Shown: positions 1-64,000 of the stretch, one piece after another | Layout of the letters: every line of letters begins with the position of its first letter | Numbering within the stretch: position 1 is the stretch's first letter | Assembly: GCA_016874735.1 (NCBI GenBank) | Contig: VGTI01000013.1 | Span: 1 to 64,000 of the forward strand | Reading direction: 5' to 3' | DNA: 64,000 nucleotides | Source: Deltaproteobacteria bacterium | GTDB lineage: Bacteria; Bdellovibrionota_B; Oligoflexia; Oligoflexales; CAIYRB01 | The notes under the pieces: model-generated | Databases searched by the model: none | What the model was told of the DNA's origin: nothing | What the model saw: only the letters and a program-made list of their open reading frames with translations | Position numbers and translations under genes: made by a program

Positions 1-41
1 CAAGCAGAGAAAAATCCCTAGAGTGATGCTCGTGATAACTC

Positions 42-587
42 GTGGCGTTGGCTGCTAGCAAAAAATTGAGCGGCAAGGATGCGTATTGTTTTTTCACTTG
101 CTTTCCTACAGACGGGATTGGGACGACGGCGCCAGGCACAAATCTGGCGGTCAACGGCTCTCTCGCCGCGAACAACTCACCCTTAAGCGTGGTGATATCG
201 AAGTCAGCAGCTTGGATCGTGACCTATAACTCCAGTATCGTTGGACTTACCTGGAACTCCTTCAACGGCGGCGACGGTGCGACCGGCACTTTGAAGCTGG
301 GTTACCTAACACTCGGTAGTAAACTCCATATGCTACTGTCGGGCGGTGGAGCGACGAACGGCGCCCTGAAGGTTATCAAGCTGGTCCGCGCCTCAGATAA
401 CACGGTACTAATTAACACCAACTTGGGGACGGTAACCGGTGTTAATAATAATACGAACCCAACTGGAGCAGCCATTGATACATCTGCCTATTCTGGAGAG
501 ACCGTGTATATGCAACTCGAGGACAACGACGTTGGATCCTGGGGGTGGATTGCATTGTTCTTAAACTCGGTGTTTGTCGAGCCTTAA
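42..587 (+). CDS. Fibre-tip cassette 1 (probably silent, 181 aa)
   Basis: This is a C-terminal fibre tip without a secretion signal. After about 24 residues of unrelated sequence the protein enters [17 protein letters not shown], the phage-tail-like motif found four times in the large fibre gene at 4993. The DNA at 113-133 is identical over 21 bases to the fibre gene at 8982-9002 and 9681-9701. The remainder is a Gly/Thr/Asn-rich, probably beta-rich domain ending LFLNSVFVEP. The GTG at 42 has no convincing ribosome binding site, and the homology starts inside the motif rather than at a start codon. It therefore looks like a displaced or stored 3' end rather than an independent gene. The tip fold is not recognised. 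Confidence 0.6.
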   Translation: MALAASKKLSGKDAYCFFTCFPTDGIGTTAPGTNLAVNGSLAANNSPLSVVISKSAAWIVTYNSSIVGLTWNSFNGGDGATGTLKLGYLTLGSKLHMLLSGGGATNGALKVIKLVRASDNTVLINTNLGTVTGVNNNTNPTGAAIDTSAYSGETVYMQLEDNDVGSWGWIALFLNSVFVEP

Positions 588-847
588 TGCGGGGCTGACC
601 TAGGGTATGGCAAACCTGAAAAGCACGTCCATGTCGCCAGACGCTAGTGATTCTTGGGTTCTTGGTGTCAGGTGCTTGGTGTCACCCGCTATTCTTTTGG
701 TGTATTTTGGCGGGGAGGGCGACATGTTATTGGGTAGGCATTGCAGCTGGTCCTGCTGAAGCAAATAAGAGTTAGTCATAAGATTATCCGTATGACTATC
801 TCTTAATCCCGCCGCCGCCCATCGGCCTGCTTCAGCATTGCGCAATT
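588..847. other. Intergenic stretch with no recognised gene
   Basis: I see no supported gene or RNA between the first tip cassette and the transposase remnant. A minus-strand reading frame at 600-845 lacks a credible ribosome binding site and resembles no family I know. Confidence 0.4.
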
Positions 848-1129
848 ATGGCCCAAAAGATCCAGGTCATCACTGGGGTCGAACGCCGTCGTCGGTATAG
901 CATCGAAGGGAAGCGGCGCATAGTCGACGAATCCAACGAACCACTAGCTTCGGTCTCCGACGTTGCTAGACGTAATGGGGTGGCAGTTAATCTCCTGTTC
1001 GCATGGCGTAAGGCGTTTGGGCTTGGCTCAGAGGAGATCCCGCAGTTCATCGTTGATCTTGGCCTGGGTCCTAGAGTTACGGCCTTGAGGCAGCAAGTGG
1101 TTGCTGCCAAGTTACATTCTGGAGCGTGA
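848..1129 (+). pseudogene. IS66-type OrfA (TnpA) remnant
   Basis: The first 65 or so residues match the small helix-turn-helix protein encoded by IS66-family elements. The pattern runs VITGVERRRR, then a KRRIVDES helix, then the VSDVARRNGVAVNLLFAWRK recognition region. After the WRK motif the sequence drifts into unrelated residues (about 66-93) and stops. No OrfB or DDE transposase follows, and I found no terminal repeats. I therefore read it as a decayed insertion-sequence fragment lying within the tip-cassette array. Such elements commonly mark recombination-prone accessory DNA. Confidence 0.6.
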
Positions 1130-1186
1130 CTTGCGAAGTTTCCCGACTCTGTCCGATCAGAAGTTCTGTCACTTCTCGGCGCAGGC

Positions 1187-1378
1187 TTGAAAGCTGCCGA
1201 AATATGTATGGCTACAGTGATCGGTACACTGTCCAATCCAGATGGAGCTACCCCCGACACTCACGCCACAATGGTACAAAGTACCACAACCATGAGCTTT
1301 ACTTTGAGAATGTGGCGAGTAGATGTAAATAGCGGATGGGCCAACACAACGTATTTTAACTACATAATCCTGTACTGA
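1187..1378 (+). pseudogene. Possible 3' end of another fibre tip
   Basis: A short open frame ends in a Thr-rich strand pattern (TTTMSFTLRMWRVDVNSG) followed by YFNYIILY and a stop. Beta-sandwich tips of tail-fibre-like proteins often end with such a final FNYI-like strand. The GNVGIGTT motif is missing upstream and the TTG start is unsupported. It could be the remains of a further cassette broken by the neighbouring IS66 remnant. The rest of 1130-1514 holds nothing I can identify. This is a weak call from residue pattern and location only. Confidence 0.25.
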
Positions 1379-1514
1379 CTCTTCTGAACGGGCAAGATGC
1401 GGCACCTTTGAGCATGAGGTATCCGGCCAGGAATCGACTAACCACACAGCCCCAGCGCTTCAAACCTGCTTTGTCCAGGTGACATCGCTGAATTGATTCA
1501 CCGCTTCAATAAGT

Positions 1515-1733
1515 TTACGCTACCCACTTCATTGAAATTTTTCTTTTATGCTTCACACAGTCGAGCAAATAGAGATCAATTAACTTCTGGTACGGTATAT
1601 CGGAATCTTCGGCGAGCTTCTTGAAGTAGTCGATTACAGCCGGACTTAGATTGATCCCAACGAGCTTCTTCTTTTGCTTCGGGTAAGGATTCTTGACCTC
1701 TTTCATTTTCGCTAGATCATATTCTTTTTTCAT
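1515..1733 (-). CDS. brnA: BrnA-type antitoxin (copy 1)
   Basis: This is the antitoxin of a BrnT/BrnA type II toxin-antitoxin module, expected to bind BrnT and repress the operon. I start it at the Met of MKKEYDLAKMKEVKNPY (1733), preceded by AAAGGA at good distance, giving 72 aa. A longer frame begins at 1814 but lies inside brnT. The basic Lys-rich N-terminal half is followed by VGINLSPAVIDYFKKLAEDS and IPYQKLIDLYLLD, the ribbon-helix-helix layout of BrnA. It overlaps the toxin gene by 17 bases, as expected for translational coupling. A second BrnTA pair lies at 4079-4562. Confidence 0.8.
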   Translation of the reverse strand: MKKEYDLAKMKEVKNPYPKQKKKLVGINLSPAVIDYFKKLAEDSDIPYQKLIDLYLLDCVKHKRKISMKWVA

Positions 1734-1998
1734 AGAAAATCCTTTCACGCTTGGTGGCTTTCCGGGCGGAAATAATTCGGATGACTGTGTCTTCGTCGCG
1801 ATAACAGTGGACAACTACTATAATACCAGAATGCAAACTCATTCCGACGAGGATAAATCGCTCTTCGTCCGAAGAATCCTCGACAAATAATCGGCCAAAT
1901 GCATCATCAAATACTGATTGCGCTTCTTCGAACCAAATTCCATGCTTCGCTCGGTTTGACTTGTTCTTAGACTCATCCCATTCGAATCTTATAGCCAT
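1717..1998 (-). CDS. brnT: BrnT-type ribonuclease toxin (copy 1)
   Basis: This 93-aa toxin belongs to the BrnT family, a RelE-like fold that cleaves RNA. The family pattern is clear: FEWDESKNKSNRAKHGIWFE at residues 5-24, a central FILVGMS strand, and RIISARKATKRERIFYE near the C-terminus holding the basic catalytic-region residues. It is the first gene of the minus-strand operon with brnA. Its start lies 62 bp from the divergent start of fibre-tip cassette 2, so the toxin promoter occupies the boundary of that cassette. No key family residue appears lost, so the module is probably functional. Confidence 0.85.
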   Translation of the reverse strand: MAIRFEWDESKNKSNRAKHGIWFEEAQSVFDDAFGRLFVEDSSDEERFILVGMSLHSGIIVVVHCYRDEDTVIRIISARKATKRERIFYEKRI

Positions 1999-2059
1999 GA
2001 AAACCCCTCAACGCAACCTCAATGTATATATTATATCTATATAGGATATTGGTCAATAG

Positions 2060-3868
2060 ATGGAGCGACTGGAGGCTCGGAATTTCGGCAACGCAGGCAA
2101 CGTAGGCATCGGTACAACTTCACCAAGCGCAAAACTTCATGTAGCTGGTACCGCCGGTACTGATGGCATCATGTTTCCCGATGGCACTTTACAGAAGACT
2201 GCGGCCATAGGATCCGGATCTTCGCAGTGGACAACGTCAGGGAGCAATATCTACTTCAACGCTGGGGGCGTAGGCATCGGCAAAACGTCACCAATTGTTG
2301 CTCTTGATGTCGCTGGATCGATAAATATGTCTACAGGGAACGCGCTTCGTGGCAATGCCAATTGGCTCATCGGCAACGATGCCAATGGTACAATATGGGC
2401 TGGTTCCACCGCAGTCGCCAATGACATTCGCTTTGACTCGTCGGCAGGAAACATAGCCACCTTCAAAAGTAACGGCAATATCGGAATTGGAACAACTTCT
2501 CCTGCGGTCGCGCTCGAAGCCTATGGAACTACCGGATACCCCGCCACCAGTGGTACAGCGCAAACCGGGATTGCGCGGTTCTCTGGCTCTAATAACAACG
2601 TTCTCGATGTTGGGCAGGCGAATGGCGGTCCTTGGGGTGTCTGGCTCCAGGGTACGGATCGCAGCAATTTGGCCACGAAGTATCCGATCATATTGCAGCC
2701 GAATGGCGGCAATGTCGGTATCGGGACGACGGTTCCATCAGACCTTCTACACATAAAGGACGGTAATTTAAGACTTGATTACTATGCTACAGGGACGATG
2801 CCTAGAAGCGCCGGAACCATCAATTTTTATGACCGTGGCTTTCCTTTGGCCGTGATACAGGCAGTTGAAGAGGGACCCAATTATGGCTATCAATCGGGGC
2901 TTTCATTTTACACGAACCCTGGATCAGGCGATGGATCGACGATGGCCGAGAGAGTTAGGATTTCAAAAAGCGGCAACGTCGGGATAGGGACGACTGCACC
3001 TGCAACACTTTTTGAGGTTGGTGGCGTTGCGATGTCACGGGGTTCCACCGTTAAAAGCGCAGATGGAAACACCTGTTATCAGGTCATGGTCGACAATAGC
3101 GGTAGCCTCAATTCGGTTAAAGTCAATTGCAGTACACTTGCAAAACTTGAACTCATAAATGTCTCAGGCGCTTGGACGATGCCCGATGGCACTTACTGAA
3201 CATCTTGTAACGCGTACTTAGCCTCAAGTTATTATACGAGCCAGGGCGACGGTCTCCACTGGATCGATACCGATGGCGTCGGCGGCAATGCAGCGTTCAA
3301 AGCATGGTGCGACATGACCTACGACGGTGGTGGTTGGACGCTTGTCATGCGCATCAAAAATGATAATACTTTAGCTTACTCGAGTGCCTACTGGACTAAT
3401 ACAACTTTATTTGACGAAGACATCGGCGGCTCTCAGAAACCTTGGCTCAACTACAATGGCAAGTTCAATGCGTGGAATAACGTCACTGGAACCAACCTCC
3501 GCGGATGTCGTGGCGCGCCTGGACCGAATCTCTGCTTATCCCAAAGTTGGACCGGTGCCGTCATTGCGTATAGTTTGTTTAATGCCGCCTACAAGGCCGG
3601 CACCATAACGCGTGCTCAGGTTATCGCACTTTTCGGAATCGAAGACACTGCCGAACCAAACTGCAATGCCAGTGGTATAAACTATAATGGCGGAGCGCCA
3701 ACGCGGTTTGGTTTTCAGGGCAACAACGAGGCCGACTGCAACACCAACGATACTTCCTGGGGATTCGGAATCAGTGGTTACACTGGAACATGCGGCGCCG
3801 GAGTCGTCACATACAACGGAGGAACCGGCCGCACTTACTGCCAACACGCGACGATGTGGGTCAAATAA
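2060..3868 (+). pseudogene. Fibre-tip cassette 2 with fibrinogen-like lectin tip, interrupted by in-frame TGA
   Basis: Codons 1-379 (2060-3199) carry five [14 protein letters not shown] motifs starting at about 2096, 2264, 2473, 2707 and 2972, like the shaft end of the large fibre. A TGA at 3197-3199 follows PDGTY. The same frame stays open past it, reading TSCNAYLASSYYTSQGDGLH, then WCDMTYDGGGWTLVMRI, to a stop at 3866-3868. The second part is a fibrinogen/intelectin-like C-terminal lectin domain of about 220 residues. Removing the single stop restores a continuous protein of about 602 residues, and a Trp, Cys or other sense codon at this position would be natural. There is no signal peptide. 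I call it a silent or mutated tip cassette, with readthrough as the alternative. Confidence 0.75.
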
Positions 3869-4078
3869 TCTACGCTGAATTAAGCACGAATTTAAACTTA
3901 TTTCGGTCCGCGCCGTTCGGGTGGATACTCTGCTCTAATATCGATTCGTTGGATCCACTTCGGAAACTAAGACCCATCGACCGTGCGGATTGCATCATCA
4001 CGTTGAACTAAAGTTAAGCACGGTCTACCAAAAACAGCGGACGACAAGGACGCGTGCAATAGTGGATTTCACGAGCTA

Positions 4079-4294
4079 TCATTTCTTGCTGCCAGATAGC
4101 GTGATGGTGCCATCCTCATTAGCAAATTTACGCAAAGAGAGATTAATCAAGGTCTGGTAGGGAATGCCTGCAGCCCTGGACATTCGTTCGAAATATTCAA
4201 GTATGTCAGCATCAATCCTTAGAGTTCGCTGCAACTTCTTGGGGCGGTGGAATTTTCCCCGAACACCACCTGTAAAATCATATTCCTTCTTCAT
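4079..4294 (-). CDS. brnA: BrnA-type antitoxin (copy 2)
   Basis: This 71-aa protein starts at MKKEYDFTGGVRGKFHRPK (4294) and continues with RTLRIDADILEYFERMS and IPYQTLINLSLRKFA, the ribbon-helix-helix core of BrnA antitoxins. It parallels the copy at 1515-1733 in length, in its MKKEYD start and in its overlap with the toxin gene (17 bases), but it is clearly divergent in residues. The expected role is neutralising the BrnT encoded just upstream and autorepressing the pair. Confidence 0.8.
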   Translation of the reverse strand: MKKEYDFTGGVRGKFHRPKKLQRTLRIDADILEYFERMSRAAGIPYQTLINLSLRKFANEDGTITLSGSKK

Positions 4295-4562
4295 ATTGCT
4301 TCGCCTCCCTCTTTGTGGCACGCCGTGCGCTTATAATCCTGATCAGCTCTTTGTCAGTTGTATCCCGCCAGGTGTGGATCACAACTAATGTCCGCTCGTC
4401 GGCAGCCAACCCTATTGTGACCCACCGCTCCTCGTGCGAGCTACCATGATCCTCGATTGAAATCGCATATGGGTCATCGAACACTGTTGCAGCGACTTCA
4501 AAAGATACCCGGTGTTTCTTAATATTGGCTGCGGCCTTCGACAGGTCCCATTCAATTCTCAT
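4278..4562 (-). CDS. brnT: BrnT-type ribonuclease toxin (copy 2)
   Basis: This is a 94-aa BrnT toxin. It opens with RIEWDLSKAAANIKKHRVSF, the family's WD-K-N-KH pattern. It continues with EVAATVFDDPYA and ends with LIRIISARRATKREAKQYEE, the conserved basic C-terminal segment. It is divergently oriented to the large fibre gene, with 430 bp between the starts. Together with copy 1 it brackets tip cassette 2. The two BrnT proteins are similar in pattern but not near-identical, so this is unlikely to be a very recent local duplication. Confidence 0.85.
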   Translation of the reverse strand: MRIEWDLSKAAANIKKHRVSFEVAATVFDDPYAISIEDHGSSHEERWVTIGLAADERTLVVIHTWRDTTDKELIRIISARRATKREAKQYEEGI

Positions 4563-4762
4563 CCAAGCACCTCGTTGATCAGCTCGAATTCTCCCACCTA
4601 TATTACAATGTCACTACAATATAATTCAAAGAAGATTAATTTTTTAGTCGTCACCAATCGCTAGAATTGGGACAGAAAGGTGCTATGGGGGCGATTGATG
4701 CAACCTGTGGCAGTCAAGGCGAGTCTTACCATAGGCTGGTCCGTGAGTCTTACGTTCTTGAT

Positions 4763-4801
4763 GCGAAGATCGCAAAACTTGTCCGAAGATGCGCAAAACT
4801 G
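4763..4801. repeat. Tandem direct repeat, two ~18-19-bp copies
   Basis: Two adjacent near-identical copies occur, GCGAAGATCGCAAAACTT at 4764-4781 and CCGAAGATGCGCAAAACTG at 4783-4801, followed by TGACATGAC. Short repeated GCAAAACT blocks are seen at the ends of some insertion sequences of the IS21 type, so this may be a leftover IS end. No transposase accompanies it. The rest of 4563-4900 shows no gene. Confidence 0.35.
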
Positions 4802-4908
4802 ACATGACTCAATAGCGCCTCACCAAAAATCTTCTGGCGAAACGCTTCTAACGCCCCGAAACTAAGAGCATATTTGCCACCTATTTTTTGGCCTCAAGAT
4901 TTCCCCGT

Positions 4909-4992
4909 CCCTGCCGATGGAAATCCTAAAGATGGCAGGGCTTTACGGCCCTGATCCCGGAGCACCGAGTGCCCCTCACGGCAGGGGGATGA
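4909..4992 (+). promoter_or_regulatory. Leader of the fibre gene with competing hairpins over the ribosome binding site
   Basis: CCCTGCC at 4909-4915 can pair with GGCAGGG at 4934-4940 or with an identical GGCAGGG at 4980-4986. The second site continues into the AGGGGG that serves as ribosome binding site for the TTG start at 4993. GCAGGGC at 4935-4941 can also pair with GCCCTG at 4948-4953. These pairings are mutually exclusive and could hide or expose the ribosome binding site. The pairing is seen in the sequence. A regulatory role is inference, and I do not recognise a known riboswitch class. Confidence 0.4.
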
Positions 4993-7900
4993 TTGCAGTC
5001 CAAACTGAGACAGATCAAACGAATACTAAACACCGCGGCTTTATCGTGCTGCGTTTGGTTAGCTGTTACCTCGTCCCAGCCCACACTTGCCGACACACCT
5101 AGCTTTCCCCTCAGCTATGCAGCCAGACTGACACAAAGTAGCGGTGCACCTGTCGAAGAAACGGTCTCAGTTGAGGTCAGGTTTTATCAGGCTGCCGTTG
5201 GGGGATCACCAAGGGGCCGCGTCTTTAGCTTTAATGATATCTCTGCATCTCAGGGTGTGCTCTCCCTAAACTTCGATCTCACGGCGTCTGAGATCGAGGC
5301 CATTTTTGGCGATGGATCTCAGCCCGTTTACATTGAGCTGACCGTAGGGGGTAAGACCTATCCGCGGCAGCAGTTTAGCTTCGTGCCCTACGCGATGCGC
5401 ATTCCCGTCGATGATAAGACGCTGGCCTTTAACGGCGACGGCAAACTCTCGCTGGCGACGAATGGTAGCAGCGGCGCTGGTAAGTACCTGACCACCGATG
5501 GCGGTGGCAAGCTCATATGGTCAGTGCCTCCGACGGTGACCGAGCAGGATATCAAGCCCACGGCCACGCCGACTTTTGCTGGGCTCTCCGTAGGTGGCGA
5601 CCTAAAGATCACGGCGGCTAAGACTCTGGGACTCGGCATTTTTGATAACACGAGTGAAGCCTCTATGATTGCCGCGCTCAACGGCAGTGGCACCGGCTCC
5701 CCCGACGTGGGTAAGACCTGGTACAACTCCAGCTCTAATCAAATTAAATTCTGGGACGGCACGCAGTCACGATCCCTAGGTGTATCAGGCTCAGGTCTCT
5801 CCAGTCTCAACGGCCAGTCGGGTAACAGCCAGACCTTTACGGTCACGAATACCGGTACGGCACCGGCAATTAACTCAACCGCGAATATCCACACGCTGAG
5901 TATCCCTCTGGCATCGGCGGGAGCGATGGTGACAGCTGGTCTGATATCCAACACGGATTACCAGGCATTTAGTGGCAAGCAGGCAGCAGGCAGTTATTTA
6001 AGTGGCCTCACTGGTGACGTCACGGCTGCAGGTCCTGGCAGCGCAGCAGCCACTCTATCCAACACAGGTGTGGCAGCTGGTACGTACACGAAGGTCGTGA
6101 CCGATGCTAAAGGCCGCGTTTACTTAGGTGCGACACTCTCGGCCAGTGATATCCCGCCGCTGTCAGCGTCGAGTATCACCAGTGGTGTCCTGCCAGTCAG
6201 TAACGGTGGTACAGGGGCTTCAAGTTTCACTAATAACGGTGTGGTACTTGGGAATAGCAGTGGCAATCTTTTGTCCACTGCTGCAGGTACAGCGTACCAG
6301 AGCCTAGTCGTCCCGAGTGCTGGTGGGACGCCGTCGTTTGGAGCTATTGATTTATCGCAGGCTGCAGCTGTCACAGGGATATTACCTACAGCGGCTGGTG
6401 GTATTGGGCTCAGCTCAACGGCGACGTTTCCATCGAGTGGTGTGGTGGTCACACAAAGCGCGTCTGAGACATTGAGTAATAAGACTTTGGCCTCGCCCAT
6501 CGTCAATGCAGGGACTATGAGTGGTGCGTCGCTTATCACCGGCTCTACGGTGGTTAACACGACTGGCACTGTAACTGCGGCTGCCGGCCAATTTAATGGT
6601 GATGTCACGATTAGTGGCAACGGTGTCACTGGCAACAAGCTGGTGATGCACGATAATGGTACGACTAACTTTGTAGCGTTGAGAGCACCCGACACTTTAG
6701 CTGCTTCTACCTCGTGGACCTTACCAGCGAGCGATGGGACTAGCGGTCAGGTATTGATCACTAACGGCTCTGGTGGCTTGTCGTGGGCTTCAGGGTTAGC
6801 ACCGACTGGTGCTGCTGGTGGAGACCTGACAGGCAACTTCCCGAATCCTTCACTAGCAGCAACTGGAGTTGCGGCAGGTACCTACACTAAGGTCGCGACA
6901 GATGCGAAGGGGCGTATTTACTCCGGCGGCGCACTCGCGGTTGCCGACATCCCTTTACTTCCCGCGTCGATTATCGGCTCTGGTACCGTGCCTGTGAGTA
7001 ACGGTGGTACCGGAGCCTCTAGCTTTACTAACAACGGCGTCGTATTGGGCAATAGCAGCGGTAATCTTTTGTCCACGGCTGCGGGTGCTGCGTACCAGAG
7101 CTTAGTCGTGCCGAGTGGTGGTGGGACGCCGTCGTTTGGAGCTATTGATTTATCGCAAGCTGCAGCGGTCACGGGGATACTACCTACAGTGGCTGGTGGT
7201 ATTGGGATTAGTTCCACGGCAACCTTTCCGGCCTCTGGTGTGGTGGCTACTCAGGCAGCAGTAGAAACACTGAGCAATAAAACTTTGGCTTCGCCCATCG
7301 TCAATGCAGGGACAATAACCGGTGCATCGCTTATCACCGGCTCAACAGTGGTTAACACGACTGGCGCTGTAACTGCGGCTGCCGGCCAATTTAATGGCGA
7401 CATAACGATCAGTGGCAACGGTGTCACCAGCAACAAACTCGTGATGCACGATAAGGGTACGACTAACTTTGTAGCGTTGAGAGCACCCGATACTTTAGCT
7501 GCCTCAACCTCGTGGACCTTACCAGCGAGTGACGGGTCTAGCGGTCAAGCATTGATTACCGACGGCTCTGGTGGCTTGTCGTGGGCATCGGGATTAGCAC
7601 CGACAGGCGCCGCTGGTGGCGACTTAACGGGTAACTTTCCGAATCCGACGCTAACGACGACTGGCGTAGCAGCTGGCACTTACACCAAGGTCGCAACTGA
7701 TACGAAGGGGCGGCTGTATTACGGTGGTGCGCTGGCGGTCGCCGATATTCCGACGCTGCCGGCATCGATTATCGGCTCTGGTATCGTGCCTGTGAGTAAC
7801 GGTGGTACCGGAGCCTCTAGCTTTACCAATAACGGCGTTTTACTCGGTAACAGCGGCGGTAATCTTTTTTCTACTGCGGCTGGATCTGCATACCAAAGCT

Positions 7901-10248
7901 TAGTCGTGCCAAGTGGTGGTGGGGCGCCTTCATTTGGCGCGATCAATTTAGCGCAAGCTGCAGCGGTCACGGGGATACTACCTACAGTGGCTGGTGGTAT
8001 TGGGATTAGTTCCACGGCAACCTTTCCGGCCTCTGGTGTGGTGGCTACTCAGACTGCAGTAGAAACACTGAGCAATAAAACTTTGGCTTCGCCCATCGTC
8101 AATGCAGGGACAATAACCGGTGCATCGCTTATCACCGGCTCAACAGTGGTTTACACGACTGGCACTGTAACTGCGGCTTCCGGCCAATTTAATGGCGATA
8201 TAACGATCAGTGGCAACGGTGTCACTGGCAACAAGCTGGTGATGTACGACAAGGGTACAACTAACTTCGTAGCGTTGAGAGCACCCGACACTTTAGCTGC
8301 TTCAACCTCGTGGACCTTACCAGCTAGTGATGGGACTAGCGGTCAGGCATTGATCACTAACGGCTCTGGTGCCTGGTCTTGGGCATCGGGCTTAGCACCC
8401 ACAGGACCTGCTAGTGGCGACTTAACGGGTAACTTTCCGAATCCGACGCTAACGACGACTGGCGTAGCAGCTGGCACTTACACCAAGGTCGCAACTGATA
8501 CGAAGGGGCGGCTGTATTACGGTGGTGCGCTGGCGGTCGCCGATATTCCGACGCTGCCGGCATCGATTATCGGCTCTGGTATCGTGCCTGTGGGCAACGG
8601 CGGTACGGGGGCTTCGAGCTTCACTAACAACGGTGTTTTGATTGGAAATAGTAGCGGCAATCTTTTATCTACCGGTGCTGGAGCTGCGTACCAGAGCTTA
8701 GTCGTCCCTAGTGGGGGTGGAGCGCCCTCATTTGGAGCTATTGATTTATCGCAGGCGGCGGCTGTGACTGGCGTGCTCCCCACATCTGTCGGTGGCACTG
8801 GAGTCGTTTCATCGGCTACTTTTCCGTCGAGTGGAGTCATAGTAACTCAGACTGCAGTGGAGACGCTGAGTAATAAGACTCTAGTATCGCCGATTATATC
8901 AGCAGCGACGATTGATGGTGCGTCAGTCATAAGCGTCACTGGGGCAGTATCGGGTGGTAATGGATATTTTAGTGGAAATGTCGGGATTGGGACGACGGCG
9001 CCGGCTAAATCACTGCATGTTAGCGGAAATAACAGCAACGATATTTCAATCCGTCTGACTAACTCAGCAGGTACAGGCGCCGATTTCTCGATCGGTGCCC
9101 TGGCCTCAGCAAGTTACGCTCCAGGGGCATTCTCGATTTGGGATAACAATGCAAGTGCGCCGCGATTAAATATTTCGTCTACTGGCAACGTCGGGATAGG
9201 GACTACGGCCCCGGGTCTCCCGCTTGATGCTCGCGGCACGTATAACGCACCTGCTTCCTCGGGTTCGACCCAAAATGGTGTGTTGAGAATAGGTGCGACA
9301 AATGCCTACACGCACGTCTTAGATGTGGGGGCCTATTCGACGGCTCCCTATGCAATGTGGCTACAAGCAAATCAATCGATAAACCTAGCACAGACTTTTC
9401 CTATCGTAATGCAGCCAAATGGAGGCAACGTCGGGATAGGGACTACGGCGCCGAACTCTCCGTTACATCTCCAGTCATCGAACTCTTCTAATACTCCGAT
9501 CGGAGCTATCACATTAGCCAGATATTGGGCATCCTCTACAGACGTTAGAGCTAGTTCCATTTTTCATTACAACAATAGTTCCTCCGGTGGCGGTGATCAG
9601 CTTGTATTCGCAGTTTCTAGTGCGAATGCACCAAACCAGATATCCGAAGCGAAGATGGTAATCCAGAGTAACGGCAACGTCGGGATTGGGACGACGGCGC
9701 CAAGCCAAAAGCTGTCTGTTTCCGGCATTATTGAGTCTACGACAGGAGGAATGAAGTTCCCTGATGGAACTACGCAAACTACTGCATCGAGTAGTGATGC
9801 GTATTTTCTGGTTATGGATCAGAAGGCATCCGGAACTGATGCAGGTTCGTCCACATCAGGAACTTGGATGACACGAACATTAAACACCATAAAATATAAC
9901 CCTGGTGGACATGTCTCATTGTCACAAAATCAATTGACATTGAGGGCCGGCACTTATCGGTGTCGAATTACTGTGCCAGCCAGTTCCGCAATACGTCACC
10001 AGGCTCGTCTAAGAAATGTGACCGACGGAGTAACTATCGATGTTGGAACAAGCGAATACAACTCTAGTCAAGATTCCTTGCCGACTTCTACCAGTTCGGT
10101 CATATTCAGCTTATTTACGATCGGCACCGGTAAGGCGATTGAGATCCAGCACAGAGTTCAGAACAGTGACGCCGGCGACGGGCTAGGAGTAGCTGCCAAC
10201 TTCGGGGAACCCGAAATATATACTGTTGTCGAGTGTATACGTTTATGA
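4993..10248 (+). CDS. Giant secreted fibre/adhesin, 1751 aa, with GNVGIGTT shaft motifs and jelly-roll-like tip
   Basis: This is the only complete fibre gene of the island and probably forms a long surface fibre whose C-terminal tip binds a target. A TTG start (4993) is chosen because AGGGGG precedes it and a Sec signal follows ([17 protein letters not shown], cleavage near residue 33). Residues about 35-135 form a beta-rich domain ([11 protein letters not shown] ... [12 protein letters not shown]), also seen in the protein at 62754. Residues 360-1325 contain three full 266-residue repeats and a partial fourth, with [29 protein letters not shown] and [18 protein letters not shown] blocks. [10 protein letters not shown] motifs start near residues 1328, 1398, 1478 and 1561. 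The last 160 or so residues ([20 protein letters not shown]) resemble a TNF/C1q-like jelly roll. The architecture resembles phage tail fibres and trimeric shafts, but the signal peptide argues for export. Confidence 0.85.
6070..8975 (+). repeat. Tandem 798-bp coding repeats (three full, one partial)
   Basis: The [10 protein letters not shown] codons recur at 6070, 6868, 7666 and 8464, a period of exactly 798 bp (266 codons). The fourth unit is cut short at about 8975, where the GNVGIGTT region begins. Long stretches of neighbouring units are identical at DNA level, for example about 7620-7790 against 8418-8588. This indicates recent duplication or ongoing gene conversion. Confidence 0.9.
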
Positions 10249-10479
10249 TCTGTTATTTGTAGCTTTTCCCTAAATGCGAGCTGTAGTCAGCGACCGGTAA
10301 TTATACAAGTTTAAGATTTTCACTTTATTGTAAGCGGTAGTGATCGGATATTAGATATTGGTCGCTGTTCACTTTCCGAAAATAACTGCATTCATAATTT
10401 TTTCGCTCTTCTGTAGAAAAGTGTAAGTGTTCTTATCCACAATCTAGACTGCTGCACGCGGTAATCAGAAATTATTATT
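10249..10479. other. AT-rich intergenic stretch downstream of the fibre gene
   Basis: About 230 bp separate the fibre stop codon from the convergent TumA-like antitoxin stop. I see no gene and no clear hairpin-plus-T terminator. The segment is distinctly more AT-rich than the coding DNA on either side. Confidence 0.4.
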
Positions 10480-10839
10480 TTATGCCGCTAACACAATTTC
10501 CGTAAACAGAGCTACTGGAGCGGCGGCACGTCGAGGCCCCGCCTTTTTAAGCTCGATAAGTCCGAATTCAGCGAGAATATTCACATCACGATAAACATTC
10601 TTAAAGTCGCGTCCAACTGCGCGAGCCAATTCCTGAATCGACTTTGGTTTCTCTGTTCTTATGACGCGCATTAACTCGAGCCGGGACGCTGTAATAACCT
10701 TACCTAATGTTTCAAAATCAGGGAAACATATGGTTTCGATGCCTAGCTTTTTCTTGCCTGGTTTAGCTAAAGCATTGAAAGAACGATTTAATGACTTCGA
10801 TGATGGCTCGACCACCAACAAAACCTTCTTAGTCTTCAT
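10480..10839 (-). CDS. tumA: TumA-like HTH antitoxin
   Basis: This 119-aa protein has a winged-helix DNA-binding domain in its C-terminal half: LELMRVIRTEKPKSIQELAR, VGRDFKNVYRDVNILAEFGL and IELKKAG, the pattern of HVO_A0114/MarR-like regulators. It is paired with, and overlaps by 11 bases, a DUF6516 (TumE-type) protein. That is the known TumA/TumE toxin-antitoxin arrangement. It probably neutralises the partner and represses the operon. The N-terminal 40 residues are basic and may contact the toxin. The symbol is given by family resemblance and context. Confidence 0.7.
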   Translation of the reverse strand: MKTKKVLLVVEPSSKSLNRSFNALAKPGKKKLGIETICFPDFETLGKVITASRLELMRVIRTEKPKSIQELARAVGRDFKNVYRDVNILAEFGLIELKKAGPRRAAAPVALFTEIVLAA

Positions 10840-11134
10840 AAATGAAACCCTCCTCTGCGATCATGGCTAAAATATCCTCACGAAGGGCATTAATGCCCCT
10901 AAAGACATAGCCAACTTCCCGCTCACCGATGTGTAGATGCGGTCCCTTTGGCTGGTGATTATCAAAACCAAAAATAGTTTTACCTGCTTCTGAAAGCCAG
11001 GCCCGATACTTGATGCCTTCAGGATAAGATCGATTCACTGGCACACGCCAAATCGCGACTTCAAAAATCCCGAGTCGGGACGATGCTTTATGCGTTAAAA
11101 CCACTTTTTGATGGAACAATTTCTGAGCTTTCAT
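10829..11134 (-). CDS. tumE: TumE-like (DUF6516) toxin
   Basis: This 101-aa protein is the first gene of a two-gene minus-strand operon. The sequence FEVAIWRVPVNRSYPEGIKY, then IFGFDNHQPKGPHLHIGERE and a final DILAMIAEEGF helix, fit the DUF6516/TumE family. The (G)xDNxxxKGPHxH signature is characteristic. Family members are toxins neutralised by an adjacent HTH protein. The start lies only 43 bp from the divergent tip cassette 3. Confidence 0.7.
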   Translation of the reverse strand: MKAQKLFHQKVVLTHKASSRLGIFEVAIWRVPVNRSYPEGIKYRAWLSEAGKTIFGFDNHQPKGPHLHIGEREVGYVFRGINALREDILAMIAEEGFIYED

Positions 11135-11177
11135 GCTCGCTCCTTCTGATGGTTAAATTGCCATCAGAAGGGGTAAG

Positions 11178-11744
11178 GTGTCAATCCAAATGGCCGAAAT
11201 TGACTGCCCTTTTCAAGTAATCTGGGCGGACCGGTATACCGGCAATGTCGGTATCGGCACTACGTCACCTGCAGCTAAACTCGATATCAACGGCACGGTT
11301 GCGGTCAACGGCAACAAGACCATTATGTGGCAGGATTTTGCGACACCTCTCACAGTGGAATTCAGCTTTAGTAACTCAACGCCACAAAACGTGGCACTAA
11401 CCGGGGTGCCCGCAAATGCGAGGTATATTCTCGCTAATGTGTTCCTCACTACAAATATTTCGGATCACTTTAATATGCTTCTCGGCAGATCGGTGACAAG
11501 TACAACTAGCTGGGTTGGTACTCGCGGTGCGCGGCCGTCGACGTCTTTCAATGACAACCAGGCACAGCACAAAGTTTTACTTACGTACTTCGGTGAAACA
11601 GATAATTTTTCATCTTATTTCGGCACTTGGTACTCATCACAGATAATCCCTATTAATGCCAACAGCACTTTGGACGCCGCCTCTGCGGGTAACAGTAATT
11701 CAAGTGGCTGGGTTTACATGGTGATCCGAGCGTACTCCTATTAG
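11178..11744 (+). CDS. Fibre-tip cassette 3 (probably silent, 188 aa)
   Basis: About 20 unrelated residues lead into [20 protein letters not shown], the fibre motif (DNA from 11241). A tip of about 150 residues follows, with a beta-strand-rich, Ser/Thr/Asn-rich composition (VEFSFSNSTPQNVALTGV ... WVYMVIRAYSY). No signal peptide or good ribosome binding site is present, so secretion from its own start is unlikely. The tip differs from those of the fibre gene and the other cassettes. It begins directly beside the TumE operon. Likely role: donor sequence for changing the fibre tip by recombination at the shared motif (inference). Confidence 0.6.
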   Translation: MSIQMAEIDCPFQVIWADRYTGNVGIGTTSPAAKLDINGTVAVNGNKTIMWQDFATPLTVEFSFSNSTPQNVALTGVPANARYILANVFLTTNISDHFNMLLGRSVTSTTSWVGTRGARPSTSFNDNQAQHKVLLTYFGETDNFSSYFGTWYSSQIIPINANSTLDAASAGNSNSSGWVYMVIRAYSY

Positions 11745-11746
11745 GC

Positions 11747-12060
11747 ATGAGACTGATACAATTGTCTGCGGGTAACACCGGGTCTCTTGCGGTCACATTT
11801 ACCGGTACAGTGCCGTCGATAAAAGCAACCGCTAATATCTATACGCTGAATATCGCTCTGGCATCAACGGGATCCTCGGTAACAGCTGGTCTCATCTCTA
11901 ACACGGATTACCAAGTATTTAGCAGTAAAAAAACAGCTGTCGTTTGGGGCGATCAACTTATCGCAAGCGGCTGCTGTGACTGGGATGCTCCCAACAGCGG
12001 CCGGTGGTATTGGGCTCAGCTCATCAGCGATGTTTTCATCGAGTGGAGTAGTAGTTACAT
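11747..12060 (+). pseudogene. Decayed internal fragment of a second fibre gene
   Basis: The translation TANIYTLNIALASTGSSVTA, then [15 protein letters not shown], matches the fibre gene around 5880-5975 ([20 protein letters not shown]). After a frameshift and loss of about 350 bases it continues in another frame as [20 protein letters not shown] and GGIGLSSSAMFSSSGVVVT, matching 6331-6450, then stops at 12058-12060. It is therefore a deletion-bearing relic of the N-terminal and repeat part of a paralogous fibre, lying directly after cassette 3. It shows that the array once held, or received, more than tips. Confidence 0.75.
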
Positions 12061-12107
12061 AGTTGTTCTTATCCATGTTTAAGACTGATGTCCAAGGTAA
12101 GCGTCAC

Positions 12108-12554
12108 TTAGGCTGCAATCGGCACCGGCCCTTTTGGTTCGTCAAGATCACCGGACAATACCAGGATTACAGTCTCAGTAGGAATTTGTGATTTATTTAA
12201 ATATTCGTACATAAGGATGCGAACACCAGCCTCGACAGCGCTCGACATACCTGTAGCATCGGCTCTTTTCTTCTCCCATTTTGAAACCATGCTATGACCA
12301 CTAAGTCCAAGCCTAAGACCTAAATCCTCTTGTTTTAATCCCATATAATTGCGAACAAAAGAAAGATGCGCTCCACTAAATTTAAAGTTCGCACTCAAAA
12401 GTGCAAGGAAGGCCTCATCTTGGAGTTTGCGGTGATTAATGTTCGGGACCAACTCGCCCATCACTTCTTTGACTTCGACACTCCTAAAAATCACTGGGAA
12501 GCCGAGACCACCATAAATAAAATTTTTAACCACTTTGTTATATCGGGCCTTCAT
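12108..12554 (-). CDS. HTH (XRE-like) antitoxin paired with DUF4258-like toxin
   Basis: This 148-aa protein has a Cro/C1-type helix-turn-helix in its centre: FVRNYMGLKQEDLGLRLGLS then HSMVSKWEKKRAD. The GAGGAAAG ribosome binding site precedes the ATG at 12554. It follows the putative toxin gene by 10 bp on the same strand, as in toxin-first modules such as HigBA or MqsRA. No zinc-binding Cys pattern is visible, so it is not a full MqsA. The expected role is neutralising and repressing the partner. Exact family unknown. Confidence 0.6.
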   Translation of the reverse strand: MKARYNKVVKNFIYGGLGFPVIFRSVEVKEVMGELVPNINHRKLQDEAFLALLSANFKFSGAHLSFVRNYMGLKQEDLGLRLGLSGHSMVSKWEKKRADATGMSSAVEAGVRILMYEYLNKSQIPTETVILVLSGDLDEPKGPVPIAA

Positions 12555-12564
12555 ATGCTTTCCT

Positions 12565-12882
12565 CTATTTCAATGGTCCCACAACTGTCACCACCAACAA
12601 CTCATCGACAATGGCCACTACCACTCTAGTCTCACGACCATCGCGGGTTGAGCCTCTGATTGCGTGAGTCCACACGGAATGGTTCTGGTCGTACTCGTCT
12701 CTTTCGAATTCGTGAAATCCACCGATAAGAACCTGTTCAATCTCTGGTAAAGTATAACATCGCAACGCCATTCTCGACGCGGCATGCTTTAGGACTCGAA
12801 TTCTGCCGCTTCCGATCAGTGACCTGATTTGTCTCATTATTTCAGGTGATTTCACGCCATCATCCGTGGTCATATAAAACAT
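12565..12882 (-). CDS. DUF4258-like putative toxin
   Basis: This protein has 105 aa from the first Met, or 102 aa from MTTDDGVKSPEIMRQIRSL (12873). The pattern IRVLKHAASRMALRCYTLPE IEQVL, the charged middle and the closing VVVAIVDELLVVTVV strands fit DUF4258 proteins. Those are RelE-like small toxins in which a His-x-x-x-Arg element (HAASR here) is typical. It leads an operon with an HTH protein. Its start is 5 bp from the start of fibre-tip cassette 4, the tightest toxin-to-cassette junction in the island. Toxic activity is inferred from family and context. Confidence 0.6.
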   Translation of the reverse strand: MFYMTTDDGVKSPEIMRQIRSLIGSGRIRVLKHAASRMALRCYTLPEIEQVLIGGFHEFERDEYDQNHSVWTHAIRGSTRDGRETRVVVAIVDELLVVTVVGPLK

Positions 12883-12886
12883 AAAT

Positions 12887-13342
12887 GTGACTATTGCACA
12901 TTTGAGAAATATCTGTCAATTCATTCGTCATGGCAACGTCGGCATTGGCACTACATCCCCGGCAACCACTCTCGAAGTCGCAGGCAACGTCACCATAAGC
13001 GGTGGCGGCACGATCAAGCGGGAAGCTTGGATCACTCCGACCTTTGCTAATTCGTGGCTGGATTACGGCACATCCGGAGACACCGCATATGGTCCTACGG
13101 CGTATTATCGTGGGACAGATGGCGTGGTGCGCTTTCGTGGCCTGATTCGTGCGGGTACTATCGATGCTTGCGCTTTCACTTTACCGACAGGATACCGCCC
13201 TTCGAAGTACCGATTGATGACCGTCATGTCAGGAGCGTGCCGCCTGGATATCATGCCGACTGGTTGTGTGGTAGCTCGCGTGGGTTGCTCAAATAATTGG
13301 CTGTCTTTAGACGGCGTCGCGTTTAGGGTTGTTGATGATTGA
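12887..13342 (+). CDS. Fibre-tip cassette 4 with phage-fibre-type knob (probably silent, 151 aa)
   Basis: Fifteen unrelated residues lead straight into [20 protein letters not shown] (motif DNA from 12932). The tip contains DGVVRFRGLIRAGTIDACAF then TLPTGYRPSKY. This is the arrangement of a common phage tail-fibre knob, in which a VxxRGxV strand is followed by a LPxGYRP turn. No signal peptide and no ribosome binding site are seen. The cassette start abuts the divergent DUF4258-like toxin gene. I read it as another stored tip. Independent expression as a cytoplasmic protein seems pointless but cannot be excluded. Confidence 0.6.
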   Translation: MTIAHLRNICQFIRHGNVGIGTTSPATTLEVAGNVTISGGGTIKREAWITPTFANSWLDYGTSGDTAYGPTAYYRGTDGVVRFRGLIRAGTIDACAFTLPTGYRPSKYRLMTVMSGACRLDIMPTGCVVARVGCSNNWLSLDGVAFRVVDD

Positions 13343-13414
13343 TACTTACTGATCCCTATACAGCTACTCGGGTGAGCAGTCTTTGACGCAGCTTAATTGG
13401 TGCGACGATCGGGT

Positions 13415-14488
13415 CTACTTTTGCTCAATCTTGCACAGATCGTTTTTCTTACAATCAGACTGAATCACGGCACCCGTTAGATACTGATCGAGATCGTCGT
13501 AATTGCCAAAATTCTTCAGTAACCAAACAAGCTGGGTGCGTTTAGCAATCGCTTGCACTTTAAGCGGATCGGCGCTGGGATGATCCCCACAAAACAGATT
13601 GCCAAGAAATGGCAGGAGTCCAAACCAAGTGTTCTGCGCGACCCAGTCGACGTGTCCAGACTTCGGAAATTCTACATGCATCGCTGACGAGGGTGCGTTG
13701 GCGTAGAAGTTGGCATGGGTGCGGCCTCGAGGCGTGCACGTCAATCGTTTAGGATCACCTGTGATACCACCAAAGATCAGCATCTTGGCGCCGCTGCGGC
13801 GGATATTCTCGGGCAAAACGGGATTGCCACGGCACTGCCCCGGTGCGTCACCCTCCGCGATAGCGCACGGCGGTCCACCCGAGTCGACAGGATCCCAGGC
13901 GATGATCACCTTGATACGGGGGGCACCAGCAAAGTTAATGGCGGGATACTTGGTGTTGGCATCTCCACTTGATGCGTAGACGGCAATTTTACCTCCTAGA
14001 GAATGGCCAGCGATGGCTATCTTGTCCCTGTCGATGATCGATGCAGCCGGATTTGCCGCCGAGAGGGCCCAGTCGATAGTGCGTTGCACTTGTTTAGCTG
14101 AACCTGCGTGATCACTAGGTTTGGCAAAGTCGATGCCGAGAACGACAAATCCCCAGCTGACCAGATGCCGTGTCATTTGCTCGTAGTAACTATAGTGCGC
14201 GAGAAATCCCGGGAGCACGATCACGAGAGGGAAGTGGCCATTTGCGACCATGGTCTTGCCCCCGTCGTGCGACGGCGCATAGATCGTGGCATCCTCGTCC
14301 GGCGCCGCAGGTACTTTTACCGATCGCTCGTAGACCGCGAAGCTACCGTTGTCACTGGGGCTTCCCGCGATACGTTGTCTGGGTGCGGCCGGCTCGCCGC
14401 TGGACGCCACGGCTGGACTTGCCAAGAGGCACACCGGGATGCTCATTGAGACGCTAACTAGGAGTACTGTTGGATAAAAACCAATCAT
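13415..14488 (-). CDS. Secreted chlorophyllase/PAF-acetylhydrolase-like alpha/beta hydrolase
   Basis: This 357-aa protein has a signal peptide (VLLVSVSMSIPVCLLASPAVA). The alpha/beta-hydrolase elements appear in order. An oxyanion-side segment FPLVIVLPGFLAHYSYYEQM comes first. The nucleophile elbow IAIAGHSLGGKIAVYA (Ser near residue 170) follows. The acid candidate is in AWDPVDSGGP and the catalytic His in PKSGHVDW. This layout is that of the chlorophyllase, PAF-acetylhydrolase and polyester-hydrolase branch, which cleaves esters outside the cytoplasm. The substrate is unknown. It is divergent from the TDO-like gene across a strongly AT-rich spacer. Confidence 0.75.
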   Translation of the reverse strand: MIGFYPTVLLVSVSMSIPVCLLASPAVASSGEPAAPRQRIAGSPSDNGSFAVYERSVKVPAAPDEDATIYAPSHDGGKTMVANGHFPLVIVLPGFLAHYSYYEQMTRHLVSWGFVVLGIDFAKPSDHAGSAKQVQRTIDWALSAANPAASIIDRDKIAIAGHSLGGKIAVYASSGDANTKYPAINFAGAPRIKVIIAWDPVDSGGPPCAIAEGDAPGQCRGNPVLPENIRRSGAKMLIFGGITGDPKRLTCTPRGRTHANFYANAPSSAMHVEFPKSGHVDWVAQNTWFGLLPFLGNLFCGDHPSADPLKVQAIAKRTQLVWLLKNFGNYDDLDQYLTGAVIQSDCKKNDLCKIEQK

Positions 14489-14609
14489 ATTAGATTATTA
14501 ATTGATATCTATAAAAATTGTCAATCTCAATATTTTTATTAAAAACATAATAATTGACTTATTAATTAAAAATCATTAAGTCCAAGGTCATAACGGCGAG
14601 GAGGTCCTC
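14489..14609. promoter_or_regulatory. AT-rich divergent promoter region
   Basis: About 100 bp of very AT-rich DNA (runs of TTATTAATT and ATATTTTTATTAAAA) separates two divergent genes. It is followed by GAGGAGG directly before the GTG at 14610. The composition fits a divergent promoter region or a nucleoid-protein binding site. No exact -35/-10 pair is assigned. Confidence 0.4.
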
Positions 14610-15827
14610 GTGCATGACTTAACGCACACCCTAGATCGAGCCATTCTAGGTTTGATCACCAAAAGTCTCGAGCGTGCCAGTAATGGCCAGGCGCTTGAGC
14701 GCGCCGCGTTTGCAACGACGGCTTACATACAGGGCGTGGGTAAGCGCAAGATCACTGACGACATTAACCGTCGTCTCGTTGTGCTCAAAAATCTCCTTTG
14801 GGACATGCAGCATGCGCTACCGCGCGGCGATGAACTCTACGAGTTCTACGCTAATGCCTGCGATGTTTACGAAAAGCGTTTTGATTACGCGACTTACATC
14901 TCGGACTACTTGCTGCACGCGGTCCCAGCGGCCGACTCTTTTGGCCAGGCTGTAGATCAACGCATGAAGGACTTGAGTTACATCGTGGCGCGGCTGTATC
15001 AGGTCGAGGCCGCACGGCCGACCCTGCTACCACAGCGCATGATTGCCTGCATGCATGTCCTCGCGCAGCTCCGGCAGCTCGAGAGTCACCAGGCACGAGA
15101 GCTACTGGGTGCCGGGCGTGACTTAATACCCTATAGTCAGGATGCACTGACTTTGATGCAGGGTATCACGGAGCACATGAGCCGTGATCCGCGCCACTTT
15201 GCCCTGCACTGCTCGCTGCTACCCACGTCAGCAGATAGATCCGAGCTTCTCTTTCTTTCCGTAGTCCAGCTCAATGAGATTTGTTTTGACCTGTGGATCG
15301 ATGCTTTGCGGCAGATTCTTACCTCTGTGACAGCACATAAAATAAACGGCGAAACGCTTACGATTGCTGAGGACCTTTGCAGTCTCGCAAAATTGGCCGT
15401 CGCTTGTGTATCCATACTCAATGACTTTACTCATGATGAATTCATGCAGTTTCGGCACTATACGGAAAACGCTGGAGCCATACAGTCGCGCAAGTACAAG
15501 GAGCTCGAGCTCTATACCTGCAACTTTGTCGAAGATAGGGTTAAGCAAAAAGGCTACGAGGCTCTGCCGTACCTTAAAGATCTGAGCCAGTATCCGGAAC
15601 TGAGGCTATACCAACTGGTGAGGGAGTTACCCCCTTCGGCTAATGGTCTGCGCCTCCAAGAGCTTTTAGAGCAATTTGAGAAGCACCTCCTAGACTGGAA
15701 GCGCTTCCATATCTATATTGCTCGCACGCGGCTTTTAAATCATGGTGTGCCGGACAAAGAGCGTCTTGATCACTATCTCGCATCTTCGATTAAGCCGACA
15801 TTCAAGGGTAGCCAGCCGTCGTCTTAG
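14610..15827 (+). CDS. Tryptophan 2,3-dioxygenase-fold protein, atypical active site
   Basis: This 405-aa protein starts at GTG with GAGGAGG six bases upstream. Three segments line up with the tryptophan 2,3-dioxygenase (TDO) superfamily. SELLFLSVVQLNEICF aligns with the TDO LLFxVVHQxxELWF helix, with Val in place of the distal His. DEFMQFRHYTENAGAIQSRK aligns with the FRxxxxxxSxFQSxxxR region and keeps the Arg that binds the substrate carboxylate. LLDWKRFHIYIARTRLL aligns with the helix carrying the proximal haem His. The GTGGS loop is absent. It may be a haem enzyme acting on an indole or another aromatic compound. Location is cytoplasmic. An amino acid decarboxylase of the tryptophan/DOPA type lies downstream on the other strand. 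Confidence 0.5.
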   Translation: MHDLTHTLDRAILGLITKSLERASNGQALERAAFATTAYIQGVGKRKITDDINRRLVVLKNLLWDMQHALPRGDELYEFYANACDVYEKRFDYATYISDYLLHAVPAADSFGQAVDQRMKDLSYIVARLYQVEAARPTLLPQRMIACMHVLAQLRQLESHQARELLGAGRDLIPYSQDALTLMQGITEHMSRDPRHFALHCSLLPTSADRSELLFLSVVQLNEICFDLWIDALRQILTSVTAHKINGETLTIAEDLCSLAKLAVACVSILNDFTHDEFMQFRHYTENAGAIQSRKYKELELYTCNFVEDRVKQKGYEALPYLKDLSQYPELRLYQLVRELPPSANGLRLQELLEQFEKHLLDWKRFHIYIARTRLLNHGVPDKERLDHYLASSIKPTFKGSQPSS

Positions 15828-15846
15828 ACGTCCAGCAATGAGCTAT

Positions 15847-16200
15847 CTACCATCCGGACTCGGGCCGGCTGTAGAGCCTGCCGTTCAGCACCGCCTGACA
15901 ACTCAGCCGGTCCATATGATCGAGGTAGATGTAGGCCAGGGAAAAGAGCTGCTGGCTGATGCAGAGGCTTTGGTATTGGTCGCGCAGACATTTGTGATCT
16001 CGATCGAGCTCAATCATACTGCCGCGTGCGGCTACACTCCGGCATATTTGCGTCATCTGAGCATTGGTCCATGTGCCGTCGTAAAATTCTACACATCCCT
16101 TGCCGTAGACGCCATCAACCCCACAGCTGGCAAAAAAGCGTGAATCCTGGCCCAAGGCAGAACTAGCACACAAAAAACTGAGGATTATAAAACGGAGCAT
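15847..16200 (-). CDS. Small secreted Cys-rich protein
   Basis: I start this at MLRFIILSFLCASSALG (16200) because a signal peptide follows and GAGGT precedes it. A longer frame to 16299 would run into the decarboxylase gene. The mature part of about 98 residues contains six Cys (ASCGVDG, GKGCVEF, TQICRSV, HKCLRDQ, QSLCISQ, LSCQAV), probably forming disulfides in the periplasm. The gene follows the decarboxylase gene by 7 bp and may be co-transcribed with it. No family recognised. Confidence 0.6.
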   Translation of the reverse strand: MLRFIILSFLCASSALGQDSRFFASCGVDGVYGKGCVEFYDGTWTNAQMTQICRSVAARGSMIELDRDHKCLRDQYQSLCISQQLFSLAYIYLDHMDRLSCQAVLNGRLYSRPESGW

Positions 16201-16207
16201 GGGGACC

Positions 16208-17719
16208 TCAGACTTGTTTTTTGAAGCCCACATCAGTCGCAGCCTGGCGACAAATCTGCAGCATAGCATCGACATCTTGATCTTCCGTATGTACCCCACC
16301 GAGGGCTAGTCTTAAAATGGGCCTGCCCTCAAGTATGGAGGGGTACATGAGGAAATGTTTACCGCCGTCACTCAATTCCTCAATGCGCTTGATCCAGCGA
16401 TCGTTGAGATTATCGTCATTTGTCTCGAGCCTAAAACAGACCAAACCCAGATCTGTTTTGACCACCTGCTCAAACACATCTGAAACATCGATAGCCTGAC
16501 GGGCGCGATTGCCTTGGTGGATGGCCTTGCGCAAAAACGCCTCCAGCCCAGAGCGCCCGAAATAACTGAGCACCATCCAGATCCTGAGGGCTCGGAACCG
16601 TCTCCCGAGCGGAATCGACCAGTCCTTGAGCTCAGGATTATAAATTTGCTCTTCGTCTACTCTAGCTAGGTAAGCACCGTCAGCGGCAAACACTTGCTTC
16701 AGCAGGTGCCGGTCACGAACATACAAGAACGCCGAGTCAAATCCGCACAAAAACCACTTGGAGCCGTTGAAGTTAAAAGATGTCGCAATGTCCTGCAGCG
16801 CATGTGAGCGCTCCCTAAACTCCGGTAAGATGAGAGAAGGTCCAGCGTATGCAGCATCCACATGAACCCAGATCTGCTCCTGGTCTGCAAAGCCCTTGAA
16901 GGACTCAAGATCATCGTAGCCACAGGTGTTGGTGGATCCGTAATTGAGCTGCAGTGCGCAAGGCTTTAGCCCTTTTTTACGGTCCTCGGCCATGGCAAGC
17001 CGCACATCGTCAGCGGTGATGCCCCAGTTGCCGTTTGGTAGTAGTTTGGCCGGAATCTTGTGGAGGCGCATCCCTGCAACGCGCACAGCTTTGGGGCCAG
17101 AAAAATGACTCTGGTCCGACATGTACACAACCAGTGATGACGAATCCTGCCAATAAAGGTCCTCAAGCTGTGCAGGCGTCAGTGACCCCGCGGCACCCAA
17201 GCCGCGTGCATGATGATTGACGCGGGCCGCAGTCATGATTACCGCCAAAGCCTCGCCGGCCGTGTTTTGGATGATGCCGCCGCCTTGACGCGAGGTGTGC
17301 CTAAATGGAGAGTCGTTTGGTGCGCCGAGTAAATCTAAAATCCAGTCCATCACGACGCATTCTAGTTCCGTTGCGGCCGGATTAGCGCTCCATTGCAAGC
17401 CAACGGATCCAAGCGCTGCGATGAGGAGCTCGCTGACGATTGCAGGAATCGAGGTCGCAGCCGGATAATAGGCGAAAAATCGCCGGTGCTGCCAGTGGGT
17501 GATGGCTGGCAGAAAGTTGGTCCTTACGGCTGCGATCAGTGTTGAAATGTCGCTGCCGTTGTCTGGAACCATGCCCGCCATTTTCGCAGCAAGTTCACCA
17601 GGCACAAGTTTTGGCTTTACTGGTGTTTGGTCTAAATTTGCCAGATGCTGATCGAGCAAATCTAGGGCCGCAAGAACAGCATGCCTAAGCGTCGCGGGGT
17701 CGAGGCGAAAATCAGCCAT
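16208..17719 (-). CDS. Group II PLP-dependent aromatic-L-amino-acid decarboxylase
   Basis: This 503-aa protein is of the DOPA/tryptophan decarboxylase family, converting an aromatic or related amino acid to its amine and CO2. Recognisable parts are the N-terminal substrate-access region with THWQHRRFFAYYPAATSIPA, the SPGGS-like GGGIIQNTAGEALAVIM, VHVDAAYAGPSLILPE (the cofactor-binding DAAY) and the Schiff-base lysine in SFNFNGSKWFLCGFDSAF near residue 320. Substrate choice cannot be read from sequence. Overlap of 8 bases with the upstream mrp gene suggests coupling. The TDO-fold gene close by raises the possibility of shared tryptophan metabolism. Confidence 0.85.
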   Translation of the reverse strand: MADFRLDPATLRHAVLAALDLLDQHLANLDQTPVKPKLVPGELAAKMAGMVPDNGSDISTLIAAVRTNFLPAITHWQHRRFFAYYPAATSIPAIVSELLIAALGSVGLQWSANPAATELECVVMDWILDLLGAPNDSPFRHTSRQGGGIIQNTAGEALAVIMTAARVNHHARGLGAAGSLTPAQLEDLYWQDSSSLVVYMSDQSHFSGPKAVRVAGMRLHKIPAKLLPNGNWGITADDVRLAMAEDRKKGLKPCALQLNYGSTNTCGYDDLESFKGFADQEQIWVHVDAAYAGPSLILPEFRERSHALQDIATSFNFNGSKWFLCGFDSAFLYVRDRHLLKQVFAADGAYLARVDEEQIYNPELKDWSIPLGRRFRALRIWMVLSYFGRSGLEAFLRKAIHQGNRARQAIDVSDVFEQVVKTDLGLVCFRLETNDDNLNDRWIKRIEELSDGGKHFLMYPSILEGRPILRLALGGVHTEDQDVDAMLQICRQAATDVGFKKQV

Positions 17720-18776
17720 GGGCCAGCACGGCCTCCGCTAGTTGTTTGAAGGGGCGTGCCAACTCGTTGTCACTAAGTGCTACAGGCTTGCCACTGTCGC
17801 CGCCCTCGCGCACGGCGGCGGTCAGGGGCACATGGGCCAATACTTTGAGTTTACGCGCCGCTGCCATCTCACTCCCACCACCGGAGGAAAAAATAGGCTC
17901 GTGATGGCCACACTTGGGGCAAACAAACTCAGACATGTTTTCCACTAGACCAAACACCGGCACATCGAGTCTTTGAAACATCGTCAGCGCCTTGTGAGCG
18001 TCGAGCAGCGCTACGTTCTGCGGCGTCGTCACGATCACCGCGCCGTGGATTGGCAAGGTTTCGACCAGCGCCAATTGAATATCACCTGTCCCAGGCGGCA
18101 GATCGATGACCAGATAATCTAGCTCGCCCCACTTCACGTCGTAGCACAGCTGCCCAAAGGCCTTAGCCACTAGGGGGCCGCGCCAAATCACTGGCTGCTC
18201 GGTATCAGTAAGGAAGCCAAAGCTCACGGTTTTCACCCCATGAGCCGAAAGTGGCAAAAGCTTATCGCCGTCAGTCACCGGCATCTGTCCGGCTATTCCC
18301 AGCATCATCGGAATCGAAGGACCGTAAATGTCGGCATCAAGGAGGCCTACCTTGGCACCAGTGGCGGCTAATGCCGTCGCCAGATTCACGCTCACGGTCG
18401 ATTTGCCGACGCCGCCTTTGCCCGAGGCTACGACGACGACATGCGTCACGCCGGGGATGGCCCGTTTGGCGATTTGTAGTCCGAACGGCGACTTGCGCTC
18501 GCTCAAGGGCGCTGGGCCACTGGTCGGGCCACTTGGTAGCGGTTTATTGCGCTTGAACCGAACCTCGATCTTGTGACTTGGGCTCGCAGCCTTGAGGCCG
18601 CGCTCGATGGTTAGCTTTTGATCGAGGCTGAGCCCATCGGATGCGACCTTGGCCAACACCGATGATGGCCCGAGCGGCTCTACACTTAGGCGTGCTAAGG
18701 TTTCGGTTTCACTCTCATTTTCAAGATCAGCCGCGGCCCTTAGGCCAAGCAGCGCCGCACTTAATTCGGCTTGCAT
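17712..18776 (-). CDS. mrp: Mrp/ApbC-type Fe-S cluster carrier P-loop ATPase
   Basis: This 354-aa protein starts at MQAELSAALLGLR, chosen because GAGGA lies six bases upstream. An ATG 12 bases earlier is weaker. After an N-terminal MIP18-like half-domain comes the deviant Walker A VVVASGKGGVGKSTVSVNLA, then LLDADIYGPSIPMMLG, DYLVIDLPPGTGDIQLA and the cluster-binding Cys pair in FVCPKCGHHEPIF. This is the full set for the Mrp/NBP35 family, which transfers Fe-S clusters to apoproteins in the cytoplasm. It is divergent from the glutaredoxin gene, another redox/Fe-S related function. Confidence 0.9.
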   Translation of the reverse strand: MQAELSAALLGLRAAADLENESETETLARLSVEPLGPSSVLAKVASDGLSLDQKLTIERGLKAASPSHKIEVRFKRNKPLPSGPTSGPAPLSERKSPFGLQIAKRAIPGVTHVVVVASGKGGVGKSTVSVNLATALAATGAKVGLLDADIYGPSIPMMLGIAGQMPVTDGDKLLPLSAHGVKTVSFGFLTDTEQPVIWRGPLVAKAFGQLCYDVKWGELDYLVIDLPPGTGDIQLALVETLPIHGAVIVTTPQNVALLDAHKALTMFQRLDVPVFGLVENMSEFVCPKCGHHEPIFSSGGGSEMAAARKLKVLAHVPLTAAVREGGDSGKPVALSDNELARPFKQLAEAVLAHG

Positions 18777-18862
18777 GCTTATCCTCATTTTCGGGATGAT
18801 AGGCGAGATTTCCGCGGGGGCGAATCTGCGTCCTCCTTATAACTTTGCTAGGGTGCATAGTC

Positions 18863-19123
18863 ATGCAAGAAATTACTGTCTACACTACGTTAGTATGTTC
18901 CTACTGTCATGCAGCCAAAAGACTGCTCGAACAACGCGGTTTAGCCTTTAAGGAGGTCGATCTGACGCATAATCCTAAGCTACGTCAGGAACTTTCTGAG
19001 GCCAATAGTGGTTACCGGACGGTGCCGATGATCTTTATTGGTCGCGAGTTTATCGGTGGCTTCACTGAACTCGCTGCCCTGGATCGCAGTGGCTCGCTGA
19101 CGGCTAAAGTCAATGCGCCTTAA
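18863..19123 (+). CDS. Glutaredoxin
   Basis: This 86-aa protein starts at MQEITVYTT, with AGGGTG about ten bases upstream. It has the dithiol active site CSYC followed by HAAKRLLEQRG, the cis-Pro segment YRTVPMIFIG and the glutathione-binding GGFTELAALD. The whole protein is one thioredoxin fold of GrxC type, reducing disulfides with glutathione in the cytoplasm. Its end overlaps the next gene by 11 bases. Confidence 0.9.
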   Translation: MQEITVYTTLVCSYCHAAKRLLEQRGLAFKEVDLTHNPKLRQELSEANSGYRTVPMIFIGREFIGGFTELAALDRSGSLTAKVNAP

Positions 19124-20531
19124 AGCTTCGCTCCTTGCCCTCATTATTGGTGCCGCTAGCACCTTTGCATGGTCTTGGTCCGTGCGGCAGAACCGTGAGC
19201 CGGAAGATACGCCAGAAGCTCTGGACGCGGTCCCCGCAGACACCTTGGTCTTGTCACCACCGGCAAGTGACGCCAAGGTCCAAGTGACCGAGCTTCAGGG
19301 CGGTGGTCCCGAGGACGAGGCGGCCATGCAGCGCATCTACGGGGCCTTCGCCCTGGGGGATTTTTCTGGGGCTCTGAGCCTTGCCGATACTGCGGCGTTG
19401 GACAGTAAGTTGTCAGTGGCGTTTCGTCACTGGCTGAGTCAACAGATGCCGTCGATCTTAGTAAGTGCGGGCTGGTCAAAGTTACGCCTAGGTGACTGCG
19501 AACAGGCTACGGATTGGTTGCGACGTGCCGTTGCCTTAACACCTGCACCAGCAGCAGTCAAAGGCCTGGCCGTTTGCTTTTATAAACAAAAGCAAATGAG
19601 CCTCGCTCGTGAGCAGTTTCTGAATTATCTAGCACTTGAGCCTAACGATAGCGAAATGCTACTCCTCTACACTGACGTCCTGGAATCAGAGGGCCGTTTC
19701 GTCGATGCTGTCGGTATCCTGAAACAACTCCAGACACTGGCCGAAAATCCTGCGGCAAATCTGGATGGCGCTGCTATAGGGCAGCGCTTGCAGAGTATGC
19801 AAAGCCGTGAGAAAGAGAGCGCCTCCATGCAGACCGAGGCGTCTCGCAACTTTCGTCTCAGCTTCCGTAGCGGTGATCACGAGGATCTCGTGGCATTTGT
19901 CCTGCAAGCGCTGGAAGATGCTGCCGATGAATTTCGCGAATCGTTTGGTCTCCCGGCACCGCAGAGCCAAATTGAAGTGGTGATGTACCCAGCGGCTAGT
20001 TTTCAAGGAGTGACGGGTGGGGGGCCGGCGTGGGCCGAGGGTTTGTACGACGGACGCATTCGCATACCCGTGCGCCCTGAGCCACAGAAGACCGATAAGG
20101 CCGATCTCGACATAGTTCTGCGGCACGAATTAGTGCATGCCCTTTTAGCGCAGCTAGGCGACAGCCGTACTGTACCGCCCTGGTTTGGCGAAGGGGTGGC
20201 GCAGCGACTTTCATGCGCTGGCCGTTCTTGCGGTCGTTTTGCCTTCCCGCCGCAGCCTGGGGGCTTTTTGCCACCCGATTCTTTTGCTTCGTCCTACCTA
20301 GCCCTGTCGACCGTTAACGCCGGTCGCGCCTACCAACAGAGTTTATTTCTCATACTGACGATTGAGGCGCTAAAGGGCGAGCAGTCCTTGCGCCAGATCT
20401 TGACGTCTGTAACTACGAGCAGTGACATCAGCTCCGACGGTCTTTTGCTGCCTGTCGGTCTTGATTTTACGCGGTTGCATGCCGCTGCGTCTGAGCTGTG
20501 GATTAAACGCCAATCACCAGACGGACGCTAA
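19113..20531 (+). CDS. Peptidase MA-like metalloprotease with TPR repeats
   Basis: This 472-aa protein has an N-terminal membrane anchor or signal (LLALIIGAASTFAWSW). Residues about 70-230 form TPR-type helical repeats (ALGDFSGALSLADTAA, WLRRAVALTPAPAAV, FLNYLALEPNDSEML). The C-terminal third has the zinc motif LDIVLRHELVHALLAQLGDS and PPWFGEGVA, whose Glu would be the third ligand, as in the peptidase MA/gluzincin group. It probably acts in the periplasm. It overlaps the glutaredoxin gene, so the two are likely co-translated. Substrate unknown. Confidence 0.7.
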   Translation: MRLKASLLALIIGAASTFAWSWSVRQNREPEDTPEALDAVPADTLVLSPPASDAKVQVTELQGGGPEDEAAMQRIYGAFALGDFSGALSLADTAALDSKLSVAFRHWLSQQMPSILVSAGWSKLRLGDCEQATDWLRRAVALTPAPAAVKGLAVCFYKQKQMSLAREQFLNYLALEPNDSEMLLLYTDVLESEGRFVDAVGILKQLQTLAENPAANLDGAAIGQRLQSMQSREKESASMQTEASRNFRLSFRSGDHEDLVAFVLQALEDAADEFRESFGLPAPQSQIEVVMYPAASFQGVTGGGPAWAEGLYDGRIRIPVRPEPQKTDKADLDIVLRHELVHALLAQLGDSRTVPPWFGEGVAQRLSCAGRSCGRFAFPPQPGGFLPPDSFASSYLALSTVNAGRAYQQSLFLILTIEALKGEQSLRQILTSVTTSSDISSDGLLLPVGLDFTRLHAAASELWIKRQSPDGR

Positions 20532-20645
20532 ACATCGTCTTTTTGACGCAGTAAATGTCATCGCGCAGGGACGAAAGATTAGTGGCTGAAACCTGACTAT
20601 TTGCGCTATAAAAGTGCCTCTAAATTCTTTTGAGTGGTAGATATC

Positions 20646-20969
20646 ATGATGCACCATGTGCTTAAATTAACGGTTGTTATTTGTTTGGCGGCAAGTTGCG
20701 GTGGTGAGAGCGCACCGAGTGGTTCACATCGCGTCAAGGGGATTGGGGCCTGTGAGGCAGGCCATCTCGCCACGCAGTGCCATAATCGCAGCGTCTGTCG
20801 CCTGGTGTGCGCGGTAGGCGGTGCGGCTGCAAGTGCGGCAACGGGTGGCTCGACTCTGGCGCGAGCCGGGACGGCAGGAGGTGCCCAGGTGTGCTCTGAG
20901 CTATGCTCAGAAGTGCCTCAGTGTTCAGAGGTATACATTTGTGATCGCTATGAAATGGGGGGGCCTTGA
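20646..20969 (+). CDS. Small Cys-rich lipoprotein
   Basis: Starting at MMHHVLKLTVVICLAASCGG, the sequence has a classic lipobox (LAAS|C), so it is probably lipid-anchored. The mature part of about 90 residues contains ten or so Cys (GACEAGHLATQCHNRSVCRL, QVCSELCSEVPQCSE, YICDRYE), separated by an Ala/Gly-rich stretch. The frame could also open from a GTG twelve bases upstream. No family recognised. It is convergent with the pseudouridine synthase gene. Confidence 0.55.
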   Translation: MMHHVLKLTVVICLAASCGGESAPSGSHRVKGIGACEAGHLATQCHNRSVCRLVCAVGGAAASAATGGSTLARAGTAGGAQVCSELCSEVPQCSEVYICDRYEMGGP

Positions 20970-20979
20970 GCCCAGCTCC

Positions 20980-21954
20980 CTAGCGGCTGAGCTGGGCCCA
21001 AAGCTCCACCATGTCGTCTGGCATGGGGACTTCAACTCTCACCTCACGGCCACTTACCGGGTGCACAAATTCCAGTGAGCGCGCATGCAGGCAAAGACGC
21101 CGCCAGCCAGTGCGGGCTACCACGTTTTCCGTCAGCCCACGCTCGAAATATTCGAGGAAGACGTTTTCGTCCGGATGATAGGTTTTGTCGCCAAAAAGCT
21201 CGTGGCCGGCGTGAGCAGCGTGGATTCGGATTTGATTGGTGCGCCCAGTTTTGGGACGCGCCTCGAGCAAGGAGGCATCCTGTCCACGTCCGAGCACTGA
21301 GAACTCGGTCAAGGCATGCAGTCCGTCGGGTACGACCCACTTTTTGATGCGAATCGCACTCGCGGCTAAATCGCCAATGGCACCGTCGGCTACCCAATGA
21401 TCAAAGCGCGGAAGACCTCGGGCGATCGCCAGGTATTCCTTGCGCAGCTGACGTTCGGCAAAATCAGTAGCTAGTTTACCACGGACTGCGGCTGTGGCAC
21501 CGCAAATGACGATTCCGCTCGTCTCGCGATCAAGCCTGTGGACCGCCGCCCATTCGCGCCCAATTTCCTGCCATACAATTTCTGTGAACGTATTTTTGCG
21601 ATACGGGCCATTCTCGTGCATCGGCAGGTTGCCGGGTTTATATACCGCCATGACAGGGCCGTCTTGCCATAGGACGCGAATGGCGCGATCAACTTCCGGC
21701 TCCACCGTCTTTGGTGCGTAAAGGGTCAGTTCGTCCCCGCACTTCAGGCGCGCCGCATTCTTGCAGCGCCGTCCGTTGACGAGTAGGCGCTCGCTCGAAA
21801 TACGCTGTTGCCACCCGTTGCGCGAGAGGAAAGGAAACTGCCGCGCCAAGTAATCATCAACCCGCTGGCCTACGGACTCTACTGGCACAGGACCACCGAG
21901 GCGTCGGTATTCGTGCGTCGCCGCTTCATTGTCTGATGTCGCTAGGGTCTGCAT
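20980..21954 (-). CDS. RluA-family 23S rRNA/tRNA pseudouridine synthase
   Basis: This 324-aa protein has an N-terminal S4-like RNA-binding domain (RVDDYLARQFPFLSRNGWQQ ... LLVNGRRCKNAARLKCGDEL). The synthase domain carries the catalytic-Asp motif AAVHRLDRETSGIVI, with KPGNLPMHENGPY before it and KTGRTNQIRIHAAHAGHELF after it. These are the RluA-class motifs I, II and III. It isomerises specific uridines in rRNA or tRNA. Which site cannot be deduced. It is divergent from smpB. Confidence 0.9.
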   Translation of the reverse strand: MQTLATSDNEAATHEYRRLGGPVPVESVGQRVDDYLARQFPFLSRNGWQQRISSERLLVNGRRCKNAARLKCGDELTLYAPKTVEPEVDRAIRVLWQDGPVMAVYKPGNLPMHENGPYRKNTFTEIVWQEIGREWAAVHRLDRETSGIVICGATAAVRGKLATDFAERQLRKEYLAIARGLPRFDHWVADGAIGDLAASAIRIKKWVVPDGLHALTEFSVLGRGQDASLLEARPKTGRTNQIRIHAAHAGHELFGDKTYHPDENVFLEYFERGLTENVVARTGWRRLCLHARSLEFVHPVSGREVRVEVPMPDDMVELWAQLSR

Positions 21955-22012
21955 GTGCTAAATAGATTACCCAGTAAGACGTTGGCAGGGCGCTTAACAT
22001 AGTACGGAGCTC

Positions 22013-22468
22013 ATGGAAAACAAAATCATTACCAATAATCGCAAGGCTTTCCACGAATACGTCGTGAGTGAACGCTACGAGGCTGGGATGGTTTTAACCG
22101 GCACCGAAGTTAAAGCGGCCAGAGCGGGCAAGGTCAACCTAAACGACGGTTGGGTCGCTATTGATGAGTACGGTGAAGCCTACCTGCATGACGCCCATAT
22201 CGCTAAGTATAGCCACGGAACCTACGCCAATCATGTCGAGACGCGCCCCCGGAAGCTACTGTTAAGTCGCAAGGAATTGGCTAAGTTAGAGACCAAGACC
22301 GAGGAAAAGGGGTTCACCATCGTTCCCCTCAAAATGTACTTCAAGGGTCAGCACATCAAGCTGGAAATTGGCGTGGCCAAAGGTAAAAAAGCGCACGACA
22401 AGCGGGATAGCGCCGCCGCCAAAGAGGCTGCCCGTTCCATTGAACGCGCGATGAAGCACCGGCGCTAG
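22013..22468 (+). CDS. smpB: SsrA-binding protein SmpB
   Basis: This 151-aa protein has SmpB hallmarks: NRKAFHEYVVSERYEAGMVL, TGTEVKAARAGKVNLNDGW, HIAKYSHGTYANHVETRPRK and LLLSRKELAKL, then a basic tail GVAKGKKAHDKRDSAA and RAMKHRR. It binds tmRNA and delivers it to stalled ribosomes (trans-translation). No tmRNA gene was recognised nearby. Length is normal for the family. Confidence 0.95.
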   Translation: MENKIITNNRKAFHEYVVSERYEAGMVLTGTEVKAARAGKVNLNDGWVAIDEYGEAYLHDAHIAKYSHGTYANHVETRPRKLLLSRKELAKLETKTEEKGFTIVPLKMYFKGQHIKLEIGVAKGKKAHDKRDSAAAKEAARSIERAMKHRR

Positions 22469-22631
22469 GCGGCGCGTCTGGCCACAAAGGTTGGTATCGG
22501 ATTTGCTATAGCTATGGCAACCGGTTAGGCCCGGCTGTGGTGCGATGATTGCAAGCCACTGAAATAAATGACAATAATTTCGTTGGTGTGCGGTCTGGCC
22601 GGCGTTGTCTTGGCTGTGAGGTGGTAAACAA

Positions 22632-23975
22632 ATGACACTTGAGCGATCAGTAATCAATACGGCGGTGGCGGGTAAAAAACATCCCAGCCACTCTCATCTG
22701 CCAGAATGGCAGGCATTCAGCTTTGCTAGTGGCCAGTTTTTACTCCACATCCCGAGCTCTCATGTGCTTGAGGTTCCAGGCTATTTGGTGGCCCAGGTGC
22801 GCGGTGAGGTAAACGACCCAGCGGCCGCTGCCGAACTTGATGGCCTTGCCCAGGCGTTGCCGCGTCCCGTCAAGAAAAAGCCTGAACTCGACATAAGGGC
22901 GATCTCCCTTAATATGGCGCAAGGCTGCAATCTCAGGTGCACCTACTGCTTTGCTGGCGAGGGTGACTACGGCAGCAAGGGTATGATGAGTTTCGCCACG
23001 GCCAAGGCTGCCATCAGTCTCTTGGCTCAGGGCAAGAGCTCGTTTCACGTAGTTTTTTTCGGCGGCGAACCCATGCTCAATTTTGCGGTCATGGAGCAGG
23101 TAGTCAACTGGTGCGAAGCTGAGCAGCTACCGATCACCTTCTCTATGACCACCAACGGCACGCTCCTAACAGCCGAAAAAATGGCGTGGTTGAAGGCCAA
23201 GAAGTTTGCACTGAACTTGTCCTACGATGGCCCAGGCATGCATGCGAAACAGCGATTAAACAAGGACAGAGCTACGAACTCCGAGGCGCTCGTCGAGCGT
23301 AAAATTGCGGCCTTTTCCACTCAGCTTGCGGCGCTGCGTGATGTTAGGCTCAGAGCAACGGTCACGAAGGCGACCCTGCCATATGCAGAAGAAGCGCTGC
23401 TGGCAACATTGAACTCCAAGAACTTCAAGGTATTTCTGTCTCATCATGCGACAAGTGAACGTGGCGTTGAATTCGGTGACGATGACATTACCTACCTTGG
23501 TGACGTGCTTCGTCGCATCGTTGACCGCTTTATTGCGGCCGGTGATTTTGCGCGTCTCCTCAAGCTAGAAAACATAGAACAAGCGGTCCGCATGATTCAT
23601 CGCGGTAAGACCGGCGGTATGACATGTGGCGCCGGTGTGAACTACTTGACGGTATCTGTCTCGGGCGGTTTTTATCTCTGCCACCGGTTTAACGAGGACG
23701 AGAGCGAGCGCGTCGGTGGTATCACCGATGGTCTCTCCTATGACAAGTTGGCTGAAGTCTCGGCTTTCCGTTCGGCAGGTAAGGCCCCGTGCAACACATG
23801 TTGGATGCGTGAATGGTGCGCTGGCGGCTGTATGCATGAGCATAAGAGCGCCAGCGGGGATAAGTTTGCGATTGACCCCCGATTCTGTAGACTGCAAGCC
23901 ATCGAGATGATCGAGGCGATGCGTGTTTACACCACAATACTGGCGCGAGACCCTGCGTTGCTGGAGTCGATCTAG
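22632..23975 (+). CDS. Radical SAM/SPASM peptide maturase
   Basis: This 447-aa protein has GAGGTGG upstream of the ATG. The N-terminal 90 residues resemble the substrate-recognition region of QhpD/SCIFF-type maturases (FSFASGQFLLHIPSSHVLEV). The radical SAM cluster motif is GCNLRCTYCFAGEGDYG near residues 98-112, followed by VVFFGGEPMLNF and TTNGTLLT. The C-terminal SPASM domain has its auxiliary-cluster Cys in MTCGAGVNYL, FYLCHRF and CNTCWMREWCAGGCMHEH ... FCRL. Such enzymes install thioether or C-C crosslinks in ribosomal peptides. The gene is two bases from the first CHASE2 kinase gene, and a 52-aa peptide gene lies at the end of the cluster. Confidence 0.85.
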   Translation: MTLERSVINTAVAGKKHPSHSHLPEWQAFSFASGQFLLHIPSSHVLEVPGYLVAQVRGEVNDPAAAAELDGLAQALPRPVKKKPELDIRAISLNMAQGCNLRCTYCFAGEGDYGSKGMMSFATAKAAISLLAQGKSSFHVVFFGGEPMLNFAVMEQVVNWCEAEQLPITFSMTTNGTLLTAEKMAWLKAKKFALNLSYDGPGMHAKQRLNKDRATNSEALVERKIAAFSTQLAALRDVRLRATVTKATLPYAEEALLATLNSKNFKVFLSHHATSERGVEFGDDDITYLGDVLRRIVDRFIAAGDFARLLKLENIEQAVRMIHRGKTGGMTCGAGVNYLTVSVSGGFYLCHRFNEDESERVGGITDGLSYDKLAEVSAFRSAGKAPCNTCWMREWCAGGCMHEHKSASGDKFAIDPRFCRLQAIEMIEAMRVYTTILARDPALLESI

Positions 23976-23977
23976 GA

Positions 23978-25897
23978 ATGTCACGATCACTAAAATCAGT
24001 CGTCATCAGCGGGCTGTTTTTATCTGTGATCGCGTCATTGGTCTATGTGTTCTATGCAACTGAGCTCAGGTCGAGAACAGAAGACGAGCTTTACGATTTG
24101 CGGACACGCTTAGCACCGTCACTGCGCCCGAAGAACCCAGTGCTCTTGATAACCATCGATGATGGTGAGCCGCAGACTTCACTTGCTTTAGGGTCAATGC
24201 CGTGGCAGGCGCGGCCGATTCAGTCGCTGGAGGCAGAGAAAGTTATAAACCTGACCGAGCGACTCCTCAACAGTAAGGCTCGGATGATAGGTGTCATCTT
24301 GCCGCCGCAATTTGTCAGTTACGACGATCCCCATTTAGATAAGCTGGCTGCACTGGCCAAAGGTGACGAACGCATCTTTATTGGCGCTTTTGGTCATTCG
24401 AAAATTGCAGATGACGAGAGCGGCCGTGCTAGCAGGTTGCTTCTGACAGCTGCTGATAGCCTGTATCGCGCAGATATTAAACGTGACTTTAGGCGTGAGA
24501 CGATTCGTAAACTTTTAGTTAGAGAGCCTGATGACTATCCTCATATAGTCTACAGTATGGCAGAGCGTTTTAAATCAGGGGCAACTGCCAATAAGGATGC
24601 GCAGCAAACTGTGCTATCTCCGAATCGCGTTAATCATAGCGGCGACCCCCTCGTCATTGAGCTAAATTACGCGCATAAAGATGAACTAATACAGCTGACG
24701 GCAAGCTCCGTCATAAGTAATCCCGAACATGTGGACCTCACAGATTCGGTGATTCTCGTCGGTTATACCGGATTTAGACCGTTTACGTTCGATAGTCGCG
24801 AGGCCACCTACGTCAATACACCGTGGCAGCCAGAGGGTGCCGACCTCAGCAGCGGTATTCCGGTGCTACATCTGGCAGCTATTGGTCTCATAAATCTTAT
24901 TGACGACACCCATCTCAAGCGCGCTTCAAATTGGGTAAACCTGACACAAACCGTTTGTCTCTCACTCTTGGCGCTAGTCGCATGGAGTTTTGAAATCCGA
25001 ACCGCCAGTCTGATTTTTGTATGTAGCTGGGGGCTTTTGTTGATTGTACATGCAGCTCTTTTTTCCTATTTAAACCTTCATATTCCACTTGCGGACACGG
25101 CTCTTTGGTCTGCGCTCGCGACTGTTTGTGGTGCATTTTGGCGCCTGAGGGCAGATATTCAGCAGCGCGCTGGCAAGCTAGAAAAGCTTAGCTCGGATGC
25201 CGCACTTGCTGAGATTCAAGATAAATTTCTGAGTCGGTTTGCTGCTGAATTATTGCAGCTGAACGATCAGCTTTTAACGATTTTAAAATCTATGTCCAGT
25301 CCCATGACTGGGACAGCCGCTCGGGCTCTAGAAAAAGCTACTAGCAGTGCTGTTGAACTCCAAGATTACTTGGTCGGTATGCGACACGTTGGCTACCTAA
25401 ATCGTATGGATAACGTCAAACCCACCATGTCTGACGTAACCATCGGCGAGGTGATAGTGGAGGTTTTGCGGCTTTTTGAGCTTAGATCTCAGGAGGCGCA
25501 GGTGAGTTTTTTGGTTAGTCTAACTCCGGACGCCGAGGCCCGGGGTGACCGAACATTAATAGCGCAGATTCTCTATAATCTCGTAAGTAACGCGATAAAA
25601 TACTCGCCACGAGGGGGAGAAATTGAAGTAGAAGCAGTCCGGCAAAAGAGCCAGATCATCATGCGCGTCTCGGATCATGGTCCAGGTATCGATGCCGAAT
25701 TCCATGAGCGAATTTTTGAAAAATTTTACCGGATCAAAGATGAAATTGTTTACAAAAGTAAAGGGCATGGTCTTGGGCTGTATCTCAGCCGCTATTTCGC
25801 CAGGCAAATGAATGGTGATATCGAAGTCGTTTCATCTCCGGGATCTGGTGCCACTTTTATACTGCGGCTTTTGGCATCTAAGAAGGGGCGAGGATAA
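23978..25897 (+). CDS. CHASE2 sensor kinase-like protein A (ATPase intact, phospho-acceptor His missing)
   Basis: This 639-aa protein has an N-terminal membrane helix, then a periplasmic CHASE2 domain (DELYDLRTRLAP, PVLLITIDDGE, SMPWQARPIQSLEA) and three membrane helices near residues 320-400. The cytoplasmic part keeps the histidine-kinase ATPase boxes: N box QILYNLVSNAIKYSPRGG (about 530-547), SDHGPGIDAEFHERIFEKFY and KGHGLGLYLSRYFARQ. The helix where the phosphorylated His should sit reads DKFLSRFAAELLQLNDQL, with Ala in place of the SHELR-type His. It starts two bases after the radical SAM gene stop and is followed, nine bases later, by protein B, which has the opposite defect. Confidence 0.85.
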   Translation: MSRSLKSVVISGLFLSVIASLVYVFYATELRSRTEDELYDLRTRLAPSLRPKNPVLLITIDDGEPQTSLALGSMPWQARPIQSLEAEKVINLTERLLNSKARMIGVILPPQFVSYDDPHLDKLAALAKGDERIFIGAFGHSKIADDESGRASRLLLTAADSLYRADIKRDFRRETIRKLLVREPDDYPHIVYSMAERFKSGATANKDAQQTVLSPNRVNHSGDPLVIELNYAHKDELIQLTASSVISNPEHVDLTDSVILVGYTGFRPFTFDSREATYVNTPWQPEGADLSSGIPVLHLAAIGLINLIDDTHLKRASNWVNLTQTVCLSLLALVAWSFEIRTASLIFVCSWGLLLIVHAALFSYLNLHIPLADTALWSALATVCGAFWRLRADIQQRAGKLEKLSSDAALAEIQDKFLSRFAAELLQLNDQLLTILKSMSSPMTGTAARALEKATSSAVELQDYLVGMRHVGYLNRMDNVKPTMSDVTIGEVIVEVLRLFELRSQEAQVSFLVSLTPDAEARGDRTLIAQILYNLVSNAIKYSPRGGEIEVEAVRQKSQIIMRVSDHGPGIDAEFHERIFEKFYRIKDEIVYKSKGHGLGLYLSRYFARQMNGDIEVVSSPGSGATFILRLLASKKGRG

Positions 25898-25906
25898 TTC
25901 ACAGTC

Positions 25907-27868
25907 ATGAGCTCAAAGAACCGGCCGTTCATGATCGAAATATTGCGGAAACATTTATGGTGGCTTGATGTTCTTTATCCTTTGGCACTTGGTTTAGGAC
26001 TTTTTGCAGCTTTAAGTTATGTTGTTTATTCTGGGCCCAGACAATCGCGGCTTTCCCTTAGGCTAGAGAAGCGGTTGATGGAATACAGTTTGGTCAAGTC
26101 CAGTGGACGTCCTGCAGTCAATCCAGATATGGTGCGCATTATCACGCCACTCTGGCGATTAACTGACGAGGAACTTAGCACCGGTGATAAACTCATTGAG
26201 TTTTACGCCGATAGTATTGAGCACCTGAGTGCTGCTAAAATCCCGCTAGTTATCATCCATTGGCAAGCTGAGGTGCGCGGTAGTTACGATAATGTTTTTG
26301 ATAAGTTACAGAGAGTTGTAGCCTCTACCTCTGGCGAAACTAAAATATTCTTTGTCGCCTCGCCCCAGCAAATAGAGCAAATTCCCATCCTGCTACGACA
26401 AGATACGGTATGGCTTAACGATAGTCCTTGTGACGAGGCCAAAGAGATACAGATCGACTGCTCTTATGTGCCGGAATACGAGGGTTGGGTCGTTCAGAGG
26501 ATCTTCGAAAATGCGAATCCAGGGCTAGCGTCCACGGCTATCGGCTCCGGTTGGCTTAGTGATCAACTAGCGAATGGATTCACCGGCTACGTTCTCAATT
26601 TGACTCCGCCCCAGGGTGTCTCGCGGCAGCGATTAAGTAAACTCGGATCCATTAATGCATTGCCCAATAAACTTCGAGTGGCCATAGTTTCTGCGGAAAT
26701 TGAACGCCAACAAGAGGCACTTAAATCTGTTAATTATAGCGGTCTAAAGCAAAATCTCAGCGGTCTCAGGACCGTTTACGATCACGCTAGCAACGGTGTT
26801 GCTGAAACTATGCGCAGCACGCCCGTACAGGTGTTTTGGGCATTGATAGCGCAAATGCTAGTTGATGAAAGCATGGTTCAAATCCCTAAAGCAAAAGCCA
26901 TTATTTCTTGGACGGCAGTATACTGTATCGGTTTAGGAGCAGCCATGTTGTTCGGGCATGTGCTGACTGCAATTCTCGCGTTCTGCCTGTTTGCGTTGTT
27001 GGCGCCAAGTTTAAACGCTCTAACAATCCGGCTGTTTGGGTTTTATTGGCCGCTGTTCGATAGTTTGTATTTTGGAATCTTCGCTCTAATGGCAGCAGGT
27101 TTGGTGCGCCTATCGTGGATTACGATACAAAGATGGCGTCTGGAAGCTCAGATGAACCTTCATGCTCACGTGACGGATCTCAAGTCAAATTTTATTTCGC
27201 TTCTTAGCCACAATTTGAACACACCCGTTGCAAAAATGCAGGGCATGCTCGATGTCCTGAGGAAGACTGTCCAAAATATTCCTAAAGGCTCAACCTTAAA
27301 CGAAGCCGAAGCATTAGCCACTCAGTTAGAGCTAACGATACGTGGTGTTTTGATTGCCGCTGCCTTGGAAGAGGGTGCTTTAAGCGAAGCAGCACGCAGA
27401 CCTGATCATATCGTAGCAGAGCTAGCAGGTACCGCCACGAATACTCTGAGGCGTCTTGGTATTACGCTAATTATTCAACCAATCGTCGCCAAGGATGAGG
27501 CTCTGATTTCACTCCCGTTGTTGTTCGATCTAAGAGCTTTAAACGCTGCCTTGATTGCGTTGGCAGCACTCTTTTATCGGCGTGGTAGCGAGGGCGAAAT
27601 TATGGTCGCCGCAGCTTTGAGTCAGGATGACAGAGGTGTTGTTTTGACATGGGAGTTCCGCTCCCATGAACTGTTTCCGCCAGTGGCCGCGTTAGAGCAG
27701 CTGACGGCCACCAGTCCAAAACAGATCCGTAAAGTTGGAGGCACTGAATTTTTTGCTGAGGTTCTGGCGGTTTTCGTGAGGCTACTTATTGGGTGTTATG
27801 ATGGGACAGTTGAGGTGTTCTCAAAGAACCATGGTGGTTCCATAGAAATTAGTTTGCGTCCTAGGTAA
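25907..27868 (+). CDS. CHASE2 sensor protein B (H box present, ATPase degenerate)
   Basis: This 653-aa protein has the same topology as protein A: N-terminal helix (WWLDVLYPLALGLGLFAALS), a CHASE2-like periplasmic region of about 270 residues, and three membrane helices (residues about 325-405). The cytoplasmic H box is present: DLKSNFISLLSHNLNTPVAK near residues 423-442. The ATP-binding half has lost its N and G boxes. The N-box position reads DLRALNAALIALAALFYRRG, and no GxGxG segment exists. It probably receives phosphate from protein A in a heterodimer (inference). The gene ends 44 bp before a sigma-54-type promoter. Confidence 0.8.
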   Translation: MSSKNRPFMIEILRKHLWWLDVLYPLALGLGLFAALSYVVYSGPRQSRLSLRLEKRLMEYSLVKSSGRPAVNPDMVRIITPLWRLTDEELSTGDKLIEFYADSIEHLSAAKIPLVIIHWQAEVRGSYDNVFDKLQRVVASTSGETKIFFVASPQQIEQIPILLRQDTVWLNDSPCDEAKEIQIDCSYVPEYEGWVVQRIFENANPGLASTAIGSGWLSDQLANGFTGYVLNLTPPQGVSRQRLSKLGSINALPNKLRVAIVSAEIERQQEALKSVNYSGLKQNLSGLRTVYDHASNGVAETMRSTPVQVFWALIAQMLVDESMVQIPKAKAIISWTAVYCIGLGAAMLFGHVLTAILAFCLFALLAPSLNALTIRLFGFYWPLFDSLYFGIFALMAAGLVRLSWITIQRWRLEAQMNLHAHVTDLKSNFISLLSHNLNTPVAKMQGMLDVLRKTVQNIPKGSTLNEAEALATQLELTIRGVLIAAALEEGALSEAARRPDHIVAELAGTATNTLRRLGITLIIQPIVAKDEALISLPLLFDLRALNAALIALAALFYRRGSEGEIMVAAALSQDDRGVVLTWEFRSHELFPPVAALEQLTATSPKQIRKVGGTEFFAEVLAVFVRLLIGCYDGTVEVFSKNHGGSIEISLRPR

Positions 27869-27912
27869 GTAAAATCCGACCTAGAGCTAAAGGCAATCGG
27901 AATGCCGATGAG

Positions 27913-27928
27913 TTGGCATAGATGTTGC
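27913..27928 (+). promoter_or_regulatory. Sigma-54-type promoter
   Basis: TTGGCATAGATGTTGC matches the -24/-12 consensus TTGGCAYRNNNNTTGC, with GG (27915-27916) and GC (27927-27928) exactly ten bases apart. Transcription would start near 27940 and run into the 52-aa peptide gene at 28029. An activator of the NtrC type would be required. None is seen in this window. Confidence 0.65.
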
Positions 27929-28028
27929 GTAATGTTTGGTATCAGCTGCGACTTCCCGCTGCTGTGACTAGCTAACCCACTGAACCTTAAGCTAAAGGAT
28001 CCTGTGGAAGGTGCTAGAGAGGTGACGA

Positions 28029-28187
28029 ATGTATACTGATAAGACAGTAAGCGGTAAACAATTGCGACCAGAGACGCTGAGCCCCAAGGCTAAGGTTGTC
28101 AATAAGCCGGCCCACGCTGAAGTTACTCCGGACGCGAATGAAAATGACGCCGCAGCGGATATGTGTTTAGGGTCTAGAGACGTCTGA
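28029..28187 (+). CDS. 52-aa peptide, candidate substrate of the radical SAM maturase
   Basis: This small gene reads MYTDKTVSGKQLRPETLSPK at its start and ends NENDAAADMCLGSRDV. AGAGAGGTG precedes the ATG at suitable distance, and a sigma-54-type promoter lies 100 bp upstream. It has a single Cys nine residues from... the C-terminal region (position 45 or so), surrounded by Asp/Asn. A basic, leader-like first half and a short acidic Cys-containing end would suit a ribosomally made, post-translationally modified peptide. No signal peptide or membrane segment is present. The link to the maturase rests only on position and shape. It could instead be an unrelated small protein. Confidence 0.5.
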   Translation: MYTDKTVSGKQLRPETLSPKAKVVNKPAHAEVTPDANENDAAADMCLGSRDV

Positions 28188-28195
28188 CAACGTTG

Positions 28196-28911
28196 TTAGT
28201 TGCGGGTGCTTCTCGATACCTTGCGGCCGTTCAAGGCCTGTACTGGACGGGCATTGAAGGGTATTGAATGTGAGAATTGCGCCAACTGCCGGTCCGACAG
28301 CGGCAGAGGGTCGGTCATCACGTACCAATGGACGCCCTCGGTACACGGAGGGTGTGTAAGGGATCCCTCGTACTGATAGTATTTGCGCCGCTGCGGTAGG
28401 AGTTTCGTCGGATCAAGTGCAATTGGTTCCGAGGCATCATCCCCTGGCGCTGGGATACTCGACCAGATGTTCGTTAGAAAGGGATTTGTTGCTTCTCGCT
28501 CCATAAAAACTGCTAAGATCAGGATCTGGCCCTCCAGACTTTTATGAGTTAGCTGTATTTCCATATCGTATGGAGCTCCTACGATCTTGTGCTCGCTAGG
28601 TGCGTGGAAAACAATGGTGTCGAGATCGTAACGATCGCCGTCCACTTCTATGTAGTTGCCACTTTGAGTTCTCAATACAAGCTGGCCAGCATAGTTGGTG
28701 ACGATATTGTCACTGTCCCTGTAGTGAAAGCGGATTGGCAGGAGTTTTGAATTTGCTACCGGTCCATCGATATCAATCGGAGACTGACGGCGGCCGCGCG
28801 AGCAATTTTCGAACCGGCTACTTAGAGATCCCCAGCCGGTAGGTCCGGTACTACCTTGGTAGTTCCAGCGCGGGTCTGCTGTTTCATCGATGTGTGCCGT
28901 GTTTTTTTTTT
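28196..28911 (-). pseudogene. Alpha-carbonic-anhydrase-like domain, out of frame with its N-terminus and lacking two zinc ligands
   Basis: This frame encodes WNYQGSTGPTGWGSLSSRFE, RRQSPIDIDG, FHAPSEHKIVGAPYDMEIQL, SLTHPPCTEGVHWYVM and NARPVQALNGRKV, an almost complete alpha-carbonic anhydrase domain. It has no start codon of its own before an in-frame stop near 28911. It continues the His-rich gene at 28884-29423 if one base is lost from, or two are added to, the run of ten A (coding strand, 28902-28911). The zinc ligands are altered. The first His of QFHFH is Val (IVFH), the second is kept, and the His of the third site is Gln (MEIQL). Catalysis is therefore unlikely even if expressed. A binding role is possible. 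Confidence 0.7.
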
Positions 28912-29423
28912 AACTCGGGCTTGCTTGCCTTTGGCGGAGAGTGCTTCGTTCCATGATCCCCGTGTCCGCCATGATCACTATGCACTGCTTTGGTAGCCTC
29001 GTGTTCTACGGGTTTCTCATGATGCGAATCGTCATGGGTTTCGTGATCTTTGTGAGGCTCGTGCGTGTCTGCCGTATGCGGTTCATGACCGTGATCCGGG
29101 TCTTGGTGTGCATCGTGATGCGCGGCGCTATCATGCTTGTCTTCGTGCGAAGATTTGTCATGGTCCGCAGATTCTCCATGGCCCGTATCCTCATGGTGAG
29201 CACTTTCACCATGCTCGTCAGTGGTGGCGTGGTGCCCTTTTCCGTGATCGGAGTCACCATGGGAACTGCCGTGAGGCGTATCAGCAATTTCTTCATCGTC
29301 ATGGCCGTGTGCAGAGCCACCAGCAACTTTCACAACCCCGTATCCGACTCCGTAGGTGGCACCAGCAGCTGCACAAGCTATGATCCAGGCTAAAATTTGA
29401 TCCATACCTTTCTTCATTGCCAT
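28884..29423 (-). CDS. Exported His-rich protein, N-terminal part of the carbonic-anhydrase-like gene
   Basis: The start at 29423 has AGGAGG upstream. Residues 8-35 form a signal or anchor helix (QILAWIIACAAAGATYGVGY). Residues 36-165 hold more than 30 His among Asp, Glu, Ser and Gly (DHGHEPHTADTHEPHKDHET), a likely low-specificity zinc, nickel or copper binding stretch. The frame ends soon after a run of Lys encoded by ten A and stops at 28884, inside the carbonic-anhydrase-like frame. With a one-base change the joint protein would be about 408 residues: export signal, His-rich linker, anhydrase fold. Confidence 0.7.
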   Translation of the reverse strand: MAMKKGMDQILAWIIACAAAGATYGVGYGVVKVAGGSAHGHDDEEIADTPHGSSHGDSDHGKGHHATTDEHGESAHHEDTGHGESADHDKSSHEDKHDSAAHHDAHQDPDHGHEPHTADTHEPHKDHETHDDSHHEKPVEHEATKAVHSDHGGHGDHGTKHSPPKASKPELKKKHGTHR

Positions 29424-29458
29424 TGCGCGGTGCCTCCTAGCCGTATTCCTCAGTATAT

Positions 29459-29616
29459 ACTGATCTACTTAATTGGTGTTACTCAATCCTATCTGATTAA
29501 GTCTAAAGCGGAATTCGGGTTGGGGGCCAGTTCGCTTCAGAACATCGGTCTGGAATTGACAAATAACCAATCTCGCTTACAAAATATGGTGATATGCACC
29601 ACTTAAGTAGAGCGCT
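29459..29616. mobile_element. Short inverted-repeat element, copy 1
   Basis: The left end ACTGATCTACTTAATTGGT (29459-29477) faces the right end ACCACTTAAGTAGA (29598-29611), whose outermost bases are decayed. The element is about 155 bp long with no coding capacity. It lies between the His-rich gene and the SDR gene, and shares its ends with copies at 31423, 34185 and (partly) 56088. Confidence 0.6.
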
Positions 29617-29628
29617 TTAGGAACCCCA

Positions 29629-30423
29629 ATGAGCAAATTTGTTGGCAAGAGGATTTGGATCACCGGAGCATCGTCAGGAATCGGTGAGGCGTTGGCCCTC
29701 AGGTTAGACGAACTAGGCGCCAGTTTAATTCTGTCGTCTAGGGACAGCGAGAAGCTCAATGGGGTACTGAACTCGTGCAAGAATCCGGAGCGTCACAAAA
29801 TCCTTTTACTTGATTTAGAGAAATATCCAGAACTTCCGAAAATCGCAGAGGACGCTTGGCGAAATTATGGGCCTATTGATATTTTGGTAAACAATGCGGG
29901 AATATCACAACGTTATCTGGTGTGTGATGGGAACATAGATCTCGATGCCAAAATCATGAATGTAAATTTTTTCGGCACGATTGCTTTGACGAGACCTATC
30001 TTGCGAAAAATGTTGGAAGTAAACTCAGGCCAAGTGGCTGTTGTTTCAAGCGTCCTAGGTTTGTTCGGTATTCAATCTCGAAGTGCATACAGTGCCAGTA
30101 AACACGCACTGCGTGGATATTTCGAAAGTCTTAGGAACGAAATTGCAAAATCACCCGTGAAAATAACGATGATATATCCTGGGTACGTCAAGACAAATGT
30201 TTCTCGAAACGCTTTAACAGCAGATGGAGGTAGTTACGGCGTTGTTGACAAACAGCACAATAATGCGATGTCCGCGATGCAGTGCGCGGAAGAAATTATT
30301 ATAGCACTTGGGCAGAAAAAGCCGGACGTCGTTTTCGGTGGTCGGCTGGAGATGCTCAGCGTTGCAGTAGCTAAATACATGCCGAGAATTTTCAGGACTT
30401 TGTCAACACGGATTAATGTTTAG
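29629..30423 (+). CDS. Short-chain dehydrogenase/reductase (SDR)
   Basis: This 264-aa classical SDR has the nucleotide-binding motif WITGASSGIGEALALRL at residues 10-26, DILVNNAGISQRY, the catalytic Ser in VVSSVLGLFG and Tyr/Lys in SAYSASKHALRGYF, then YPGYVKTNVS. The closest pattern is the DHRS7-like group, acting on ketone or alcohol groups of lipids or steroids with NAD(P). Base composition is more AT-rich than in flanking genes. The gene is enclosed, together with a transposase, between two short inverted-repeat elements, suggesting acquisition by transfer. Its last 21 bases overlap the end of the convergent transposase gene. Confidence 0.85.
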   Translation: MSKFVGKRIWITGASSGIGEALALRLDELGASLILSSRDSEKLNGVLNSCKNPERHKILLLDLEKYPELPKIAEDAWRNYGPIDILVNNAGISQRYLVCDGNIDLDAKIMNVNFFGTIALTRPILRKMLEVNSGQVAVVSSVLGLFGIQSRSAYSASKHALRGYFESLRNEIAKSPVKITMIYPGYVKTNVSRNALTADGGSYGVVDKQHNNAMSAMQCAEEIIIALGQKKPDVVFGGRLEMLSVAVAKYMPRIFRTLSTRINV

Positions 30424-31344
30424 GTCAGCACTGCGCAAGCGAGAAACGTTGGGCATGGAGCATGATTTTTTGATGCTCATCAACTGTTTATTGTGCCACC
30501 ATGCATACAACGAAACTAAGTCTGCGAGTCTCTCTTTTCGTTTTGTGGTAGTCCACGTACGACGAGCTAAACGCTTAATCCGATCTCTGAACATGGCGCA
30601 GGTGTGGTTGAGCGCAAAAATAGGATCGTGACGCCCTCGCTTAAGTTCTCCTTGCCCGATTGATCTGCTTCTTCGCCCTTTGAATACTTTATGGCTCACA
30701 TTGTCACCGAAAACCAGTTTGACGCAGCGCGGATATCTTGAGCATTTGTCGGATTTCAGCACTTGGACATGGGGGCAAAGACGCCTGACTTCACTGAGTA
30801 CGCGAATCATACACTCTTTTCGTTGATCTGGACGGTAGCCGTATTTTTTTCGGGAAATTTTCGACAATTTTCCTGGACATGGCATGACAGCAACACTTGC
30901 CGCAATAATTAGTCGGGATCTTTCATCTACAGCGACAGCAATGGAAAGCGGCTTGCACTTACTGTGTTCAAAAGTTTCCATTTCGTCGAACTGCACTGTT
31001 GAAATTGGCGTTGATGCCTTATTGATCTCGGTGCTCGAAGTTGCTGCGGTCTCGCTCTGCGCTTGCCTACCGAGTCTGACCATTTTTCGTGCTACGGTTA
31101 TCGGGGAGCATTTCAGATGTCTGGCAATTCCTCGTTGAGAAACTCCCTCCATCAAGAGGCGCAGTACGCTTTGTGTGAGGTGAGGCTTGCGCTCACGATA
31201 AGTGAGCGTGGATGTCTGGTTTGAGAATTTCGAGCCGCAGACGCGACACAAGTATCTTTGGATAACTTTAATGCGACCGGTTTTTCTTTGGTAAAGACCG
31301 CAGCGCACCACCGATCGCGTATTGTCCCCACACTTTGGACACAT
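30403..31344 (-). CDS. IS1-like DDE transposase
   Basis: Start chosen at MCPKCGDNTRSVVRCG (31344), because GAGGAG precedes it. A longer frame to 31416 lacks this. The 313-aa protein has an InsA-like zinc ribbon (CPKCG ... RYLCRVCGSKF), a helix-turn-helix (GVSQRGIARHLKCSPITVAR), then catalytic-core segments VQFDEMETFEH, VLKSDKCSRYP and FRDRIKRLARRTWTTTKRKE, resembling IS1 InsB but fused in one frame. It lies immediately inside the inverted-repeat element at 31423-31570, whose ends it may recognise. IS boundaries of its own were not found. Confidence 0.7.
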   Translation of the reverse strand: MCPKCGDNTRSVVRCGLYQRKTGRIKVIQRYLCRVCGSKFSNQTSTLTYRERKPHLTQSVLRLLMEGVSQRGIARHLKCSPITVARKMVRLGRQAQSETAATSSTEINKASTPISTVQFDEMETFEHSKCKPLSIAVAVDERSRLIIAASVAVMPCPGKLSKISRKKYGYRPDQRKECMIRVLSEVRRLCPHVQVLKSDKCSRYPRCVKLVFGDNVSHKVFKGRRSRSIGQGELKRGRHDPIFALNHTCAMFRDRIKRLARRTWTTTKRKERLADLVSLYAWWHNKQLMSIKKSCSMPNVSRLRSADLNINPC

Positions 31345-31422
31345 AGTGGCTCCTCGTAACAGGAGCTGTAAAACTGCCACATCAAAAGAGTCATGTGAAA
31401 AGACATCAATGGACATCCACTA

Positions 31423-31570
31423 ACTGATCCACTTAGTTGGTCATATAGGCACAAAAGATACCAAGAATTCTGGCAAAAAAAGCGCCTAATACGAGCAATT
31501 CACTCGGATCAGGCTAGGGTGCTCAACTCAAAACCTTAAATGATGATTTTCACCACTTAAGTAGATCAGT
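31423..31570. mobile_element. Short inverted-repeat element, copy 2
   Basis: The left end ACTGATCCACTTAGTTGGT (31423-31441) and right end ACCACTTAAGTAGATCAGT (31552-31570) form terminal inverted repeats of a 148-bp element without a gene. It sits between the transposase gene and the stop codon of the leucine dehydrogenase gene (31573-31575). Together with copy 1 it brackets 29459-31570, a possible composite unit. No target duplication could be identified. Confidence 0.7.
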
Positions 31571-31572
31571 AT

Positions 31573-32667
31573 TTAGCGGGCGAGCCACAACTGATTGTTG
31601 TAGTTATGGTGGAGACTAACCGCAGCTCTCATGGACTGAATGCGGCGTTCGGCGACGACATCGGATGCCTTGTGCGTTGGCAGGCCTTGTCGCTCGGATT
31701 CTGCAAATACCTCAAGTAGCGTATTGTATATATTACCTGCCTGACGCTTGGCGGCATCCGCATTGTAACCCTTTAGCTCATGAAATACGTTTATCACGCC
31801 TCCAGCGTTAATAACGTAGTCGGGAGCATAAAGAATACCTTTCTCCCTCAACTGCTGGCCGTGGCGTGATTCATTGGCAAGCTGATTGTTGGCGCCACCC
31901 GCAACTATCGGAGCTTTAATTTCTGGTATTGTCCTGTCGTTGAGCACTGCTCCAAGGGCACAAGGGGCAAATACATCTACGTCGGCTGTATGAATAGCCT
32001 TCACGTCGGAAACTTTGGCACCGTAACGTTCCGCCATGCTCCGAACGCGCGCTTCGTCTATATCAGCCACAACAAGTTGAGCTCCGGCCGCGTGCAAATA
32101 GCCACAGAGATAGCGACCCACGGCTCCGGCCCCCTGAACAGCCACTCTGAGACCGTGCAAATTGTCTCTACGTAGTTTGTGCTCCACGCAGGCCCGAATT
32201 CCGTGGAATACGCCTAACGCAGTGACCGGTGACGGATCACCCGATCCATCACGGTTGGCAAGCCCGCTAACGTAGCGGGTCTCCATAGCAACATAATCCA
32301 TATCCTGAGTATTAATATTCACGTCTTCAGCTGTGATATACCGGCCGCCCAAATTGTTTATGAATCTTCCAAAGGTACGGAAAAGGGCTTCTGATTTGAC
32401 CGTCTTGGGGTCACCTATGATCACAGCTTTACCGCCGCCCAGGTTAAGTCCCGCGACAGCGTTTTTGTATGTCATTCCCCGAGACAAACGTAAAACGTCC
32501 GTCAGCGCTTCTTCGTCAGATTCGTAGTTCCAAAGACGACACCCGCCCAACGCTGGTCCAAGCGTGGTATCATGGATGGCGATAATGGCGCGAAGACCCG
32601 TCGCCTTGTCCTGCACGAACACGACCTGCTCGTGGCCCATGTCGCCTACTTGGTCAAACATTCCCAT
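31573..32667 (-). CDS. Leucine dehydrogenase (Glu/Leu/Phe/Val dehydrogenase family)
   Basis: This 364-aa protein oxidatively deaminates branched-chain amino acids with NAD. Substrate-domain motifs are LGPALGGCRLWNYESDEEAL and MTYKNAVAGLNLGGGKAVII, containing the catalytic Lys region, then TAEDVNINTQDMDYV. The Rossmann domain has VAVQGAGAVGRYLCGYLHAA and ADIDEARV. Length and motifs are those of leucine dehydrogenase rather than the longer glutamate enzyme. The stop codon lies two bases from a short inverted-repeat element. ilvE at the end of this window is a functional relative. Confidence 0.9.
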   Translation of the reverse strand: MGMFDQVGDMGHEQVVFVQDKATGLRAIIAIHDTTLGPALGGCRLWNYESDEEALTDVLRLSRGMTYKNAVAGLNLGGGKAVIIGDPKTVKSEALFRTFGRFINNLGGRYITAEDVNINTQDMDYVAMETRYVSGLANRDGSGDPSPVTALGVFHGIRACVEHKLRRDNLHGLRVAVQGAGAVGRYLCGYLHAAGAQLVVADIDEARVRSMAERYGAKVSDVKAIHTADVDVFAPCALGAVLNDRTIPEIKAPIVAGGANNQLANESRHGQQLREKGILYAPDYVINAGGVINVFHELKGYNADAAKRQAGNIYNTLLEVFAESERQGLPTHKASDVVAERRIQSMRAAVSLHHNYNNQLWLAR

Positions 32668-32771
32668 CGCTAATCCTTCCTGCTTAAAGAATTGCTACAA
32701 TAGTTGGAACTCTTGGCTCTGTTGGATACCTGTCCAACGTTCACTATGCAACGCCCAGTTTCGAGGTCCAC

Positions 32772-34199
32772 ATGGTGCGGATAACCTTGAGTATTTGCCA
32801 CACAATATCCAACATTCAGCGCGAATACAAGAAAGCCTGTACGTTTGGGTGCATCTTGGCTGGCTGGCTAATTCTCAGCTTGGCGGCGCCATTTGGTCTC
32901 GCCGCTTCATTGCCGGTATCCATTGCTTGGGATGTACCTCTGGAGAATGGCGAGACCTACGACCTCGAAATCGCTGACTCGCCGGGTTTTGCAATGATCC
33001 AGTTGCGAACCATTGTGCGTAGCAGTGGTTTTTCTTGGGCTGCGCCTCGCGAGGGCGTTTACCACTGGCGACTCATGCGTCGTGGAGTTCAGTCGAGTGT
33101 TTCCGATCGCGTGGAAGTCAGCGCTTTGGCTTCTGGTTCCTTCGCTGTCATAGATCCAGGACTAGAACGGGTTAAGCCCGCAAAAATTAGTTGGGATCCC
33201 GTGAGGGGATCCGATCGGTACAAAGTTTACCTGCAAGAGAATGCTTTGACGCCGCGCATCATGACTCTTGATTCGGCTTCAATGGTCATTCCTACGTCCA
33301 AGAACGTCATAGTGTTGGAGGTCGTACCCTTCTTTAAGGAGGTGCGGACGACAAGAAACTACCAACTGACTCCTAGTTTGACCCTTGATTCGGGCTTACC
33401 GCCACTGCCCACCCCTCCATCGCCCTTGCCCGCGCCCGTAGTCTCAGCCCCACCTACACGACTGCTGACGACTTACGAGCCGCAGGAGACCGCATTAAGC
33501 CGGCGACTTTTGACGACTGTTTCTGGAATAGTTGTACGTGAAGATCTGAAGTTTCAGAAACTTGCGATGACAGTAGATTCCTCGGTTCAACAATTTGGGG
33601 GTGGGGCTAGCTTTTGGGTCAACCCCAACCGAGGGCTGATTTTGAGTGGCGCTCTTCGGTATCATGAGCATCAGAACAGCCGCGACGTGAGAATCTCCGC
33701 TAACCTCGGGACGGAGAGTCAGCGAATTGACCAGTCAAGGTTCGTGGGTGATCTAAGTATCGGTTATAATTTGTTGGATTTTTTGGGCATTGAACGTGTG
33801 ATTCTCGCGTTTTCGGGTACCGGAGCGGTTACGCAACTTCCGTACGTGGAAAAAACATTCGTTGCCAGTCCCGACTCGCAAATTACCTTGTTCAAGGACC
33901 GTTACGGCCTCGTTGGTGCGGGCGTTTCGGCAGGATACATTGGCACAGATCTCTCGTTCATGTTTGAGACTGGCGGTACCGTGGAAAACGCTCACGATGG
34001 GCGCTACAACTTCGCTCGAGCTCAGCTTGAGGCTTACCCTTCCCCAGGTTGGGCCTTGGTCTTGGCTGTCTTTGGGCAGATGCAACAAGGGGGCGTTTGC
34101 TCAGCTGACCCAGCCCAATGTCTATTTTACGGCCGAAGCACCACGGAGAGCTTAGAACGTGGTGTCGCATTGGGGGTCGCGAAAACTGATCTACACTAA
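32772..34199 (+). CDS. Secreted protein with FnIII-like N-domains and outer-membrane-type C-domain
   Basis: This 475-aa protein has a start at 32772 preceded by GAGG and a signal segment (FGCILAGWLILSLAAPFGLAA). Two short beta-sandwich modules follow (SIAWDVPLENGETYDLEIAD; PAKISWDPVRGSDRYKVYLQ). Next is a Pro-rich linker (LPPLPTPPSPLPAPVV) and a C-terminal region of about 230 residues with alternating strands, such as GGGASFWVNPNRGLILSGAL, that look like a beta-barrel. Similar layouts occur in FecR-like envelope proteins. The final residues and the stop codon are encoded by the end of an inverted-repeat element (34185 onward), so the original C-terminus may have been replaced. Confidence 0.55.
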   Translation: MVRITLSICHTISNIQREYKKACTFGCILAGWLILSLAAPFGLAASLPVSIAWDVPLENGETYDLEIADSPGFAMIQLRTIVRSSGFSWAAPREGVYHWRLMRRGVQSSVSDRVEVSALASGSFAVIDPGLERVKPAKISWDPVRGSDRYKVYLQENALTPRIMTLDSASMVIPTSKNVIVLEVVPFFKEVRTTRNYQLTPSLTLDSGLPPLPTPPSPLPAPVVSAPPTRLLTTYEPQETALSRRLLTTVSGIVVREDLKFQKLAMTVDSSVQQFGGGASFWVNPNRGLILSGALRYHEHQNSRDVRISANLGTESQRIDQSRFVGDLSIGYNLLDFLGIERVILAFSGTGAVTQLPYVEKTFVASPDSQITLFKDRYGLVGAGVSAGYIGTDLSFMFETGGTVENAHDGRYNFARAQLEAYPSPGWALVLAVFGQMQQGGVCSADPAQCLFYGRSTTESLERGVALGVAKTDLH

Positions 34200-34331
34200 T
34201 GGTGATTTGTAACTCTTATCGGAGTCAATTTAGATTGTTAGGGATAAATGGCTAAGGTGGGAGCAAAATTGTGGGCGATCACTGCAATTTCATTGACCTA
34301 CCATTTAAAATCACCAACCAAGTAGATCAGT
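34185..34331. mobile_element. Short inverted-repeat element, copy 3
   Basis: The left end ACTGATCTACACTAATGGT (34185-34203) and right end ACCAACCAAGTAGATCAGT (34313-34331) define a 147-bp element. The inverted repeat extends inward through GGTGATTT / AAATCACC. It supplies the last codons and stop of the preceding gene, and its right end lies 67 bp before mnmG. Confidence 0.7.
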
Positions 34332-34398
34332 ACAGTTCGCCGTAGACAGCCGGCAAAATCGGGTATAACAATCGCCGCCTCAACCTTGAGGTCGCGCT

Positions 34399-36327
34399 GT
34401 GAGCCAATCATTTGAAATTTATGATGTAATAATCGTTGGCGGTGGTCACGCTGGGTGTGAGGCTGCACTTGCCTCCGCGCGCAGCGGCGCGAAAACGTTG
34501 TTGGTCTCGCAATCGATGGATCGGGTGGCGGCGATGAGCTGTAATCCGGCGATTGGGGGTACAGCGAAAGGTCACCTCGTTAAGGAAATCGACGCGTTGG
34601 GCGGTGAGATGGCTAAGGCCATCGACGCGACCGGCATCCAGTTTCGGGTCCTGAATCGAAAAAAGGGACCGGCTATCTGGTCATCTAGAGCCCAAGCCGA
34701 CATGGAGCTTTACCGGCTTCACATGAAGCACGTGCTCGAGCGCACTCCAGGTCTACATCTGCGGCAAGACAGCGTCGAGGGCCTCCTAGTTGACAAGGGT
34801 CTTAGCGGTGATCGCGACCGTATCATTGGCGTTGAGACTAAGTGCTTTGGTGCCTTCCGCAGCAAGCGGGTGGTCATTACTAGCGGCACTTTCCTCAACG
34901 GGCTGATCCATATCGGTTCGCTTAAAATCCAAGCTGGACGTGCCGGCGACGCACCGTCCCTCGGACTTGCTGACTTCATCAGAAACTACGGCTTTCGCGT
35001 TGGCCGTCTAAAAACGGGTACCACCCCAAGACTTGATGCCAGATCGATCGATTGGTCTATTTTGGAGCCGCAGCATTCGGACGACGACATCATCCCATTC
35101 TCGTTCGCCAACGACCGGATTAAGCAGCCTTTGCTACCTTGCTACATCACACACACGAATGCTTCGACTCATGAAGTCATACGGAAGCACTTGTCGCAGT
35201 CTCCACTTTACAGCGGTGAAATTGTCGGAATCGGACCCCGCTATTGCCCATCGATTGAGGACAAGATCGTCAAGTTCCCCGATCGGTTGAGCCATCAGAT
35301 TTTCCTGGAGCCGCAGGGTTACAACACCTGTGAGGTTTATCCCAACGGGATCTCGACTTCGTTGCCCTTGGCGTGTCAGCTCGAATTTGTGCGCACTATT
35401 CGTGGCCTGGAGCGGGCAGAGATTATCCGACCCGGATACGCGATTGAATACGACTTCGTCGATCCGACCGAACTAGGCTCCACATTGGAGACCAAACGCG
35501 TTGAGGGTCTGTACCTAGCGGGTCAGATAAATGGCACCACTGGGTACGAAGAAGCGGCTGCTCAGGGTCTCGTTGCAGGGCTCAACGCATCTCTTTCCGC
35601 TCAAGGTAAACCACCGCTGACTGTTGGGCGTTCTGAGGCCTATATCGGCGTGATGATTGACGACCTGATTACCCGCGGTACGGCCGAGCCTTACCGCATG
35701 TTCACATCGCGAGCTGAACATCGGCTACATCTGCGCGAAGATAATGCCGACATGAGACTTACGGCCAAGGGCTATGCCGCTGGCTTGGTGACAGCCGAAG
35801 CCTATGCTGCATATCGTGCGCGGGAGCAAGAGCTTGCTGAGGCCATCAGTTTCGCCAAGGACACTAGCATCGGCGCATATCCATTACCGGCAGCCGTTCT
35901 GGAGGCTAAGGACAATAATGGCACCAAGCTTGCGACAATCCTGCGTCGTCCCGCAGTTGAACCCACGGACTTGGTTTCCTTCGTACCCGAATTGGGCCGA
36001 CTCTCGATGCAGGTGCTTCGCCGTTTGGGTATCGAGCTTAAGTACGAAGGCTACATCGCGCGTGAACTTCGGACGATCAAAGATGAGGCCAATCTAGATC
36101 GCGTGCGCATTCCGTCTGATTTTGCCTTTGGGGACCTCCCAGGACTACGGCGGGAGATTGTGGAGAAGCTGGCACGGCAACGCCCGGAGACTCTTGGTCA
36201 GGCCTCGCGTATCAGCGGCGTCACGCCGGCTGCCATTCAGCTTTTACACGTGTTTCTCCGCGGTTCGCGCCGGGTGGGACCTACAAGTTGTGATGGTTCA
36301 ACCGCGTCGGGTAACTTTGCCAATTAG
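34399..36327 (+). CDS. mnmG: tRNA uridine 5-carboxymethylaminomethyl modification enzyme MnmG
   Basis: This 642-aa FAD enzyme works with MnmE to modify wobble uridine 34. A GTG start has GAGG upstream. Motifs are the FAD-binding [60 protein letters not shown], the [10 protein letters not shown] signature, and [20 protein letters not shown] with the Cys-containing [17 protein letters not shown]. Length is normal. The last 30 or so residues are less typical. The short inverted-repeat element ends just upstream and may affect expression. Confidence 0.95.
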
Positions 36328-36395
36328 TTGGACCGCCGCATATGGAACCGTGATAGTCTAGCGGCCGAGCATTGGTTGACTGAGGGCTTTCGAAG

Positions 36396-37253
36396 ATGAA
36401 GCAGTATTTGGATCTCGTGCGCGATGTGCTGGAATTTGGCGTTGATAAATCCGACCGAACCGGGACGGGCACGCTTTCGGTGTTTGGCAGGATGATGCGT
36501 TTTGACCTAAATGTAGGGTTTCCGCTTCTTACCACTAAGAAAGTTCACTTCAAAAGTATCGCGCACGAGCTTCTTTGGTTCCTCAAAGGTACCGATGACA
36601 CCTCGTATTTAAAGGATCACGGCGTTTCTATTTGGCGAGAGTGGGAGACGCAGATTGAACGTGCGGACGGAAGTACCTATCCGAGTATCGGTCCGCTTTA
36701 CGGCGTCAATTGGCTACATTTCAAGACTCATGACGGACGTGAGATCAATCAGATCGACCAGCTCGTGGATGAGCTTAAGTTACGTCCTGACAGTCGGCGA
36801 CTTATAGTCAGCGCTTGGAATCCTGCGACATTGCCGGATCCGGCAATGTCACCGCATGACAATGTGCGCGCGGGTAAGGGAGCGCTAGCGCCATGTCATG
36901 CTTTTTTTCAGTTCCACGTTGCCCAGGGGCGTCTGTCTTGCATGTTAACGCAGCGCAGCGCTGACTTGTTCCTTGGCGTACCGTTCAATATCGCAAGTTA
37001 CAGTTTGCTGACTTTGATGCTGGCGCAGCAAACTGGGCTTCAGCCCGGTGAGTTTGTGTGGTCTGGCGGTGACGTCCACATTTATAAAAATCACCTGGAG
37101 CAGGTGCAACTGCAATTAACTAGGACCCCAAAAGCTCTACCGCAACTGAAGTTCCGGCGTCATCCAGAGTCCATTTACGCTTACAATTTCGATGATTTTG
37201 AGCTGAGCGATTATGAGCCCGAGGCGCCGATCAAGGCGCCGGTATCAATCTGA
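36396..37253 (+). CDS. thyA: Thymidylate synthase
   Basis: This 285-aa protein makes dTMP from dUMP using methylene-tetrahydrofolate. Visible motifs are [38 protein letters not shown], the catalytic-Cys segment [39 protein letters not shown] and [17 protein letters not shown]. The C-terminus KAPVSI supplies the closing residues needed for catalysis. Its stop codon directly adjoins that of the convergent HD-GYP gene, and folA, the partner in folate recycling, lies beyond. Confidence 0.97.
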
Positions 37254-38420
37254 TTAGGCGCTTTTGGCCGTGTTTTGCCATTCAGTCAGCTTGCCGTCCT
37301 TAGATATGACGAGTAAGCGACTTGAATTGCCAGCTGTGCGATTTAAACTGCGTACGACACATTTCAGGAACGGGCTGAAGATGTCGGGATCGTAGCCGCG
37401 GGATTCCTTGGCCATGATCGTAATGGCCTCCTGGGGTTCGAAAGCGGGCTTGTACACGCGCTTCATGAGCAGCGCTGAGTAAACGTCAGCAATCATCACA
37501 ATCCGGCTGTAAAGGTGAATTCCTGCTTCGGGATTTTGCTCGAGAGGCCCTTGTTTTTTGAATGGATACCCGCTGCCGTCCCATCGCTCGTGATGTTCGA
37601 GGGCGACACGCGCCACGAGTTCGTCAATCACTACTCCTTCTGCCATCAATTTGGTCAGTTCTTGGTGGCCATGAGTGGTGTGCTGCTTCATGATTTCGAA
37701 TTCAGCTGGGGTAAATTTTCCAGGTTTGTTTAGGATCTCATTGGGTACGCAGGTCTTACCCACGTCGTGATAGAGGGCGCATTGAGCGACGAGTTCGGCT
37801 TCCTTGGTTGAAAGTTTTTTGGGCAGCAACCGCAGCGCAATTGCCGAGGCCAACATTGATACCGTTGCACTATGATCGTACAGCGTGGGGTCGCAGGTGA
37901 TCATCCTGCTCAGCGTGTTCACGATGAGATCGCTATCTATGGCATTGGAAACTAAATAGGCCGCGCTTGCCTTAACTTGTCTTGCAACTTCAGCATCAAT
38001 CCCGCCGGCGACAATCATCTGGCTGGCCGAGCTTAGCTGGGCAAACACGTCGAGAGTTTTTTGGTCTAAATCTGGTAACTGTTTACAAAGCGCTGCTAGT
38101 TTGGTTTGGCGGATGGTGGAAATTACGTGCTCAAAAGCAGCTTGGTCGGCCTTTCGGATGCAGATGTCCGAGTCCGTCTCAGGCCGTCTCATCAGTTCCC
38201 ACAGATCATCGAGGTGTTCCCTGACCATCGGTCCGGTTTTCACATACTCGATGAGGACGTCTTGAATGCGGCAGTACACACTGAAAGTCAGATTCTCAAC
38301 CTGGTAAAGAAAGTGGAATAGCTCCAAGCTTACTGGCACCAGCTTCTGTCGGCTGACATCGTCCAGCTGCACGATGGAACATCTCTGTCGTGTGGACTCC
38401 TTGATGCGAACTTCGCGCAT
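37254..38420 (-). CDS. HD-GYP domain protein (putative c-di-GMP phosphodiesterase)
   Basis: This 388-aa protein starts at MREVRIKEST (38420), with a GGGGGGAG ribosome binding site. A longer frame to 38465 is less likely. The first 170 residues are helical and unassigned. The HD-GYP domain follows: ALYHDVGKTCVPNEILNKPG with the HD metal pair, HTTHGHQELTKLM, and ALEHHERWDGSGYPFKKQGP with the GYP signature. All main metal ligands appear present, so c-di-GMP hydrolysis in the cytoplasm is likely. No receiver domain is seen. Confidence 0.9.
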   Translation of the reverse strand: MREVRIKESTRQRCSIVQLDDVSRQKLVPVSLELFHFLYQVENLTFSVYCRIQDVLIEYVKTGPMVREHLDDLWELMRRPETDSDICIRKADQAAFEHVISTIRQTKLAALCKQLPDLDQKTLDVFAQLSSASQMIVAGGIDAEVARQVKASAAYLVSNAIDSDLIVNTLSRMITCDPTLYDHSATVSMLASAIALRLLPKKLSTKEAELVAQCALYHDVGKTCVPNEILNKPGKFTPAEFEIMKQHTTHGHQELTKLMAEGVVIDELVARVALEHHERWDGSGYPFKKQGPLEQNPEAGIHLYSRIVMIADVYSALLMKRVYKPAFEPQEAITIMAKESRGYDPDIFSPFLKCVVRSLNRTAGNSSRLLVISKDGKLTEWQNTAKSA

Positions 38421-38515
38421 GCCGCTCCCCCCCGTCAGCCTCTCCTGTCGGCACAAATTGGGCAAAACTAAAGTGCGGCTCGTCTGTGAATATTAACCAC
38501 CTGTAATAATTGATT

Positions 38516-39043
38516 TTATCCCCTATTACACTGGGTGTAAATGCGCCACGTAAAAGGGACGTCACCGGTGCTTGGCTGTTCGTGGGTAAGCTGGAATACC
38601 TCGGGCGTTATTTCCGGGTAGAAGGTGTCTCCATTGGCGATTCGTAGATGGACGGCAGTGTAGTAAATTTTGTCCACAACGCTGAATGTTGAGGCAAAAA
38701 TCTGGCCGCCGCCGATAATGCAGACTTCGCTGCCCCATTGGGTCTTGAGTTGCTGGCAGAGGGCGAGGGCCTCTTCAACCGACTGGCACACATGGACACC
38801 GGCAGGGGCGGACCAGCCTGGATCTCTTGTGATCACGATACTGAGGCGGCCGGGTAGAGGGCGTCCGATGGATTCGAAGGTCTTTCGGCCCATGACCATG
38901 ATTTTGCCCATGGTAACTTGCTTGAATATCTTGAAGTCTTCAGGAATATGCCAAGGCAATTCCCCCGAGCGGCCGATGACGCCGCCTTCGGCCGCAGCGA
39001 CCACGTGGCTGATGGTTAAGTCCCCAAAATCTTTGAGCATCAT
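38516..39043 (-). CDS. folA: Dihydrofolate reductase
   Basis: This 175-aa protein starts at MMLKDFGDLTISHVVA, since GAGAGGGGG lies just upstream and the length then matches the family. The frame continues to 39193. Motifs are VVAAAEGGVIGRSGELPWHI, EDFKIFKQVTMGKIMVMGRK with TFESIGRPLPGRLSIVIT, and IIGGGQIFASTF. It reduces dihydrofolate with NADPH, regenerating the cofactor consumed by ThyA encoded two genes away. Confidence 0.95.
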   Translation of the reverse strand: MMLKDFGDLTISHVVAAAEGGVIGRSGELPWHIPEDFKIFKQVTMGKIMVMGRKTFESIGRPLPGRLSIVITRDPGWSAPAGVHVCQSVEEALALCQQLKTQWGSEVCIIGGGQIFASTFSVVDKIYYTAVHLRIANGDTFYPEITPEVFQLTHEQPSTGDVPFTWRIYTQCNRG

Positions 39044-39204
39044 GCCCCCCTCTCGCAGAATTAGTAAAAACCCAAATTGAGTTAGAAAAAATGCCAAAAA
39101 AGTCTTTTCATTTACCGGACGATTACATATAACTGGCCAGTCAGTCATATTCTCCCAGAGATCAACTTGTACCAGTCGCTGAGCCCGAACCACCAGAGGT
39201 AATC

Positions 39205-41187
39205 ATGCTCAATCCAAATCGCATCGCCAAAGAAGGCACTGCGCATGCAGTAGTCAGGAACTCTGTTCTGAGCGTTGGTTTGAGCATTATTTGTAGCGCA
39301 TGTGGAGCTAGCGACAACTCCCGTAGCGCGCTTAAGCACGATGCCGCCAAGCCGGTTCGCAATTCTTTAGCATGGAACTGGCGCGACGTCAGTGATGCAG
39401 AGTATAGCGACGTGATGGCAGTGATCCTTGGGATCCCTCAGAATGCGATTTTACCGTCTACCCATGAGTTGACCGAGCGAGTGCAATCATGGGTCGATCG
39501 CATTGACACGACCATGCGGTCGCGCCATGCTGACGAGCTGGCTAATGTGCCAAAGCCCCGCGCCAAGGTGATCACCAAGGCGGATCCTAATGCATTTGTG
39601 GCCCCTGTGCCTTCTTGCTACGACGTTCCGGTGCGGTTCGGCGACAGTGTCAGCCCCCGCCGCCGGTCCGGGTCTTCAGTATCCAAAGTGATCATTGAAA
39701 GCCGCCTCGGGTCGGTCCAGCCCTGGGAGTCTGGTGCTCCCTGTATCGACGGGGCCAGCACGCAGGATGCAGCGGAGACGCTGCAGCAACTCGTCGCGCG
39801 TTTCAATGCCTCTTCGCCAAACGGTTGCAAGTTCTCGATTGCTAGTGATGGTGCTCTGATCGTGGGCAAGGCCTGCGAGGTAGACTCGTCACTCGGTTCT
39901 GTCTCTGGCGCTGATGGCATCGTCTTGCTGCAGACGGCAAATCACGTGACCGTTCACTCCGGCATTCTTTCAATGATGTCCGAGGCTGCCTTCGCCTCCG
40001 TACTTACTCACGAACTCGGCCACTATTACCGCGCGCATGTGACAGCGCACGAGGCTGACTACGGTTTCTTCTACACACAGACCCCGGAGCATATCGATCA
40101 CAGGCCCCAAGCGGAGCCTAAGCTTGCCGAACTTGGTACCCAGGCTGTAAAGGCTACCGAGGTGTTGGACCGCAGTACTTATTTCGTTAAAGTCGAGGGA
40201 CAGCAGCTGCGTTCCAATTACTACTTCCTGGTCGGGTCACTCGTTGCTAAGTCGCGGACAGCATCCCCTGCCTGTAAGGCAGCTTACGTCGAGGCGACGA
40301 GCTACAGTTTTGAAGACACCATGGGCATGTTCCCCATCCAGAAGGATCTAAAGCCAGGACAGGCAGAAGCTTACCTCGCGTTTGAGAGCGCAGCACTCGC
40401 CTGCCTGAAGACGCTTAAATTTGGCGGCTCCATGGGTTTCGCCGCTGGTAGCGGGTACAGCTGGGCATCGCTTAAAGATCTGGCGGCAAAACCGACGTGG
40501 CCGAAGTGGTTAGCCGATGTGACACCCGATTCGGAAACGGCCCTAGCAGAGCTCAACCTGTTCGTTGCCGACTCAGTCGGTGCAAGCAGCGCGGAATCAG
40601 TAGAGAGCTCGGTGGCTGATGCAGTGCTAAAACTCAATCGTTCCCTCGAGTCAGTTGAAGACCATGCAGTTACCGTGCTCGAGAAGGCCCATGAGGAGCG
40701 TCTGGGGCAGTACACATACGAGCAAGAAGCAGATGACTTCGCGGTCGAAGTTACCGCCAAGATCGGTCTGGACCCTGTCGCTGTGACTGACGCGATGCGC
40801 TCCCTTGGTAAGGGCCAGCAGAGCTCCTTGCACGGCATGTCGCTGGGCGAGAAGGACTGCGAAAAACTGATGAAAAATAAGTGGCACGATGCTGACGGTC
40901 AGTATGTCTTCGTACCAGTTGGTGGTTTCGTAGATCCGCACCACAGCATTTGCTACCGGATCTTCAATATCGATCGTGAGGTAAGTGCACACAAGGTAGT
41001 GAAGGCTAACGTCAAACTACCGGCTTACGATGATCACAGTTGGAAGGACCTACAGCGCGAGGCTGATCGTAAAGGCATCGATTTCCTCGATGAGGACAAG
41101 GGTTCCCATACGAATAGGTGGCCGTCGGTCGCTGCGACCCTGCGTCGCTTTGGCAAACTCAGCTGTTTATTCGACTCCAGCCACTAA
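39205..41187 (+). CDS. M48-like metallopeptidase, probable lipoprotein
   Basis: This 660-aa protein has an N-terminal signal ending in VGLSIICSACGASDN, a plausible though imperfect lipobox. The zinc motif FASVLTHELGHYYRAHVTAH (HExxH) is at about residue 268. QYTYEQEADDFAVEVTAKIG near residue 508 supplies the ExxAD third ligand typical of M48-type peptidases. The unusually long insert between them (about 230 residues) and the C-terminal 130 residues are unassigned. It is probably a periplasmic or surface protease. It overlaps by four bases the end of the convergent sensor-like gene. Confidence 0.75.
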   Translation: MLNPNRIAKEGTAHAVVRNSVLSVGLSIICSACGASDNSRSALKHDAAKPVRNSLAWNWRDVSDAEYSDVMAVILGIPQNAILPSTHELTERVQSWVDRIDTTMRSRHADELANVPKPRAKVITKADPNAFVAPVPSCYDVPVRFGDSVSPRRRSGSSVSKVIIESRLGSVQPWESGAPCIDGASTQDAAETLQQLVARFNASSPNGCKFSIASDGALIVGKACEVDSSLGSVSGADGIVLLQTANHVTVHSGILSMMSEAAFASVLTHELGHYYRAHVTAHEADYGFFYTQTPEHIDHRPQAEPKLAELGTQAVKATEVLDRSTYFVKVEGQQLRSNYYFLVGSLVAKSRTASPACKAAYVEATSYSFEDTMGMFPIQKDLKPGQAEAYLAFESAALACLKTLKFGGSMGFAAGSGYSWASLKDLAAKPTWPKWLADVTPDSETALAELNLFVADSVGASSAESVESSVADAVLKLNRSLESVEDHAVTVLEKAHEERLGQYTYEQEADDFAVEVTAKIGLDPVAVTDAMRSLGKGQQSSLHGMSLGEKDCEKLMKNKWHDADGQYVFVPVGGFVDPHHSICYRIFNIDREVSAHKVVKANVKLPAYDDHSWKDLQREADRKGIDFLDEDKGSHTNRWPSVAATLRRFGKLSCLFDSSH

Positions 41188-43130
41188 GTGTTGGCAGATG
41201 GCAGGGCCCGGGTTTGACCAGGCGCCTGCTCTACTCTTGTGAGTAGATCAGTAGTATTTGCTCTCGGTCGTTTTCCCGATTTGTTATGCCATGAAAGCAC
41301 CACGGGATATGGACCCTCTAGAGCCGGTAGCACTGTCAGTGCAATCTGAAAAGGCGACAGAATCGCACGCGCTATGTCTAGATGATAAGCCTGTTTGTCG
41401 CTACGTTTAGGTGTGTCTGTTCCGCTCTGAGTCGCCACTTGGATCACAAGTAACGACTTTTCTGCTTCCGTGCGAATGCGACTTACGACTCCTGACTGGG
41501 AGGAGCGGGCCAAGTCGGCTAAAGCCAAGTAGACATGGTAAAGAGCCGACACCCATACCGTCCGTGGTAGCTCAGGAAGATTTTTCGGTAGTGATTCCGC
41601 GTTTGGGTTCAGGAACTTTGTGGTTTTGAGCCCCGGTGCGAGTCTGACCAGTGTCTGCGCCTCGTCAATCGGCTGCTGGAGATTTTCGCAAGGTTCGGTT
41701 TCATGTGTTTTCATGGCGAGGCCATGCCACAGGCCTGCCATCTTAGTGGCGAGATTTGCTTGTGTGATTAATTTTTGGCCCACTTGTCTGGCATGGTGGG
41801 TGACGTCGCCGATTTCGCTACAAACTGCGATTAGGTATCCCAACTGACGATCAAGCTCGGTGACTCCATCGTCGTCCATGATTTGCGTTTCTGCCAATCC
41901 GCGGATGAATTTACGTGCGCCACGCTCGTTGATCCCCTGCTGCCATTCGTCGAGAAACAGCCGTAGTGAGTGACCACGTTCGCTCAGTGCAGTCAGAATA
42001 CCTGCGGTGAGATCGTCTGTTTCACCACGAAATTGCTCCATTTGCTTGAGGAATGCACTGGTGCTGTGTTGCAGCTGGAGCGCAAGCGAATCTAATTCGG
42101 CAAGTTCGGAGAGGCGTCCACGCAATTTTTGTAGTTCGTCTTCTTGCTTAGTTACCTGGTCGGAAAGAGCAGATTTTTTCTGGTCCTGCGTGGCGATGGC
42201 GTCCGACTTTAGTTGCAGGGCATGGGTGACCAATTTCTTCGCCAAGTTCAGCGGTGAATTTTCCTGCTTACTGCTCGAAGCTAAAATAGATTCACTCGAC
42301 GGAGTGAGGGTGCAGCACCAATTAACAAAGTCTGTGAGGCCCCGCACGGCAGCGAGGCGGTTGGCGCGTTCACGCCCCATCGCAATAAGTAGACAGCCGA
42401 GTGCGATGCCCAGGCATGGCCAAAAGGCGATGTTGCTGAGAAACAGATTTCTGTTGGTAGCGGTCAGAATAAAGCGGTCGATGTACTTGGTGCTGCGGAG
42501 TGTGGGCATGGGAGCGCCACCCAGATCTAAGGAGGGTTCAGCGAGAGCAAGTCCATTCGCATCACTGATCTGCAAACCAAGTTGCTCAATAGCGAGTGCA
42601 AGTTGCGGGTGCATACCGAGCCATTGTTCGTCGAGGTGCACGGCACCGATAGCTATGATCTCTGTACCCTCGAAGCCACCTAGCCCATGCGCCAGTGCGA
42701 GCAAGGGCGTACCTTTTGCCGTGGTCCAAAAGACTTCGTCTAAATGTCCGACCAGTGGCGCCTCGAAGGGGCATGGCACTTGTGCCATGTGATTAAAGGC
42801 AGCATGACCAATCTCATTACAGCCGCGACTGATGATGGCAATTTGATCGAGTGAGCCTTTTTGCAGCTTACCCTCGAGGTTACCTTTCACCGAATGCTGC
42901 AGCTTCCAGTTCATGTTTTGCACTAAGGTACCGTCGCCCGTCACTTTAGATAGGCTATTCAGCAGCTGATTTTTCGTATCGGCGATAGCTAGAAGATACG
43001 TCGTTCGCGCAGCGGAAATATCTGCACGACGCTGCTGTAAATTTTGTTCCGTCACTAATGCTGCCGCGGCCACAACGAGCGCGATTGCAGTGAATGACAT
43101 GAGCGGCAAGCGGGGTAGTCGAATACGCAT
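41184..43130 (-). CDS. Membrane sensor-like protein with degenerate kinase-type C-terminus
   Basis: This 648-aa protein starts at MRIRLPRLPLMSF (43130). One membrane helix (SFTAIALVVAAAALVTE) precedes a periplasmic region of about 190 residues. A second helix (AFWPCLGIALGCLLIAMG) follows near 235. Then comes a coiled-coil-rich cytoplasmic part (DQKKSALSDQVTKQEDELQK). The last 130 residues (VSALYHVYLALADLARSSQS ... LSPFQIALTVLPAL) are arranged like a histidine-kinase ATPase but lack recognisable N and G boxes. No H box is evident. It may be a signalling adaptor. The final residues cover an ACTGATCTACT sequence resembling the inverted-repeat element end. Confidence 0.5.
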   Translation of the reverse strand: MRIRLPRLPLMSFTAIALVVAAAALVTEQNLQQRRADISAARTTYLLAIADTKNQLLNSLSKVTGDGTLVQNMNWKLQHSVKGNLEGKLQKGSLDQIAIISRGCNEIGHAAFNHMAQVPCPFEAPLVGHLDEVFWTTAKGTPLLALAHGLGGFEGTEIIAIGAVHLDEQWLGMHPQLALAIEQLGLQISDANGLALAEPSLDLGGAPMPTLRSTKYIDRFILTATNRNLFLSNIAFWPCLGIALGCLLIAMGRERANRLAAVRGLTDFVNWCCTLTPSSESILASSSKQENSPLNLAKKLVTHALQLKSDAIATQDQKKSALSDQVTKQEDELQKLRGRLSELAELDSLALQLQHSTSAFLKQMEQFRGETDDLTAGILTALSERGHSLRLFLDEWQQGINERGARKFIRGLAETQIMDDDGVTELDRQLGYLIAVCSEIGDVTHHARQVGQKLITQANLATKMAGLWHGLAMKTHETEPCENLQQPIDEAQTLVRLAPGLKTTKFLNPNAESLPKNLPELPRTVWVSALYHVYLALADLARSSQSGVVSRIRTEAEKSLLVIQVATQSGTDTPKRSDKQAYHLDIARAILSPFQIALTVLPALEGPYPVVLSWHNKSGKRPRANTTDLLTRVEQAPGQTRALPSANT

Positions 43131-43140
43131 GCACACGCAC

Positions 43141-43171
43141 CTATTATGTTGTTGATATGATTACATAATAG
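43141..43171. promoter_or_regulatory. 9-bp perfect inverted repeat between epimerase and sensor-like genes
   Basis: CTATTATGT (43141-43149) and ACATAATAG (43163-43171) are separated by 13 bases, with partly complementary GGTGCG/CGCACC-type flanks extending it. It lies in the 65-bp gap between two minus-strand genes. It could be an operator for the downstream sensor-like gene or a weak terminator for the epimerase operon. No T-run follows. Confidence 0.4.
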
Positions 43172-43195
43172 TTTAACGGGTGCGGCGCTCTTCAG

Positions 43196-43690
43196 TCAAA
43201 CCTTTGCGCTAGGTCGGGGCTCAACGAGTTCGATGAGGAGGCCCCCTGTAGACTCTGGGTGGACAAAGGCAATGCGGGTCTGGTGCGCACCGTTGCGAGG
43301 CGCCTGATCGACCATACGTACACCCTTACTGATAAGATGGGCGATCAGCGTGTCTAGGTCGCGGACTGTCAGCGCTAAATGATGGATTCCAGAACCTTTT
43401 TTGGCCAAGAATGCACCTACGGCACCGGCCCCCTCGGGCGATGGCACTAAGATCTCAAGGCGCTCAACCGGGTCGGGGGGCGAAACGAACGCCGCAAACA
43501 TCCGGGTCAATGTCTGCTGTTCGTTCACTAATTCGTCACCGAGATGCGGTAACCCTAAGATGTCCTGGAAAAACCAACGGGCCCGCTCCGGGTCTTTGGG
43601 AGCTAGGCCGAGGTGATTGATCCCGACGATATACTGCCGGGCTGGCGATGATTCAGACTTGGTCGCCGAGTCCGATGGCATCGATGGCAT
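43196..43690 (-). CDS. mce: Methylmalonyl-CoA epimerase (VOC superfamily)
   Basis: This 164-aa protein has two beta-alpha-beta modules: IVGINHLGLAPKDPERARWF with FQDILGLPHLGDE, and GSGIHHLALTVRDLDTLIAH with VHPESTGGLLIELVEP. The metal-binding His and Glu positions are present. It interconverts the (R) and (S) forms of methylmalonyl-CoA in propionate or branched-chain degradation. The first 13 codons overlap the preceding gene by 38 bases. A start at the second Met (43681) is possible. Confidence 0.85.
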   Translation of the reverse strand: MPSMPSDSATKSESSPARQYIVGINHLGLAPKDPERARWFFQDILGLPHLGDELVNEQQTLTRMFAAFVSPPDPVERLEILVPSPEGAGAVGAFLAKKGSGIHHLALTVRDLDTLIAHLISKGVRMVDQAPRNGAHQTRIAFVHPESTGGLLIELVEPRPSAKV

Positions 43691-44099
43691 CCTTCAAGTC
43701 CTTGCGTTGGTTGCCTTTGAGGATGTTTTTATTTTGATAAAGCGCCACTAGGGACTGCTTGGCGTTACCGGTGATGTTGCCGTACTCGGTGGCATCGAGC
43801 TCACCAAAACGACTCATGAGTTTATTGAAGACTTCGTCGCGATCGATATCAGCACCGGTCGACCATTTGCCCTTTTTCATGGCGTTAGCGGCCAAGGCGA
43901 CGACGCGGCTAAAGCGAGCGCCACTGGTGCCCGAACGCCGTGATTTGCCAGCACGGCCCTTAGCCTTAAGGCGAGCCAGCAACTCATCGTAGGAGTAGGC
44001 AAATTTGGATTCGACTTCTTTGACTCCTAGCGGCGTGTCCTGAACCGAGCTCCAGATGATGTTCAGCGTGTCGCCAGGTCGCAATTCTACCGATGCCAT
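43653..44099 (-). CDS. Unknown conserved-looking protein, 148 aa, upstream of the epimerase
   Basis: This starts at MASVELRPGDTLNIIWSSVQ (44099), since GGGGAGGG precedes this ATG. An earlier Met at 44168 is less well placed. The N-terminal 40 residues are beta-rich. A basic linker (KAKGRAGKSRRSGTSGARFS) follows. The C-terminal part is helical (FNKLMSRFGELDATEYGNIT, NQRKDLKDAIDAIGLG). No family recognised. The basic linker hints at nucleic acid binding but nothing more. It overlaps the epimerase gene and is probably co-transcribed with it. Confidence 0.5.
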   Translation of the reverse strand: MASVELRPGDTLNIIWSSVQDTPLGVKEVESKFAYSYDELLARLKAKGRAGKSRRSGTSGARFSRVVALAANAMKKGKWSTGADIDRDEVFNKLMSRFGELDATEYGNITGNAKQSLVALYQNKNILKGNQRKDLKDAIDAIGLGDQV

Positions 44100-44407
44100 T
44101 GTCCCTCCCCGATTGCCGATTCCCATACCGGCCGTTAAAATCTTGCGTCCCAGTGCTTTGCCAGCCATTTGGACTATTAAAAAGTCCGCCTGGTCAACTT
44201 TTAGGACTACCGTATTGAAAACTGTCCGTTTACAACTTTTGTTCTATACGCAATCTTCAAAATCGCGCAAGCTACTTCTACCACTTTATGGTCGGCGTCT
44301 TATAAGAATGATTTTATAATGTCAAGTTTCAATTTGCAATAAAATCGTTATTGTTACTTTATCATAAAGATATGTGATTACAGCGAAAATATTAGAGTGG
44401 GAGTCTC

Positions 44408-45880
44408 ATGAGGTCAAGGATGATAGCTGGCCGTAGCATGAGTCGGTTGCGAGTGGCGGTGCCGCTCGTCCTGCTAGTAGTAATTCTCATGCGGCTGGTA
44501 TGGCTGCAACTGCGGCATTATCCGTTGCAGTACAGCGTCCGAGGGCTGGCCGTCAGTGAGGTCGTCAAGGCCCTAAGTGGTCGCGATTGTTTGGGTAGTC
44601 GACAACTCGTTTACACCGCAACACCGATTCTTGCCGTGTCTCCCGACATCATGGAGCGGGAGCGCATACGGCCCATTCGTAGCCTTGCCCTGAAGGAGGT
44701 GCTCGCCCCTTTGGGCTATGATGCGGTGGTCTACGGTGTGTGTCGCTGGGGTCAGCAGGTGGACGCTCACTTGCTGAGTGTAAATAAGATTCTATTAGTT
44801 AGTACTATATTCTTAGCAACATTAATGACACGATTTATATGCAGCTCGTGGACGGTTGCGTTGGTTGTTGCCGGAATGTTGCTAAGCCGTGGGCGGCTGC
44901 AGTCGTCTATAGGCACCCTAAGTCCCGATTATCTGGCTATGTTTGGATTTACGCTGTGGCTGACAGCGCTGGCACATTTTCTGCGGACTGGAGCGATCAT
45001 AACTGCCCTGGTTGCCGTGGCGGCAGCCACTCTGGCCATGGTAGCCGATCGCAGTCTCATCAGTTTGTTCTTATGTTTTCCCCTCGTGCTCATCATGGGC
45101 TTTCTTTTCAGGCGCCAGATCGCAAGACCGGTAGTAAAGCGCCTACGCGTAGTGAGCCGGCGCCAGCGGATTTTACGCGGTCTCGATCGGCGTGGGAGTT
45201 CCAATTGGTCCGAGATTGCCGAACACGGTGCTTTTTTTAGTCGCGCGACGCGGTCACTTCGGTGGTTTCTCGGTCTTGAGTTTCCGCCAGTTCAGCCCCC
45301 TGGCTGGCGCCTGAACTTTAAGGCGGGCGGGCTCTTTCGGACGCTCTCCATACCGTTTCTTCTGTGGGCCTATTGGCGAAGGCGCTGGCTGCGGTGGACT
45401 TGGATTTGGCTAGCCTCAGGGACGCTGATAGGCGGCGTCTTGTTGTTAGCAGTCGGGTTGCTGCTTGGCACTGAGAGCATCAGGCAACTCGAGGGCATGG
45501 CCGGCAAAGGGGCAGCTGGTCAGCTCGAAGCTGTCGTCTGGTGGTGGCACGGTCTCAGCTTTCTGGACACCCATTTGGCAGCCAGCTTGTTGGTTTTGAT
45601 CGTGTGCGCTACGGTTTCTCCAGCGGCTGGACTGCCTAGTTTCTTCGAGTGGAGCTGGCTCAATTTGGTCACGCTCGTGATCGTAGCCACGGCAGGATTC
45701 ATGAGTGACTTGTTCGACTTTCAATTACTCGAGGGGCTCTTTGCCTATGGTGATGCCGAGCCCTGGCTACTCGGACTTGAGCCGCGTGGTGTCAGCTTCT
45801 GGGTGGAGCCTGCCGTGCTCAGTTTTGGTGTGGCTGGGATCTATAATTTGCTCAAGGCTGCTGATAGTCAGATTGCCTAA
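44408..45880 (+). CDS. Polytopic membrane protein of unknown function
   Basis: This 490-aa protein has about eight to ten hydrophobic segments, including VAVPLVLLVVILMRLVWL, ILLVSTIFLATLMTRFI, IITALVAVAAATLAMV, LFLCFPLVLIMGFLF, LASGTLIGGVLLLAVGLLLG and LAASLLVLIVCATVSPAAG. A soluble, Arg-rich loop lies between about 235 and 310. An early extracytoplasmic segment resembles that of integral-membrane glycosyltransferases, but no catalytic motif stands out. An AT-rich stretch of 240 bp upstream (44169-44407) probably holds its promoter. Confidence 0.55.
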   Translation: MRSRMIAGRSMSRLRVAVPLVLLVVILMRLVWLQLRHYPLQYSVRGLAVSEVVKALSGRDCLGSRQLVYTATPILAVSPDIMERERIRPIRSLALKEVLAPLGYDAVVYGVCRWGQQVDAHLLSVNKILLVSTIFLATLMTRFICSSWTVALVVAGMLLSRGRLQSSIGTLSPDYLAMFGFTLWLTALAHFLRTGAIITALVAVAAATLAMVADRSLISLFLCFPLVLIMGFLFRRQIARPVVKRLRVVSRRQRILRGLDRRGSSNWSEIAEHGAFFSRATRSLRWFLGLEFPPVQPPGWRLNFKAGGLFRTLSIPFLLWAYWRRRWLRWTWIWLASGTLIGGVLLLAVGLLLGTESIRQLEGMAGKGAAGQLEAVVWWWHGLSFLDTHLAASLLVLIVCATVSPAAGLPSFFEWSWLNLVTLVIVATAGFMSDLFDFQLLEGLFAYGDAEPWLLGLEPRGVSFWVEPAVLSFGVAGIYNLLKAADSQIA

Positions 45881-45988
45881 AGTACCGAAATTGGGGAATA
45901 ATTTAATTTAGCCGCAGCGTCCGTCGCGGGGCGGTAGGAGCGGAGCTCCGGAGTCAGATTAGCAACAACTGTGGACTGGGGGTGAGGG

Positions 45989-46831
45989 GTGAAGCGGCTT
46001 CAGCTAGTGCTAATTTTGTTGCTCTTAGGCTGCGAACATAAAGCGGCCAAAGCCACTGAGCCGGTGCTTGCCGGTGCTGAGACGCCGCAAGCTGAGGGTG
46101 CAGGTGCAGATCGGGCGATCAAAGCGCCGCCGCGTGCAGGTGGGGATCAAGACACCAAGTCGGTGGTCGACGCCAACTGCGTGCAGGTCCCGAAGTTGCC
46201 GAGCCAACCACCGGTGATCTTGACTGGCAAGAGTCTGGTTCTCACGAAAATCTTGAAGCCTTGTGTGACCCCAGCTGGCGAGCGCGGCGTGGAGCGCAGT
46301 TCGCCTTACTTGGCCATGGGCTTTCCCTGCACCGGAGGTAGCGGTCGCATAGAAATTAAGGGGCACTACAATAATCCAAACTTGATCGTGTTTGTACTTG
46401 GTACAGATTGTACGATGTCACCCTCTACGCGCGAGATAGCTCAGAGTACGATTGCTCAGGCTTATGAGTTGCCTGCGACTATGAAGCTTGCGGCCTACAC
46501 GCCTTTTGTCGTGCAGTACTGGGAGGTAGCTGGAGTTAGCGACGCTGATGTTGGCTATGTGATCGAACTCAGAAAAGCCCCGGCAGTTGAAGGACTTTGG
46601 CGTCGTTTTCAGCAAAACGAGAAGATTCAGGTGCGTCTTTACGGCCGTGAGAATACCTGGGCACAAGGAGACAACTTTTACGCCGTTGAGGGAACGCTCA
46701 AAATGACCGGGCGGACGGCTTTTCAGCTTGAAGTCACTAAAGTTAAATCTTTGAGTAAAGATGAAGTGGCTCAGGTAAGAACCCGCTGCGAAGCCTTGCG
46801 TCCTAAGCGTAATTGTACCGAAGTATTTTGA
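45989..46831 (+). CDS. Lipoprotein of unknown function
   Basis: A GTG start follows GGGGGTGAGGG. The signal MKRLQLVLILLLLGCEHKAA has a lipobox (LLLG|C). After a Pro/Ala-rich spacer the mature protein has paired Cys (NCVQVPK, LKPCVTP, GFPCTGG, GTDCTMS, RTRCEAL, KRNCTEV) and a mixed alpha/beta region ending in CTEVF. No family recognised. Convergent with, and directly abutting, the last gene of the envelope cluster. Confidence 0.6.
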   Translation: MKRLQLVLILLLLGCEHKAAKATEPVLAGAETPQAEGAGADRAIKAPPRAGGDQDTKSVVDANCVQVPKLPSQPPVILTGKSLVLTKILKPCVTPAGERGVERSSPYLAMGFPCTGGSGRIEIKGHYNNPNLIVFVLGTDCTMSPSTREIAQSTIAQAYELPATMKLAAYTPFVVQYWEVAGVSDADVGYVIELRKAPAVEGLWRRFQQNEKIQVRLYGRENTWAQGDNFYAVEGTLKMTGRTAFQLEVTKVKSLSKDEVAQVRTRCEALRPKRNCTEVF

Positions 46832-47692
46832 TTATTTGCCGACTCTGGCGCCCCCCGATAGCACGCCTTCATCCCGCGGTGGTGGTGAGCCTATAGGAGT
46901 GGGTATCCCTTTCGGCGGACCCTGTGGGCGGGTAGGGCCGAAGGCCCGTCCAGAGTTCACCATGCGCCGTTGCAGGCGCTCTAAAGCGGCCCTGAGTTGC
47001 CGATCATCCGGATCTAGCTCAAGGGCTCTTATCCACGACTTTTCGGCAAGTGGCTGGTTGTGCATGCGCAAGAGTAAGGTGCCCTTCATTTTATTCAACT
47101 GAGGACTATTGGCGTAAAAGGTTAAGAGGCTATTTACTTCGACGAGCGCTAGCTCATATTGCCGTCTTTTGAACAGTTCCTTTATTTTTGCCAGTCCCAA
47201 CGTGTAGCTCGGAGCTTGTTTAGGACCATCAGCACTGCCAACCCCAAAGGCGGAGTCGACAAGTGCGGTATCTGTAGGGTGCTCTCGGTCAATACGAGGC
47301 ATGTTGGCAAGCATTTCACGGTCGGTGCTGACGGGATTAGGTGTGTCTTTAGACTTTTTGCCGCTCAGGACATCTGGATCGGTAACGCCAATATCGGCGA
47401 TGGGTACCTGGACATCGTAGTCATTGGCGGCACCAGGAATTTCGATACTGTACTCTTTATCACCGACGGCAGATTTAATAACGAATGATTCACCCGGACC
47501 GTCTTTACCAATTACAGGTGATTCCGCCACAAAGGGGTAAGCGATGGCTGTGTCGGTCTCGGGGTCGCCACCAAAGATGCTGTTTTTAGCAGCGCATGAC
47601 GTCACTAAGTATAGTGACGAAACTGAGACAAGCAGGTGCGACGAGGCCACTCCCCAAAATCGTAACGTGCTACCTTTATGGTTAAAGTCCAT
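46832..47692 (-). CDS. TPR-containing lipoprotein, last gene of the envelope cluster
   Basis: This 286-aa protein starts at MDFNHKGSTLRFWGVA (47692). The signal ends in SLYLVTSCAAKN, a lipobox-like site. The middle is low-complexity. Residues about 165-245 contain tetratricopeptide helices (LFKRRQYELALVEVNSLL; NQPLAEKSWIRALELDPDD), and the tail is Pro/Gly-rich. Probably a periplasm-facing adaptor in an envelope complex with the products of the three genes upstream on the same strand. Its start slightly precedes the end of the next gene upstream (47698), so it is almost contiguous. Confidence 0.55.
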   Translation of the reverse strand: MDFNHKGSTLRFWGVASSHLLVSVSSLYLVTSCAAKNSIFGGDPETDTAIAYPFVAESPVIGKDGPGESFVIKSAVGDKEYSIEIPGAANDYDVQVPIADIGVTDPDVLSGKKSKDTPNPVSTDREMLANMPRIDREHPTDTALVDSAFGVGSADGPKQAPSYTLGLAKIKELFKRRQYELALVEVNSLLTFYANSPQLNKMKGTLLLRMHNQPLAEKSWIRALELDPDDRQLRAALERLQRRMVNSGRAFGPTRPQGPPKGIPTPIGSPPPRDEGVLSGGARVGK

Positions 47693-47697
47693 CACGC

Positions 47698-48969
47698 CTA
47701 CCAATTGGTCGAAAAGACGACATCGGCACCACGGCCGCCGTTGACTTTAGCAGTGGCTCCGTTGACATTGACCGATGCTGGCCGGATGTAGTTGCCATAG
47801 AACGATAGAGAGAATCGTCGTCCGAGAAAAAAGTCGATACCGACGCGGGCCGCAGGTGCGAGGTAGCCCGTGGCTACGAGTGTGCCTAGTCCCAAACCGA
47901 GCCCCGTCCGAATATCGTTATACGACTCGACCTGACCCACAAAAAGGTAAGAGAAAAAGGCATAAAGACCAATACCCGTACGGAATGCGTTTGGTTTCGG
48001 CGTCGTGGTTTCGGTAGTTGCGGTATCAGTGGTGGAGGTGCCTGAGGACGTGGCGGTTCCGACCAGTTTTGATGCCGCGTAGTTAATCGAAAGTAATAGC
48101 CCAACTTCGTTGTGACGATTATTAAACTTTTCCGTTGAGCGGATTTGCAGATTTAGCATGGCAGAATCAGCTGGTTTACCTGTGAGGTTTGGTATCGATG
48201 CGCCGCCTAAACCCAGCATCAAACGATATTCAGGTGTGTATTCATCCGTGATTTTTTTAGGCTCAACCTGGCTATAGTCCACAGCCATTTTTTGAAACCG
48301 TGATTTCAGAGTCTCGCTATTGTAGCTGCGCGCCCAGACTGTTTCTTTCGATTGAGAATTGAAAACATTAACAGCGAGTACCATGTGAGTCGTGTGGTAC
48401 ACGAGGATCACATCCATGAAATTTTCAATTCCAAGCGTCGTTGCGGCAGAATCGAGTTTGGCTAAGTTCGTCGCTGGTGACGAGATCATCAACTTGCCAT
48501 CCACTAACGATGAGGTTTTGGTCTTACAGGGAATGCAGTCGATGACACGGACTTGGCTATTCTCGCGGATACGCTCAATGATCAGCGTTTCAATATATTC
48601 CTCGTAAGTCCTTGGGATAGCATTACTGACGCGTACTTTACGTATGGCGATGTTTGATAGACCTTTGATCTGACCTATCTTAACGTCATAACCAAACTCG
48701 GCTAGAAGCTCATCGAGTACGGCATGAAAGCGGCGTACAACTCGTGAATTCGTGGTAGGCGTTGTCTCTGACGGTGAGCGTTTTTTTTCATCGACATGGC
48801 CGCGAGATCCGGACTTCTGTGTCGCCGTCGCATCTATTTGAGCGCTCTCGTCGTCTTCTTCTCTATACTCGTTATCCTCAGCCGCAATTAACGGTAGAGC
48901 GGCAAATGAGAGTAGCAGCAGTAAGACCGCTGAAGTCCTTTGCACAAGTTTTAAGAGATCGATGCGCAT
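47698..48969 (-). CDS. Outer-membrane protein with CsgG/TolB-like N-domain and beta-barrel
   Basis: This 423-aa protein starts at MRIDLLKLVQRTSAVLLLLL (48969) and has a signal peptide ending near LIAAED. After an acidic spacer, residues about 95-220 (IETLIIERIRENSQVRVIDC ... VILVYHTTHMVLAVNVFN) resemble the nucleotide-less CsgG/TolB-N-like domain found in envelope secretion proteins. The last 190 residues alternate hydrophobic strands (YFFLGRRFSLSFYGNYIRPA-like) and end in FSTNW, an aromatic C-terminus suited to Bam-dependent barrel insertion. Function unknown; part of a four-gene minus-strand cluster. Confidence 0.55.
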   Translation of the reverse strand: MRIDLLKLVQRTSAVLLLLLSFAALPLIAAEDNEYREEDDESAQIDATATQKSGSRGHVDEKKRSPSETTPTTNSRVVRRFHAVLDELLAEFGYDVKIGQIKGLSNIAIRKVRVSNAIPRTYEEYIETLIIERIRENSQVRVIDCIPCKTKTSSLVDGKLMISSPATNLAKLDSAATTLGIENFMDVILVYHTTHMVLAVNVFNSQSKETVWARSYNSETLKSRFQKMAVDYSQVEPKKITDEYTPEYRLMLGLGGASIPNLTGKPADSAMLNLQIRSTEKFNNRHNEVGLLLSINYAASKLVGTATSSGTSTTDTATTETTTPKPNAFRTGIGLYAFFSYLFVGQVESYNDIRTGLGLGLGTLVATGYLAPAARVGIDFFLGRRFSLSFYGNYIRPASVNVNGATAKVNGGRGADVVFSTNW

Positions 48970-49031
48970 CAGTGCTATCACCGTGGTTAAACCATTCCAT
49001 ACATTCGGTATCGGATTTGTTCACCGTATCT

Positions 49032-49718
49032 TTAGGGCGCTGCGGTAGAACCCGCCGGTTTGGCCATGATACTCGACGGTGTAGCCGTGTCTGGATTATA
49101 GTTGCCCATCGGTGGGCCTAACTGATCTAGGTCGCGACCAAAGTACTGTTTTGACATACCTACGTAGCGTTTATACAGGTAATCGTAATAGCGCGTCTTC
49201 CCGTCTAGAGCATCTAAACCGCGAGCGAATATCCAGAGCGTTTTCATATGTGCTAAAAAGGTGGGCGCGAGATCGGCGATCAGAGGCCCCCCCTTGTCCA
49301 TCCGCTCATCAAGTCGCAAGGCCATTTGGTAGAAACAGAAATGAAAAATACGCGTCTGTGCTGCAGCTAGAGCGGTCACCTGTGGCGTCAACGTCATCAT
49401 GTCGTGTTGATTTCCAGCCTGCTCACCAATTCTCTTCACCTGATCTATACAGCGGTATAGTTCCTCAGGTGTGGGCTGCGGAGTGGTATAAAGCAAGGCA
49501 CGCGTGTGCCAGGCAGTAGGCTTACTGGGGTGCGGGTATCTTGATTTATCACTGTAGTCTGCGGAGTCAGCTCCATCCTCTTCATTACCGGTTTCTTCGC
49601 CCTCGTTGCTGGCATCGTCGTCGGAGCTTTCCAGTCTCGAGGGGTCGCTGGCGGCACCGGCTACGCGCTTGCGGGCGCAAGAATTGAAGCTGATTAGGGC
49701 GGCAACGAACACTGTCAT
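49032..49718 (-). CDS. Probable lipoprotein, helical, of the envelope cluster
   Basis: The frame is open to 49889, inside the preceding gene. I place the start at 49718 (or GTG 49721), where MTVFVAALISFNSCARKRVA gives a short signal with a lipobox-like FNSC. No good ribosome binding site is seen, so coupling to the upstream gene is likely. An acidic stretch (DDDASNEGEETGNEEDGADS) follows, then an all-helical domain with three Cys and ALDGKTRYYDYLYKRYVGMS. No family recognised. Confidence 0.45.
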   Translation of the reverse strand: MTVFVAALISFNSCARKRVAGAASDPSRLESSDDDASNEGEETGNEEDGADSADYSDKSRYPHPSKPTAWHTRALLYTTPQPTPEELYRCIDQVKRIGEQAGNQHDMMTLTPQVTALAAAQTRIFHFCFYQMALRLDERMDKGGPLIADLAPTFLAHMKTLWIFARGLDALDGKTRYYDYLYKRYVGMSKQYFGRDLDQLGPPMGNYNPDTATPSSIMAKPAGSTAAP

Positions 49719-49749
49719 CACAAGGGCTAGGGTCGTTACGGCGTGCGCT

Positions 49750-50664
49750 TTATTCCCAACCGGCGAAGCCGACGCCACCGTAGAAGAATACTTTGTCTTG
49801 CCCCGTCTGCAGGCCTGCGACCAAATTGCAGCCAAGCGCCCCAAAAAGGACCGCCATCTGCCTAAATTCGACCCAAACCCCTGGAGCATCGAATGCTACC
49901 CCTTTGACGCGAAAATCACTTTTAGCATCTCCCGCAACATCGCTACGTCCTTGCTTACTGACTGCAGCAACCCCTCCGCTAACGAGCCAGCCGCTCAGAA
50001 TCGGTCGGCCGCGTTTGGTAGCTTGCGCAGAGGCCGTTCCTGCCTCGCTGCTACCCTCACTTGCGGGTGGGTCAATCTTGCCCACAGCTATCATCGGACC
50101 AAAGTAGGTCAAACCATAGCTGCCCGGGTGGCCCCTGTAAAAACCGCTGCCATTAAAGGGGGCTACGCGCAGTCCTAGCCAGAGATCGGGTGTTTTCTCG
50201 GGGCGCGCGGAGGCTTGTGCAGGGGAATCAGATTTTTGGGTCAATCGATAAGCACCGCCAAAGTGCATCGTGGGTTCGCTAGTATAGCCTTGACGTGATT
50301 CCAGGGTTGCCACAGCGCTGCCAACGACAGCGACCTCTAGGAAAAAGTTCCGCGCATGTGGCTTTTGTGTCTCATCATCGAGAGCCTTACTCAACTTGTC
50401 GCCGTAGGTTGGGGTAGCGACGGCTTCCTCCTTTTCATGGCTTTTACGTCGCCTCTGCATGCGTTTGTAGTCGCCCTCAAGGAGTTTATCGTGGTCGATG
50501 CGCGGCGCTGCGGCCGGAGGTGGAGAATCTAGCCTGTCGATAGAAATGGGTGCGGCTCGGATGTTTTCTGACTGGGCGCGCAATGGGTCTCCAGCAGCGC
50601 CAAAGCCACATATAAGTAAGCTAATGGCCTGAACGCTAACCGGACTTTTCCAGACGTTGATCAT
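49750..50664 (-). CDS. Exported envelope protein, first gene of the cluster
   Basis: This 304-aa protein has a signal peptide (VQAISLLICGFGAAGDPLRA). A charged spacer (DYKRMQRRRKSHEKEEA) precedes a Gly-rich, strand-rich domain (FFLEVAVVGSAVATLESRQG; FYRGHPGSYGLTYFGPMIAV; KVFFYGGVGFAGWE) that looks like a small outer-membrane barrel. It leads a minus-strand cluster of four envelope genes reaching to 46832. No known family is recognised. Confidence 0.5.
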   Translation of the reverse strand: MINVWKSPVSVQAISLLICGFGAAGDPLRAQSENIRAAPISIDRLDSPPPAAAPRIDHDKLLEGDYKRMQRRRKSHEKEEAVATPTYGDKLSKALDDETQKPHARNFFLEVAVVGSAVATLESRQGYTSEPTMHFGGAYRLTQKSDSPAQASARPEKTPDLWLGLRVAPFNGSGFYRGHPGSYGLTYFGPMIAVGKIDPPASEGSSEAGTASAQATKRGRPILSGWLVSGGVAAVSKQGRSDVAGDAKSDFRVKGVAFDAPGVWVEFRQMAVLFGALGCNLVAGLQTGQDKVFFYGGVGFAGWE

Positions 50665-50924
50665 GACTTTACTCTAGCGCAGCTTCAGTCGGGCGGCGTG
50701 CAAAAATTTACCACTGGCCTGAAACCCTTGCCGGGCAAGAGTTGGCGGTGGGAAAAACATGCCCATTTTTTGTTGCCGAGGGCTTCGCTAGACTGGTTAA
50801 TAGGAGACGCGCTTGATGCCCCTCACGTGCCTGCGTCACCATCTTTCATCAGCTTCTTTCATCATTATCTCTCTCTCTCTTTCTCTTCCATCCCTCCACG
50901 TCATCTCTTCAGAGGAATCCAGCC
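50665..50924. promoter_or_regulatory. Divergent intergenic region with a CT-rich microsatellite
   Basis: Between divergent genes, 50864-50898 is almost pure pyrimidine on the plus strand, with CT repeated about seven times (TATCTCTCTCTCTCTTTCTC). It lies about 30-60 bp upstream of the ATG at 50925, which has its own AGAGGAA ribosome binding site. Such tracts can change length by slippage and alter promoter spacing. No -35/-10 elements are assigned. Confidence 0.4.
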
Positions 50925-52415
50925 ATGGGTGTACTCCGTATCAAAGACGGCCTCAATGAAGTGCTCATCAGAGATCCCTACGATCTCTTTACGGTTGATA
51001 CACCGCAACCATCGCCGCGCCGCACGCGGGGCGAAATGCTCCGGGCGATCACCGTCGGACTCGTGTTTGCAACGGCGGTTGCAACCGTGGTTTTCTGGCA
51101 AATGCAACAGCGCGGCAGTGAGCGCACCGACGATCCGTTCGCCTATTTTGAAATCAAAGCCATCGGTGCGGACGGCCGCCCTGTGACTGGCGCTTCTGTG
51201 CGTAGTGGCAGTGAAGAACTCGGCGTTACCGATAGCTTTGGCGAGTGGCGGCGTTTTATGCGCGCACACCTCGGTGGTACCATGGTGCTCACGCTGACAA
51301 AAAAGACGGAGAATGGCACCCTCAAAGCGCTCAAGAATTTGGCGATACCGCTGCGCTTGCCGGCTAATGGTGAACTCGAACTGAAGTCACGCGTGCTCAT
51401 GCGTGATGCCGGGGCAGCGAATGTAGTGGATAGTCGCGTGAGCGGGGACGAGCAACTGACAGCCGCGCAACCTCAAGGTCCACAGACTGCGGCCGCGCCT
51501 ATAGAATCTACGGTCCAGCGCGAGACCGTTGCCAGCGCTCAACCATTAGCAAACGTGACGGCTGCGGCCGTTGCCGCGGGGACGTCGGCGCCAACGCCAG
51601 CAAGTGAAGTTCCGATAGTAGGCGATACTAGTTTCACTAGTGTTTGGGTGGCAACATCTGGTCAAGCTACAACGGCAACGCGGCAAGTCGCTGAAGCTAT
51701 GCGGCAGCGTCTCCGTGAACTCGGTGTCACCCTCAATGCAGCTAGCCAATGGCAAATTAATCTCACGGATCTTGCCGTGCAAAATCCTTCGGGACAACCT
51801 AGCCACATCCTCAAAGTCGAGGGAAGGCTCACCGGTTCACGTGGGTCAGAGCGCCTATACTCATTCCTGCGCAATTACGATGATGCCCCCATGGCGACAG
51901 CAAGGGCGGCACTTTGGGAGAGTACCGTCCATATGTCGAAGCCCTACGCGATCGAGCGCCGCGGCGACACCTGGTATATTGGGTCTACGGGAACCAAGCT
52001 GTGGCAACTTAGCACAGGCCAGACCGTCTACAATAAATCAGGGCAGCCATTTGCCGTAGAGGGTGAGGGCACCGGTGCCATGCGTCTAGTGGCGACTGAC
52101 CGTCGTCCCTGCGATAACGATAGCCGGTGTGTGGTCACCTCAGCTGGTATTGACCGCGCACCGCCCCATAGCGACTGGAATAGAGGGCGTCTCACTGTGC
52201 TCGGTGATGTAGTCCCCGGCTCCACCATCTACGTTGGTGGCTATGCCGTGCGTAAGGTTGAGGAAAGCACCTACGAATACTGGAGCAATCCCAAAGTCCC
52301 GGGCATCGTCACGGTTGAGCGCGAGGGCAAAGTGCTTCACAGGCTTAGGCTTGCAGGTCAACGTACTGGTATGGCGGTACTCAGTTTGCCTTCAGCGCCG
52401 TTATCCCGTCGTTGA
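50925..52415 (+). CDS. Single-span membrane protein with long extracytoplasmic part
   Basis: This 496-aa protein has a cytoplasmic N-terminus of about 40 residues, a membrane helix (AITVGLVFATAVATVVFW), then a carboxypeptidase-regulatory-like beta domain (YFEIKAIGADGRPVTGASVR). An Ala/Thr-rich linker (residues 165-235) and a C-terminal half with PEGA-like strands (GSTIYVGGYAVRKVEESTYE) follow. The WYIGSTGTKLWQLSTGQTVY segment is unusual. No enzymatic motif seen. Probably a structural or regulatory envelope protein. Not recognised. Confidence 0.5.
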   Translation: MGVLRIKDGLNEVLIRDPYDLFTVDTPQPSPRRTRGEMLRAITVGLVFATAVATVVFWQMQQRGSERTDDPFAYFEIKAIGADGRPVTGASVRSGSEELGVTDSFGEWRRFMRAHLGGTMVLTLTKKTENGTLKALKNLAIPLRLPANGELELKSRVLMRDAGAANVVDSRVSGDEQLTAAQPQGPQTAAAPIESTVQRETVASAQPLANVTAAAVAAGTSAPTPASEVPIVGDTSFTSVWVATSGQATTATRQVAEAMRQRLRELGVTLNAASQWQINLTDLAVQNPSGQPSHILKVEGRLTGSRGSERLYSFLRNYDDAPMATARAALWESTVHMSKPYAIERRGDTWYIGSTGTKLWQLSTGQTVYNKSGQPFAVEGEGTGAMRLVATDRRPCDNDSRCVVTSAGIDRAPPHSDWNRGRLTVLGDVVPGSTIYVGGYAVRKVEESTYEYWSNPKVPGIVTVEREGKVLHRLRLAGQRTGMAVLSLPSAPLSRR

Positions 52416-52519
52416 CAAATCCGGCCTCAGACTTGACATTGGGGTATCAGCGGTCGCCTCGCGCCCAGGTGTGCTAGCGGCCCCCACACCCCAACTATCC
52501 CATTGCCGCGGAAGTACCT

Positions 52520-54112
52520 ATGTCGACGCACGTTTTGATCACCGGTCATTTGCACGAATCGGCTATCGCAGGGTTTAAGGCTAACAAAGACTTTCACGTG
52601 GTCTATGCACCTGACTGTGAGCGCTCTGAGCTACTGCGCATGGTGCCAAAGGCCCAGGTCCTCGTGACCCGTAGCGAAACCGACGTCGACCGTGAAGTGA
52701 TTGAGCATGCACCCGAGCTTAAAGTGATCGCCCGCGCTGCCGTTGGTGTTGGCAATATCGATATCGATCTGGCGACGCAAAAGGGCATCCTAGTAATCAA
52801 CTGCCCGGGCAAAAATACCAACTCCGCCGCTGAGCTGACGCTTGCACTAGCCTTGGCAATGCTCCGAAACGTGCCGCAGGCCCATCAGACGATGAAGAGC
52901 GGCGGCTGGGATCGTCACCGATTCACGGGGCGGGAGCTACGCGGCAAGCGCATAGGTATTGTCGGTCTCGGTAACGTCGGACACCGGGTGGCTCAGTTTG
53001 CCCGAGGCTTTGACATGGAGGTGTATGCCTACGACCCCTACATCGCACCGCAGGTCTTCGAGCGGCACCAAGCACGGCAGTTTAAGGATCTCGACGACAT
53101 GCTGCGCGTCACCGACATCCTGACTGTGCATGTACCGCTCAATAAAGAGACAAAAGGCATGATCAAAGGTCCCCAACTGGACCTGATGCCCCGTGGCAGT
53201 TACGTGTTAAACGTCGCGCGCGGCGGTGTTATCGCCGAGAAGGATCTGGTCGCCCGTCTACAGAATGGCCAAATTGCGGGTGCCGGTATCGACACCTGGG
53301 AGAGTGAGCCTAAACCGCTGCCTGATCTGCTGCAAAGTGACAAAGTCTGGTGTTCCCCGCACATCGGTGCTTCAACTCTTGAGGCCCAGATTGCCATCGG
53401 TGATACGATCTTGCGCCAAGTTGAAAAGGCCGTCGCCGGTGGCGTCGTCGATTATCCAGTCAACCTGCCGCAAGTGGGTGTGATCGATAATCCGCTTCTC
53501 AACGCCTATGCCGTCCTTGCAGAGAAGCTGGGCTCACTCATTGGTCAGATCATCAGCTTTAATCCGAAGTCGGTCGAACTGAGCTACCGTGGTGACTTGG
53601 CGGCATTAGACCATTCGATCGTGCGCTTGAGTCTCATGAAGGGCTATGCCAGTAAGGTAGTGGATGGTTACGTGTCGTTCGTGAATGTGGAGACCCACAT
53701 TGAGAAGATGGGCTTAACCATCACGGAATCCAAAGATCCTAACTTCCAAAGTTACAAGTCGGCCCTCAAAGTGCGATGCCGCGGCGCCGACGGTGCTGAA
53801 CTCACGGTTGGTGGCGTGGTCTTTGACGATCGCTACTCACGTATCTCGCTCATCAACGACTTCTACTTTGAACTCGAGCCCACAGGCGACATCATCATTG
53901 TCGAGAATAACGATAGACCTGGCGTTATTGGCGACGTCGGTCATTTCCTTGCGTCCCGTGGTGTCAATATTGATAGCTTTGAGCTGAGCCGTAACCGTAA
54001 GGGTGGCCGCGCGATGGCTCTCGTGAGAATAGACTCACCGCTATCGCCCGATGGCGTGGCGGCTATGAATAAGATCAACAACGTGATCGCCGTGCACGAA
54101 GTAAATCTTTGA
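52520..54112 (+). CDS. serA: D-3-phosphoglycerate dehydrogenase
   Basis: This 530-aa enzyme catalyses the first step of serine synthesis. Motifs are RAAVGVGNIDIDLATQKGIL, the NAD-binding GKRIGIVGLGNVGHRVAQFA, DILTVHVPLNKETKGMI, LNVARGGVIAEKDLV with the active-site Arg, and a catalytic His in WCSPHIGAST. The long form is present: an intervening domain and a C-terminal ACT domain (IIIVENNDRPGVIGDVGHFL) that usually senses serine. Stop TGA and the next gene's ATG share a base (TGATG). Confidence 0.95.
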   Translation: MSTHVLITGHLHESAIAGFKANKDFHVVYAPDCERSELLRMVPKAQVLVTRSETDVDREVIEHAPELKVIARAAVGVGNIDIDLATQKGILVINCPGKNTNSAAELTLALALAMLRNVPQAHQTMKSGGWDRHRFTGRELRGKRIGIVGLGNVGHRVAQFARGFDMEVYAYDPYIAPQVFERHQARQFKDLDDMLRVTDILTVHVPLNKETKGMIKGPQLDLMPRGSYVLNVARGGVIAEKDLVARLQNGQIAGAGIDTWESEPKPLPDLLQSDKVWCSPHIGASTLEAQIAIGDTILRQVEKAVAGGVVDYPVNLPQVGVIDNPLLNAYAVLAEKLGSLIGQIISFNPKSVELSYRGDLAALDHSIVRLSLMKGYASKVVDGYVSFVNVETHIEKMGLTITESKDPNFQSYKSALKVRCRGADGAELTVGGVVFDDRYSRISLINDFYFELEPTGDIIIVENNDRPGVIGDVGHFLASRGVNIDSFELSRNRKGGRAMALVRIDSPLSPDGVAAMNKINNVIAVHEVNL

Positions 54113-54507
54113 TGGATCATCAAATCCGGAACAAGCTGATTAGTTATTTCGCTACCAAAGACGAAGTGAGGCTATTAGTTGTTTTTGGATCGGCGATCGA
54201 TGGTCGCATGACAGCGGAGTCTGATATCGATTTAGCACTCGACCTAGGTCGTGCACTGACGATCGATGAAAAACTCGAGATTTCGCATGATCTCGGTAAG
54301 TTTTTAGGCCGTGACGTTGATATCGTGGACCTCAGCAAAGTGCGGGGTGCCATCCTAGAAGAGGTTGTGGTCAAGGGTGAACGGTTGATGCAGAGATCGC
54401 CCGAGGATTTTGCCAAGCTGCTGACGCGTATGTGGTATGACAAAGAGGACGACGGCCGTTTCCGGCAGCGCACTGTAGAAGCGAGGTTAGCAAGGTGGAA
54501 GCAGTAA
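54112..54507 (+). CDS. mntA: MntA-type nucleotidyltransferase antitoxin
   Basis: This 131-aa minimal nucleotidyltransferase has the signature VVFGSAIDGRMTAESDIDLA at residues 24-43 (GSx10DxD-type metal site), then LGKFLGRDVDIVDLSK with the third acidic residue. In HepT/MntA modules this protein adds AMP to the HEPN toxin and inactivates it. It starts within the serA stop codon and overlaps the HepT gene by 13 bases. Confidence 0.85.
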   Translation: MDHQIRNKLISYFATKDEVRLLVVFGSAIDGRMTAESDIDLALDLGRALTIDEKLEISHDLGKFLGRDVDIVDLSKVRGAILEEVVVKGERLMQRSPEDFAKLLTRMWYDKEDDGRFRQRTVEARLARWKQ

Positions 54508-54971
54508 ACGAGCAACTACTTCGGGAAAAGGCTGACGTCGTGGCAAGAGCGTTGGCTCGCGTCAAAAGCAAGTGTCCGAAGACCCAGCAGGAACTTACAA
54601 GTGACGTTGATGCTCAGGATATCATAGTGCTTAATTTAGAGCGTGCTGTCCAAGCCTGCGTTGATGTCGCTAGTCATGTGATCGCCTATACACCGCTGCC
54701 CGTTGCATCGTCCATGGCTGATAGTTTTGTTAAACTGCATCAGGCAGGAGTCATTTCCAAAAGTGTCAGCGAGCGAATGGTAAAAGCTACGGGTTTACGT
54801 AATCTGCTCGTGCACGAATATCAGCGGATCGACTGGTCCATCGTTTGGCGCGTTCTGACCAAGCATATCACTGACCCGATTAATTTTGTTCAGGAAGTCA
54901 TGAAGTGGCGCACCCAGAGCGACTCGAACGCCCGACCCTCAGGTTCGAAGCCTGATGCTCTATCCAACTGA
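54495..54971 (+). CDS. hepT: HepT-type HEPN ribonuclease toxin, 3' end running into tRNA-Arg
   Basis: This starts at a GTG (54495). The HEPN domain is helical, with the catalytic Rx4-6H motif as LRNLLVHEYQRIDWSI near residues 102-117, where Tyr is the usual AMPylation target. The frame then crosses, antisense, almost the whole tRNA-Arg gene. Its last 20 or so residues (RTQSDSNARPSGSKPDALSN) are tRNA complement, not a family feature. The natural C-terminus therefore appears to have been cut at the tRNA 3' end, consistent with insertion or deletion at this site. Confidence 0.75.
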   Translation: MEAVNEQLLREKADVVARALARVKSKCPKTQQELTSDVDAQDIIVLNLERAVQACVDVASHVIAYTPLPVASSMADSFVKLHQAGVISKSVSERMVKATGLRNLLVHEYQRIDWSIVWRVLTKHITDPINFVQEVMKWRTQSDSNARPSGSKPDALSN

Positions 54972-54982
54972 GCTATGGGTGC
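54906..54982 (-). tRNA. tRNA-Arg (anticodon TCG)
   Basis: On the minus strand a full cloverleaf can be drawn. The acceptor is GCACCCA paired with TGGGTGC plus discriminator G and encoded CCA. The D arm is GCTC...GAGC. The anticodon stem TCAGG/CCTGA has loop CTTCGAA, giving anticodon TCG (reads CGA). The T arm GGGCG TTCGAGT CGCTC completes it. Length 77 nt. Confidence 0.93.
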
Positions 54983-54993
54983 CTTAAGCCGCC

Positions 54994-56097
54994 TTATTTA
55001 TACAAGTCGCTGATCGCAAGCGCAAGACCAAGCCCATCGCCTTTGGGCAATTGAAGTAGCGCGGCATGTCTGTGCCACGGGCTGTCGAGGGTCAGCCTTT
55101 GTTTAAAAAAGAACGGTGTGTCTAAATCTGCGTAAGTGAAGGCTCCGGTGCCGCAGGCAATATGCAGCGAAAAGCCCATAGCGATCTCGCTCTCGAGCAT
55201 GCCACCAATCATCAGGGGACAACCGCTTGAGACCGCAAGCTTAATGATTTGCAGGGCCTGTGACACTCCGGACTTCATGATCTTAATGTTGACGATAGGT
55301 TTTAAGCCAAGCTCAAGAATCGCGTGCAGATCAGCAACGGAGCGTACAGTTTCATCAACGCACAGCGGCACTCCGGTCAGCCTCGCCAGTTGACTAAGGC
55401 CTGAAAGGTCGCGCTCGGGTAATGGTTGCTCGCAAAATAGCACATTCATGCCAAGACGCTGCGCCACGTCGAGTATGGCGACCGCTGATGCGACGCTGCA
55501 GCCTTGATTACAGTCGAGTATGTAGCTGAGGCCCGCTGGAGCTAAAGCAACGAGAGCAGCCAACATGTCGCTGTCACCTCTGACATTGCCCGAGATCTTA
55601 ACCTTTATGGTTGTAAAACCGTAGGGCTCGTACAGTTGCCAAAAGCCCTTAATTTCTTGTGGCGGCATGATGGGCATGGTGATGTCAGTGGATAATGTTT
55701 CGGTTCTCGAAGTGCCAAATAGACGCGCCAACGGTAAGGACTGCGCCTGAGCCTTGAGATCCCAAAGGGCGCACTCTACGCCCACCACGCCTGTGATCGA
55801 CTTGGCGCTGTATGCTTTAAAATGGCGCTCTACAAATAACAGCGCCTCATCTACGCTCAAGCCGATGCACTGACCAAGTATGGTCTCTGCCGTCGCTTTG
55901 GCGCTTGCAATATCGTCGTAGGTCAATGAAGGGAACGGTGCGCATTCTCCATGCCCCCTATGACCAGTATCGGTTATGACCTCGCAAGTCACCACAGTGG
56001 CACTGGGGAGGCTCTCCTTCGAGATCGTAAAGGGTACGTGAATAGGAGACGTGCAGATGCGGAGCTTATAGGAGTTAACTCTCACTAACTGATCCAC
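54994..56097 (-). CDS. Dipeptide epimerase (L-Ala-D/L-Glu epimerase type, enolase superfamily)
   Basis: This 367-aa protein belongs to the muconate-lactonizing subgroup. Visible are the capping domain (HGECAPFPSLTYDD, GVVGVECALWDLKAQ), the KxK catalytic pair in GFTTIKVKISGN, the metal ligands in YILDCNQGCS, VLFCEQPLPE and LCVDETVRS, and the second-side Lys in NIKIMKSGVS. It probably epimerises murein dipeptides for recycling. The first codons (MDQLV from a GTG at 56097) read out of an inverted-repeat element end. A later GTG at 56085 may be the original start. Confidence 0.85.
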   Translation of the reverse strand: MDQLVRVNSYKLRICTSPIHVPFTISKESLPSATVVTCEVITDTGHRGHGECAPFPSLTYDDIASAKATAETILGQCIGLSVDEALLFVERHFKAYSAKSITGVVGVECALWDLKAQAQSLPLARLFGTSRTETLSTDITMPIMPPQEIKGFWQLYEPYGFTTIKVKISGNVRGDSDMLAALVALAPAGLSYILDCNQGCSVASAVAILDVAQRLGMNVLFCEQPLPERDLSGLSQLARLTGVPLCVDETVRSVADLHAILELGLKPIVNIKIMKSGVSQALQIIKLAVSSGCPLMIGGMLESEIAMGFSLHIACGTGAFTYADLDTPFFFKQRLTLDSPWHRHAALLQLPKGDGLGLALAISDLYK

Positions 56098-56168
56098 TTA
56101 ATTGTTGGTAAGATGTTTTTTGACTCATCGCCCAAGGACCAAAAGTTAAGTGTACCACTTAATAGCCT
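56088..56168. mobile_element. Partial inverted-repeat element, copy 4
   Basis: The left end ACTGATCCACTTAATTGTTG (56088-56107) matches the ends of the three complete copies. The candidate right end ACCACTTAATAG (56154-56165) is shortened and the whole is only about 81 bp, so this copy has an internal deletion or a decayed right side. It contributes the first codons of both divergent neighbouring genes. Confidence 0.5.
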
Positions 56169-57025
56169 TAATCTCCCTGCTAATGACGTTCCCAACGGCA
56201 CAAGCCGAGCAAGCGCGGGGCCCTACCTTGCAGGTTGAATATGCTGACAGGGCGCCGTCTCATACCGATTACCGCTCAGTGCAGCGGACACGGGGACGGG
56301 TTTATGGCCTACTGCCAGTCATGACGGCCCCTGAAGGTAATAATCTGTACCTGGCTCTTGATTTTATGAGAGAAGTCCGTCGTCATCGCGCGGCAGACGG
56401 CCATGCCACGTCTGATGATTTAGTCGCGTCTGAGGGTTTACTCTACATGTATAAGTGGCGCGGCGAGTCATTCGTGCCATTACTTTGGGTGACGACTTTT
56501 CAAGCTCCGGGTGTGAAACGCGAGAGTAACCGCTTGGACCAGTTTGTCTTTGGTTTCACTTCGCGTCATCGCCTGCCCCTTTGGCCGCAGTACCGTGCCC
56601 GGACTACAGTTGGGTACCGACTGCGTTGGTATCCCTCGCACAAGAATTATTTGCTTTATGTCGGCGAGGAGATTTTCTCCGACACCTTTTGGCAGCTGCT
56701 CGTTAGTACGGCTGGGGGACGTTTAGACTTTTTTACGCCTGACCAAGACCTCTGGGCCTATCTAGGTTACGAAGGTGACGCTCGGGATTACTTCGGTCGC
56801 TGGTACGGTGACGAGGTTTGGCGGATAGGGGCGGCTATCACGGGTTATGGCGGCATACGTAAGCGTCTTGCAGGGATTCTTTACGGTGCCTTTGATGTCG
56901 GTTTTCAGAGCGAAAAAATACGACACAACACACCGGATAACGAACTCCGTCTTAGTTATCAGACGCACTACACACCTTGGGTGCGCGTCGCTATTGAGAC
57001 TTGGGTGGACGTTAAAGTGCCGTAA
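56150..57025 (+). CDS. Exported, probably outer-membrane protein
   Basis: A GTG start (56150) leads to a signal peptide HLIALISLLMTFPTAQAEQ. The 270-residue mature part is rich in aromatic, alternating strands (NNLYLALDFMREVRRH; TTVGYRLRWYPSHKNYLLY; HYTPWVRVAIETWVDVKVP). It resembles a small outer-membrane barrel of the kind annotated as porin-like hypothetical proteins. Its first codons come from the right end of the partial inverted-repeat element. Function unknown. Confidence 0.55.
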   Translation: MYHLIALISLLMTFPTAQAEQARGPTLQVEYADRAPSHTDYRSVQRTRGRVYGLLPVMTAPEGNNLYLALDFMREVRRHRAADGHATSDDLVASEGLLYMYKWRGESFVPLLWVTTFQAPGVKRESNRLDQFVFGFTSRHRLPLWPQYRARTTVGYRLRWYPSHKNYLLYVGEEIFSDTFWQLLVSTAGGRLDFFTPDQDLWAYLGYEGDARDYFGRWYGDEVWRIGAAITGYGGIRKRLAGILYGAFDVGFQSEKIRHNTPDNELRLSYQTHYTPWVRVAIETWVDVKVP

Positions 57026-57029
57026 GTGC

Positions 57030-58109
57030 TCACCAACTATATGTCGAAGTATTGGCAAGCAAATCTAGTTGTTCTCTGAGATCCCGCAGTTGACCTTGCC
57101 AGTAGCTCGGTGTGCCAAATTGCGGAAAGGCGCGCGGGAACGCAGGGTCTTGCCATCGCCTGCCGATCCAAGCACTGAAGTGGACGAATCGGAGGGCACG
57201 CAGCGCCTCGATAAGTCGCAAGCTCTGGTGGTCAAAATCCCGCATACTGCAGTAGCCGTCGAGCAGGATTGACAACTGTCGCTTCGCATAGGAGTCGCGA
57301 CCGGGAATCAGCAACCAAATATCTTGCACTGCAGGCCCCATCACCATGTCGTCGAAGTCGACAAAAAAGAGTTGTTCACGCCCCTGGAGTAGGTTGCCGA
57401 GGTGACAATCACCGTGGATGCGATGGATGGCCGTTGTAGCAAACCAAGGCGTGGCGATGGCGCAGATGGATCTCACCGTCTCGGCGTAGGCAGAGCTTAG
57501 TTCCTGCGGGATGATCTTGTCGTCAAGGAGTTGCTGCAGATTGTTTATACCGTAAGTCGTCGGCGACAAGACGATGCGGTGCGGTGCCAGTTTGGTGGCT
57601 CCGACATTGTGGATCCGTGCGAGTAGACGCCCTACCTGAGTTAGCTGGTCGTCGCTTAGCTCGTCCGGAGATCTGCCCCCGACTTTGGCAAAGACGGCAT
57701 AGTAAATATCAGCGTCCTTGAGCTTGTGTAGCGTGTCGCCATCAACAAACTGCCTAGGGGCCACGACTGGTATCTCTAGGTCGGCGAGATCAGCCAGAAA
57801 AGTGTGCTCATCACGGATCTGTGCCTCACTCCAACGGCCAGGGCGATAAAACTTAGCGATCAGAAAGCGCTCTGACGGGCTGGCCGGAGTGTGATCAAGC
57901 TCAATCTCTAGTTCATAGACGCGGTTCTCCATGCTATTGAGAGCCATGGCGCGGCCGGTGCATCGCAGGCCAGTGGACGACTCTACGGCGTCGAGAATGC
58001 GGTCCGGTGTGAGTTGATAAAAATACTGGGTGTGTGCATCGCCCCAAGCTGATTTTGTTTGGTTAGCTGCGCCCTTATCCTGGGTAGTGGGTTGTCGGGA
58101 TTGGGGCAT
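57030..58109 (-). CDS. srkA: SrkA/YihE-type protein kinase (aminoglycoside phosphotransferase fold)
   Basis: This protein of about 359 aa starts at MPQSRQPTTQDKG (58109), with AAGGA upstream. A longer frame to 58157 is possible. Typical SrkA segments are NSMENRVYELEIELD, ERFLIAKFYRPGRWSEAQIR and DEHTFLADLADLEIPVVAP. The catalytic loop is HRIHGDCHLGNLLQGREQ and the metal site FVDFDDMVMGPAVQDIWLL. SrkA is a Ser/Thr kinase that protects stressed cells from programmed death. The N-terminal 40 residues are an extra, low-complexity extension. Confidence 0.88.
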   Translation of the reverse strand: MPQSRQPTTQDKGAANQTKSAWGDAHTQYFYQLTPDRILDAVESSTGLRCTGRAMALNSMENRVYELEIELDHTPASPSERFLIAKFYRPGRWSEAQIRDEHTFLADLADLEIPVVAPRQFVDGDTLHKLKDADIYYAVFAKVGGRSPDELSDDQLTQVGRLLARIHNVGATKLAPHRIVLSPTTYGINNLQQLLDDKIIPQELSSAYAETVRSICAIATPWFATTAIHRIHGDCHLGNLLQGREQLFFVDFDDMVMGPAVQDIWLLIPGRDSYAKRQLSILLDGYCSMRDFDHQSLRLIEALRALRFVHFSAWIGRRWQDPAFPRAFPQFGTPSYWQGQLRDLREQLDLLANTSTYSW

Positions 58110-58226
58110 GAGTGAGCGTCCTTGTAACTCTAGGGCTAAGCTTGCGCGAGCCCTCAAACTTGTGGCTGTCGGAGCTGGCGGCTAGAATGAGTGCAGGCCT
58201 CCAGGCTCCCCCAACATAGCAAGAGC

Positions 58227-60251
58227 ATGACTATGAGAAAAATGACAATCTTCGCCGTGATCCTACAACTGTCCGTCATGGCGGGGGGGCTTGGCTGTAA
58301 ACATGGGCGCGACAGAGGCGACGGCAGCTCCGCACTGCTAGGTGCCCAAGGAGTTGTCCAATTTGGCAGTCAATCTCAGTTTTTCTTTGGTCTGGCCACG
58401 GCACCAGCCCACGTCGAGGATCAGCTAGACGACAGCTGGCTAGCCTTTGCGCGCAGTGGACGCGTCGCGGCCTGGCAAAATCAGGCACAGCCAGACCGGC
58501 GCCTCGATTTTTGGTCCAATCCGGCTATGGAAATTGACCTGGCAGCTGCCACAGGAGTGGAGGTTTTTCGCCTCGGTGTGGACTGGGGGCGGCTCGTTCC
58601 CCGCCATGGTGACAAGATCGATGCAGCATCACTCGAGCGTTATCATGACATCGTTGCCATGATTCGAGCCAAAAAGATGCGGGTGATGCTCACCCTTTTT
58701 CATCATAGCCTGCCGCCTTGGGCCATCGAAATGGGAGGTTGGGGCAAGCCCGAGGTGCGTGACGCTTTTGTCGCATTCGGCAAGGCTATGGTCGATGAGT
58801 TCGGTCCCAGTGTCGACTACTGGGTGACCTTTAACGAACCGTCTGTATTCGCCTTATTGTCTAATGTTGCGGGTATTTGGCCTGGTGGTAAACCAAACCC
58901 TATGGCGATTCTACCGCTCCCAGGGGCTCTCAAGGGCGCTTATTTTAAAGCGATCGACAATATGACGGCGAGTCACCGAGAGTTGTATGACCACATCCAT
59001 AGCGTTGGTGCCAAGGCCGCGCGTCGTCCGATCGTTGGTATTGCCCAGCACATTGGGCATCATGTGGCGGCTGGCAAACTCGATATTGCTTCGGCCACCT
59101 TTGCTCGCCAAACCGTCAATTACGGTTTCCTGGATGCTGTCATCTCTCATGTGGACTTTATCGGCCTCAATTACTACGGCGCCGAGATTGTTAAGGGTAG
59201 TGGAACCGTGGTGGATCCCAGATTTGAATATAGCGAGTCTGGACGCGTTATAGATCCGCAAGGCATGTATTTGACACTGAGTAAGATCCATCAGCGCTAC
59301 AATGTCGATTTCGTCAATCGCCCTGCAGGTAAAGTATTGCCACTGATCATTACGGAAAATGGCATCTCCGATGCATCGGACATCCTGCGACCAGCGTACC
59401 TCACGGAACATCTGCGCGCCATTAAGGCCGTGATGGACGACGGTGTGCCTGTGCTCGGGTATATATTTTGGACTATTTCGGATAACTGGGAGTGGGCGGA
59501 CGGCTACTGTCCTAAGTTTGGTTTAGTAGCTGTGGATCGAGCGGCTAATTTAAAGCGCACCAAGAGGCCGTCGTTTGATCTATTTACCTCTATCGTAAAG
59601 CGTGGTGGATTTAGTAGTGGCGACGCTGACGCAGCTTGGCAGCTCGTCAAAGATCATGTAGGAAAGCCGCGACCCTTCTGCCGTAGTACTGATGGCATTA
59701 CCTCTATGAATGAGCCGTACGACCGCTTGGTCGTTGATCGGGACTGGCGCTTTTCTAAGGATAAACCTCTAAGTCAAGAAGACGGCGGTCCGTATGAGCC
59801 TTGGGATCCCGATATCGATGCGACACTAAAGCCCGTAAAGAGCACCTTTAAACAGGTAGGTACAGGATTTAAATCGCTGCTGAGCTCTATCCGCAACTTT
59901 TCCTGGCTGGGAATCAAGGCCGAGGACTCTGAGGGTGTAACCTTTGAGCTGCCACTTGACACTAATGTCGTTTGCGAAACGCCGCTAGGCTCATCGACGT
60001 TGATCGTATCGTTTCCGCATGCGTTCAAGGTGCAAGACATGCGCGAGGTGAACGGCGCATGGATATCACTCACTCAGGGTATAGACGTCTACCTGCGCAG
60101 GGATAAGCTGGAAAGAGTTGCAGTTGAGCGTGTTTACCTTGGCGAGTCGACCTTTAATATTGAAGGGACAGTAGGTAGTGAGGCGATCAAAAAGACCGTG
60201 AACCTCGCGGCACCTCAACCATGGTCGAGGTGCTCGAGTCGTGAGGACTAA
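58227..60251 (+). CDS. Glycoside hydrolase family 1 lipoprotein
   Basis: This protein starts at MTMRKMTIFAVILQ (58227) or the ATG six bases later. The signal ends in MAGGLGCKHG, a lipobox. The GH1 barrel runs from FFFGLATAPAHVEDQLDDSW through EVFRLGVDWGRLVPRHG, the acid/base Glu in DYWVTFNEPSVFALL, DFIGLNYYGAEIVKGS and the nucleophile Glu in LPLIITENGISDASDI to YIFWTISDNWEWADGYCPKF. It probably hydrolyses beta-glucosides or similar sugars at the cell surface or in the periplasm. The last 200 residues after the barrel are an unassigned extension, unusual for GH1. Confidence 0.9.
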   Translation: MTMRKMTIFAVILQLSVMAGGLGCKHGRDRGDGSSALLGAQGVVQFGSQSQFFFGLATAPAHVEDQLDDSWLAFARSGRVAAWQNQAQPDRRLDFWSNPAMEIDLAAATGVEVFRLGVDWGRLVPRHGDKIDAASLERYHDIVAMIRAKKMRVMLTLFHHSLPPWAIEMGGWGKPEVRDAFVAFGKAMVDEFGPSVDYWVTFNEPSVFALLSNVAGIWPGGKPNPMAILPLPGALKGAYFKAIDNMTASHRELYDHIHSVGAKAARRPIVGIAQHIGHHVAAGKLDIASATFARQTVNYGFLDAVISHVDFIGLNYYGAEIVKGSGTVVDPRFEYSESGRVIDPQGMYLTLSKIHQRYNVDFVNRPAGKVLPLIITENGISDASDILRPAYLTEHLRAIKAVMDDGVPVLGYIFWTISDNWEWADGYCPKFGLVAVDRAANLKRTKRPSFDLFTSIVKRGGFSSGDADAAWQLVKDHVGKPRPFCRSTDGITSMNEPYDRLVVDRDWRFSKDKPLSQEDGGPYEPWDPDIDATLKPVKSTFKQVGTGFKSLLSSIRNFSWLGIKAEDSEGVTFELPLDTNVVCETPLGSSTLIVSFPHAFKVQDMREVNGAWISLTQGIDVYLRRDKLERVAVERVYLGESTFNIEGTVGSEAIKKTVNLAAPQPWSRCSSRED

Positions 60252-60269
60252 ACACGGAGAGCAGGGTGA

Positions 60270-60620
60270 TTAGCCTTCGATCTTTTCGATGATGAGATCG
60301 ATCAGACCTTCGGGAGCGTTGAAGAACTCCCGCATGTTGTAGGTCTCAACGAACCACTGCCCGATACTGTCCTTCTCACCCTTTTTGGCCTTGGCGACGA
60401 TCTTGTCGTAGGTCGAGGTGAGTTCCACTAAGCGCCGGGTCACCCCGGCCGAGGCCGGCTCATTAGCAGGATACTTTTCTCTCAAATAACGTAGCACCAG
60501 ATAGACGACCACAGGGTCGCATTTGTCCGCGACATTGAAGGCGTCAGCAGACGTAAGGGTGCCATTTTCTAGACCGGCTAGGAGCCTTAGGCTCTCGCGT
60601 TTTTCCTGTTCAAAGCTCAT
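60270..60620 (-). CDS. Small helical cytosolic protein, unknown
   Basis: This 116-aa all-helical protein begins MSFEQEKRESLRLLAGLENG and has LVLRYLREKYPANEPASAGV and DSIGQWFVETYNMREFFN. No signal, metal-binding or nucleotide-binding motif is visible. It lies 23 bp downstream of the M3 oligopeptidase gene on the same strand and is probably co-transcribed. Family not recognised. Confidence 0.6.
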   Translation of the reverse strand: MSFEQEKRESLRLLAGLENGTLTSADAFNVADKCDPVVVYLVLRYLREKYPANEPASAGVTRRLVELTSTYDKIVAKAKKGEKDSIGQWFVETYNMREFFNAPEGLIDLIIEKIEG

Positions 60621-60643
60621 TGTCGGCCTCCGTTAAGGGTGAC

Positions 60644-62677
60644 TCAAATTAGTTGTGATCGTCGCAGTAAAGCATCTGGATCCGGGGCTCTGCCGCGGAA
60701 CGCTTTGTACAGTGTCATAGGGTGGTCGCTGCCGCCGCGCTCAAGAATGTGACGACGGAAAAGGTCGGCTATCTCACGATCAAAGACGCCGCGCTCCTCG
60801 AACAGTTCAAAGGCGTCAGCATCTAAAACCTCAGCCCACTTATAGCCGTAGTAACCAGCAGCGTAGCCACCGGCAAAAATGTGCTCAAAGGCCGACGATA
60901 TATTGGTCCCTTGAATGTTGGGTAATAAATCCGTGGGTGCCACTGCCGCGCGCTCAAAAGTTGCGACATCGACATCGCCTTCCGGTGGATCAGCGTGCCA
61001 AGCCATGTCAAGGTAACCAAATCGTAGCTGCCGCATCATCAAATAGGCTGCGTGGAAATTTTCGCCGTCGATAATCTTTTGCACCATCTCAGGCGGTAGC
61101 AGCTCTCCGGTCTCGTAGTGCGTCGCGAACAGAGCGAGACCGTCTTTATGCCGGGCCCAATTTTCGAGGATTTGCGACGGTAGTTCGACAAAATCTCTGT
61201 AAACGTTGGTGCAAGCTAAACTGCGATACTCGCAATCCGACAGCAGCGAATGGAGTGCATGACCAAACTCGTGAAAAAGTGTGGTCACCTCCTGAAACGT
61301 CAGTAGTGATGGTTTAGTCGGCGTTGGTTTAGTGAAATTGCAGACGATACTAACGTGCGGACGGTGATTGATCTCGCCGGACTTAAACTGTGATTTAAAG
61401 CGCGTGCACCAGGCGCCACCGCTCTTTGTGCTGCGCGGAAAGAAATCGGTGTAAAAGAGTCCCATGTACGCACCGGTGTCGCGACGTCGTACCTCGTATA
61501 CTTGGACGTCTTCGGCATAGACCGGTAGGTCCGTCACTGCACTAAACTCGAGGTCGAACAGGCGGCGCGCGTGTTCAAAGGCGCCGGCAAGTACGCGCTC
61601 TAGTTGAAAGTAGGGACGAGTCTCTTCGGCGTTGAGTTGAAATTTCTCTTCCTTGAGTTTAGCCGACCAATAGGCGTAATCCCAAGGTTGCAATTCCTCT
61701 TGGCAGCCTTTAGAGAGCATGAAAGCGCGAAGTTCCTGCATCTCACGGTCGGCGGCGGGTTTGGTCTTGCCAAGGAGTCGAGCGAGGAAGGTGCGGACGT
61801 TTTCTGGGCTCTCGGCCATCCGCTCCTCGGTCTGAAAGTGCGCGTGCGATTTGTAGCCCAGAAGTTTAGCCCGCTCACGACGTAGGGTGGCAATGCGTTT
61901 TAGCACAGCTTGATTATCATGGTCACCGCCGTAAGCTCGGGCATTAAACGCATACCAAATCGTGCGGCGTAGCTCGCGGTTAGCAGCATACTTAAGTAAA
62001 GGCAAGACACTGGGCGCGTGCAGCGTGAAAAGCCAAGCTCCTACCTGACCCTTTTCAACCGCTGCTGCCGCTGCGGCCTCCAGCGCTGAGTCTGGTAGGC
62101 CTGCGAGCTCAGTACGGTCAGTGATCACTAAAGTATAGGCATTGGTCGCCTTAAGCACATGCTCGGAGAATTTGGGGCCAAGGATTGAGAGCTCCTCGTC
62201 AAGCGCACGCAGTTTATCTTTATCGGCAGGACTGAGCATGGCTCCATTGCGACGGAAGCTGCGATAAGTCTTCTCGGCTAAAGTTTTTTGCTCAGTCGTC
62301 AGAGTCGACGGCAAGTGACGAAAGGCTGTCTCGACGCGTTGAAACAAAGCGCTGTCCAGATTGATGTCGCTCTCCAACTTGATCAACCGAGGCATGACTT
62401 GCGGAGCCAATGCCTGCATGGCCGCGTCGCCATGAGCTGATCGCAAATTTGAGTACACGTACGCAATGTCAAAGACCTTGGCCGTTGCAGCTTCAAGTGC
62501 GACAAAAGTGTTAGCGAAATTGGGGGTAGCAGTATCCGCCTTGATCGCATCGAGGCATTTCTTAGCCTCGATGATGGCATTATCCAAGGCCGGTAGATAA
62601 TGGTCGACCTTGATATCGCCAAACGGAACAGCCCCGTGTCTTAAGCTAGAGGGCTGCAGTAGTGGGTTGGTGGACAT
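60644..62677 (-). CDS. prlC: M3 family oligopeptidase (oligopeptidase A type)
   Basis: This 677-aa zinc peptidase is likely cytoplasmic, degrading short peptides including cleaved signal peptides. The zinc site is VTTLFHEFGHALHSLLSD, with the third ligand Glu in FVELPSQILENWARH. RDTGAYMGLFYTDFFPRSTK and GYAAGYYGYKWAEVLDADAF are typical M3 segments. No signal peptide. Length fits PrlC/Dcp. Closest to oligopeptidase A by overall layout, so the symbol is a best guess. Confidence 0.88.
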   Translation of the reverse strand: MSTNPLLQPSSLRHGAVPFGDIKVDHYLPALDNAIIEAKKCLDAIKADTATPNFANTFVALEAATAKVFDIAYVYSNLRSAHGDAAMQALAPQVMPRLIKLESDINLDSALFQRVETAFRHLPSTLTTEQKTLAEKTYRSFRRNGAMLSPADKDKLRALDEELSILGPKFSEHVLKATNAYTLVITDRTELAGLPDSALEAAAAAAVEKGQVGAWLFTLHAPSVLPLLKYAANRELRRTIWYAFNARAYGGDHDNQAVLKRIATLRRERAKLLGYKSHAHFQTEERMAESPENVRTFLARLLGKTKPAADREMQELRAFMLSKGCQEELQPWDYAYWSAKLKEEKFQLNAEETRPYFQLERVLAGAFEHARRLFDLEFSAVTDLPVYAEDVQVYEVRRRDTGAYMGLFYTDFFPRSTKSGGAWCTRFKSQFKSGEINHRPHVSIVCNFTKPTPTKPSLLTFQEVTTLFHEFGHALHSLLSDCEYRSLACTNVYRDFVELPSQILENWARHKDGLALFATHYETGELLPPEMVQKIIDGENFHAAYLMMRQLRFGYLDMAWHADPPEGDVDVATFERAAVAPTDLLPNIQGTNISSAFEHIFAGGYAAGYYGYKWAEVLDADAFELFEERGVFDREIADLFRRHILERGGSDHPMTLYKAFRGRAPDPDALLRRSQLI

Positions 62678-62753
62678 GCGCAGTCACCCTATAAGAGTCG
62701 AAAACATTCCTAAGACTCTAGAGACCATCACCGCCGGTGTCAAAGCGAAAGGC

Positions 62754-63560
62754 TCAGCGATTGGCGGGATTTCCCTGGTTTCCCTGAAGTTGCAAAGGGG
62801 CGGGCCCGCGTAAATTGAGGCAGCAGCAGAGTCGGCCTACAACGGGTGTGCTCGCGAGCACGGGTGTGGCGGAGCATTCGCTGCCAAATTCGAGCTGCTG
62901 ACTATCGGCAAACACTGTCCAGCCTCGGATGCAAGCTGCACCGACCGCAGCACGGCTGCATACGGCGCCGCACGTTTGACTCCCGCTAGCCTCCGCGTGA
63001 ACTGTGACAAATTTAGCTCCGGGGCCGGGACTGGCAAGGCAGGCGCCAGTGGATGCCCGTAACATCTCCTGGTCGATCCCAGTACCTGAGCTGACTCCTG
63101 CAGTCGTGCCAGACGCTGCCGCTGGTGCTGTGACGCTGCTCGTTACTTGGGCAGGAGTGGGTGCTGGCGCAGTCTCAGCTGGCGGCGTTTCTGCCGTCGC
63201 CAAATCGAACTTCTGCCTCCGGTAGACGCGGTCGTGAGTCGCATCGCGCACCTGCAGGTATACTAGGTTGTTGGGATTGCTGAGCGTCACCATGTCGTTT
63301 TCCGATGCCATGATTTTCAAGTGGAAGACACCGTCTGTCAGATCCATCTTGTAAAAATTGTACGGCGGTAAAGGCAGTGGGGTGGCGTCGGCCTCGGTTT
63401 TAAAAAAGTTTAGCTGAAGATCAACGGGACCAGTGACGGCCTTGCCCTGGTCATCTAGGAGGCGCCCCGAGAATGGCAAGATGCGACCACCGGCAGCAGT
63501 CGCGATCGCCGACTGTAGCCAGATGAAAAGCATCGTTACCATTGCTAGCCTGATTTTCAT
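62754..63560 (-). CDS. Secreted protein sharing the N-terminal domain of the giant fibre
   Basis: This 268-aa protein has a signal peptide (LAMVTMLFIWLQSAIATAA). Residues 25-120 (ILPFSGRLLDDQGKAVTGPV, DGVFHLKIMA, NNLVYLQVRDATHDRVYRRQ KFDLA) parallel the fibre's [20 protein letters not shown] ... QQFSFVPYA domain in order and spacing. After an Ala/Thr/Pro-rich linker (residues 123-160) a Cys-rich C-terminal domain follows (GACLASPG, QTCGAVCSRA, AACIRGW, SECSATP, RLCCCLN). Probably surface-exposed. It suggests the N-domain is a shared anchoring or assembly module. Confidence 0.6.
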   Translation of the reverse strand: MKIRLAMVTMLFIWLQSAIATAAGGRILPFSGRLLDDQGKAVTGPVDLQLNFFKTEADATPLPLPPYNFYKMDLTDGVFHLKIMASENDMVTLSNPNNLVYLQVRDATHDRVYRRQKFDLATAETPPAETAPAPTPAQVTSSVTAPAAASGTTAGVSSGTGIDQEMLRASTGACLASPGPGAKFVTVHAEASGSQTCGAVCSRAAVGAACIRGWTVFADSQQLEFGSECSATPVLASTPVVGRLCCCLNLRGPAPLQLQGNQGNPANR

Positions 63561-63688
63561 CAGGGTCTTACCTCCAGGTGCGCCTTGGCGCAGTAGCGAG
63601 TCTTACCAGACTCGTCTAACTGGCGTTTCGGACCAGGACGCTAAGGACTTTAGGACCCAACGTGCCGCAAGCTTTGGTAAATTGACAA

Positions 63689-64000
63689 TTAAACAAAACT
63701 GAGCCAGTGACTAAAGTCACTTAGCTCACCCTTCACTGCTGCCTCGTAGCTGGACGCCAGGCGCAAAGTTACCGGTCCCGGCAGGCCGGATCCGATGGGG
63801 CGGCCGTCTATACTGGTGACCGGAGTCACCTCGGCAGCCGTGCCAGTAAAAAAGACCTCGTCGGCCTCGTAGAGGCGGTTACGTGTCAATGGTTGTTCGC
63901 TGACACTCAGACCCAGGCTGCGCGCCAGGGTGATGATCGCATCCCGCGTGATGCCTGGCAGAATGGCGCCAGGGAGCGGTGTTAGCAGAGAACCGTTTTC
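63689..64000 (-). CDS. ilvE: Branched-chain amino acid aminotransferase, 3' part (cut by window end)
   Basis: The last 103 codons are visible, in frame to the window edge. They read GSLLTPLPGAILPGITRDAI, IITLARSLGLSVSEQPLTR, the hallmark LYEADEVFFTGTAAEVTPVT, then DGRPIGSGLPGPVTLRLA. This is the C-terminal half of the class IV PLP aminotransferase IlvE, which makes or degrades Leu, Ile and Val. The PLP-binding Lys lies outside the window. It is the anabolic or catabolic counterpart of the leucine dehydrogenase at 31573. Confidence 0.92.
   Translation of the reverse strand, partial: ENGSLLTPLPGAILPGITRDAIITLARSLGLSVSEQPLTRNRLYEADEVFFTGTAAEVTPVTSIDGRPIGSGLPGPVTLRLASSYEAAVKGELSDFSHWLSFV

Follow-up and report, generated by a model that had tools for sequence, protein, structure and literature searches.

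Histidine kinases are mostly homodimers. Few occur in nature in split form, and the majority of these belong to the chemotaxis type. Rv0600c and Rv0601c of Mycobacterium tuberculosis, an ATPase-bearing and a His-bearing kinase, divide His and ATPase between two proteins; unlike the pair described here (proteins A and B), they have a response regulator adjacent to them, and we know of no CHASE2 paralogy in that pair. Rv0600c and Rv0601c cooperate with TcrA (PMC9274095). In Rhodobacter sphaeroides, CheA4 phosphorylates CheA3 and neither autophosphorylates alone, and up to 1.7% of histidine kinases have been estimated to be possibly split and bifunctional (PMC3591291). Like A and B, CheA3 and CheA4 carry His and ATPase on two proteins (PMC3591291), but they are soluble, act in chemotaxis and carry P1 (HPt-type) and P5 domains, and they are not membrane CHASE2 paralogues; A and B gave no Pfam match to HPt-type P1 or CheW-like domains and do not qualify as a split CheA. 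The kinase Hik36/Hik43 of Synechocystis is likewise split over two genes, which differ from those of A-B in lying far apart and in encoding a split CheA with an HPt domain (PMC7656254). The closest working analogue of A-B is FasB/FasC of Streptococcus pyogenes, a heterodimer of two neighbouring kinase-like membrane proteins, in which FasC is proposed to be a pseudokinase with the functional His and FasB to supply the kinase domain (PMC12675982). FasB/FasC differ from A-B in having a six-helix sensor and an adjacent response regulator (FasA) and in having neither CHASE2 nor a radical SAM gene, and FasB, unlike A, retains a possible phospho-His. The statement in the initial annotation of our locus that split kinases are already known is thus correct (CheA3/CheA4, Hik36/Hik43 and FasB/FasC). 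GacS/RetS of Pseudomonas aeruginosa (PDB 6dk7, 7n0e) also form a kinase heterodimer, and among solved folds that of RetS comes closest to cytoplasmic B; here the difference is that RetS inhibits GacS and that both also homodimerise (PMC12675982).

The window (the whole stretch of 64,000 nucleotides that was analysed) comes from an uncultured Oligoflexales bacterium; it is part of a contig of 78 kb in a genome of 4.65 Mb, whose relatives are metagenome-assembled genomes (MAGs) of the order Oligoflexales. The operon has the order radical SAM/SPASM enzyme (22632..23975, + strand), A (23978..25897, +) and B (25907..27868, +); the coordinates of A and B were verified and give the claimed gap of nine bases. 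A gene for a 52-aa peptide (28029..28187, +) starts 160 bases after B. What is new here is that two paralogous CHASE2 proteins of the membrane have each undergone fixed losses that complement those of the other, that this pair is distributed through one order, and that it is partially linked to a radical SAM peptide operon.

Complementary residues in proteins A and B

Protein A consists of a CHASE2 sensor, a degenerate DHp without the His, and an intact HATPase domain, as judged by Pfam and a merged A/B alignment. In the window protein, CHASE2 (PF05226) was matched over residues 22-333 (24041..24976, +) with 48.1 bits against a cut-off of 26.3, and HATPase_c (PF02518) over residues 523-632 (25544..25873, +) with 98.7 bits against a cut-off of 26.4. 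There was no HisKA match in Pfam, and the phospho-acceptor position is taken by Ala423 (codon 25244..25246, +), which shares a column with His435 of B in the merged alignment. The nine N/G1/F/G2 residues checked there are all intact in 18/18 A proteins, i.e., the ATP-site Asn, Asp, Gly and Phe residues are present in every one. By Pfam, HATPase_c was found in 17/17 A proteins and HisKA in none. In the H-box column, eight of the 18 proteins have Ala and one has His; the others have S, F, D, V, R or K. The initial annotation had described A as keeping the N and G boxes with Ala in place of the acceptor His, and this is borne out by the ATP residues (18/18) and the loss of His (17/18). It had also held that an intact H-box elsewhere in A would speak against the idea; none is present, since no His is invariant across the A proteins and the sole His found in most of them sits in the membrane region. 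A His does occupy the H-box position in a single A orthologue (locus L055, genome G008), which is without the following Pro. At another locus (L042, genome G004) the A gene is broken over two overlapping frames, probably by a sequencing or assembly fault.

Protein B combines a divergent CHASE2-like sensor and a His-bearing DHp with a dead ATPase-like domain, according to Pfam, hhalign and a structural model. The HisKA match (PF00512, residues 426-488; 27182..27370, +) reached 24.3 bits, just below the cut-off of 26.9 (E 3.4e-5), and all 19 B proteins matched HisKA at E up to 0.1. No HATPase match was obtained by Pfam in the window protein or in any of the 19 (0/19), and in the merged alignment the ATP-site residues are essentially absent. 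In the B H-box (HNLNTP), the His, the Thr and the Pro located five residues after the His are invariant in 19/19 proteins, and the predicted phospho-acceptor is His435 (codon 27209..27211, +). The converse claim, that B has the His but no N or G boxes, thus also holds.

Every one of the 19 B proteins has Asn directly after the His, and none has an acidic residue there; of the 24 ordinary H-boxes surveyed, 23 have Glu and 1 has Asp in this place. An acidic residue beside the His helps phosphotransfer in HisKA kinases, and the Asn in B is therefore expected to weaken the normal chemistry, so that transfer to B may need the help of A or may proceed differently. An AlphaFold2 model of cytoplasmic B (pLDDT 84.5) shows a pair of DHp helices followed by an ATPase-like domain. 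Its closest solved folds in the PDB are the RetS kinase region, followed by other histidine kinases, and the matches include a RetS structure with the GacS DHp. On the model, the PDB matches and the residue table, the C-terminal domain of B (27374..27865, +) is not lost but is predicted to retain a degenerate ATPase-like fold without the N, G1 and G2 residues.

The sensor regions were said to share CHASE2 and a three-helix topology. CHASE2 was confirmed for A; window B had no CHASE2 match in Pfam (weak matches occur in 3/19 B proteins, best E 0.0055), and its sensor was recognized as a homologue of the CHASE2 region of A by hhalign (399 columns, P 99.5). The topology was upheld, as in the model of the B sensor one helix leads into a periplasmic domain, after which come three helices, the same layout as in A. 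A search for solved relatives of the B sensor found none (best E 0.11). Each of the 19 B proteins has Cys175 and Cys185 (26429..26461, +), which are not conserved in A; they possibly form a periplasmic disulfide specific to the B sensor.

The complementary residues in 18-19 homologues and the matching domain calls, together with a B model closest to RetS, a protein that itself forms kinase heterodimers, lead us to regard it as probable that A and B each supply half of a single membrane sensor histidine kinase, which is active only when they form an A:B heterodimer and in which A phosphorylates B. The case is weakened by the Asn after the His, by the L055 A protein with its His, and by the contig, as no response regulator was found on its 78 kb (36 matches lie elsewhere in the genome). 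The same resemblance to RetS and its GacS-bound structure, the Asn and the lack of a response regulator beside A-B would also fit a role in which A and B bind a third, complete kinase and tune its activity up or down, the complementary losses being a consequence. We consider this unlikely, because pure binding would need neither the His, Thr and Pro kept in 19/19 B proteins nor the ATP-site residues kept in 18/18 A proteins, and because A and B are always paired with each other and not with a third kinase gene.

Descent, selection and pairing

When the A and B profiles were compared, 510 columns were aligned (P 99.5, E 2.6e-23). The two H-boxes coincide in this alignment, which takes in the sensor, the membrane helices and the H-box and reaches into the ATPase region; this identifies A and B as paralogues. 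In three species pairs, dN/dS was 0.06-0.23 for the A and B genes alike. The ATPase-like domain of B evolves somewhat faster; in one of the pairs its dN/dS reaches 0.42. Distances among A proteins correlate with those among B proteins (0.966), which partly reflects shared phylogeny. By these sequence comparisons, A and B are paralogous over their full length, and both are subject to purifying selection. The catalytic residues missing from each protein and the faster domain of B could be taken as signs that both are degenerating kinases without a joint function, but this is highly improbable: both whole genes are under purifying selection in the three species pairs, their frames are intact, and the invariance of the functional residues across several families already contradicts decay. 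An intact CHASE2 kinase that could be the direct ancestor was sought within the order and none was found; the other CHASE2 proteins examined matched neither the A ATPase profile nor the B DHp profile.

Among 43 genomes of the order Oligoflexales, A was found in 19 and full-length or nearly full-length B in 19. Eighteen contain both, adjacent and always as A then B, and 23 contain neither. The exceptions are at contig ends: in G014 only B is present, itself cut by the contig end, and in G040 only A is present, its gene running off a contig of 4,926 bases. No A orthologue without B, the other finding named in advance as counting against the pair, therefore occurs among the 43 genomes save at such ends. 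The co-occurrence has a Fisher p of 5e-12, which ignores relatedness and is descriptive only. The two genes overlap by 4 bases at 11/18 loci, which suggests coupled translation. Scores with the B profile drop from 537 bits to 46 bits for the next-best proteins, which are mostly A itself, and among 58 genomes of the phylum full-length B is confined to Oligoflexales. A scan of 84,980 species detected 17 related loci, all in MAGs labelled as Oligoflexales, Bdellovibrio-like or Proteobacteria, and none of the related loci was found on a plasmid. At five loci of one family (L049-L053, f8), A-B directly follow a gene that by eye is recJ-like, not a radical SAM gene.

The radical SAM enzyme and the candidate peptide

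The enzyme encoded upstream of A matches PF04055 with 54 bits and is likely a peptide maturase. Its best NCBIfam matches are PapB (213.3 bits, cut-off 340) and QhpD (211 bits), both under the cut-off, so that it does not reach the PapB ranthipeptide maturase equivalog. The CxxxCxxC and SPASM cysteines are conserved in 11 relatives. Full-length relatives occur in 12 genomes, each adjoining A and usually overlapping it or lying a few bases away; in G040 the gene is in two pieces with an internal stop. The expected co-occurrence of the pair with this gene stood in one direction only: the enzyme is never found without A-B, and it is absent from 7 A-B genomes, so that the kinase pair is either of greater age or of wider spread than the peptide system.

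The 52-aa candidate precursor has a KVVNKP motif and a single Cys46, located five residues before Asp51 near the C-terminus. Counting the window, its gene lies 3' of B in 8 genomes (one copy is cut by a contig end), and no relative was found at E < 0.05 in genomes without the A-B pair. In the alignment with the relatives from 7 further genomes the ends are conserved and an N-x-P motif is invariant, and the seven complete copies share an invariant Cys followed 4-5 residues later by Asp or Glu. NCBIfam gave no meaningful match to the peptide. Despite a radical SAM gene and uncut contigs, no peptide was found in G007 and G028, and there was no convincing candidate at the radical SAM loci L046 and L054.

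Enzymes of the PapB kind join Cys to Asp/Glu and also accept other spacings (PMC9413430). The PapB/PapA ranthipeptide system resembles the locus in that PapB represents the best-matching radical SAM/SPASM family and that the peptide contains Cys and Asp (PMC9413430); it differs in that PapA has six CX3D units versus one CX4D near the C-terminus here, in that the enzyme here scores under the cut-off, and in the sensor pair of our locus. It is conceivable, if doubtful, that the enzyme closes a Cys-Asp thioether ring in the peptide and that the product is the periplasmic signal for the split CHASE2 A:B kinase; the ring product as a signal is a guess, and the proposal adds to the split-kinase reading and does not replace it. 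In its favor are the radical SAM gene beside A in 12/12 genomes that have it, the restriction of the peptide gene to genomes with the pair, the conserved C-terminal Cys with its acidic partner, and the spacing-tolerant PapB-like chemistry. Against it are the 7 A-B genomes without the enzyme, the two genomes without a detectable peptide, the sub-threshold scores for PapB and QhpD, and the immediate neighborhood, where no exporter or peptidase was seen beside the genes; the peptide could instead be a regulated product or be unrelated to sensing. The literature searched contained no published link between CHASE2 and radical SAM proteins.

Farther downstream in the window, the ORFs at 28196-28675 and 28884-29423 (both - strand) match one 393-aa ORF in L043 that has a His-rich N-terminal part and a carbonic anhydrase-like part, and the window copy may be frame-broken. 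The ORF at 30403-31416 (-) has a Cys-rich, zinc-finger-like start and by eye resembles an insertion-sequence transposase.

Proposed mechanism and its meaning

The sequence comparisons establish the complementary residues, the common descent of A and B, their constant pairing and gene order, and purifying selection; on that basis we infer an obligate heterodimer, A-to-B phosphorylation and an orphan regulator. The A-B pair would have originated by tandem duplication followed by complementary loss. Both proteins would be membrane-spanning, each with three helices and a periplasmic sensor of the CHASE2 type, and they would pair via their DHp helices. Upon a signal, the ATPase domain of A would phosphorylate His435 of B, and from B the phosphate would go on to a response regulator whose gene lies elsewhere, the ATPase-like domain of B being a dead structural or regulatory remnant. 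This split-kinase mechanism is likely but unproven.

The A-B pair, maintained across several families, offers a clean example from nature of duplication with complementary degeneration. It makes testable how an obligate heterodimeric kinase is constructed, why the ATPase-like fold of B is retained, and how phosphate is transferred with Asn beside the His, and the radical SAM and peptide genes offer a concrete lead to the possible signal.

Follow-up and report, generated by a model that had tools for sequence, protein, structure and literature searches.

Introduction

To our knowledge, few cellular genes use transcriptional slippage on purpose; in mxiE of Shigella the run on which the polymerase slips is one of T. 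Among the systems closest to the locus considered here, tssM1 of Citrobacter rodentium carries an A11 tract, its mRNAs are described as containing 10-15 A, and both resulting protein lengths are reported to be needed (PMC4256274). As in tssM1 and in tssM of Yersinia pseudotuberculosis, our locus is predicted to encode a membrane-anchored envelope protein whose C-terminal domain lies out of frame past a poly-A tract, and its default product would likewise be the short one, the full length being described for tssM as the outcome of slippage (PMC4256274). It differs in that the protein is another one, a His-rich linker precedes the tract and a zinc-less carbonic anhydrase (CA) domain follows it, and a shift of -1 or +2 is needed; moreover, slippage is reported as shown in tssM1 (PMC4256274), whereas here it is predicted from sequence.

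Poly-A slippage is also described as giving two lengths of one protein from dnaX (A9) of Thermus thermophilus (PMC1088944, PMC3711429). With full length as its default, dnaX resembles a second gene of the genus studied here, the CpoB-like gene treated below, whereas the default of the CA gene would be short. In mxiE, as presumably in the CA gene, slippage joins two ORFs into a longer protein (as described in PMC1088944), but the product of mxiE is a transcription activator and that of the CA gene an envelope protein. More generally, selection against slippage is reported to become visible in many bacteria once a run reaches nine, and Baranov and colleagues describe 'pseudo pseudogenes' that slippage rescues (PMC1088944).

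On the protein side, the CA-related proteins VIII, X and XI are described as having the alpha-CA fold without all the zinc histidines (PMC2873310), as does the domain considered here; these are vertebrate proteins and no orthology is claimed, ours being bacterial, anchored and His-rich. The alpha-CAs of Thermovibrio (4c3t) and Persephonella (6im0) share family and fold with it (E down to 1.4e-49 by sequence), whereas two of the three zinc ligands are missing from ours.

Results and Discussion

Architecture of the split gene

The window is the whole 64,000-nucleotide stretch that we analyzed (GCA_016874735.1, contig VGTI01000013.1, positions 1 to 64,000), from a genome of 4.65 Mb in 166 contigs, hereafter G000. 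On its plus strand a T10 run at 28902-28911 reads as A10 in a minus-strand gene, where it separates a TM-anchored His-rich ORF from a CA domain in a different frame; the frame change at a run of ten that the earlier note had claimed is borne out by the ORFs. The upstream, 0-frame ORF (29423-28884, minus strand; 179 aa) begins with its start codon and an N-terminal membrane anchor (MAMKKGMDQILAWIIACAAAGATYGVGYGVVKVAGG; 29316-29423, minus strand, the TM segment being read by eye), similar to one in the congener G005. A His-rich linker follows (28912-29315, minus strand), with 34 His and 34 Asp/Glu among the 143 residues from the anchor to the end of the ORF. The ORF ends five residues past the tract, its tail HGTHR and TGA stop occupying 28884-28901 (minus strand), with the TGA at nucleotides 16-18 after the tract. 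The frame with the CA-like domain is open for 237 codons (28199-28909, minus strand) up to a stop at 28196-28198 on the same strand. When the tract length is varied in silico, nine A give a 408-aa protein with the predicted junction peptide ELKKNTAHIDE and twelve A a 409-aa protein with ELKKKNTAHIDE, in agreement with the one product of 408 residues proposed earlier for these lengths, while eleven A give 200 aa.

The frame junction is marked, as in slippage genes, by an A/T run of about nine or more, here A10. This is the longest A/T run of the window and one of only two A10 runs in the 4.65-Mb genome. The presence of a run of eight or more A in the window is in itself not improbable (four overlapping matches against 3.08 expected, with 35 of 100 shuffles reaching four); what counts is the place and the conservation of the A10.

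The CA domain and its zinc site

The downstream domain (28208-28846, minus strand) matches PF00194 with an E-value of 1.1e-34 (120.7 bits, cut-off 27), its AlphaFold2 model has a pLDDT of 87.6 and a pTM of 0.87, and the best Foldseek match of that model in the PDB is 6eki (TM 0.88/0.93); both profile and predicted structure assign it to the alpha-CA fold. Of the zinc ligands, His94, His96 and His119 in the numbering of human CA II, the first is replaced by Val (28610-28612, minus strand), the second is retained (28604-28606, minus strand) and the third is replaced by Gln (28553-28555, minus strand). The congener G004 has Met/His/Gln at these sites, so that neither species has the three zinc histidines of an active alpha-CA, while G001, G002, G003 and G005 retain all of them. 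The designation "carbonic-anhydrase-like" given earlier therefore holds for the fold but not for the zinc site: judged by its residues the G000 domain is acatalytic, and "anhydrase" here names a fold and not an activity. CO2 hydration need not rest on this gene, because beta-CAs are present in all six congeners examined, with two in G000.

For a wider view 59 CA domains were compared, 54 from 58 genomes of the phylum and five from named records; searches at the level of the class and of the phylum covered the same 58 genomes. The zinc triad is complete in 28 of these domains and at least one ligand is missing in 31, which counsels caution with "carbonic anhydrase" labels. On a tree that left out four matches (G047, a near-copy of G046, G040, G041:C203 and G041:C187), there are ten changes between intact and lost triads, at least six or seven of them forced by well-supported branches. 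Across the 59 alpha-CAs of the survey, zinc-ligand loss is a repeated event, mostly His119 to Gln, and membrane anchors, often with His-rich linkers, are common. Our search of the literature on His-rich periplasmic CAs and on bacterial acatalytic CAs returned nothing on this gene.

Conservation in the genus and the possibility of error

Six genomes of the genus (G000-G005) were searched for the 18-nt word A10-CACGGCAC, which is present, identically, in G000 and G004. G004 has the same tract length, the same relation between the His-rich and CA frames and the same distance to the 0-frame TGA, with CA domains that are 65% identical; its contig starts within the His-rich part, which places the start codon outside the contig. 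Site and frame relation are, then, conserved between species, as in slippage genes, in two of the six congeners. The other four encode an in-frame fusion of the His-rich and CA parts that has no tract (the G002 contig likewise starts inside the fusion). The local identity of the two sequences is not peculiar to the tract, where the common word of 19 nt is shorter than one of 26 nt at the start of the CA domain.

Indel errors arise most readily in homopolymers, and one could hold that the A10 is really an A9 and that the gene encodes an ordinary fusion, like the tractless in-frame ones of G001, G002, G003 and G005. There is indeed another frame break in the G004 assembly, not at a homopolymer, in the orthologue of a CHASE2 histidine kinase (L040:3360-5347), due to either mutation or assembly error. 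An erroneous A10 would nevertheless have to be common to two assemblies. We examined all A/T tracts of nine or more in both. Of 32 in G000, a mechanical rule placed 11 in ORFs open on both sides and 17 elsewhere and flagged four as splits; on reading, two more tracts were put in ORFs, and three of the flagged cases, all A9 (L170, L181 and L190), were dismissed, their tracts lying near an ORF start or past a stop. The 28 tracts of G004 comprise seven in ORFs, 20 elsewhere and the CA split itself. A conserved gene is broken at such a tract once among 32 in G000 and once among 28 in G004, and gene breaking at homopolymers is not habitual in either assembly. A further long tract, the A10 in the CpoB-like gene, leaves the reading frame intact in five of six species. 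Since the same A10 and break recur in a second species and other long tracts lie in intact ORFs, we regard a sequencing or assembly error as very improbable.

A second pair of split genes

We found the same arrangement in another family of this order, in one genome from each of two genera: G011 (contig 62) and G022 (contig 42) have a TM-anchored N-terminal part followed by A9 and A10, respectively (L106:1394-1402 for the A9 and L102:1468-1477 for the A10), and then by a CA domain in a different frame. They need a shift in the opposite direction from G000 and G004, namely one more A or two fewer. Their zinc ligands are Thr/His/Gln and Arg/His/Gln. All four split CA domains thus fall within the 31 with an incomplete triad, and each is without two of the three ligands. 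On the CA tree the split requires two changes, forced by well-supported branches and with a bootstrap range of 2-2; by this reconstruction, the split had two origins within the phylum, both at this domain boundary. In the 60 nt that precede the CA domain, a homopolymer of at least nine is confined to the four split genes among those surveyed, and one further gene has an A7.

Three other short CA frames are not counted as splits. Two of them, G033:C54 and G017:C232, are without a tract, retain the full zinc triad and resemble copies truncated at the N terminus; the third, G040:C75, contains an ambiguous base within its domain.

Probable translation of the downstream frame

The CA frame is free of stops over 237 codons in G000 and 236 in G004, and its first potential start codon (ATG, GTG or TTG) is codon 79 in G000 and codon 100 in G004, in both cases in the interior of the domain, and translation as a free-standing ORF is rejected for these two species. 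Such translation is also unlikely in G022, whose TTG at codon 34 again falls within the domain, and is possible in G011, which has an ATG at codon 5 and no export signal. Re-initiation at the ATG that overlaps the 0-frame TGA of G000 was likewise rejected, as it opens the third frame and not the CA frame.

Differences between the CA domains of G000 and G004 at codon positions 1, 2 and 3 number 67, 38 and 139 over 222 codons, and those between G011 and G022 number 98, 59 and 150 over 220 codons. In a codon model (our own implementation of the GY94 type, with F3x4 frequencies, on six species and 222 columns without gaps), fixing omega at 1 on the G000 and G004 tips costs 93 log-likelihood units (lnL -3276.86 against -3183.64 with omega free); with synonymous sites saturated, the free estimate of 0.015 is unreliable, while the rejection of omega = 1 stands. 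On the stem branch, where zinc ligands and frame were lost, selection is indistinguishable from neutral (lnL -3183.38 free, -3184.70 at omega 1). Provided that the split is ancestral to G000 and G004, which the inference presupposes, the downstream CA codons of both appear to be under strong purifying selection, the pattern of a slippage gene whose downstream frame has no start of its own. Because the codons are so constrained despite the lack of an early start, the CA frame is probably still translated.

These data also bear on whether the gene is simply decaying, its CA part having become dispensable with the loss of zinc and its frame having then broken at a fragile run of A. That course of events would accord with the absence of two zinc ligands from all four split domains, with an enzymatic function already lost, which makes relaxation plausible, with the beta-CAs of all six congeners and with the neutral-like stem. 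It sits poorly with CA frames that remain open over their whole length, with the strong codon-position asymmetry and the rejection of omega = 1 for the G000 and G004 tips alike, with a break that is identical in G000 and G004 and with a CA fold that is predicted to be intact. We therefore consider decay rather improbable.

A second A10 tract in a CpoB-like gene

The only other A10 of G000 (L217:1938-1947, which is contig 1, 200918-200927) lies in frame between two domains of a gene for a YbgF/CpoB-like lipoprotein with a coiled coil and TPRs; the coiled coil and lipoprotein features were read by eye, and the match to TIGR02795 (52 bits) is below the cut-off of 90.1. The tract is present in all six congeners (orthologues L218-L221 and L223), as A10 in five and as A11 in G002, whose gene it splits, while in G006, from the next genus, the site reads A7. 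The matching stretch of the gene in G014, of another family (L227), apparently the same linker, contains an A9. The six congeners together have 15 runs of ten or more A, six at this site, two at the CA site and seven elsewhere, none of these seven falling well inside a long ORF and one being near an ORF start.

In five species AAG is the commoner lysine codon of the gene (15 to 20, against 9 to 13 AAA, tract included), yet the three lysines of the tract are AAA in every one. When the codons for residues common to G000 and G004 are compared, the longest stretch without a change comprises 19 codons, from -4 to +15 relative to the tract, and a stretch of this length was reached in two of 10,000 permutations. 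Over the codons from -4 to +11, four of the other five pairs tested show a weaker excess (hypergeometric P 0.003 to 0.03) and the G001/G003 pair shows none (P 0.39). One extra A in the G000 tract would end the protein after RQSQDSH. These features make the CpoB-like A10 a separate candidate for slippage. The literature that we searched contained no earlier report of slippage at either the CA or the CpoB-like site, none of that on CpoB, YbgF or Tol-Pal mentions slippage, and we found none on slippage in Oligoflexia; two papers on slippage each name carbonic anhydrase once.

The lengths at the two sites also serve to weigh phase variation, in which slippage during replication would switch the CA part on (A9 or A12) or off (A10 or A11) between cells, the sequenced genomes showing the off state. 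A contingency tract of this kind would suit an envelope-protein gene with a repeat-rich His region, and the same boundary is split in four genomes by either A9 or A10; the single A11 among the six CpoB-like genes could be taken as a further sign of variation. Against this, length appears fixed, with seven of the eight tracts at the two sites of the genus being exactly A10 (both carriers at the CA site and five of six species at the CpoB-like one), both species with the CA-site tract are in the off state, and the anchored His-rich part is still made in that state. On balance phase variation appears unlikely, if worth keeping in mind.

Mechanistic interpretation

Iterated AAA codons are described as slippery for ribosomes as well (PMC4363877), and the AAA-AAA-AAA of the tract could in principle support ribosomal frameshifting. 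However, G000 and G004 would require a shift of +1 or -2 rather than the usual -1, the direction of which is wrong for them; no stimulatory structure follows, RNA folding 3' of the tract yielding nothing significant (z -1.37 and -0.15); and G011 and G022 would need -1 or +2, so that no single ribosomal mechanism fits all four. This makes the explanation barely credible. Polymerase slippage fits both pairs because it allows opposite shifts, unlike any one kind of ribosomal frameshift.

Thus, of the options that the earlier note had left side by side (phase variation, transcriptional slippage or error), slippage is the best supported, through the conserved length and through a downstream frame that has no usable start and yet shows purifying selection, while error is disfavored by the second species and the intact ORFs elsewhere. 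Also in favor of slippage are the predicted retention of the CA fold, the separate split in another family, the lack of significant RNA structure 3' of the tract, the run lengths described above for slippage in other bacteria and the second A10 tract that the genus has kept. We favor, with somewhat better than even confidence, transcriptional slippage on the A10 tract giving two length variants of an inner-membrane-anchored protein with a presumed periplasmic location. RNA polymerase would slip on the tract; mRNAs with ten A would encode the anchored His-rich protein only, and a minority with nine or twelve A would encode the full protein with its C-terminal zinc-less alpha-CA domain, which would be acatalytic and probably serve in binding. 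Each of the two forms would have a use. Slippage at A/T runs in Escherichia coli and Buchnera is described as mostly the insertion of a single base (PMC5574713). Here a single insertion leads to A11 and the 200-aa dead end, and -1 or +2 is needed, so that little full-length protein may be made. Beyond what had been noted for this DNA before, the comparison adds a CA domain that is acatalytic by its sequence, a split that seems to have arisen twice in the phylum and a conserved A10 in a second envelope gene.

Taken together, the two sites suggest a broader and decidedly more tentative proposal, to which we would give about one chance in three: that in this genus A10 tracts between domains are an established way of setting the ratio of anchored N-terminal part to full length in at least two envelope proteins, the zinc-less CA and the YbgF/CpoB-like lipoprotein, and that another family came independently to this solution at the CA boundary, once the CA had become a dose-sensitive binding module. 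Under this proposal the CA gene would be short by default, and the CpoB-like gene long by default and short in the A11 species. Were it true, a slippage site that is shared between species, that recurs independently at one domain boundary and that has a conserved counterpart in the CpoB-like gene would indicate that slippage tracts can be a recurrent device for tuning the stoichiometry of envelope proteins, and caution would be due in annotating such split genes as pseudogenes.

Genomic neighborhood

In the window, genes for a short-chain dehydrogenase and an IS1-like transposase (29629-31416) lie between the CA gene and a ScyB/leucine-dehydrogenase-like gene (31573-32667). The latter adjoins the CA gene in G005, G003 and G001.
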